Shown: in pieces, positions 1-24,786 of the stretch | Numbering within the stretch: the stretch's first letter is position 1 | How the letters are laid out: each line of letters begins with the position of its first letter | Virus record (IMG/VR): IMGVR_UViG_3300037882_002764 | Coordinates: 1 to 24,786 of that record | Source: a virus | Length of the DNA stretch: 24,786 nt | Direction: 5' to 3' (one strand) | Translations under genes and position numbers: made by a program | Notes under the pieces: generated by a model | What the model was told of the DNA's origin: nothing | The model's input: the letters and a program-made list of their open reading frames with translations, nothing else | The model's database searches: none

Positions 1-163
1 CCGCCGCCTTGTCGGCCAGCTTGCCAAGGGTGGCCCCCAGGTTGGCAAACACCGCCGCCGCCGCGCGGGCACTGCCGCCATCATCCACCGGGGCCGAAGG
101 CAGGTTGCCACCGGGCGAAGCCTTCATGTCGAAGGTTTGAAAATCCTGTGAAGCGCGCGCCAT
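1..163 (-). CDS. Partial CDS, likely internal virion protein (N-terminal 54 residues)
   Basis: An open frame starts at an ATG at 161-163 and runs off the left window edge. The start overlaps the end of the preceding gp14-like gene by a few bases (its stop TGA is at 167-169), as is usual in this operon. The visible N-terminus begins MARASQDFQTF and is followed by an Ala/Gly-rich stretch. By position, directly after a T7 gp14-like gene, it is expected to be a large internal core or ejection protein of the gp15/gp16 kind. The visible part has no diagnostic domain, so the assignment rests on synteny only. Confidence 0.6.
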   Translation of the reverse strand, partial: MARASQDFQTFDMKASPGGNLPSAPVDDGGSARAAAAVFANLGATLGKLADKAA

Positions 164-166
164 GCC

Positions 167-736
167 TCAGCCCCTCTGCATCATGTCAAGGCCAGCCTGC
201 GCCAATTGCCCGAAGGCGGCAAAGCGCCCTTCGCTCTTGGCGCTCTTGGCCAGTTGCCGGAAGCCGGAAGCGCGCGCACGGAACATGGCCCGGCGTGCAT
301 CCTGCGTGCTGCGGTCAATGGAAAGCTCCTGTGCTGCCCGCTTGCTGGCGTCATAATTGGTGTCAGCTGCAAGGCCGCTGCCCAGGTCAATGCCGGAAGC
401 CGCAGCATTCACCGTGTTCTCGCCCAGCACGCGCATCAGCTCGCGCTTCATGGCGGTCTGCTTCTGAATGGCCTGCGTGTCATCGGCCACCGCCTCAATT
501 TCGGTTTCGGCGGCCTGTGCCTTATAGGCATTGGCCTTGGACCCCGCAGCACTCAGCGTGGCCAGTGTGCCTGCCACCGTGGCCGCACCCGAAAGAATGG
601 CCGTGGCTGAAATGCCACTGCCAAACAGGCCGCCCGCACCTGCTGCGGCAGTGGCCCCGGCAGTGGTGGCGGCAGCAGCGCCCCCGGCTGCACCGGCACC
701 ACCGGCCCCCGCAAACAACAATGGAACAATTTGCAT
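167..736 (-). CDS. Internal virion protein B-like (T7 gp14-like)
   Basis: This encodes 189 aa, close to T7 gp14 (196 aa). Residues 5-65 are a long Ala/Gly-rich hydrophobic region with membrane-active character. The rest is an Ala-, Gln- and Arg-rich helical region with the pattern expected of an ejected core protein. A good ribosome binding site (AGGAGA) lies about 6 bases before the ATG. The gene follows tail tubular protein B by 9 bases, the order seen in T7-like morphogenesis clusters (gp11, gp12, then internal virion proteins). In T7, gp14 is ejected and forms a pore in the outer membrane; that role here is inferred from order, length and composition. Confidence 0.7.
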   Translation of the reverse strand: MQIVPLLFAGAGGAGAAGGAAAATTAGATAAAGAGGLFGSGISATAILSGAATVAGTLATLSAAGSKANAYKAQAAETEIEAVADDTQAIQKQTAMKRELMRVLGENTVNAAASGIDLGSGLAADTNYDASKRAAQELSIDRSTQDARRAMFRARASGFRQLAKSAKSEGRFAAFGQLAQAGLDMMQRG

Positions 737-745
737 GGCCGTCTC

Positions 746-2851
746 CTAAAGTGCCGCTTCCAGAATGATTGATTTCACAGTCAATCGTCCTGGTCGCAAT
801 TGGGTAATCACCAGCTTGGGTTCGTCCACATAGCCGCCAAAGCCCGAAACCTTTTTCAGGCCATTGAAGGGAGCCAGCAGTTCCGGCACGTCCGGGGCCT
901 GGCCAAAGCGGCGCAGGTTCACATCGCGCACCTTGCCGCCATTGCAGGCAAGCGCAATCGATGTGGTGTCTTCAAGAAACAGCTGCACCGTGTGAATGCG
1001 CGCCTTTTTCTGCAACCACAGTTCCGGCCCAATCATGCGCGCCAGTGAAAGCGTGGTGGCCTTGGGCGGTGTCCAGCGCCCCACAGTCACACTCTGCGCA
1101 GCCAGCGGCAGTTCAATCTGCCCGCCTGCCACGGTGAAAGGCCCCAGCACATGGCCATCGGCCAGTGCCCACACCTCCTGCCCCTCATGAATGGCAAGTC
1201 CCGTCACCGTGTCTGTGGCCACGCCGAAATTGAAATCAATGGCACCATCCAGCAGCAGGCCGTTTTCCAGCCGCTCAATGGTGCGCGCCACGCCACTGCC
1301 ACGCGTCCGCTCCATGATCAGCGTGGCCTCATTGCGGTTGTTCACGGCACAGGCCCGTGCATTGCCCGCCGTGGAATAGCGCACAAAGCCCGTCAGCTCC
1401 TGTTCGCGCAGCAGATAGCCAATGCGAAGGCTGCCATCGCCATTCACCATCACCGCCTGGTTGGCGCTTTGCTGGTCGGCTTTGCGGCGCATGGCAATGT
1501 CAGTCACATCGCTCACCAGGTGATAGGCCAGCAGCGAAAGGTCGGTTGCGGTGTAATTGCCGTCAATGTCGGTATAGCGCATTTCACCAATGAAATCGCC
1601 GGACTTGTGCACGTAAACCGCAGCTCCTTCATTGTCCACCACCGGCACACCGGCAGCAACGCCATGGTCGGTTGCGGGCACATGCTTGGGCGGTGCGGTT
1701 TTTGACAGGCCGCCCGTTGATCCCGCCACCCAGTAATTGCGCTCGCTTGTCATCACCAGCAGGAACTGGTTGTTCACAATGTTTTCAATGCGCTCACCAC
1801 CGGGAATGTTCAGGGGGATCACAAAGCTGCCGTCAGCTGTGTTCAGCCGCTGGTCAAAGTCATAGAAACGCCCGCTCTGTGAAGCCATCCAGGCATTGGG
1901 CAGGTTTTTGAAGCCACCCAGCAACAGGCGCTGCTGATAGAAGGCACCACAGCGCGGCCAGCCCTTGGCTACCGAGATAATCGGTTCTCCCGGCGTCACA
2001 CCCACCACATCCTTGGAGGCCAGAATGGCGGCATCAGCCTTGTTCACCACCTGCCCCGAAAGCGTCCACAGGTCGCCCAGGTTGTCGGCCCCGGCAAACA
2101 CCACGCGCAGGCTATAGGGGTTGGTGCCGCTTTCCACAGCCACGGTTACCCCCGGCTGCACATTGGGCAGGGCCAGAATAGCCGCCTCCACATTGGCGGC
2201 AAGGGTTGCCATCACCGGCACCGTGCCCGTGGTGGGCGCCGTGCTTTCCGCACGAATGCCCGTGGTTTCCTGCCCGTTCACCGTCAGGGTAAACACGATA
2301 TTGTCCCAATAGGGTGCAGCCCCTTCATGGAAGCCGATGAAGTCCAACACAAATTCACTGGCCACGCCGTTCACATAGGCCCCGCCATAGTCGTAATTCG
2401 GCACGTCTGCCAGGGGTGCTGAACCTGTCACCCATGTGGCGGGCGCACCATGCAGCGCGCGCCAGGGGGCCACGTCTTCATGAAACATCAGCAGCGTGTC
2501 CAGATCCTGCGCATAAAGCACCTGCCCCACCTGCGCGGGCGAATAGACATGGGCAAACTGGTGCAGCTTGGCGCTTTCGCCCCACACCTCAACCTGAGTG
2601 CCGGTCAGTGCGAGGTCATACACATTGCCGTTCAGCGCCGCGAAGGGGATCAGGCGTTCCGCCGTTGCCGCCGTGTCGCCAATGTGCCGAAGCCCCGGTG
2701 CCAGCGTAAAGCCACCCTGCGGCAGCAGTTCAATGCGGTCGGCATGGGAAAGGCCAGCCGCGTGATATTTCAGCTGCGTGCGCTGGTCAAAGCGCGGCCC
2801 GAGTTCGCCTGCATTGAACACCGCCTGAAGTTTTCCGGGGCGCGCAACCAT
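746..2851 (-). CDS. Tail tubular protein B-like (T7 gp12-like nozzle)
   Basis: This encodes 701 aa, somewhat shorter than T7 gp12 (794 aa). The N-terminus (residues 1-60) has the family pattern of a GEL.PR.D.R..L..Y..G stretch followed by a Gly-rich 'PQGG..LAPGLRHIGD' type segment. Around residues 305-330 is the conserved QRLLLGG...P...ASQSGRF block typical of podophage tail-nozzle proteins. GGGGA precedes the ATG at a suitable distance. The protein should form the distal tail tube below the adaptor ring encoded by the gene just upstream. It is one of the better-supported calls, resting on sequence pattern, size and gene order. Confidence 0.85.
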   Translation of the reverse strand: MVARPGKLQAVFNAGELGPRFDQRTQLKYHAAGLSHADRIELLPQGGFTLAPGLRHIGDTAATAERLIPFAALNGNVYDLALTGTQVEVWGESAKLHQFAHVYSPAQVGQVLYAQDLDTLLMFHEDVAPWRALHGAPATWVTGSAPLADVPNYDYGGAYVNGVASEFVLDFIGFHEGAAPYWDNIVFTLTVNGQETTGIRAESTAPTTGTVPVMATLAANVEAAILALPNVQPGVTVAVESGTNPYSLRVVFAGADNLGDLWTLSGQVVNKADAAILASKDVVGVTPGEPIISVAKGWPRCGAFYQQRLLLGGFKNLPNAWMASQSGRFYDFDQRLNTADGSFVIPLNIPGGERIENIVNNQFLLVMTSERNYWVAGSTGGLSKTAPPKHVPATDHGVAAGVPVVDNEGAAVYVHKSGDFIGEMRYTDIDGNYTATDLSLLAYHLVSDVTDIAMRRKADQQSANQAVMVNGDGSLRIGYLLREQELTGFVRYSTAGNARACAVNNRNEATLIMERTRGSGVARTIERLENGLLLDGAIDFNFGVATDTVTGLAIHEGQEVWALADGHVLGPFTVAGGQIELPLAAQSVTVGRWTPPKATTLSLARMIGPELWLQKKARIHTVQLFLEDTTSIALACNGGKVRDVNLRRFGQAPDVPELLAPFNGLKKVSGFGGYVDEPKLVITQLRPGRLTVKSIILEAAL

Positions 2852-2866
2852 CAGTTGTTCCCCATC

Positions 2867-3508
2867 TTACGAGTTCCAGGCATCAAGCAGCGGGTTTTGC
2901 AAAGGCAGCATGCGCACGGGCGAGGTGCGCGCATCATTCTGGATGGCAGCACCCATCAGGCCGCCGCGATAGTTCACGGAAGCGGAACCAAAGGCCTCGC
3001 CCTTCTTGGCTTCCGCCACCGATTTGTCATCGGCCATGGCCATGGCAAATTCACCCGCCAGCGCCACGGTGAAGGCATGGCGAAAGTCACCGGCCCAGCG
3101 TTCCGGGTGTTGCTCAATCAGCAGCTGGGCAAAGGCCTTGGTGTCATCGCAATAAAGCTTGTCCCCCTCAAACTCGAAGCGCGTCAGCACATCGTCCGGG
3201 TCTTTGGAGCGCAGCATGCGGTTGGGCTTGATCTTGTAGCCCGAAGGGATGGCATAGCAATAGCGATAGCCGTTCTTGAACGTCTGCACCTGCCCGTCAA
3301 TCAACGGCGCATCGGGCAGGCGGTTCAGTTCCACGGTTTGGCGGGTAAAGGTCCAGGGCACAAGGGCAAGGCAAAAGCCCAGCAGGCTGTCATAGATCAG
3401 CGCGGCCCGCTGCCCGCCCTCGGTTTCATCATCAAGGCTTTGCAGCGGCTCCTGCCCGATCAGGGCGCAGGCACGGTTGGCAATCACAAGGTGGGTTATC
3501 TCTGCCAT
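2867..3508 (-). CDS. Tail tubular protein A-like (T7 gp11-like adaptor)
   Basis: This encodes 213 aa, near T7 gp11 (196 aa). The N-terminal pattern is typical of the family: N.A..LIG..PL.SLDD.T..G......YD......L...PW.F.......L (about residues 10-62). The product is expected to form the dodecameric ring joining the portal to the nozzle. The start codon has only a weak ribosome binding site. The gap to the nozzle gene is 15 bases, so the pair is co-transcribed and probably co-assembled. Confidence 0.8.
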   Translation of the reverse strand: MAEITHLVIANRACALIGQEPLQSLDDETEGGQRAALIYDSLLGFCLALVPWTFTRQTVELNRLPDAPLIDGQVQTFKNGYRYCYAIPSGYKIKPNRMLRSKDPDDVLTRFEFEGDKLYCDDTKAFAQLLIEQHPERWAGDFRHAFTVALAGEFAMAMADDKSVAEAKKGEAFGSASVNYRGGLMGAAIQNDARTSPVRMLPLQNPLLDAWNS

Positions 3509-3589
3509 GGCTGCACTCGCAAAAGGGGAAGGAAGGAAACGGGCGACACGGCATGAACGCGCCGCCCGTCATTGGTGCACCAAATCAGG

Positions 3590-3871
3590 TCAGGTGGTGG
3601 TTTGCAGCGCAATCACCACCGTGGCGGCACCCGTGGCGGAGGTCACCACATAGCTTTTGCGCACCGGCGTGGCGTCCACGTCCAGCGTGGCGTCAATCTG
3701 GTCGCCCTTGGTCATGTAGGCTGAAAGAATGTTCAGCGCGCCGCCCGCCTGAAACGCCGAAGCGTCATCAGTTGTCACGATTGTGTGCTGGTAGTTCAGC
3801 TGCTTCACAGCACCAATGGTCACGTAACCAATTTCGCGGCCACGACGCCAGTTTTGAAGTTCAATTGCCAT
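3590..3871 (-). CDS. Small virion-associated protein, possibly head decoration or head completion
   Basis: This encodes 93 aa when started at the ATG at 3869-3871, which has AGGA about 9 bases upstream. An in-frame ATG at 3928 lies inside the hairpin-bearing spacer and has no such site. I do not recognise a domain. The sequence is rich in Thr, Val and Ala and looks all-beta, with a 'GDQIDATLDVDATPVRKSYVV' kind of pattern (quoted only to show alternation). Its place between major capsid and tail tubular A suggests a decoration or head-completion role. That is inference from position. Confidence 0.6.
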   Translation of the reverse strand: MAIELQNWRRGREIGYVTIGAVKQLNYQHTIVTTDDASAFQAGGALNILSAYMTKGDQIDATLDVDATPVRKSYVVTSATGAATVVIALQTTT

Positions 3872-3891
3872 ATCAATGGTCCTTTCAGAAA

Positions 3892-3910
3892 ATCGATTTT
3901 CAAAATCGAT
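3892..3910. repeat. 19-bp near-perfect palindrome downstream of the capsid gene
   Basis: ATCGATTTT (3892-3900), one central C, then AAAATCGAT (3902-3910): arms of 9 bp match perfectly. It lies between the major capsid gene and the small virion gene. No run of U follows on the minus-strand transcript, so it is not a classical terminator. It could be an operator-like dyad or an RNA hairpin. Confidence 0.7.
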
Positions 3911-3932
3911 AATGGGTTTGGAAAGCATCAGC

Positions 3933-3956
3933 GCCGGGCAGCGGGTGCCGCCCGGC
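3933..3956 (-). promoter_or_regulatory. GC-rich hairpin directly after the major capsid stop codon
   Basis: GCCGGGC (3933-3939) and GCCCGGC (3950-3956) form a 7-bp stem with a 10-base loop, 9 bases beyond the capsid stop codon on the leftward transcript. There is no U-tract. It may pause or partly terminate transcription, or stabilise the capsid mRNA 3' end, as happens after highly expressed capsid genes. The function is inferred. Confidence 0.5.
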
Positions 3957-3964
3957 CTCCGTCA

Positions 3965-4831
3965 TCAGGCGATGGCGGTGATGTCGTTCTTCATGATGCA
4001 GCGGGCCACGCCCTTGGGCAGGATCAGGATATTCGCACCACTGGTCTTGTGGGTGATTTCCCAGCACTGCCGCTTGTTGTTGCGGCTCCACTCGGTTTTC
4101 ACATCGCCCATGCTCTGGCTGGTGCCCCCCACGGCAGGCTTGTGCCACAACAGCAGGTCCTTGGTGGTGGTGCCGGTCAGGTATGAGGCTGGCACAATGA
4201 TCCAGTTCACAAAGTTCCAGGTGCGGCCCATGGTGCGGCCCATCTGCTTGAACGGCAGGTCACCACCCACCCACTGGCTGTTCGCATAGCTGGCATCACG
4301 CATCAGGCACTGGTGCGCCTTCATGGTCAGAAGACCATAAATCTGCCCATCTGCCGGAATGTCGTTGGTGTCCATCCAGTTGGCAATGGTGGTCATCATG
4401 TTGGCCGCCGTCAGCTGCGCAGCCGAGGCATCGAAAGAGTTCACGCCCGCCGTGAAGGTGGCAGCCTTGATCACATCAAGCGCGTTCTTGTCGGCACGCC
4501 GCCCCATGGCAGCCGATGCAGCCTGAACGGCGGCATCTTCTTCATTGGCGGCCATGCGTTCGCCGTCAAAGTCCGAGTTTTCCATGAACACAGACCAGCT
4601 TTTGAGGTCCGTGGAAACCTGATCAGCGTCAGGGTTAGCCAGCGCCTGGTCCTGGTGGCGCACAAGGTCAGTGGCGTCCACCGTGCCATAGCGGGGCCAA
4701 TAGGCCTTGGTGCCCTGGAACTTGCTTTCCACCTGCATGGTGCCAGCAAGCAGGAAGCCCTGCGGCTGGTAGTGGTGGGTAACGCGGGAATTGTAGCGCT
4801 CAACATAAAGCGCATTGGCTTGCAGTGTCAT
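3965..4831 (-). CDS. Major capsid protein
   Basis: This encodes 288 aa. The N-terminal region (MTLQANALYVERYNSRV) and the middle section resemble alphaproteobacterial podophage coat proteins of the HK97-like fold. The gene lies directly after scaffold and has a good ribosome binding site (GGAG about 8 bases before the ATG). Gene order (portal, small protein, scaffold, capsid, tail tubular A and B) matches T7-like phages. T7 gp10A is 345 aa, so this is a compact version. It is flanked on both sides by hairpin-bearing spacers, unlike its closely packed neighbours, which suggests separate control of its level. Confidence 0.85.
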   Translation of the reverse strand: MTLQANALYVERYNSRVTHHYQPQGFLLAGTMQVESKFQGTKAYWPRYGTVDATDLVRHQDQALANPDADQVSTDLKSWSVFMENSDFDGERMAANEEDAAVQAASAAMGRRADKNALDVIKAATFTAGVNSFDASAAQLTAANMMTTIANWMDTNDIPADGQIYGLLTMKAHQCLMRDASYANSQWVGGDLPFKQMGRTMGRTWNFVNWIIVPASYLTGTTTKDLLLWHKPAVGGTSQSMGDVKTEWSRNNKRQCWEITHKTSGANILILPKGVARCIMKNDITAIA

Positions 4832-4919
4832 TTGAATTGCTCCGTTGATCGGTTGAGGTGGTCGATCACCGGGTTTGGATAACCTTCACATGCGGCGGGC
4901 CGGTCCTGTGAAGGATAAC

Positions 4920-4955
4920 GGCGGCAGCGAGGGGTCCTGTCCCTGTGCTGCCGCC
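4920..4955 (-). promoter_or_regulatory. Strong hairpin in the scaffold-capsid spacer
   Basis: GGCGGCAGC (4920-4928) and GCTGCCGCC (4947-4955) form a perfect 9-bp stem. The 18-base loop can itself pair AGGG with CCCT. It sits in the 148-bp spacer (4832-4979) upstream of the capsid start on the leftward strand. No U-tract follows, so a simple terminator is unlikely. Attenuation, RNase processing or mRNA stabilisation would fit. I see nothing else in this spacer. Confidence 0.55.
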
Positions 4956-4979
4956 GAAATTAAGCCTATGGCAAAGGCG

Positions 4980-5786
4980 TCAACGCGATCCCTTCGCCAG
5001 CGCGTCATAGGCCTCATCGGCCTGCTTGCGGAAAGCCCTGTCAAACTTGGGGGAATTGCTGTTGTAACGTTCATCATTGATCATGGCCAACACCTGTTCC
5101 TTGGTCATGTTAGTGGCCGCCTGCCCACCCAGCGCAAAGCCTTGGCCCGTTTGCGCCCGCAGCGCCTTGATGATTTCCACCCCGCCCGGCGTCAGCACAA
5201 GGCTTTCCAGTTCCAGCTTGGCCGTGTCGGAAAGCTTCAGCTGTGTGGCGGTGTTTTCGGCCCAGGCAAGGCTTTCCGTCTCGAATTGCTGGATGGCGGT
5301 TTTCGCCGCATCGTTCATTTCCGTGTGGCCCAGCACCCTGGCAATGCTCTGCACATTGGCCTTCACGTCGAATTGTTCGGCCAGGTGGCCGCCTTCCGCC
5401 AGTTGCCCCATCACGGCATTGGCCAGCTTCCCGGCCTGCGTCTTGCCAAGGCCTGCCTCTACCGCTGCCTTGGCAAAGGCCGTGGCCATGGGGCTTTTGG
5501 CATCAAAGAACGGCTTTGCCTTTTCATTGGCAATGTCCAGTACAAGGTCTTCAGGCTTTGACAAGGCCGGTTCGCGCGATGTGTGCGCCTGGTGGTAACC
5601 CTTCCAGGACGGCAGCACCTTCTTCAAGGTTTCCTCGGCTGTGGGGCCACGCATGTTTTCCGGCAGTTCATTCCAGAACGGAGCGGCCCCCTGTTGCTGT
5701 TGCTGCTGGTTGCCGTCAGAAGGGGGCGTGTTGCCAGCGGGTGGCGTGCTTCCGGGTGGAACCTGTAGGGTGTCAGTCATGGTCAT
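4980..5786 (-). CDS. Scaffolding (capsid assembly) protein
   Basis: This encodes 268 aa. The N-terminus is disordered, rich in Pro, Gly and Gln, with a run of six Gln around residue 30. The central part is charged and helical (about residues 70-230). The C-terminus is basic and helical (around KFDRAFRKQADEAYDALAKG), which is typical of scaffolds that bind coat protein through a C-terminal helix. It lies between the portal-side genes and major capsid, where scaffolds sit. Two in-frame starts are possible (5786 and 5780). The low conservation of scaffolds means the call leans on architecture and position. Confidence 0.75.
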   Translation of the reverse strand: MTMTDTLQVPPGSTPPAGNTPPSDGNQQQQQQGAAPFWNELPENMRGPTAEETLKKVLPSWKGYHQAHTSREPALSKPEDLVLDIANEKAKPFFDAKSPMATAFAKAAVEAGLGKTQAGKLANAVMGQLAEGGHLAEQFDVKANVQSIARVLGHTEMNDAAKTAIQQFETESLAWAENTATQLKLSDTAKLELESLVLTPGGVEIIKALRAQTGQGFALGGQAATNMTKEQVLAMINDERYNSNSPKFDRAFRKQADEAYDALAKGSR

Positions 5787-5789
5787 GCC

Positions 5790-6164
5790 TCATGCTTGTG
5801 CGGGTTGCTGTGGCGTCTGGCCTTCTTTCACAAGCCGCAAAAGATCATGCACCAGCGCCTTCTGGCCATTCTGCTCCGCATATAGCTGAATGGCCGTTTC
5901 CATGGGCAGGCTCAGGGCCGACACGTCGAAAAAATGCCGGATGTGCTTTGCCACCAGATAGTCAAAAAGAACCTGCCCGTCCGGGCTGTTGAACACGTTC
6001 AGCACCGCCTGTGCCAGCCGCAACCGCGCCTCAGCATCCAGCGCCTGCTTGGCCTTGGCCTTGCGCACCCGGTCTGCCACGTCAATGCCAGCCAGAATGT
6101 CGCCGCCCTCAGCCCCGGCTTCCACACTCTTCAGAATGTCATCAAGCGTCAAACCGTGCATCAT
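5790..6164 (-). CDS. Bbp19-like small virion-region protein
   Basis: This encodes 124 aa. Residues 50-115 have a pattern like the Bbp19-type phage domain: a VFNSPDGQVLFDYL block, a variable stretch, then 'A...Y.EQNGQKALVHDLL.LVKEG'. The start overlaps the portal stop (ATGATG over TGA), so translation is probably coupled. The gene lies between portal and scaffold, where Bbp19-like proteins are usual. Its function is not known, and the domain call is by eye. Confidence 0.65.
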   Translation of the reverse strand: MMHGLTLDDILKSVEAGAEGGDILAGIDVADRVRKAKAKQALDAEARLRLAQAVLNVFNSPDGQVLFDYLVAKHIRHFFDVSALSLPMETAIQLYAEQNGQKALVHDLLRLVKEGQTPQQPAQA

Positions 6165-7741
6165 GCCGCCATCGCTTGCCCGGCTGCCTGCATCGCCTCG
6201 GGGCTTTGCGCTGCCAGCATGGCGGCCTGCTGTGCCGCTGCCTGTTGGTCCATGGCTTCGCGATCCTTGTCGCTGGGCAGCATGCGCTCCGGAATGGCCA
6301 TGCCACGGGCAATTTCCGGCACCATCACGTCAAGTTTCGCATAGCGGTCCACACCCGCCGCCTTGGCCTGCACCATCATCAGGGCGAGGTCGATGTATTG
6401 CGTCAGCTTCTGCATGCGCTCGGCTTCGCGCGCCAGCGCCATGGGGCTGGCCACCTGCACGTCCACAAACATGCGGTCAATGTCCACCGTGCCGGGCAGC
6501 TGCTTTGCCTCATAGGCAATTTCCATCACCCGCTTCACCGCAGGCACCACGATTTCCATGATCATGCGGCCATAGGCCCCCATGTGGTCGCCAGCCATGC
6601 GCTTCACACGTTCAAGAACTTCCGTGGCCGAACGCACAGCTGCCGTGTCGGGTGGCAGCTGGTTGTCGTTCATGCCCACCTGAATTTCCATGGCCATGTC
6701 TTTGAAGATCAGCTGCGTCAGATCCACGCGCGGGTCTGGAAAGCGTGTAATGCTGGGTCCCAGTGTGCCGCCATTGCGGGCCACCTTGTTCACAGCGCCG
6801 GGATAGGTCAGGAAGTTGTCAGGGCTGAAAACCCCATCATCCACGGCAGTGTAAATGCCCAGCATGGCAATGGCTGCACCTTGCAGCGTCAGCTTCTTGC
6901 CGGTGTTCAGGGCTTTCACCGTGGGCATCACCAGCATCAACGGCCCACGGCCATAGGTTTCACCCGGCACGTTGAAGTGCCGTGGCGTCAGCCAGGGGCA
7001 GGTGCGGGTTTCGCCGCGGCGCAGTTCAATGCCCGCCGTTTCCGCGCCGTCCTTGATGGAGGCTATGCGCACCCAGCGTTCGGCCTTGGCGTCAAACACC
7101 GTGTCCTGGAAAAGCGTCACATCGCTTTCCGGCTTGTCGGCCAGGTTCTTCTTCAGCTGCTCCGAAAACTTATCGGTGCCGAATTCATCGGCCAGCGCTT
7201 GCAGGGTCCACTTGCGCGCCCAGAAAATGCCGTTCACCTTGTTGTAGCCGTCCGAGGTCAGGTCAACCTCATCCAGCGGCACAGCAATGAAGCGGCTCAT
7301 GCCGCGCTTGTCAGCATCAATCAGCATGCAGCCGGTAGAGGCCATCACATCAAGGCACATTTCCGCCAGTGCCGTGTCCCACTCACCCGATTGAAAATGC
7401 GCACCCACAATCAGTTGCGTCACTTCCAGCTGCGCAGCCATTTCCTTTTGCTGGTCGGGCTGCATCGTGGCCTTGGCCAAAGGGCCGGGCGTGAGGCTGA
7501 AGAATTGCTGGCCAGCGGGTGCAATGTCCTGCGCCAGCCGGTTGGCCCCGCGAAAGGCCGAAACCATGGCCGTGTGGTCAAACACCCGATTGGTGCGCTT
7601 TTCGCCCTTGCCAGTCTGCTGCACACCTTTGCGGAAGGGAATGCCATATTCATAAACATCATCCAGCAAAGGCTGGAATGCAGCCTTTTCCGACTTCGCG
7701 GCCTTGCGCCGCCCTTCCATGGTGGCAAGGGAAATGGCCAT
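6161..7741 (-). CDS. Portal / head-to-tail connector (T7 gp8-like)
   Basis: This encodes 526 aa, close to T7 gp8 (536 aa). It has the family landmarks: an N-terminal helical segment (FQPLLDDVYEYGIP), a PRHFNVPGETYGRGPL block followed by P..KALN around residues 255-280, and RSATEVLER near residue 375. The C-terminus is Ala/Gln-rich (residues 490-526), as is common for podophage connectors. The dodecameric portal forms the packaging vertex and binds terminase during packaging, then the tail adaptor. The gene begins 3 bases after the preceding small gene and overlaps the following one. Confidence 0.9.
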   Translation of the reverse strand: MAISLATMEGRRKAAKSEKAAFQPLLDDVYEYGIPFRKGVQQTGKGEKRTNRVFDHTAMVSAFRGANRLAQDIAPAGQQFFSLTPGPLAKATMQPDQQKEMAAQLEVTQLIVGAHFQSGEWDTALAEMCLDVMASTGCMLIDADKRGMSRFIAVPLDEVDLTSDGYNKVNGIFWARKWTLQALADEFGTDKFSEQLKKNLADKPESDVTLFQDTVFDAKAERWVRIASIKDGAETAGIELRRGETRTCPWLTPRHFNVPGETYGRGPLMLVMPTVKALNTGKKLTLQGAAIAMLGIYTAVDDGVFSPDNFLTYPGAVNKVARNGGTLGPSITRFPDPRVDLTQLIFKDMAMEIQVGMNDNQLPPDTAAVRSATEVLERVKRMAGDHMGAYGRMIMEIVVPAVKRVMEIAYEAKQLPGTVDIDRMFVDVQVASPMALAREAERMQKLTQYIDLALMMVQAKAAGVDRYAKLDVMVPEIARGMAIPERMLPSDKDREAMDQQAAAQQAAMLAAQSPEAMQAAGQAMAA

Positions 7742-7744
7742 GCG

Positions 7745-7957
7745 TCAGGCAGCCTGCAAGCCGCCAGCACCATCAGCGCCCAGGAACGAAAGCAGCGAAC
7801 GCCCGCGCTTGGCACCGCCACGCTGGCCTGCGGCATCGGTTTCAGCACCCTGCTTGGCCATTTGCGCCAGGGCGCGGCGCTGGTTGGCCATCGCTTCCTG
7901 ACGTGCAAGGGCTGTCGTGTCTTTCGGCTTTTTGAACATTTGGGTTACAGCGGCCAT
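7745..7957 (-). CDS. Small hypothetical protein upstream of portal
   Basis: This encodes 70 aa from the ATG at 7955-7957. GGAGG lies about 9 bases upstream of that ATG, so I chose it over an upstream start in the same frame. The sequence is basic and helical (KKPKDTTALARQEAMANQRR) with a hydrophobic C-terminal LLSFLGADGAGGLQ. Small proteins of this kind often precede the portal in alphaproteobacterial podophages. No function is recognised. Its first 116 bases are overlapped by the end of the GNAT-like frame. Confidence 0.65.
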   Translation of the reverse strand: MAAVTQMFKKPKDTTALARQEAMANQRRALAQMAKQGAETDAAGQRGGAKRGRSLLSFLGADGAGGLQAA

Positions 7958-8342
7958 AGAACCACACCTCCGGGCTTGTGTTGCCGGTGGTTGCCGCCTC
8001 AAAGCCCAGCGCCTTTGCAATGCGCGCGCCAAAAGGGGTTCCCACCTCAGTCTGAATGGCAGGATAGGGCGCTTGCCGCAGCGTCAACGCGATAGCGCGC
8101 AACAGGCCCACCATGGCCCGTGGCCCGGTTTCCGGGTTCACGCAAAACCACGCTTCCCACAGATCCTCAGCCACCGGCACAAAACCCCCACAGGCCACGG
8201 CCACGCCCTGCCCGTCCCGATAGGCAAAGGAAGGCCCAGCCGCCACCTGCCCCATCAACATGCCCATCTGCAAGGCAGTCGCCCGCTCGATGACTTCCGC
8301 CATGTCAAAGCGGGTGCAGGGCTGGTGCATGGTGCCGGTCAT
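7842..8342 (-). CDS. GNAT-like acyltransferase fold protein (T7 gp13-like position)
   Basis: This encodes 166 aa. The middle shows a GNAT-type pattern: a strand 'GVAVACGGFVPV', then EAWFCVNPE, a helix (PRAMVGLLRAIALTLR) and GTPFGARIAKALGFE near residue 110. It resembles phage proteins placed near portal that are related to T7 gp13. The ATG overlaps the upstream stop (ATGA). The last 35 residues are Pro/Gly/Ser-rich and overlap the next gene in another frame, so the original stop may have been lost. Whether it is enzymatically active is unknown; no acetyl-CoA loop is clear by eye. Confidence 0.6.
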   Translation of the reverse strand: MTGTMHQPCTRFDMAEVIERATALQMGMLMGQVAAGPSFAYRDGQGVAVACGGFVPVAEDLWEAWFCVNPETGPRAMVGLLRAIALTLRQAPYPAIQTEVGTPFGARIAKALGFEAATTGNTSPEVWFYGRCNPNVQKAERHDSPCTSGSDGQPAPRPGANGQAGC

Positions 8343-8590
8343 GTGCCGTCACTCAGGAATTCAATGATGGATTGTTTCTGGCATTCTGCCCGCCCAATCA
8401 TCGAATGCGTGATCAAGCCCTCAAAGCTGGCATAGGTCGTCCTGTCTCGGCACCCAGCCACAATCTGCACACCATGAATTTCACCACTACGCGCCATTTC
8501 CAGATAGCGCTCAAGACACCGAACGACGCTATCCACAGCCTCACCCGGCAAAGCCAGGGGCTCACCCGTCAATGAAACAACCTTCTCCAT
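8339..8590 (-). CDS. Hypothetical small phage protein
   Basis: This encodes 83 aa with a strong ribosome binding site (GAGGTGA) before the ATG. The sequence begins MEKVVSLTGEPL and contains LERYLEMARSGEIHGVQIV, a pattern common in small proteins of alphaproteobacterial phages next to terminase. No catalytic motif is seen. It lies between terminase large subunit and the GNAT-like gene and overlaps the latter by 4 bases. Function unknown. Confidence 0.7.
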   Translation of the reverse strand: MEKVVSLTGEPLALPGEAVDSVVRCLERYLEMARSGEIHGVQIVAGCRDRTTYASFEGLITHSMIGRAECQKQSIIEFLSDGT

Positions 8591-8599
8591 GCTATCACC

Positions 8600-10234
8600 T
8601 CACATCTTGTGAACGTCAAAATCATCGCGCCGTTGCGTCCAGCCGCTTTGCACGCGCCGGTCGCCGCCTTTGTCCCGGCCGAGGGACCGCGCCCCCTGAA
8701 TGCGCCGCCACCCGCCGATGGCGTACTGCAGGGCGTCCTGCCAGTCGGAATAGCCGTTTTTCTTGTCGGGCTTGTCATCCCACTCAGCCCCCGGCAAGCC
8801 GCCTGGGCGCTTCTGGTAACGATAGCCTGAGGCCATGCCATTGATCCCGTGTTTGTTCGTGGGGTGTGGCGAAATGCGAAGACCCCGTGCATCGCCCTGC
8901 ACCACGCGGCGCAGCTCTGCCCGCACCGTGTCCAGCCGCAGGCCCACCTCGTTTGATCCACCAAAGGGAATGCGGATTGGCCGCTTCATGATGTCGAGGC
9001 CGAATTCATGGAAGCTCAGCTGCCCGCCCTCGCTGTCACCGCCATACTGGCTGGCAGGGTCGGCCCATATCTCCACTTCGGTGCAGCCACGAAAGAACAC
9101 GTCTTGTGTTTCCTTCATCATTTCCCAGAACCGCGCTGCACCACAGCGCCCCTCAGGCACTACGCTCATGATCACGTTGAGGAAGCCCGCCCCATCCGGC
9201 TGCAGGAACACACCCGCCGGCCGCAAGCCCGCCGTGCTGCCGTCCGCCCCGATGATCAGCGGCAGGTTTGGGTTTGGCGCAATCATCTGCTTGGCCACAT
9301 GCAGGTGTTCCCGGAAGTCCGACACGAACACCGGCAAGCCGTCGCGGCTGTAGCCCCATTCGTTCAGCACGAAGCGCCGCAGCCGCCAGTCTTCCCACGT
9401 CTGGGCCTTGGCCGTGTAATAGTCCGCATCAAGGCGGTGCAGGTTTTCAGCCTCAGGGTTCACCCGTGCCCGCACAATCTGGCCGTCAGCGGCCCAGTCC
9501 ACAAGCAGCCCGGCAGGCGCCGTGTAGAGCTTCCGGTTCATCACCGGGTGCGCAACCAGCGTGTCGTGCAGATAGTTGTTCTTGTCGGGCGCGTTGAAGG
9601 CCCCCAGCACCTGCCGGGTGCGCTTCTCGCCGTCTGCAAGGTCACCCAGACGGGGATAGCGCCCCACGCGCTCCTCGCAGGTTTCCAGCACGTTCAGGCT
9701 GAACTGGTCGCTCTCATCAAGGATGATGCGGGAATATTCCGCACCCTTCAGGATTTCGTCGATCGACGTGTCATCAAGGCCCTTGAAGTCAGTTTCCATT
9801 TCAATCTTCACCGGGTTCAGGCTGCCTGCCCGGCTGGTGTCCTGAAAGCGCAGGGTGTGCGTGGCAGGCCGGTCTTCACCGCCCGTCCAGGTGCCGCCGG
9901 GGTAATTGGTGGGAAACCACTCACGCCAGCTGCGCACCACCGTGCCCTTGGCCGTGCGCCAGGTCTTGCGCAGGATCAGCGCCCGGTCGCGCACCCAGCC
10001 ATCGCGCCCCAGTCCCTGCCCAGCCCCGTCATGCACCCGCTTCAGGCACATGGTGGTGGTTTTCCCCTGACCCACAGGCCCCATGAGAAAAGCCGTCAGG
10101 GAAGCATCATTCAGGTACGCCTGGCTGGTCGGCCCCGGTGGCTCCCATGTGGTCAGGTTGGCCACCTCAGGCTCAAGCGCCCGCAGTTCATCGCGCTCAC
10201 CCTCACTCAGGTCTTGGGGTTCAAATTCATCCAT
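8600..10234 (-). CDS. Terminase large subunit
   Basis: This encodes 544 aa from the ATG at 10232-10234. The ATPase domain has Walker A GPVGQGKTT at about residues 52-60 and a Walker B-like IILDESD at about 168-174. The C-terminal nuclease part has acidic candidates in LIIGADGS (about 325) and EIWADPAS (about 386). It pumps DNA into the prohead through the portal and cuts the concatemer. The start is TGATG-coupled to the stop of the small upstream frame. An alternative start 9 bases upstream (10243) is in frame. Confidence 0.9.
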   Translation of the reverse strand: MDEFEPQDLSEGERDELRALEPEVANLTTWEPPGPTSQAYLNDASLTAFLMGPVGQGKTTTMCLKRVHDGAGQGLGRDGWVRDRALILRKTWRTAKGTVVRSWREWFPTNYPGGTWTGGEDRPATHTLRFQDTSRAGSLNPVKIEMETDFKGLDDTSIDEILKGAEYSRIILDESDQFSLNVLETCEERVGRYPRLGDLADGEKRTRQVLGAFNAPDKNNYLHDTLVAHPVMNRKLYTAPAGLLVDWAADGQIVRARVNPEAENLHRLDADYYTAKAQTWEDWRLRRFVLNEWGYSRDGLPVFVSDFREHLHVAKQMIAPNPNLPLIIGADGSTAGLRPAGVFLQPDGAGFLNVIMSVVPEGRCGAARFWEMMKETQDVFFRGCTEVEIWADPASQYGGDSEGGQLSFHEFGLDIMKRPIRIPFGGSNEVGLRLDTVRAELRRVVQGDARGLRISPHPTNKHGINGMASGYRYQKRPGGLPGAEWDDKPDKKNGYSDWQDALQYAIGGWRRIQGARSLGRDKGGDRRVQSGWTQRRDDFDVHKM

Positions 10235-10512
10235 CACACCCAACCCCCAACCCCGTGGACCGCAGCAAGAGTTTTCCGGGCAAAATCAGCCCCCACTTTT
10301 GGCCATCCGGCCCCTATGTGGGAGCCTGCTCCCCTATAGGGGGGAGGGGGGGGCGTCTCGGGGGAAGCCAGTTCCGCCGCCCTGCCCTGCCATGCCAGCA
10401 CCGCATGGCCCGCCGCCGTGGCGTGGTGCGCCCTGGTCGATATGCCAAAATGGCAGGACGGGCCGGACGGCGCGCCAGTTGCCAGATGATTTGCAATCAC
10501 GTGGTTATTCAT
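10234..10512 (-). CDS. Putative small protein between the terminase subunits
   Basis: This encodes 92 aa, start MNNHVIANHLATG. I support it on three points. It has GGGGA 5 bases before its ATG, the ATG overlaps the small-terminase stop, and its stop is TGATG-coupled to terminase large. Without it there would be a 260-bp gap. The sequence has no recognised domain and carries a run of five Pro encoded by a C-rich stretch on this strand. It could instead be a chance frame over a regulatory or packaging sequence, since palindromes and G-runs lie inside it. Confidence 0.45.
   Translation of the reverse strand: MNNHVIANHLATGAPSGPSCHFGISTRAHHATAAGHAVLAWQGRAAELASPETPPPPPYRGAGSHIGAGWPKVGADFARKTLAAVHGVGGWV
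10311..10364. other. Clustered palindromes and G-run between terminase genes (possible packaging signal or G-quadruplex)
   Basis: The stretch holds CCCCTAT twice (10311 and 10331), a GGGAGC/GCTCCC hairpin (10320-10333), the palindrome CCCCTATAGGGG (10331-10342), and G-runs of 6, 8 and 5 on the plus strand (10339-10344, 10346-10353, 10360-10364). The location between small and large terminase is a common place for cos or pac. No cos or pac function can be shown from the sequence. Confidence 0.4.
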
Positions 10513-10897
10513 TGCTTTCCCCTTTGATTTCAACGTCTTGCGCATTTTGTCGGACGGCATCTAGTCGGACGGCTTCGCCCGCCTTTTGCATAAGCTGTTG
10601 ATTTTGCATGGAATTTCTGTTGGCCACGATTACCAGCGTTGGCAGCTGGTCCTCGTTCACTTCCACCTTCACCGGCATCTTGGAATGCTGGTACGGCATG
10701 GCCGCCACAGCCGCCTGCATCTTCAGCGCCATCGCCCTGGCACCGGCGGCACTGCGCATCAGCTTGGCCAACTGCGCATGCTCCATGGAGTAAATCTCGC
10801 CCAGCACATCCGCCGGATCACGGTGCCCCAGCTTTTCAGCCAGTTCCGGCGGCACACCCACCGTCCGCTTGTTCTTCGATCCCTTAGGCCGAGCCAT
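10505..10897 (-). CDS. Terminase small subunit
   Basis: This encodes 130 aa from the ATG at 10895-10897, preceded by a GAGGGG ribosome binding site. The N-terminus MARPKGSKNK is the basic tail seen in many phage small terminases. A helical region follows (about residues 25-70: DPADVLGEIYSMEHAQLAKL...ARAMALKMQAAVAAMPYQ) and then a beta-rich oligomerisation-like end (PVKVEVNEDQLPTLVIVANR). It should recognise the packaging site and load the large subunit. The call is supported by sequence pattern and by its place as first gene of the late block. Confidence 0.75.
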   Translation of the reverse strand: MARPKGSKNKRTVGVPPELAEKLGHRDPADVLGEIYSMEHAQLAKLMRSAAGARAMALKMQAAVAAMPYQHSKMPVKVEVNEDQLPTLVIVANRNSMQNQQLMQKAGEAVRLDAVRQNAQDVEIKGESNE

Positions 10898-11364
10898 GTG
10901 CGCCCACCCCCCTCGATAAACAATGGCGGAAGCAGCCCGAGGCCAAAGCCAGAGCAAAACAGGTGTCAACGGCTGTCAACACTCCGTCAGTGATATAAGA
11001 TATTGATTTATATAGATATATAACAACTTTTGACGTTATGACGATATGACATATACATACCTCCATGCAGGCGCGCGCGTGTGCGCATACATGAGGCCGT
11101 TTCGGTGATTTTGCTGTCAAATCGTCAATTGTGGCTGATCGTTCAATCATTTCAACGTCTTGAGACTTTGACACCACGTTGACAGTGGCTTTTCGTACTG
11201 TCAAAACGTCAAAGCCGCGCTTTCGGCCATGACGCCACAATAGCCCTGCCCCGCCCACGTCAACGCGCCACCCCGAACTTCTTCTGGACAGCCGAGGGGC
11301 GGGGGTGCGGGTGCCCACGCAAGGGTGAGACACGGAATAAACTGCGACGGAATTTTGCATGGGT
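10898..11364. other. Non-coding region between replication and packaging genes; candidate origin or late control region
   Basis: No convincing gene lies here. The plus strand carries an AT-rich block (10990-11060) with the palindrome TTATATA-GA-TATATAA (11008-11023). It also has a tandem 8-bp array beginning TGACGTTA at 11031 (TGAC at 11031, 11039 and 11047). Ten copies of YGTCAA or its complement lie at 10964, 10974, 11030, 11115, 11123, 11168, 11179, 11199, 11207 and 11258. AT-rich DNA with iterons just downstream of primase and helicase genes suits an origin. TTGACA is also a sigma-70 -35 box, so promoters or operators for the late genes are an alternative. Confidence 0.5.
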
Positions 11365-11568
11365 TTACTCAGGGGCGGCGCGGGCTTTGACGCGGAACAA
11401 TGGGCGGTATTTGCCCATGTATCGCCATTTCATCAGGCCATCAGGAAGCGATGTAGAGTAAGCAACAATCATGTCAGGCTGGTCATAAGCCGCCTTTGTC
11501 CACACCCTGCTTGGTCGGATTGTGCATCCCATCTGTAACAGGGCCTCCACAGTCACAATGCCATCCAT
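11365..11568 (-). CDS. Hypothetical small protein
   Basis: This encodes 67 aa from the ATG at 11566-11568, with GGAGGGG (inside the end of the helicase gene) at a good distance. The ATG lies just 1 base after the helicase stop. The sequence MDGIVTVEALLQMGCTIRP...KWRYMGKYRPLFRVKAR is not recognised. It is the last gene before the AT-rich gap, so probably the end of the replication block. Confidence 0.6.
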   Translation of the reverse strand: MDGIVTVEALLQMGCTIRPSRVWTKAAYDQPDMIVAYSTSLPDGLMKWRYMGKYRPLFRVKARAAPE

Positions 11569-11569
11569 C

Positions 11570-13543
11570 CTAGAACCCCTCCACATCCTCAATCACATCA
11601 TCATTCATCACCGCCCTGCCCGCCGTGCGGCCCGTGGCGACATCCAGTGCAGCCAGGTCCAGCAGCAGGCAGCGGCTGGAATGGCGGTTGATGGTCACCC
11701 GGTTCTGGTTGCCCAGGCCTTTGAGAAACACGCCATCCGGCGCATCGCGCATGGCATTGGCCCAGGCACCATGGCCCGATGGCCCGGCACTCCACGGCGA
11801 GCCTTCAAAGATGCGCGCCAGCTGGGGCGAGGCCGTTGGAATGGCCAGTATCAAGCCCCGTGGCCGCGTCATGCCCATGGGCCATTTGATTTCGCGCACG
11901 TCGATCAGCCGCAGCCCCACCTGCGCCAGCTTGGTGTTGCAGGACTTGAACCCGCCGTCACTGTCGCCGGCCTCATAGTTTTCCAGCACCGCACCCACCG
12001 TCAGCTGGCCGCCACCGCGCCACATGTCGATGTTGCGGGTGAACAGGTGGCCAATGCAGCTGGCCCAGTTGTCGGTCTGGTCCTCATGTTCTGGCAGCGA
12101 GGCAATGGCCAGTTCCTTGGCCCAGGCGGCAATGCCATCGCCCACGGGATAGCCAAAGCGCGCCAGCCCTTCTTCGCCCAGCAGGATATGGGCACAGCAC
12201 AGCAGCGTGCCGAAGGTCTTGCAGCCGCGCTCATCATGGCCACCGTCCTGCAGGGCCTGCCGGTACAGCGCAAACAGCGCGTTGAACTGGGGCCATCCAT
12301 CCATCATGCGCCGCATGACCTTGCTGCCCAGTTCATCATCATCACGCAGCACCGGCTTTTCGCCCCGGTCGCGTTCAGGCGGCCTGCGCAGCGAGAGAAT
12401 GGCAAGGCGCGAAAGGTCAGCCGGGTTGATGCCCGGCAGGTTGATCATGGACCCCAGGAAGGATGATCGACACTCAAACTCAATGCCATTGTGGTTGCTG
12501 CCACCGCGCAGCATCACACCACCCGAATAGCTTTCGCGCATCAGCTTGAAAATGCGGAAGGCCATGCTGCTGTCCGACTGGTTTTCCAGTTCATCAAGGC
12601 CAATGGGCCGCGCGTCCTGGTTCACCTTCTGATAAATGCCCGCCGGTGTGGTGTCCGTGGTGGACAAGATATAGGGCCCAAAAAACACTTTCAGAATGTC
12701 TTGCAGGGTGGACTTGCCGCGCCCCTTGTCGCCCACCACCACGATGGAGGGGCGCACTTCCATGGCGCCGGAAAACATGGCCACGCCCAGCCAGCCCAGC
12801 AGCAGCAGGGGGTCCGTCTTGGGCCGTGCCCAGCTGAAACGGTTGAACAGGTCCAACATCTGTTCAGCCGCATCTTCATTCACCGGCTGGTGCCAAGGGT
12901 GCAGGATGGCGGCCATGCGCGGATAGACCTTGCCCGACACTTCGCCCGGCACCTGCATCACGCCATTGACATAGAGGCTGTCACCGCAATGCACCACCAG
13001 GCGGCCCTGATCATCCATCCACACGCCACGCCCGCGCACCGCGTCCAGATGGTCGAAAATGCCCTTGCGATAGGCCTCTCCCCACAGGGATTGTCGCACC
13101 CTCTCGGTGCGGAACGTGTCCACCTTGGCAGGGCCAAGGGGCTTGCCATCCTTGGTCTTGGGGGCTTTGCCGAAGCGCGGCCACGCCCAATAGACATACC
13201 CAATGCGGTCACCGAAGATGCGCTCAATCACGCCCTGGCCGATTTGTTGTGACGCGGGCAGGCAGCACACCTGCCCTGCGGCATCCAGCAGCCAGAGGTC
13301 CCCCTTGGAATGGCCCAGCACCTGCACCGGGCAGCCATCGGGAAATTCATCGGCCTCAGGCTCACCACCGCCTTCACCACTGCCATCACCCAGCGACCGC
13401 AGCCCCCACATGCCCGGCGGAATGCCATTGCGGCTGCCGCCAATGGGCGGGTCCACCTCAGGCTTGCGCAAGGCCTGAAGCGTCACCGCCCCAACACCTT
13501 GCGCAATAATGGCCCTCACCTGCTGGCGGCCCTTGTCAGTCAT
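11570..13543 (-). CDS. Replicative helicase-like ATPase (SF3-like)
   Basis: This encodes 657 aa. The ATPase core starts near residue 240, with Walker A VVGDKGRGKSTL at about 268-279 and a Walker B-like GLDELEN at about 312-318. A sensor-type segment follows (SSFLGSMINLPGINPADLSRL, about 360-380), as in SF3/VirE-type phage helicases. The N-terminal third is beta-rich and unassigned, and the C-terminal third is also unassigned. Together with the upstream primase it should drive phage DNA replication. GGGG-type ribosome binding is visible before the ATG at 13543. The SF3 placement is by motif spacing; no motif is missing outright. Confidence 0.75.
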   Translation of the reverse strand: MTDKGRQQVRAIIAQGVGAVTLQALRKPEVDPPIGGSRNGIPPGMWGLRSLGDGSGEGGGEPEADEFPDGCPVQVLGHSKGDLWLLDAAGQVCCLPASQQIGQGVIERIFGDRIGYVYWAWPRFGKAPKTKDGKPLGPAKVDTFRTERVRQSLWGEAYRKGIFDHLDAVRGRGVWMDDQGRLVVHCGDSLYVNGVMQVPGEVSGKVYPRMAAILHPWHQPVNEDAAEQMLDLFNRFSWARPKTDPLLLLGWLGVAMFSGAMEVRPSIVVVGDKGRGKSTLQDILKVFFGPYILSTTDTTPAGIYQKVNQDARPIGLDELENQSDSSMAFRIFKLMRESYSGGVMLRGGSNHNGIEFECRSSFLGSMINLPGINPADLSRLAILSLRRPPERDRGEKPVLRDDDELGSKVMRRMMDGWPQFNALFALYRQALQDGGHDERGCKTFGTLLCCAHILLGEEGLARFGYPVGDGIAAWAKELAIASLPEHEDQTDNWASCIGHLFTRNIDMWRGGGQLTVGAVLENYEAGDSDGGFKSCNTKLAQVGLRLIDVREIKWPMGMTRPRGLILAIPTASPQLARIFEGSPWSAGPSGHGAWANAMRDAPDGVFLKGLGNQNRVTINRHSSRCLLLDLAALDVATGRTAGRAVMNDDVIEDVEGF

Positions 13544-13571
13544 GGATCATTCCCCGGATATGGCTGTTGGT

Positions 13572-14192
13572 TCAGCGCTTCTTTGGCTTTGGCAGCGGCG
13601 CAGCAATCTCGGCATCACCGGCCAATTCAGGTGTGGCGGAAGGTGGGCGAACACCCTCCGCCACGTTGCTGTTGGCCCCGCCATCCGGGGGAACGGGCGC
13701 GGGCGCTGCATCACCCACCACGGCATCCCCCGTGGCAGGCAATTGGGTTTCATCAATTTCAAGTGGAGGGATCACATAGAAGTCTTCATTGGCAACACGC
13801 AGTCGGGCTTCAAGCGCCCGCGCTTCCTCCTGCGCCTTGCCCAGTTCCCGCGCACACAGGCCGACCACCGAGGCAAAGGCCCCATAGGCCACGCGCGCCC
13901 ACAGGTCGAGATCGTCAAAGCGGTTGGCCGGAAAGCGATGTGCACCCAGCTCACCCGCCTTGATGAATAGCTGTTCCGCCCCCACCACAGCACCTTTGGC
14001 CGTGCGCTCCACCACATAGGCCCCAAGGGCATTCACCATGGCCTCGCCATCCACCTCATGGGCAAAGCCGCCATCGCAAAACCAGTAATTGGGGTCAAAC
14101 TCAGGCCCCAGCACCTGGGCCAGCCGCAAGGCAGCGGCATGGCCAATGGCCGTGGCATAGCTGGTCACATCAAGTCCAAGAATGTCTTGCAT
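13572..14192 (-). CDS. Hypothetical protein in replication block
   Basis: This encodes 206 aa from the ATG at 14190-14192, which is TGATG-coupled to the primase stop and has AAAGGA upstream. Residues 1-130 appear helical and folded. Around residue 115 there is a likely coiled-coil segment (ARELGKAQEEARALEARL). The last 60 residues are Pro/Ala-rich and end in a basic KPKPKKR-like tail. No family recognised. Its place between primase and helicase suggests a replication accessory such as a single-strand binding or loader protein, but no motif shows this. Confidence 0.65.
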   Translation of the reverse strand: MQDILGLDVTSYATAIGHAAALRLAQVLGPEFDPNYWFCDGGFAHEVDGEAMVNALGAYVVERTAKGAVVGAEQLFIKAGELGAHRFPANRFDDLDLWARVAYGAFASVVGLCARELGKAQEEARALEARLRVANEDFYVIPPLEIDETQLPATGDAVVGDAAPAPVPPDGGANSNVAEGVRPPSATPELAGDAEIAAPLPKPKKR

Positions 14193-15304
14193 CACACAGT
14201 TCCTTTCAGTTGATCATTGAAATCTTTGCCCACGGTGGAACGCACGGCCACGGCGGGCTTGTTGAAGCCGATGAGGCGCTTCATCGCCTTGTTGAAGCCG
14301 TTCTGTGCCTGCGGCTTGGCCCAGTCATTGTCCTGCGCCACCACGAAAGCAGAGGCGCAAGGGTGATCCGGCACATTGCCAAGGTTGGAGAGAGAAGACG
14401 CCGCCCACACGCGCAAATCCGCATCGGCAAAGGCAAGTGAAAGCCCGTCTTCAATGCCTTCACACAGCATCAGCGGTGCAGCCTTGCCCTGCCCTGCCAT
14501 GCTGTCCGGGTCCAGATTGCCCTTGCCATTGTTCAGGCGGATCACCAGCCCGAACACCGCAGGCCACATCAGCTTGGCCTTTTCCACATCCGCCTTGCCC
14601 TGGCCATCGCCGCGCAGGAAGGTCAGGTGGCAGGCCTTCATCACGCCCGCCCCATCCACCATGCCTGCAATCATCGCAGGCATCTGGGGCCGCGCCTTGT
14701 CCATCCAATAGGTGGCCTGTGGCAGAAAGCGCAGCCAGCGCCGGTCGCGGTTGGGCATGTCCCGAATGTCAATGCCCCGCGTCCGCAGATAGCGCTCGGC
14801 CAGTGTGCCTTCGAGGTCTGGCATGGCTTGCGAAAACATGTGGCAGGCCGCGCGGATATTCTTCACGCGCTTGGCTTCGGCGGCAGCATCCACAATGGCC
14901 TGCCGCTTTTCAATGGCGCGAGACGTGGCCGCGCGCTGCTCCTCACTCATGCCGCGTAAGCCATAGCGGTCTTCCGCCCAGGCCACGGCGTCTTTGAAGG
15001 CCACGCCCTTCACCAGCATGATCAGGTTCAGGCCATCGCCCTTTTCTTCTGTCACAAAATCAATCCAGCCACCGGCCTTGGGTCCGCTGATGTAGATGGC
15101 AAAGGCCGAAGGGTTGTCAGATGCACGGTGCGGCGGCAGCGCAGAGTAAGTGTGCCCATGCACCCGGCCACCCGGCACCAGTTCCTGCGCCAGCCGCCGC
15201 GCATCCTGGCGCAAGCGGTCTTTCACAATCTGCACCCGCCGCTCATAGGCCGCGCGCGCATCCCCATGGCCCTGCCCACCGGAGCCTTGGCGAAGGTGGG
15301 TCAT
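14192..15304 (-). CDS. DNA primase with Toprim domain
   Basis: This encodes 370 aa. The N-terminal 100 residues have the pattern GGWIDFVTEEKGDGLNLI, typical of the N-terminal domain of phage primase/helicase-type Toprim proteins, with no CHC2 zinc finger. The Toprim core has the catalytic-Glu motif CEGIEDGLS near residue 280 and a likely metal-binding FVVAQDND near 320. It makes RNA primers for the helicase encoded two genes downstream. The ATG overlaps the upstream stop (ATGA). Confidence 0.8.
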   Translation of the reverse strand: MTHLRQGSGGQGHGDARAAYERRVQIVKDRLRQDARRLAQELVPGGRVHGHTYSALPPHRASDNPSAFAIYISGPKAGGWIDFVTEEKGDGLNLIMLVKGVAFKDAVAWAEDRYGLRGMSEEQRAATSRAIEKRQAIVDAAAEAKRVKNIRAACHMFSQAMPDLEGTLAERYLRTRGIDIRDMPNRDRRWLRFLPQATYWMDKARPQMPAMIAGMVDGAGVMKACHLTFLRGDGQGKADVEKAKLMWPAVFGLVIRLNNGKGNLDPDSMAGQGKAAPLMLCEGIEDGLSLAFADADLRVWAASSLSNLGNVPDHPCASAFVVAQDNDWAKPQAQNGFNKAMKRLIGFNKPAVAVRSTVGKDFNDQLKGTV

Positions 15305-15660
15305 GACGCCACCCCGATGATCTTTTCCGCCCGTTCGAGGATCAGCGCCGTGTGGCGGTTGTCGCGCATGTCTTCCACGCGCTGCATCCAGCGGCTCACC
15401 TGCTGCTTTTCAAAGCCGGAAAGCCGGGCCATTTCACCAACAGGCACATCCAGCCCCGTGGCGATCAGGTAAACCCCCATGGCGCGCGCATCCGATGCCA
15501 GCGACTGGAAGCGGTTCCGGTCCGAAAAGCGCGTCCAGTCGATTTGCGCAGCGCGCACCGGGTCCAGCCCCATTTCCCAGGCAAAAAAGCCACCCGCCAT
15601 GGCCACCAGCTTGGGCATAAGAAGGGGTGCGTCAACCTGTCGCGGCGCTTGCGGCTTCAT
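15301..15660 (-). CDS. DnaA domain IV-like HTH protein
   Basis: This encodes 119 aa. Residues 55-115 follow the C-terminal DNA-binding domain of DnaA as found in short alphaproteobacterial DnaA-like proteins: ARAMGVYLIATGLDVPVGEMARL, then an HTH ending QRVEDMRDN. The key GRDH/TTV-type recognition residues of true DnaA are replaced (GFEKQQVSR), so binding to normal DnaA boxes is doubtful. There is no AAA+ domain. It is the first gene of a sub-block with primase and helicase, so it may be a phage origin-binding or transcription factor. An AGGGGG lies about 12 bases upstream of the ATG. Confidence 0.65.
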   Translation of the reverse strand: MKPQAPRQVDAPLLMPKLVAMAGGFFAWEMGLDPVRAAQIDWTRFSDRNRFQSLASDARAMGVYLIATGLDVPVGEMARLSGFEKQQVSRWMQRVEDMRDNRHTALILERAEKIIGVAS

Positions 15661-15676
15661 TATAGGAATATTCCCC

Positions 15677-15691
15677 CTGTCGTGTTGACAG
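15677..15691. promoter_or_regulatory. Small dyad upstream of the DnaA-C-like gene
   Basis: CTGTC (15677-15681), 5 bases, GACAG (15687-15691). It lies in the 88-bp gap between the 76-codon-frame gene and the DnaA-C-like gene, the largest gap in the early operon. It contains TTGACA (15685-15690), the motif repeated in the 10964-11263 region. It is a possible operator or internal promoter element. Confidence 0.4.
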
Positions 15692-15748
15692 CAGCGGTTT
15701 CAAAGGCTTTTTCACGCACAACGCACAACAAACAGGACTGTATTCAGG

Positions 15749-15964
15749 CTACTTCTGGAAATATTGCAGGGGCTGGCCGGGTTCCGGCGGGCGCACCATG
15801 GCGGCCACGGCCTCAGTCAGTTGCCGGTTCAGGTTCACCGCCTTGTGCAGGTCCAAGGCGAATTCCAAGGGCTTGCCGTTGGGCTGGCACATCTTCACCA
15901 CCCAGCCGCCATCACCGTCCGAGAACACAAAGCAGGTTTTGGACTGGTCATTGAGAGAGGTCAT
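15749..15964 (-). CDS. Hypothetical small protein
   Basis: This encodes 71 aa from the ATG at 15962-15964, which overlaps the ParB-like stop (ATGA). The sequence MTSLNDQSKTCFVFSDGDGG is followed by a short beta-like section (WVVKMCQPNGKPLEFA) and a helix (LHKAVNLNRQLTEAVAAM). No family recognised. It is in tight translational coupling with the ParB-fold gene, which may hint at a shared job. Confidence 0.6.
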   Translation of the reverse strand: MTSLNDQSKTCFVFSDGDGGWVVKMCQPNGKPLEFALDLHKAVNLNRQLTEAVAAMVRPPEPGQPLQYFQK

Positions 15965-16875
15965 GCCTTGGCCTCCCAATGCCGGTTCACCACGTCATGG
16001 CGCAGGCGCAGGCTGGCCGCCACCATGGATCGTATGAAGCCGCGCCGCTTCAGTTCAGCAATGCGCCGGGCCGTGTCGTCTGTTTCCTTGGCAAAGCCCG
16101 GCACTTCCACCCGCACCAGCGCCGCTGGCTCAGCCGCAACAGGCACCGCCTGACGTGTGCTGGCGGCAATGATGGCCGTGGCAATCTCCTGTGGTGTGGC
16201 TTTGCGCGAATTCATGGTGTGCGACAACAGCCGCGTTTTCATGTCGTCCAAAACATGCGAGGTCACAAAGCCCGGCACATGGCCATGGGGCTGGGCCTTG
16301 ACCAACATCAGGCAGGCCCGCAGAAAGTCCGGCCCGTTGCGGTCCAGAATGCGTTTGAAACGAATGACGGCATTGGTCTGCCAGGGCTTCTGGTTCACCG
16401 CCGACACCGGATAGGTCAGAACGTCAATGCCATGCGCATTGGAAATGTCGCGCACCGTCACGGCCCAGTCGGCACCCGCCGCAAGGGCCGCCTTGTACAC
16501 CTGCGTGGCTGAAATGCGCCGCACCTGGCCATTGACAGCCGCAAAAATATCCGCCGCCTGCTTCACCCTGGCCTGCACAATGGCACAGGGCACCCGGTCA
16601 AACCCCAGCGCCAGCGCCGCCATGCTGCGGTGCTGGCCATCAATGATGGCATAGCGCGGCAGGGAGCCATTGATCGGCGTCACGATCACCGGCGCAAACT
16701 TGCACCATTCAAAGCGGGCGGCAATGGCGCGCACATGGCGCTCACCTTCACGGCCCACCTCACGCTGATAGGCTTGGTCAATGAACAGACTGTCCAGTGC
16801 CAGCCATTCCAGCCTGGCCGGTGGTCCGGCAGACGTGGCACCGGGCGCAATCACCAGTTTCTCAAGTGGGCGCAT
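15961..16875 (-). CDS. ParB/Srx-fold protein with DGQHR motif
   Basis: This encodes 304 aa from the ATG at 16873-16875 (AAGG upstream; a GTG at 16881 is possible). Residues 20-110 form a ParB/sulfiredoxin-type N-terminal domain. It has a D..Y.R-like entry (FIDQAYQREV, about 32-40), APVIV (about 61-65) and the signature YAIIDGQHRSMAAL with DGQHR at 79-83, in the place of the ParB GERR nucleotide loop. The C-terminus (about 270-304) looks HTH-like (RIAELKRRGFIRSMVAASLRL). DGQHR proteins of phages are of poorly known role; nucleotide binding and DNA binding are plausible. A parS-like site in the same genome makes this gene notable. Confidence 0.75.
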   Translation of the reverse strand: MRPLEKLVIAPGATSAGPPARLEWLALDSLFIDQAYQREVGREGERHVRAIAARFEWCKFAPVIVTPINGSLPRYAIIDGQHRSMAALALGFDRVPCAIVQARVKQAADIFAAVNGQVRRISATQVYKAALAAGADWAVTVRDISNAHGIDVLTYPVSAVNQKPWQTNAVIRFKRILDRNGPDFLRACLMLVKAQPHGHVPGFVTSHVLDDMKTRLLSHTMNSRKATPQEIATAIIAASTRQAVPVAAEPAALVRVEVPGFAKETDDTARRIAELKRRGFIRSMVAASLRLRHDVVNRHWEAKA

Positions 16876-17089
16876 CGCCACCTTCCCCTTCCAGTGCCGT
16901 CAGCCCGCACACCACCAGCAGCAGCGCCTGGGTGAACAGGGGCCGGTGGGCATTGGGCATTTTCACAAGGCCGTCACTGAGCGCGGCATGGGCGGCTTCG
17001 CGGCTCTGCCGCTTGTCCGCCAGCACCTTGCGCAGGTCGCGTTCCATGGCCACCAGCGCCGCACGGGTATGATCATGGCGGGCACTCAT
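16862..17089 (-). CDS. Hypothetical small helical protein
   Basis: This encodes 75 aa. The start overlaps the preceding stop (ATGA) and the end overlaps the ParB-like gene by about 14 bases. The first half is charged and helical (TRAALVAMERDLRKVLADKRQSREAA). Residues 50-66 are hydrophobic (LFTQALLLVVCGLTALE), too short and interrupted for a certain membrane span. No function recognised. Confidence 0.6.
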   Translation of the reverse strand: MSARHDHTRAALVAMERDLRKVLADKRQSREAAHAALSDGLVKMPNAHRPLFTQALLLVVCGLTALEGEGGDAPT

Positions 17090-17406
17090 GCTGGCCCCTT
17101 TCCCGATGGCCTATCATCCTGCCCCATGCCGCGCATTTCAAACGCGGCCAGGAACAGAACGCAGCAAGCCGCATGCCACAGGTGGGAAAAGCCGGTTTCC
17201 TCGTCCACGCCTTCGCGCTGCCACCAACAGGCCATATGTCGCTGCAAGGCGGAATAACACCGGCTCCACGCCAACCCCTTTTCCCAATTGCGCTCGCCAT
17301 ACTTGGCCGCACCGAAAGCCAGCACCCTGACAACACCACGCAGCGCATCAAGCGGCACAAGGTGCCAAGGGTCTTTCGCTGCATCAAACTTGTTGCCGCC
17401 ACTCAT
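17086..17406 (-). CDS. dATP/dGTP diphosphohydrolase-like protein (DUF5664 type)
   Basis: This encodes 106 aa. The full family pattern is visible: KFDAAKDPWHLVPLDAL (6-22), FGAAKYGERNWEKG (31-44), ALQRHMACWW (53-62) and DEETGFSHLWHAACC (68-82). The last two carry the acidic and His residues expected to bind metal. The family is all-alpha and MazG-like in kind, acting on dATP and dGTP to shift nucleotide pools. The ATG overlaps the cro-like stop (ATGA), so it is made early. No purZ or modified-base genes are seen nearby. Confidence 0.75.
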   Translation of the reverse strand: MSGGNKFDAAKDPWHLVPLDALRGVVRVLAFGAAKYGERNWEKGLAWSRCYSALQRHMACWWQREGVDEETGFSHLWHAACCVLFLAAFEMRGMGQDDRPSGKGPA

Positions 17407-17621
17407 GCTGCCGCAGCCTTCTGTGCGGCCAGGTCATCCAGAACCTTGGCCAGTTTCGCCATGGTGGCATTGAAGGCCACAAGGCTGGGTGAGTTCAGGC
17501 CACGCCGCCAGCGGCTCATGGTGGCCTTGGGCACACCGGCCTTGCGATACATGGCAGTTGGAGACAGGCCCAGATCACGCGCCCTTGCCTCAAGTGCTTC
17601 AATGTGCTGTAAGTGTTCCAT
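17403..17621 (-). CDS. Cro-like HTH regulator
   Basis: This encodes 72 aa from the ATG at 17619-17621. An HTH fills residues 18-41 (GLSPTAMYRKAGVPKATMSRW). It is divergent from the CI-like gene, with about 124 bases between them, the classic immunity arrangement. A longer frame upstream (to 17855) would run into the repressor gene and is not credible. AGGA lies directly against the ATG, too close for a normal ribosome binding site, and a good -35 box lies about 33 bases upstream, so the message may be nearly leaderless. It heads the leftward early operon and probably represses the repressor gene. Confidence 0.75.
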   Translation of the reverse strand: MEHLQHIEALEARARDLGLSPTAMYRKAGVPKATMSRWRRGLNSPSLVAFNATMAKLAKVLDDLAAQKAAAA

Positions 17622-17745
17622 TCCTGTAACGATTGGACTGATTTGGCTGTTCCTGTCAAGCCCACTCATGGAACAGTTTGTGGAAATGCGTATGATGTAC
17701 AACCCGGCCATCGTTTCAACACCACCATGTGTGGGGAGCCGGATA
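17622..17745. promoter_or_regulatory. Divergent cro/cI control region
   Basis: For leftward transcription there is a perfect -35 TTGACA (plus-strand bases 17654-17659) but only a weak -10. For rightward transcription a TATGAT -10 lies at 17691-17696 with a poor -35. The inverted pair CTGTTCC (17647-17653) and GGAACAG (17670-17676) overlaps these elements, and TTCCTGT occurs twice in direct order (17621-17627 and 17650-17656). These are the likely operators for CI and Cro. Confidence 0.6.
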
Positions 17746-18339
17746 TTGTCATCACTCAAGGAACAGATTGAGGCATGGGCCAAGGCCGAAGTGCCAAAAT
17801 CCCACTTTTCCCGCAATGAACTGGCCCGCAAGGCAGGCATCAGCCCGGCCACCATTCATCGCATCATGGGCCTTGATGAAAGCTATGCCGCCACCCCGAA
17901 GTGGCAGAATGTCTCAGCCCTTGCCAAGGCGCTTGGCGTCAAGCCACCCAGCATTCCCCATCCCGATCATGACGATGGACTGGCAGAACCAGAAGCCATT
18001 GCCATCGTGCCATCCCCCTCAAGTGAGAGCATCGCACCCTCGCCAAACCAGACGGAATGGAAGGTGAAGGGCGCAAGTCTGGCCAGCATGGGCTATATGC
18101 CGGGCGACCATTTCATTCTCGACCAGTCCGTGCAGCCCCAGAACCGCGATTGCGTGGTGGCGCAAGTGGTTGATTACGAAACGGGAACCGCCGAAACCGT
18201 GCTGCGCGTCTTTGTTGACGGCTTCCTGGTCACGCCCAATTATATCATCGACGGCACACCACGTCTGTTTGTGGACGGCAAGATCGTGCACATCATGGGC
18301 ACCATCATCCGAAGCTGGCGCGCCCGCTCCACCTCCTGA
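17746..18339 (+). CDS. CI-like repressor, HTH plus S24/LexA-like domain
   Basis: This encodes 197 aa if started at the TTG at 17746, which has GGGGAG 7 bases upstream and lies downstream of the TATGAT box. ATGs at 17668, 17686, 17692 and 17695 are in frame but lie in or before the promoter. HTH: residues 21-41 (FSRNELARKAGISPATIHRI). The C-terminal domain aligns with LexA: KVKGASLASMGYMPGD puts Ser111 at the catalytic serine. The catalytic Lys position, in TVLRV, is Leu153, and no Ala-Gly or Cys-Gly lies in the linker. So it probably dimerises but cannot self-cleave. It should hold lysogeny by repressing the leftward early promoter. Confidence 0.8.
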   Translation: MSSLKEQIEAWAKAEVPKSHFSRNELARKAGISPATIHRIMGLDESYAATPKWQNVSALAKALGVKPPSIPHPDHDDGLAEPEAIAIVPSPSSESIAPSPNQTEWKVKGASLASMGYMPGDHFILDQSVQPQNRDCVVAQVVDYETGTAETVLRVFVDGFLVTPNYIIDGTPRLFVDGKIVHIMGTIIRSWRARSTS

Positions 18340-18376
18340 CATGCGTCAGAATGTCCCAATTGTGAGATTATGTATT

Positions 18377-18392
18377 TGTTTCACATGAAACA
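18377..18392. promoter_or_regulatory. parS-like 16-bp dyad
   Basis: TGTTTCACATGAAACA: arms of 7 bp are perfect with a CA spacer. It matches the canonical bacterial chromosomal parS (TGTTTCACGTGAAACA) at 15 of 16 bases, differing only in the centre. It lies 38 bases after the repressor stop in the 163-bp gap before the rightward gene cluster. It could bind host ParB, a phage ParB-fold protein, or be a phage operator of similar form. Confidence 0.6.
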
Positions 18393-18407
18393 TTTTTACA
18401 CGGTAAC

Positions 18408-18425
18408 TGTTTCACGATTGAAACA
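18408..18425. promoter_or_regulatory. Second dyad with the same arms
   Basis: TGTTTCACGATTGAAACA: the same 7-bp arms as the parS-like site, with a 4-base spacer (CGAT). Its centre is 32 bp from that of the first dyad, about three helical turns. The different spacing would weaken a normal ParB fit and supports an operator reading as an alternative. Confidence 0.55.
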
Positions 18426-18427
18426 TA

Positions 18428-18441
18428 CTGTTGCAAAACAG
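18428..18441. promoter_or_regulatory. Third, shorter dyad
   Basis: CTGTT-GCAA-AACAG, with 5-bp arms, follows the second dyad at 18 bp centre to centre and keeps the TGTT/AACA outer bases. It is probably a weaker member of the same site cluster. The rest of the gap (18442-18502) shows only the ribosome binding site of the next gene. Confidence 0.4.
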
Positions 18442-18502
18442 AAATAGCACCTGCATCCTGCCTCCACTGATTTGCACCCGCAAATCACCGATGGAGGATG
18501 AT

Positions 18503-18925
18503 GTGAACCACGAAGACTTCAATACCCGCGTCATGGCACGGCTCAAGGCCAGCCTGCCGGATCACATGGAAGTGCTGCGCCCCTTTCTGGTGGAGGCGCT
18601 GCAACAGCCAACCGCCGAAGCGCGGCTTGCCTGCGTGAGAACCGTCATCAACCAGCACACGGCGCACATTGGCAATCTGTTGACCAGCTTCAACATGACC
18701 ATTTACCAGAATGCCGACACTGCCGAACGCAACATCACGCGGCAGCTGGACTACCTGAAAAGCACAATGCCGGGCGTACTGGCCAATATTCGCAATGGCC
18801 TCTCGCTGCCCGATCAGGTGAACCTGTTCAGCCTGCAAACCGGCCAGCCCGTCGCCTTCGACTTCCGCAACCACCTTACGCCCGCGAAGCCAGACAGTGG
18901 CCGCGCCTCGGACATTGGAGGGTGA
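18503..18925 (+). CDS. Hypothetical protein, first gene of rightward cluster
   Basis: This encodes 140 aa from the GTG at 18503, which has GGAGG 5 bases upstream (18493-18497). An ATG at 18491 and a longer frame from 18431 are possible but lack such a site. The sequence is mainly helical (VNHEDFNTRVMARLKASLPDHM; TAERNITRQLDYLKSTMPGV). No family recognised. It is first after the dyad cluster, so its expression is likely controlled by it. The stop overlaps the next start (TGATG). Confidence 0.6.
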   Translation: MNHEDFNTRVMARLKASLPDHMEVLRPFLVEALQQPTAEARLACVRTVINQHTAHIGNLLTSFNMTIYQNADTAERNITRQLDYLKSTMPGVLANIRNGLSLPDQVNLFSLQTGQPVAFDFRNHLTPAKPDSGRASDIGG

Positions 18926-19146
18926 TGGCCATGTTGCAGCTTGCTGTTGAATGGCGGTGGATCGTTGCCCTGATCGGGCTGATGCAATTTGCCGCCGCGT
19001 TTGAGGACGTGCGCATGGAAGGCCAGGGCCACAAGATCAACATTTTCCACGCCGCTGCCCATGTGGCGCTGGGTCTTTTGCTGCTGTCCACCGCATGGCA
19101 TCTGGATGAAGCCGCCACGTGGCTGGAAGCCGTGGCCGCACCATGA
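18925..19146 (+). CDS. Small membrane protein
   Basis: This encodes 73 aa from the ATG at 18925 (GGAGGG just upstream; the ATG at 18931 is better spaced and also possible). It has two hydrophobic stretches, about residues 9-26 (WRWIVALIGLMQFAAAF) and 42-58 (FHAAAHVALGLLLLSTAW), parted by a charged, His-containing loop. It is likely an inner-membrane protein with two spans. It is not next to lysis genes. Function unknown. Confidence 0.6.
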   Translation: MAMLQLAVEWRWIVALIGLMQFAAAFEDVRMEGQGHKINIFHAAAHVALGLLLLSTAWHLDEAATWLEAVAAP

Positions 19147-19385
19147 CCGACACACACCGCACCCCCTCGCTGCCACGCATCAGCCCCCATGCCGCACGCC
19201 CCACGGGCATTGTGGTGCAGCCCAACAGTGCCGATGAGATTGACCGCCTTCTTGTGTCGGTGCCGTTGCGCCTGCGCCGGGGCCTGTGGAAACAGGTGGG
19301 CGAACGCGCCGCCCGCCAGCGCATGAACACGGCAGGCTTCATCCGTACACTGATTGAACGTGAACTGGAAACACCCGCACCATGA
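19143..19385 (+). CDS. Ribbon-helix-helix-like small protein
   Basis: This encodes 80 aa with an ATGA overlap to the upstream stop. Residues 36-43 could form the beta strand (LLVSVPLR), followed by two helices at 45-59 and 62-75 (NTAGFIRTLIEREL), the layout of CopG/Arc-type RHH DNA-binding domains. It may regulate the rightward cluster or antagonise integration. The call is by secondary-structure pattern only. Confidence 0.6.
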   Translation: MTDTHRTPSLPRISPHAARPTGIVVQPNSADEIDRLLVSVPLRLRRGLWKQVGERAARQRMNTAGFIRTLIERELETPAP

Positions 19386-19672
19386 TCACCGCCAGCACCA
19401 CACCCGCCACCACCACACAGGTCACCATCAGCATCACGCTGGAAAACCGCCTGGGCGAAAGCATCACCCTCAAAACCATTGCCCTGCCGGAAGGGGCCAG
19501 CGCAGCACCCCTGCACGCCAGTTACAAGGGCCGCACCTTCCTGATCGACCCCGAACGCTGGACCATCAAGGCAGGCCACATCGAAGCGACATACCGCGAA
19601 GAAGCCGAAGCCGACAACCTCAACGTCAGCAACGTGCCAGTGATCAGCACCACACGGGAGAAAGCAGCATGA
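19382..19672 (+). CDS. Hypothetical beta-rich small protein
   Basis: This encodes 96 aa, ATGA-coupled to the previous gene. The N-terminus is Thr-rich (MITASTTPATTTQ) and alternating hydrophobic residues (VTISITLENRLGESITLKTI) suggest a beta sandwich. No motif recognised and no signal peptide. Its place in the chain between two DNA-binding candidates does not define its role. Confidence 0.6.
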   Translation: MITASTTPATTTQVTISITLENRLGESITLKTIALPEGASAAPLHASYKGRTFLIDPERWTIKAGHIEATYREEAEADNLNVSNVPVISTTREKAA

Positions 19673-19827
19673 AGGGGAAAGTCACATTGCGCTGCCCACA
19701 ATGCGGCACAGAAGAAAAGAACGTTCCAACAAAAACCTATTGGAACACGACGCCACCGTGCTGCGCCGTCTGCAACACTGCCCTGATTGTGACGGACTTT
19801 AAGCGCGAGAAGGAGAAACCACAATGA
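19669..19827 (+). CDS. Small zinc-ribbon protein
   Basis: This encodes 52 aa, start MKGKVTLRCPQCG, with GGGAG about 9 bases upstream. Cys9 and Cys12 form one CxxC knuckle; Cys32 and Cys35 (CCAVC) form the second, a probable zinc ribbon. Both ends are ATGA-coupled to neighbours. Proteins of this size in phages are often nucleic-acid binding or translational regulators of the Com type. The specific function is unknown. Confidence 0.65.
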   Translation: MKGKVTLRCPQCGTEEKNVPTKTYWNTTPPCCAVCNTALIVTDFKREKEKPQ

Positions 19828-20165
19828 TCCCCCTTCGCCAAAGCTCTGGGGGACACGCCCCCCTCACCTACACCTTCACCGACCTCACCGCCGCCCTGCA
19901 ACTGGGCACGGCGAAGACGGCGCGGGCGCGGCTGGCAGCGTTTGAGGCCCATGGCTTTCCAAAGGCCCTGCCCGGCCACGGCCACAAGCTGTGGAGCAAG
20001 CCGCAAGTGGACGCCTGGCTGGCCAACTGGGGCAGCTATCTTTCTTCTCCCGCCATTTGCGCGGGAGAAGGTGCCCGCAGGGCGGATGAGGGAACGCCAC
20101 CTCAGAACATCACCACCATCACCCAGCAGCTGGAAGCTGCCTACTTCGCAAGGAAAACAGCATGA
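19824..20165 (+). CDS. Excisionase-like winged HTH protein
   Basis: This encodes 113 aa. Residues 14-72 have the pattern of small AlpA/Xis-type winged-helix proteins: YTFTDLTAALQLGTAKTARARL, FEAHGFPKALPGHGHKLWSKPQVDAWLANW. The gene is two genes before the integrase, so a directionality role is plausible. The C-terminal part (about 73-95) is encoded by a palindromic repeat and is probably disordered. ATGA overlaps at both ends support the frame. Confidence 0.65.
   Translation: MIPLRQSSGGHAPLTYTFTDLTAALQLGTAKTARARLAAFEAHGFPKALPGHGHKLWSKPQVDAWLANWGSYLSSPAICAGEGARRADEGTPPQNITTITQQLEAAYFARKTA
20042..20092. repeat. RIME/REP-like palindromic repeat inside the excisionase-like gene
   Basis: CTTCTCCCGC (20044-20053), 7 bases, GCGGGAGAAG (20061-20070) form a perfect 10-bp stem. 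It is followed by GTGCCCGCAGGGCGG and ATGAGGG. This order (CTTCTCCC stem, GGTG, CCC/GGG hairpin, CGGATGAGGG) is that of short palindromic repeats common between genes in Hyphomicrobiales. Here it lies in frame in a gene. Confidence 0.6.
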
Positions 20166-20884
20166 CCGAGAAACCCATCCTGTTTTCCGGTCCGATGGTG
20201 CGGGCCATTCTTGAAGGCCGCAAGACTATGACGCGGCGGGTGATTACCAGCGCGCGTGCGCACCGCACACGAGAGAGCATACCTTTTACCATGAAGGGCG
20301 GGCAGCTTGATCGCGCCCTGCAAGGTGCAGATCGTTGGAAGCACTTGGGACTGAACACGTGGACTTGGAAGGCAGACGCATATGAGCATCAACTCCTTGC
20401 AACTCGCACGAACTGGATTGCTGACATTGGTTATGCCGTGGGCGACACGCTTTGGGTGCGCGAGACTGCTTGGATTTGCCCGCCTGGGTGGACCGACACG
20501 CCAGTCAATCCACGTGGGCCAAAACGGCAAGAGGTGGCGTACAAGGCTGATGACCGCAAGGGTGCAACTTCGGAAGCGGCACGCGACTACAATCTCAAAC
20601 TTACGCCATCCATCCACATGCCCCGTTGGGCCAGCCGGATCACCCTGCGCGTCACCGCCGTGAAGGTCGAACGGTTGCAGGACATCAGCGAAACGGATGC
20701 AAAGGCGGAAGGCATGTATCGCGCTGCCGATGACAATTTATGGACTTTTGATAGCCATAGTGGATGGCGCTGTGCATCGCCGGTCTACGCTTTCATTGAA
20801 CTTTGGGAAACCATCAACGGCCCCGGCTCATGGGACGCCAACCCATGGGTGGCCGCCTATACCTTTGAACACGTAAAACAATGA
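20162..20884 (+). CDS. ASCH-like phage protein
   Basis: This encodes 240 aa. It has the known phage layout: KPILFSGPMVRAILEGRKTMTRR (start of the ASCH-like fold), VGDTLWVRET (about 97-106), PSIHMPRWASRITLRVTAVKVERLQDIS (about 149-176), AEG and a C-terminal F.ELWE.ING..SWDANPWV block. ASCH domains resemble PUA and are thought to bind RNA or modified nucleotides. The phage role is unknown. ATGA overlap with the preceding gene. Base composition is slightly more AT-rich than its neighbours, hinting at separate origin. Confidence 0.7.
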   Translation: MTEKPILFSGPMVRAILEGRKTMTRRVITSARAHRTRESIPFTMKGGQLDRALQGADRWKHLGLNTWTWKADAYEHQLLATRTNWIADIGYAVGDTLWVRETAWICPPGWTDTPVNPRGPKRQEVAYKADDRKGATSEAARDYNLKLTPSIHMPRWASRITLRVTAVKVERLQDISETDAKAEGMYRAADDNLWTFDSHSGWRCASPVYAFIELWETINGPGSWDANPWVAAYTFEHVKQ

Positions 20885-20955
20885 CCCTCGCAGCGCCCGC
20901 CCGGTCCATGCCGATTGATCCTCCCCGGCCAGCCCTCCGGCGCGTGGCGCGCGCG

Positions 20956-21004
20956 CCTTCCCCTGCTCTTTCTGTGCGCGTATCATGCCCGGAGCAGGGG
21001 AAGG
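20956..21004 (+). promoter_or_regulatory. 13-bp-stem hairpin in the integrase leader
   Basis: CCTTCCCCTGCTC (20956-20968) and GAGCAGGGGAAGG (20992-21004) are perfect inverted repeats separated by 23 bases. They lie in the 149-bp spacer between the ASCH-like gene and the likely integrase ATG, 29 bases before it. No U-tract follows. It could act as an attenuator or a translation-control hairpin for integrase; the rest of the spacer shows no clear promoter. Confidence 0.6.
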
Positions 21005-21033
21005 CACATTCCCCCACAAAGGGAACGCTCACC

Positions 21034-22362
21034 ATGCCACGCAAAGCCACCGCCTCCATCCTCCACGTGCACTGGCGCACCCGCGACGACTGGGCAACCG
21101 CCCATCCGCGTTTCGCACCGGGCCCACGCTTGCAGGCCCTTGGCTTCAAGTCCCGTGACCTGAAACATGATGACGGCACCTGGTACAGCTTCGAGGAAGC
21201 CGCCGCCTTCTCCCGCGCTGTTGAGAATGAAGCCACGTCACGCCAGCACCAGCAGCAAAAGCCCGCCCGTCTGCCTGCCATCGCGCGCGCCCATGAAAGC
21301 CGCACCTTAAGCCAACTCTGCCATGACGTGTTCACCCTGCCGGAATTCTCAGGGCGCACATTGGTGGAAGGCAAGCGTGTGCGCGCCGCTCTCTCTGCCG
21401 TCACCGTGAAGGGCTATCGCTATTGCGCCACCAGTGTGGAAGCCGCCTGCCTGCGCATGCAGGAACAGGCCAGAACCCGCCTCAGCCTGTGGCACACGCC
21501 CGCCGCTGCCCTCACCACGCCCCTCATGCAGGCCCTGCTGCATGACGTGGAGCGCCATTCCGGCCTGGCCAAGGCAAGGGCCGTGCGCGCCTTCTTGAGC
21601 CAGATGTGGACGCGCCTTGGCCGCCGCGAACCCGGCACCAACCGCCACCTGTTTGACGACCTGGAACGCATGCCCAGCCTGCCGGGCCGCGTCACCCCGT
21701 GGGAGCCGGAACAATTCTGGGCCATGGTCGAAGCAGCGGACGCCATGGGCCTGCCCGCCATGGCCGATAGTTTCTTCTGGGGCGTCATCACGGGCCTGCG
21801 CCAGACCGACCGCCTGCGCATGACGCGCGCCAGCATCAGCGACACACACATCACCATCACCCCCAGCAAGACGGCGAATAAAACCCAAGCCGTGGTGCAG
21901 GTGAAATATGCAGGCCTGTTGCGCCAAAGGCAGGAAGCCGCCTGGGCACGGCGCCAAGGCTGGCCCGTGGCATGGCCCCACATGCTGGCCGATGAGCAAC
22001 GCCAAAGGCCATGGCCCGAGGAAGCCACCGACTATCGCCACACCTTTGCCAGGGTGCGTGAACAGGCCGTGAAGCTGCTGCCATCCTGCGCCACTCTGAG
22101 AGATCAGGACCTGCGCGACACCAACCAGACCTGGCTGGACCGGGCCAACGTGGATCCCGAACTGATGCAACTGGCCGCAGGCCACAGCTTCAACCGCCAC
22201 ATGAGCCAAATCCAGAAGCGCCACTACGTCGCCCAGAACCAACCCAGACTGGATGCAGCAACCGACCTGCTCACAGCCTACCTGCTGAAACACATGCCAA
22301 CCCACCCCACCGTCATCCCCGCGAAAGCTGGGAACCAGCTTCCACAGGAGAATGAGGGATGA
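21034..22362 (+). CDS. int: Tyrosine recombinase / integrase
   Basis: This encodes 442 aa from the ATG at 21034; an upstream in-frame ATG at 20881 would place the leader hairpin inside the coding region. Catalytic candidates: Arg256 in ITGLRQTD, Lys279 in the beta hairpin (PSKTANK), Arg361 in DLRDT (with Asp359 in the usual His place), His384 in GHS and the nucleophile Tyr398 in KRHYV. The N-terminal part is the arm- and core-binding region. It recombines attP (about 1.2 kb downstream) with a host tRNA-Lys gene. The last 15 residues (HPTVIPAKAGNQ...) come from a REP-like repeat. Confidence 0.85.
   Translation: MPRKATASILHVHWRTRDDWATAHPRFAPGPRLQALGFKSRDLKHDDGTWYSFEEAAAFSRAVENEATSRQHQQQKPARLPAIARAHESRTLSQLCHDVFTLPEFSGRTLVEGKRVRAALSAVTVKGYRYCATSVEAACLRMQEQARTRLSLWHTPAAALTTPLMQALLHDVERHSGLAKARAVRAFLSQMWTRLGRREPGTNRHLFDDLERMPSLPGRVTPWEPEQFWAMVEAADAMGLPAMADSFFWGVITGLRQTDRLRMTRASISDTHITITPSKTANKTQAVVQVKYAGLLRQRQEAAWARRQGWPVAWPHMLADEQRQRPWPEEATDYRHTFARVREQAVKLLPSCATLRDQDLRDTNQTWLDRANVDPELMQLAAGHSFNRHMSQIQKRHYVAQNQPRLDAATDLLTAYLLKHMPTHPTVIPAKAGNQLPQENEG
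22301..22353. repeat. REP-like palindrome at the 3' end of the integrase gene
   Basis: It contains CCGTCATCCCCGCGAAAGC followed by TGGGAACCAGCTTC. A stem of CCCCGC with GCTGGG (one C-T mismatch) and a GAAA loop lies at 22317-22332. This is the widespread GTCATCCCCGCGAAAGCGGGG-type element that encodes VIPAKAGIQ-like tails. It ends in ACAGGAGAAT, which supplies the ribosome binding site of the next gene. Confidence 0.65.
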
Positions 22363-22625
22363 GGCTCTTTCCTCAAGACCAAATGCCGAGAACAAAACGC
22401 ATCAAGCGCATGCTCGTCATTGACGCGGGCGAACACCCGAGAGGCGGCAAGGGCATTGTCTTTCAGTGCGGCCAGTGCGGACATAACACAGGCTGGATTG
22501 CCGATACCTTGTCACTCACCGAAAACAAGCGCGGGCTTCCATGCCCAACATGCAACTCACCAACCCCACCCACCGTCACCCCGGCGGAAGCCGGGGCCCA
22601 GCTTCAACAGGAGAATAACACATGA
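22359..22625 (+). CDS. Zinc-ribbon phage protein
   Basis: This encodes 88 aa; the ATG overlaps the integrase stop (ATGA). Residues 18-29 (RMLVIDAGEHPRGG) and KGIVFQCGQCGHNTGW, with Cys37/Cys40 and Cys62/Cys65 (CPTC), give a probable zinc ribbon. Similar small proteins are common in alphaproteobacterial phages with no known function. The C-terminus from about residue 69 (PTPPTVTPAEAGAQ) is encoded by a second REP-like repeat. Confidence 0.7.
   Translation: MRLFPQDQMPRTKRIKRMLVIDAGEHPRGGKGIVFQCGQCGHNTGWIADTLSLTENKRGLPCPTCNSPTPPTVTPAEAGAQLQQENNT
22571..22616. repeat. Second REP-like palindrome, at the 3' end of the zinc-ribbon gene
   Basis: CCCCGGC (22579-22585), GGAA loop, GCCGGGG (22590-22596) form a perfect 7-bp stem. 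The flanks match the copy at 22301-22353: CACCGTCA before, and CCAGCTTC-ACAGGAGAAT after. This copy also ends in the ribosome binding site of the next gene. Confidence 0.65.
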
Positions 22626-22867
22626 CCAGCTGCGGCATACCCAGCCCATGGGATAATCTCACCTGGGCACAGGAACAGCGGATGAAGATGATCGAGTGCA
22701 TGCTGCGCGCCTATGGCTACATTAACCGCGCCCACATTGAACGCATGTTCCGCGTCTCCACCCCGCAAGCCTCAGCCGACATAAGCCTTTTCAAAACGCT
22801 CTATCCGGGCTTGCTGGAATACAACACCAGCACCAAGCAATACGAGCAAACCGTCCCGATACTTTGA
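22622..22867 (+). CDS. Small HTH-type phage protein
   Basis: This encodes 81 aa, ATGA-coupled to the previous gene, with AGGAGAA upstream supplied by the repeat. Residues 15-60 (EQRMKMIECMLRAYGYINRAHIERMFRVSTPQASADISLF) have a DeoR-like HTH pattern, ending with a short beta-like YNTSTKQYEQT. It probably binds DNA. Its target is unknown. Confidence 0.6.
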   Translation: MTSCGIPSPWDNLTWAQEQRMKMIECMLRAYGYINRAHIERMFRVSTPQASADISLFKTLYPGLLEYNTSTKQYEQTVPIL

Positions 22868-22875
22868 GGGCCACC

Positions 22876-23454
22876 ATGCCAACCGCACATGAAATAATCG
22901 ACGTTCTGCTGGCCTGGGCTCAAGACAAAATTTGCTGCACAGAAGTGTCGTTCAGTGAACATAAATCGCGCGCCGATATGATCACCATAGAGCCGGTTAG
23001 GTCGCAGTCCTTCCGTCTCACGGCTTATGAGGTGAAGGTTTCACGTGCCGACTTCAAACGAGATAGCGAAGCAAAACAGGAGGCCGCACTAATCTACTCT
23101 GATCGCTTTTTCTATGTGACACCGCCTGCCATGGTAAGGAAAGAAGAAGTGCCGCCGTGGGCAGGATTGATCGAATGCGACGGCACAACTCTGAAGGTTA
23201 TAAAGTTCGCGCCCAAGCGCCGGAAGGCAGCCCCCACATGGCAATTGGTGGTGGACATTTTCAGGTCAGCTACGCGCGTGAGGCGCGACACAAACCTTTT
23301 CACATCTGAGATCGCAGCCCTGCGTCACCATATCAAGCGCATGAACGATAGCCAAGAGAGCGTCGAGCGCTGGAAGCGAGAGCGATGGATGAACCAGTGG
23401 ATGCAAGAAGCGCGCAACAAAATTTCTCCCGCACACACACCGCAAACTCCCTGA
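22876..23454 (+). CDS. MmcB-like PD-(D/E)XK nuclease-fold protein
   Basis: This encodes 192 aa from the ATG at 22876, which has GAGGG 5 bases upstream (a TTG at 22864 is in frame). The pattern Asp34 (RADMITI) then Glu52-Val-Lys54 (AYEVKVSRADF) fits the D...ExK core of the restriction-endonuclease fold. It is followed by KQEAALIYSDRFFYVTPPAM and a GLIECDGTTLKV strand, as in the MmcB DNA-repair family. It may act in DNA repair or recombination near integration. It is the last gene before attP. Confidence 0.7.
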   Translation: MPTAHEIIDVLLAWAQDKICCTEVSFSEHKSRADMITIEPVRSQSFRLTAYEVKVSRADFKRDSEAKQEAALIYSDRFFYVTPPAMVRKEEVPPWAGLIECDGTTLKVIKFAPKRRKAAPTWQLVVDIFRSATRVRRDTNLFTSEIAALRHHIKRMNDSQESVERWKRERWMNQWMQEARNKISPAHTPQTP

Positions 23455-23516
23455 AATTCCCTCAAATCTCACGCCACATTCAAAATAACACAATGATTTC
23501 AACACCCCGCATGTCT

Positions 23517-23561
23517 CTTTTAATCATGTGGTCGCGGGTTCGATTCCCGCCCGGCTCACCA
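23517..23561 (+). other. attP: attP core: 3' half of a tRNA-Lys(UUU) gene
   Basis: The stretch CTTTTAA (anticodon loop, 23517-23523), TCATG, variable TGGTC, T-arm GCGGG-TTCGATT-CCCGC (23534-23550), acceptor strand CCGGCTC, discriminator A and CCA (23559-23561) lays out exactly as the 3' half of tRNA-Lys(UUU). The bases 5' of it do not pair as a tRNA 5' half would, so it is not a complete tRNA gene. It is the integration core carried by the phage. The rest of 23455-23772 holds no gene. Confidence 0.85.
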
Positions 23562-23582
23562 ATCTTTTCAATCACTTAGCAT

Positions 23583-23640
23583 GGAACAATCGCGGAACAA
23601 TCGGACGGTTCGGACGCCATCGGACGTCCGATTTCGGACG
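23583..23640. repeat. Direct repeats and palindrome in the P' arm
   Basis: GGAACAATCG is repeated at 23583-23592 and 23594-23603. CGGACG occurs at 23602, 23611, 23621 and 23635. ATCGGACGTCCGAT (23619-23632) is a perfect 14-bp palindrome. These lie 20-80 bases beyond the attP core and are candidate arm-type sites for integrase or excisionase. Confidence 0.5.
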
Positions 23641-23681
23641 CGCCGCCGAAAATCACGTGGTATGTTCCGCACCCGTTCCAG

Positions 23682-23707
23682 AAAAAAGGCCCCGCCGAAG
23701 CGAGGCC
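23682..23707 (-). terminator. Rho-independent terminator of the late leftward genes
   Basis: On the minus strand the order is GGCCTCGC, TTCG loop, GCGGGGCC (23707 down to 23688), then TTTTTT (23687-23682). The 8-bp stem has one G-T pair. It lies 65 bases after the stop of the leftward gene at 23773 and keeps late transcripts out of attP and the rightward operon. Confidence 0.85.
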
Positions 23708-23772
23708 AGTCATGGGAGGAAACGCCCAAAAGGGCAATGCGAAGAACAGACCTTACGCTACACACAAAACCT

Positions 23773-24525
23773 TCACGGGGCCACGTAGAAGCCCGCTGTG
23801 ACGCGCCAGATCACGCCGGTGGTGGCGGGGCACACAATGGTGGTGGCCGCGTTCTGGGCCACAGACGCAATGGGATAGGCGAAGTCTTCGCGCCAACGGT
23901 CAATGGTGCCTTGCGCCGCCGCTTCCGCCGGAATGCTGAAGGCCAGCGTGCCCGGCAGGTTTGTAGTGGTCACAATCACCGGCGTGGCCGCTGCCGTGAG
24001 CAAAGCCGCCGCAAAGCGATTGATGGAAAGATAGGTCAGATAGTGCCGCAGGCCTGCACCGGGTGCAGCCAGCGTCAGCGTTACAGCGGCAGCCGCCGCA
24101 CCCGTGGCCGTGCCAATGTCCGTGGTGATCAAGCCCTCTGTGCCCTGTTCCAGCGCCACTGTGCTGGCGGCCAGCGTGGCGACGGCAGCGCCCGAAGTCC
24201 ACGCCGTGGTGCGCACACGCACCTGGCGATAGCCCGCACAGGCACCCACCCATAGGCCAGCCACAGTGCCCGCGATCAAGGCCACATATTTCTTGGCCGC
24301 CTGGTTCACAGGCCGCATGACAATGGGCACCCAGTTGGTGCCATCCACCGTGCCAGCCACTTCCTGCGTCAGACTGAAGGTGCCGCGCATGTCCAGCGCC
24401 ACAGCCGAACAGCCATCGCAGGGAATGACAATTTCGGCATTGGCCGCCGCCATGGTGGCCGTGCTGAACAGGGTTTCACGCGGGTGCAGGTTGCCAGCGG
24501 AAAGGTCTTTGGAAATCTTGGCCAT
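23773..24525 (-). CDS. Phage structural-type protein, Ala/Thr-rich
   Basis: This encodes 250 aa from the ATG at 24523-24525, which overlaps the previous stop (TGATG) and has AGGTGA upstream (an ATG at 24528 is also possible). The sequence begins MAKISKDLSAGNLHPRETL and has a beta-rich design with DGTNWVPI, WVGACAGYRQVRVR, GLRHYLTYLSINRFAAALLTA and GVIWRVTAGFYVAP at the end. Proteins of this kind occur among late genes of alphaproteobacterial phages and are likely virion or receptor-related. No specific role is known. It is the last gene before the late terminator. Confidence 0.65.
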   Translation of the reverse strand: MAKISKDLSAGNLHPRETLFSTATMAAANAEIVIPCDGCSAVALDMRGTFSLTQEVAGTVDGTNWVPIVMRPVNQAAKKYVALIAGTVAGLWVGACAGYRQVRVRTTAWTSGAAVATLAASTVALEQGTEGLITTDIGTATGAAAAAVTLTLAAPGAGLRHYLTYLSINRFAAALLTAAATPVIVTTTNLPGTLAFSIPAEAAAQGTIDRWREDFAYPIASVAQNAATTIVCPATTGVIWRVTAGFYVAP

Positions 24526-24786
24526 CATGTCACCTGATAATGAAGGTTGAAGGGTCCGCTGTGCGGGGTTGGAAAGGTCATCACCACGTCGAAGCTGCCC
24601 GTGCCGGGCACCGCCACAAGGGCAGCAACGTCCGCCAGTTCGGGGTCGTTTTCGTCCGTGTCCTGTGCCGGGGCCAGCTTGATGGCAATGATGCTGGCAG
24701 GCGTCACGGCGGCAGCCGCCACGGTTTGCCGGTGTTCAAACCGGCCAGCCGGGCCGGGCACGGTGACCGTGGCTGTGCCCCAGGGC
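24525..24786 (-). CDS. Partial CDS, C-terminal end of a structural-type protein
   Basis: The frame is open to the right window edge, so the start lies outside. A GTG at 24761 could serve as a start but the frame continues upstream with similar composition (PWGTATVTV), so I read it as partial. The visible 86 residues include VTPASIIAIKLAP, a DTDENDPELADVAALVA stretch and an end of beta type (SFDVVMTFPTPHSGPFNLHYQV). This is like the C-terminal domains of some phage tail-fibre or tail-associated proteins. It is TGATG-coupled to the next gene. Function is inferred from position and composition only. Confidence 0.6.
   Translation of the reverse strand, partial: PWGTATVTVPGPAGRFEHRQTVAAAAVTPASIIAIKLAPAQDTDENDPELADVAALVAVPGTGSFDVVMTFPTPHSGPFNLHYQVT

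Follow-up and report, generated by a model that had tools for sequence, protein, structure and literature searches.

The viral DNA analysed here (the window, 24,786 nucleotides comprising positions 1 to 24,786 of IMG/VR record IMGVR_UViG_3300037882_002764) carries a 300-bp interval crowded with a single short motif, and the question is what this interval does. An earlier note on this DNA had offered an iteron-type origin or a dense operator array, and a packaging site and a partition site also have to be weighed. The evidence below, drawn largely from comparison with related replicons, indicates that 10964–11263 is very probably a phage replication origin resembling those of SaPIs and PICIs, with iterons that would be read by the C-terminal domain of the phage helicase.

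The repeat array and its gene setting

The genes around the array lie on the minus strand, in an order that runs from the lysogeny region (~17.4–18.3 kb) through a ParB-like gene (15961–16881), a Toprim_3/DUF7146 primase (14192–15304, 370 aa) and a helicase of the same module (11570–13543, 657 aa, AAA+ core about 240–400), the presumed origin-binding initiator, to the array, an ORF in the terS position (10505–10897, presumed small terminase) and the large terminase gene terL (8600–10243). Primase and helicase are separate genes, and the window codes for terminase and portal relatives. As had been noted, the array comes right after the helicase: its centre is ~0.5 kb 3′ of the helicase stop at 11570, with one 75-aa ORF between. 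Elsewhere in the window, at 22310–22350 and 22571–22615, the similar stretches CCGTCATCCCCGCGAAAGCTGGGAACCAGCTTCCACAGGAGAAT and CCGTCACCCCGGCGGAAGCCGGGGCCCAGCTTCAACAGGAGAAT end neighbouring plus-strand ORFs and resemble a dispersed host-type repeat serving as an ORF end.

Ten YGTCAA/TTGACR hexamers fall within 10964–11263, exactly the interval first noted, with starts at 10964, 10974, 11030, 11115, 11123, 11168, 11179, 11199, 11207 and 11258. Across 500 dinucleotide-shuffled windows the densest 300 bp held five YGTCAA copies, and local shuffles of 10900–11360 averaged 0.64 and never exceeded 5; the cluster is thus real and far beyond shuffled sequence. Relaxing the motif to YGTCA yields 14 sites, the ten plus four near-copies, against 2.3 expected locally.

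The array consists of clustered 5–7-bp iterons arranged with two-fold inversion around an alternating purine-pyrimidine tract; one of its sides also includes an AT-rich spacer. Its helicase-distal outer block (10964–10989, plus strand; TGTCAA at 10964 and 10974, CGTCA(G) at 10985) is separated by the spacer (10990–11029, GC 0.17), a candidate DNA unwinding element, from an inner block on the minus strand (11030–11051; TTGACG at 11030, (A)TGACG at 11039, (A)TGACA at 11047) that advances in exact 8-bp steps. The helicase-proximal half has an inner block on the plus strand (11115–11128; TGTCAA at 11115 and CGTCAA at 11123, 8 bp apart) and an outer block on the minus strand (11168–11184; TTGACA at 11168 and 11179), and four further iterons lie beyond this symmetric core (11199–11263; TGTCAA at 11199, CGTCAA at 11207 and CGTCAA at 11258, all plus, and TGACG at 11230, minus). 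The smaller features described earlier are likewise present, namely pairs 8 or 10 bp apart (10964/10974, 11115/11123, 11199/11207), the tandem 8-bp TGAC array (11031, 11039, 11047) and, within the AT-rich spacer, the palindrome TTATATAGATATATAA at 11008–11023. Mirror symmetry in the window is modest (4 pairs, a number matched by 2.5% of the randomisations). No DnaA box (TTWTNCACA) occurs near the array, and the single match in the window, at 14580, is at chance level.

At the centre of the array, and missed in the first reading, is a 23-nt alternating purine-pyrimidine run (11071–11093, GCGCGCGCGTGTGCGCATACATG), the longest in the 24.8 kb and of a length reached about once in 300 shuffles.

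These counts also bear on the proposal that the interval is a dense operator array, made of TTGACA-like promoter elements or of repressor or activator sites for late genes and held in common with the cro region. Such an array would suit a position between replication and packaging genes, TTGACA does resemble a −35 box, and single copies do exist at 17654 (cro) and 15685 (DnaA-C-like gene). However, 29 copies lie outside the cluster in the rest of the window against 22.1 expected, so that these two are single sites at chance density and give no evidence of one phage regulator reading all three places, as had been supposed; an operator code common to array and cro was rejected on the same count. 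The one promoter-like site in 10400–11700 (0.8 expected) uses none of the ten copies, and the corresponding arrays of relatives have letters unlike TTGACA. We consider an operator function highly improbable.

The array in relatives of the helicase

Scans of viral contigs with single proteins (helicase, terminase) came back without relatives. With an alignment of three helicase sequences as the query, 12 loci from viruses and 26 from genomes were retrieved, for the most part alphaproteobacterial; two phage records (L002, L003) bring the set to 40, a number that includes some near-copies. The family is widespread in alphaproteobacterial prophages although no Pfam model matched it, and in PHROGs it is listed (phrog_21086/phrog_35358) as of unknown function or as 'DNA primase'. 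At the syntenic place in these relatives YGTCAA occurs at chance counts, with no enrichment. We therefore rely on an unbiased scan of the loci for clusters of 5-, 6- or 7-mers, which as a positive control ranks the known crr and ori of phage P4 as its top two clusters.

In 39 of the 40 loci the strongest 6-mer cluster is a one-motif array, and in the remaining locus (L037) the array ranks second, behind a CAGCA-type repeat. Among these loci, L040 is the only one whose array is not 3′ of the helicase gene; wherever a terminase was detected, the array comes ahead of it. Its letters differ by lineage, with motifs that include CGTTACC, GGTTCTG, GGTTCCA, GGTTGCA, TGTTACC, TGTCCCG, TGGAACA, GAGACAC, TGAAACC and CTAACCA; the window motif, NTTGACR, is more degenerate than that of most relatives, and aligning motifs between lineages needs a choice of strand, made here by block order. 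Of the expectation that the motif would be conserved, the array has survived (39/40) and the letters YGTCAA have not, and because the array persists while its letters change, a lack of motif conservation, which had been taken to count against an origin, would have been a misleading guide.

Including small plasmids, more than 40 related replicons carry an array of this kind, usually just past the helicase gene. Further carriers of the helicase family with arrays are Bdellovibrio phi1422, Serratia MQ-4, Acinetobacter Acjo_20, Synechococcus S-H1, Pseudomonas ZRG1 and a Phaeobacter phage-plasmid; some of these arrays are weak or lie as far off as about 4.5 kb. A Leisingera plasmid (L042) has the helicase with only a weak array. 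Phage ZRG1 also has dense ATCGGG/ATCCTAC repeats inside a structural-region gene (~39726–40050), apart from its candidate origin array at ~25501.

Most arrays have a common geometry: an outer block, ~41 bp, an inner block, ~50–90 bp, an inverted inner block, ~41 bp and an inverted outer block, with inner-block iterons that step by 8–9 bp in most relatives. The window array follows this four-block plan, with its four extra sites added. Spacings are identical between L020 and L021, and likewise between L031 and L033; roughly half of the loci reach significance for strict mirror symmetry. Of 31 loci, 26 have their lowest-GC 40-mer helicase-distal of the array centre, usually within the ~41-bp spacer. 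The central tract recurs as well, since the longest or second-longest alternating run of the whole locus falls in the array in 38 of 42 loci tested, and the single longest run falls in the largest gap between iterons in 25 of 35, where we estimate ~0.2 loci by chance (35 × ~75 bp/~13.5 kb). The placement suggests a possible physical role in opening the origin. A 31-nt alternating run is also seen in phage BcepC6B, which does not have this helicase array, directly at the end of its terL gene (2742–2772 of that locus).

The same loci contain the main evidence for a different function, that of a pac/cos site for packaging, which the product of the presumed small-terminase gene directly downstream would recognise. 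Among the phages, the distance from array centre to terL start is steadier (sd 212 bp) than that to the helicase stop (sd 937 bp). We read this as the result of accessory genes inserted between helicase and origin, and several phages do carry accessory genes there. Two further observations speak against packaging: the array is 5′ of the helicase in L040 and L052, and around the terminase genes of BcepC6B, whose terL is related, nothing comparable to the array is seen.

A second rival is a partition (centromere) site for the product of 15961–16881, which matches ParB-like families; partition sites can be arrays of short repeats. Yet in most array-bearing loci no ParB-like gene was detected, and the small Arsenophonus plasmids, which have arrays, list none, so that this function appears barely credible.

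The candidate reader of the iterons

The 8–12 kb Arsenophonus plasmids with this helicase are informative here. Their array immediately follows the helicase gene on its 3′ side, a long way from terS, and plasmids without an annotated terS still keep it. Just 3′ of the terS gene in L043 (~6501), L044 (~9026) and L054 (~6976) is a cluster of 5–6 copies of CTACAAG, probably the TerS recognition site, with letters unchanged in all three; it is missing in L055 and L058, which list no terS. An invariant cluster at terS, with helicase-side iterons that differ between the same plasmids, argues against packaging, as do the position of the array and its retention where terS is not annotated, and we judge a packaging site quite improbable. 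For the origin the same comparisons, in location, geometry and linkage to the helicase across phages and small plasmids, strongly support the suggestion of an iteron-type origin placed after the helicase.

The helicases of L044 and L054 are identical at 417 of 427 positions (98%) over the N-terminal and AAA+ part, whereas the C-terminal domain matches at only 94 of 139 (68%; Fisher p 3e-21 against the rest), and their iterons are GGTTGTA and GCTAACA, respectively. Domain and iterons differ together in this pair, and it is mainly from the Arsenophonus plasmids that the helicase's own C-terminal domain, and not Cro or the DnaA-C-like protein, is judged the likely reader of the array. Plasmids of the same strain also differ in their iterons (paPv13/paPv15; paNv_CAN17/18), and L043/L054 (strain aPv) and L044/L058 (strain aNv_CAN) combine related helicases with iterons that differ, which is what one would expect if compatibility were determined by the iterons. 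In phage pairs, C-terminal divergence does not cleanly separate those with the same iteron from those with different ones, and sliding-window covariation between helicase and iterons is noisy. The residue-base association with the lowest p is between K at residue 617, in the C-terminal wing, and G at iteron position 1; resting on three independent changes and picked post hoc, it is suggestive only.

The predicted helicase model (pLDDT 84.7) has as its best PDB match SaPI5 Rep (7ola, E 7.8e-9), accompanied by other D5-like helicases, with modest TM-scores and no Pfam family by sequence. By our reading of the model's secondary structure, the C-terminal domain (about 484–640) comprises two winged-helix-like units; modelled in isolation, it gave no significant PDB match.

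Comparison with known origins and a proposed mechanism

The SaPI/PICI rep-ori (PMC6092414; PMC7581432) is the closest in organisation, having an origin that immediately follows the initiator helicase gene on its 3′ side, short iteron sets with an AT-rich region, iteron letters that vary between elements, and a helicase that the window model resembles in fold; a PICI pri-rep-ori supports plasmid maintenance (PMC6092414). In contrast to these satellites, the window belongs to a phage that encodes a terminase and a portal of its own, its helicase has no Pfam match, and its array has four mirror-symmetric blocks where theirs have two iteron sets, an AT-rich spacer that is off-centre between two iteron blocks, and a central alternating tract. 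Phage P4 shares short iterons in both orientations, with a 43-bp spacing between opposed iterons, and a crr directly 3′ of the alpha gene. P4 alpha, however, is one fused primase-helicase, and crr consists of two direct 120-bp repeats that are not mirror-symmetric, unlike the inverted blocks and separate proteins of the window; no long alternating purine-pyrimidine tract was seen in P4 crr or ori. The Arsenophonus plasmids and other phages with phrog_21086/phrog_35358 helicases have the same helicase family, a 3′ array and the same general geometry, although the Arsenophonus replicons are plasmids, mostly linear and several with an annotated protelomerase, and have an AT-rich array centre. A classical Rep_3/RepE iteron origin, with DnaA boxes and long direct iterons, differs from the short, bidirectional iterons of the window with no DnaA boxes nearby.

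The best reading of the sequence comparisons is thus that the window holds a four-block dyad variant of the SaPI/PICI-like origin, with a conserved central alternating tract, in a phage that has its own structural genes. A bolder proposal, which we regard as possible but on the doubtful side, is that this is an undescribed class of phage origin, in which a mirror-symmetric four-block array is joined to a Z-DNA-prone central tract that aids opening, and the C-terminal domain and array are re-coded together under incompatibility. A literature search, mainly of openly available papers, returned nothing relevant on alternating tracts or Z-DNA at such origins.

At an origin of the SaPI/PICI-like type, each half of the array would be bound by one helicase oligomer, with the C-terminal domain contacting the iterons. 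This symmetric assembly would strain the DNA, so that the duplex opens at the AT-rich spacer, perhaps at the central tract too, and two helicase rings can load, onto the two strands; the phage primase would then prime, and the host polymerase synthesize. Between lineages, iteron letters and the DNA-reading domain of the helicase would change together, a plausible reason being that replicons sharing a cell would interfere with one another if their iterons were the same.

A similar layout recurs in small plasmids as well as in dozens of phages and prophages. With the natural matched initiator-iteron pairs, L044/L054 among them, the code by which initiators of this class recognise DNA can be put to a direct test, and the cluster scan offers a practical way to locate candidate origins in uncultured phages.

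Follow-up and report, generated by a model that had tools for sequence, protein, structure and literature searches.

A cluster of inverted repeats (dyads) at positions 18377-18446 of a viral sequence is best explained as a composite phage control region, in which the phage's own operators stand beside one conserved parS-like dyad. The sequence analyzed, hereafter called the window, is the complete record of a virus in IMG/VR and 24,786 bases long. The analysis is one of sequence inference throughout, and the probability of the composite reading was put at about 0.6. In a temperate phage, the stretch would serve the rightward (integrase) operon as its promoter-operator. Dyads 2 and 3 would be tandem 18-bp operators, 21 bp apart, for a Cro- or CI-like regulator of the phage. 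Judged from the sites, a third operator copy over the cro start would allow the same regulator to switch the cro, or lytic, side and the integrase side together. Dyad 1 would be a separate site beside the same promoter that persisted through a change of operator class. Its reader may be a conserved protein that modulates the integrase promoter, either from the phage (for example the operon's HTH protein, or the repressor bound at a second spacing) or the ParB of the host.

The features concerned are collected in Table 1. Minus-strand genes matched PHROG families of tail, head-tail adaptor and major head proteins and of primase, with a weak terminase match, and the plus strand gave a weak match to integrase. 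The C-terminal half of the CI-like protein was read by us as S24/LexA-type. The dyad cluster lies 3' of the CI-like stop (18339) and 5' of the rightward operon GTG (18503), so a preliminary description of the sequence was right to place it between the repressor and the rightward genes. The G+C content of the dyad-bearing stretch (18340-18459) is 37% versus 61% overall. A simple promoter scan at the place of the cluster in the window gave no passing promoter. A perfect hairpin, TGATTTGCACCCGCAAATCA, at 18468-18487 lies ahead of the rightward operon's ribosome-binding site and is a possible leader element. About 1.2 kb 3' of the integrase gene, the sequence GGTTCGATTCCCGCCCGGCTCACCA (23528-23562) resembles a tRNA 3' end and is a possible attachment-site core; ARAGORN found no whole tRNA. 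The Rfam suhB/mmgR sRNA model matched the minus strand at 23673-23742 with 50.8 bits (gathering score 41). This stretch is also terminator-hairpin-like, and a plasmid search with it returned one Methylobacterium record, 32% covered. Since we take suhB/mmgR to be an alphaproteobacterial family, the match is a hint at the host of the phage.

Table 1 Positions of the dyads and of the genes discussed in the text
Feature	Position	Strand	Remarks
ParB_N-like (IDGQHR) phage protein	15961..16881	-	Considered as binder, disfavoured
Cro-like HTH gene, 72 aa	17403..17621	-	HTH_26, E 6e-4, 20.4 bits (cut-off 22); diverges from CI-like gene
Third site of dyad 2 class, over cro start	17614..17631	.	TGTTCCATTCCTGTAACG; three arm mismatches to dyad 2
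CI-like repressor	17731..18339	+	HTH, then C-terminal half; start codon uncertain
Dyad 1, parS-like	18377..18392	.	TGTTTCACATGAAACA; 2-bp spacer; kept in L002
TTTACAC adjoining dyad 1	18395..18401	+	Identical in L002
Dyad 2, probably an operator for a regulator of the phage itself	18408..18425	.	TGTTTCACGATTGAAACA; 7-bp arms, 4-bp spacer; not kept in L002
Dyad 3 in 18-bp register, probable second operator	18429..18446	.	TGTTGCAAAACAGAAATA; three arm mismatches to dyad 2
Leader	18467..18502	+	Contains GGAGG and the hairpin TGATTTGCACCCGCAAATCA; almost the same in L002
Rightward operon to integrase	18503..22362	+	GTG start; small genes, HTH protein, integrase
Operon HTH protein	19824..20165	+	AlpA/Xis-like is our own label
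Integrase	20881..22362	+	Within the rightward operon

Dyad 1 equals the canonical parS TGTTTCACGTGAAACA at 15 of 16 bases, the sole mismatch being a central G to A, and dyad 2 repeats its 7-bp arms around a 4-bp spacer at a distance of 32 bp between centres and 31 bp between starts. Both dyads are real and are confirmed as first described. For dyad 3, the centre distance of 18 bp from dyad 2 was also correct, but the shorter form given for it (CTGTTGCAAAACAG, 18428-18441) fits less well than an 18-bp site like dyad 2, which begins 21 bp, or about two helical turns, after dyad 2 (repeat D1, spacing 21). The pattern TGTTTCA-N0-8-TGAAACA was found in the record at dyads 1 and 2 only and in none of 100 dinucleotide shuffles. 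The record has 22 listed perfect dyads with 7-bp arms and spacers of 2-8 bp, a figure that includes overlapping registers of the same dyad; dyads 1 and 2 are the sole non-overlapping pair with equal arms among these. When the window was scanned for further parS-like 16-mers with up to three mismatches, none was found besides dyad 1. The observation of the dyads is sound; that dyad 1 is a parS in identity is a tentative possibility.

The whole 24.8-kb record was scanned for operators with the arms TGTTTCA/TGAAACA, allowing up to three mismatches and spacers of 0-8 bp. With a 4-bp spacer and up to three arm mismatches, three sites were observed (17614, 18408 and 18429), all in the immunity region; 60 shuffles gave a mean of 0.57 such sites and a maximum of 3. 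A 5-bp spacer with up to three mismatches also gives three sites, scattered at 11935, 12618 and 21650, and it is therefore the place of the 4-bp-spacer sites, not their number, that is evidence. Outside the cluster, the arms matched with a 2-bp spacer at one place, 21893, inside the integrase gene and with three mismatches. The pattern GTTNCA-N4-TGNAAC, devised after looking, has exact matches at 17615 and 18409 only; with one mismatch allowed it has three, a number that 7 of 100 shuffles reach. Two characteristics of immunity operators are present: one dyad class is shared by the cro/CI region and a further early promoter (17614, 18408 and 18429), and CI- and Cro-like HTH genes are adjacent, with HTH matches just below the Pfam cut-offs. 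These sites support the reading of dyads 2 and 3 as putative operators of the phage's own, with one regulator at both arms. The earlier suggestion of an operator that resembles parS is supported for dyads 2 and 3, the 18-bp class of which recurs over the cro start and nowhere else at that stringency.

Relatives were sought in viral contigs with CI, the ParB-like protein, integrase and the leader. The sole near relative found was IMGVR_UViG_3300049924_000399 (28,162 bases; hereafter L002), with an integrase 43% identical and the gene order of the window, namely cro, CI, operon, HTH protein and integrase. The CI proteins are 57% identical in the C-terminal half, over the part compared, and 24% in the N-terminal half; the CI frame of L002 is interrupted. 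Between the CI stop and the operon of L002, at the same place as dyad 1, lies a parS-like dyad, TGCTTCACGTGAAACT (6456-6471). It equals canonical parS at 14 of 16 bases, with the canonical CACGTG centre and one difference in each arm, and is the only parS-like site with up to three mismatches in the whole L002 record. In both phages TTTACAC follows directly 3' of this dyad. Aligned to L002, the block of dyad 1 and TTTACAC scored 16.5, which was reached in 1 of 2000 shuffles. For the whole block upstream of the leader the score was reached in 8 of 2000 shuffles, and for the dyad 2-3 block in 465 of 2000. The ungapped dyad 1 core alone scored 12, reached in 60 of 1000 shuffles and not significant. 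The operator-like dyad of L002 is different (GTGCATATAARCAC); it occurs in the rightward promoter as well as over the start of cro, within a 29-bp repeat whose two L002 copies are 76% alike, and GTTNCA-N4-TGNAAC with up to one mismatch was absent from the 17.4-kb L002 locus. A sigma-70-like TTGACA-18-CATAGT (10/12) lies just 3' of dyad 1 of L002. Judging by this one pair, the operators seem to have changed and dyad 1 to have been retained. Conservation of the parS-like arms, proposed earlier as a test, was thus found at the same place in one near relative.

Six distant relatives (L004, L005 and L008-L011) carry no parS-like site with up to three mismatches in their whole records. Dyads 1 and 2 were found together in none of the viral contigs searched for the pair, genome-contig scans with integrase and CI alignments gave no relative, and tblastn of CI and integrase against named phages gave no match. 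Two further observations concern L002. Three copies of GATTTGACAATAGTTGTAACAG lie exactly 46 bp apart at 6326-6463, and the parS-like dyad has its centre where the third 46-bp period ends. The L002 record also has a C4 antisense RNA (RF01695; 70.6 bits, L016 2891-2974).

Several points count against the composite reading. Besides the weak ungapped core, the 5-bp-spacer sites, the shuffles that equal the one-mismatch pattern and the lack of a passing promoter in the simple scan, the conservation of dyad 1 comes from one pair, with only one near relative, and dyads 1 and 2 have exactly equal arms, which would be odd if they were read by different proteins. The likelihoods given here to the candidate readers concern dyad 1 alone. 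The identity of the 7-bp arms would be explained if dyad 1 were a further operator of the same phage regulator in a 2-bp-shorter spacing and its parS likeness were due to chance. The starts of the dyads (18377, 18408 and 18429) are moreover 31 and 21 bp apart, near three and two helical turns, which would put them on one face of the DNA. However, a second 2-bp-spacer copy of GTTNCANNTGNAAC with up to one mismatch was sought in the record and not found, and L002 keeps dyad 1 despite a different putative operator. This explanation is possible without being the expected one. Alternatively, dyad 1 may be the site of a conserved operon protein, likeliest the HTH protein, that activates or autoregulates the integrase operon. 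The two phages share this protein, at 45% overall and 53% across its best 66 residues; it matches phrog_668 ('HTH DNA binding protein') weakly, with E values of 0.0013 and 0.03, and the upstream position of dyad 1 would suit an activator. The predicted structure of the protein was unusable (pLDDT 43.5), and its binding would leave the parS match unexplained. We consider such a role, for the HTH protein or another conserved factor, rather unlikely.

The ParB_N-like (DGQHR) protein encoded in the same record was considered as well; it would read the dyads as a phage centromere. Its ParB_N match is 17.2 bits against a cut-off of 26.3, it has no ParB HTH domain at E 0.01, and its predicted structure was unusable (pLDDT 35.2). 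The ParB with ParB_N and HTH domains that a phage-borne ParABS system would have was thus not found for the phage. Moreover, L002 has the site and no phrog_1033 match at E 1, and four phages with a homologue of the protein lack any site within two mismatches of canonical parS. L002 and these four phages disfavour the protein as binder, and its part in reading the dyads is very improbable.

If dyad 1 were a working parS, host ParB would load there, slide along the phage DNA, and repress or tune the integrase promoter or tie the phage to host segregation. The palindrome TGTTTCACGTGAAACA with central CG, which marks chromosomal parS, is found exactly in neither phage: the window has a CA centre and is otherwise identical, and L002 has CG and two arm differences. 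The agreement at the same place in both phages (15/16, and 14/16 with the CACGTG centre) nonetheless favours host ParB. In a study on Burkholderia cenocepacia ParB-c1 (PMC5450999), some single-arm changes of parS are bound like wild type, among them each of the L002 changes, T3C in one arm and T1A in the other. Symmetrical changes of parS-c1 abolished binding, except at 1-16 and for the 5-12 transition, and natural parS variants differ at positions 5 or 1 and less at 7 or 10, according to the same study. The intact arm may, the authors warn, do the binding in those single-arm probes, and L002 is changed in each arm. The earlier proposal of a host ParB site gains from the arms conserved in L002 and loses by the central G-to-A change of the window, which is absent from the changes given as tolerated in the available text of PMC5450999.

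Other points on host ParB come from Pseudomonas aeruginosa. The half-parS GTTTCAC occurs once in dyad 1 and once in dyad 2, and P. aeruginosa ParB is reported to bind such half-sites at many places scattered over the genome; when 25 of these were changed, only two genes nearby were altered (PMC10419367). At parS3 and parS4 the same protein is reported to repress the genes 3' of these sites (PMC7022226). On the other side, the parS likeness was judged against canonical parS, which may not be that of the phage host, the comparison has one relative only, and a full-text literature search (at the level of titles and abstract openings, with few subscription journals) yielded, among the matches listed, nothing on a phage that has host-type parS and lacks a ParB; no paper with the exact dyad was found in it. 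A functional parS at dyad 1 is a possibility to be kept in mind, and not the outcome that we would predict.

The frequency of parS in viral DNA was examined by scanning viral contigs for TGTTTCACRTGAAACA. At least 120 stretches were obtained, and all 120 were examined. The canonical CG centre was found in at least 85 and the CA/TG centre in at least 35, with both together in none of these. The same stretches hold 2761 copies of ACGT against 7982 of ACAT plus ATGT, so that the 35 others would predict about 12 CG loci. By this rough control canonical parS is about sevenfold commoner among the census matches than expected (85 versus about 12), a point in favour of host ParB; some of the contigs may be host fragments, and near-identical contigs (for example L060 and L064) were unmerged before the counts. 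Based upon crude gene calls among the census matches listed, CG sites were intergenic in 65 of 110 cases, compared with 53 of 167 control 7-2-7 palindromes (p 8e-6). For CA sites among the matches listed the count was 19 of 35, a weak difference from the same controls (p 0.02), and the intergenic share of all bases in the census stretches was 20% by the same crude calls. ParB_N was above cut-off in one of 45 CG records examined (from at least 85), with weaker matches in two more, and in none of 28 CA records examined (from at least 35), with one weak match; many of these records are fragments, so the absence of ParB_N proves little. Integrase was observed in only 3 of 50 CG records examined, and the census set is therefore not mainly composed of phages like the window. 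Five canonical parS sites each lie within about 0.9 kb, near terminase genes, at L039 2657-3444 and L080 10535-11462.

A large terminase of the searched family was present in 26 census contigs, all selected for carrying the motif and taken from among the census matches listed, and 16 of these terminases were at least 55% identical to that of L041. The parS site lay at most 150 bp before terL in seven of the 16 (L041, L052, L054, L075, L111, L132 and L058) and elsewhere in nine; the centre of the seven sites is CG in six and TG in L058. Four named records with terL 57-64% identical were not selected by the motif. One of them, HTVC027P, has a site, with one mismatch, intergenic and about 4 kb before terL, and the other three have none. 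MinM2 (terL 48%) has no site. These counts do not bear out the idea that a phage clade has parS fixed in place before terL.

Reading of dyad 1 by host ParB would let the phage sense chromosome segregation, or exploit it, at its lysogeny switch. It appears unlikely to us that a docking site for host ParB is retained by these temperate phages next to the integrase promoter, ParB thus entering the lysogeny decision, and, more broadly, that real parS sites occur in phages that lack their own ParB. Since canonical parS is commoner than expected in viral contigs and often intergenic, many genomes can be used to ask whether phages employ host ParB. Should dyad 1 be only an operator, it would be a caution against sequence-based parS calls in phages.

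The window shares with lambda-like immunity operators one dyad class placed both at the cro start and at the other arm's promoter, tandem copies spaced by about two helical turns, and adjoining CI- and Cro-like genes. It differs from them in that its second promoter drives the integrase operon, 3' of the repressor gene and co-oriented with it, and in that a different, conserved parS-like dyad lies beside the operators. With the chromosomal parS of ParABS systems the window shares a 16-bp palindrome at 15 of 16 bases (L002, 14 of 16). Unlike chromosomal parS, the site of the window has a CA centre for CG and is a single copy in a phage, and any cognate ParB is putative. The half-parS sites of P. 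aeruginosa have GTTTCAC in common with dyads 1 and 2, and differ in being scattered over a host genome (PMC10419367).
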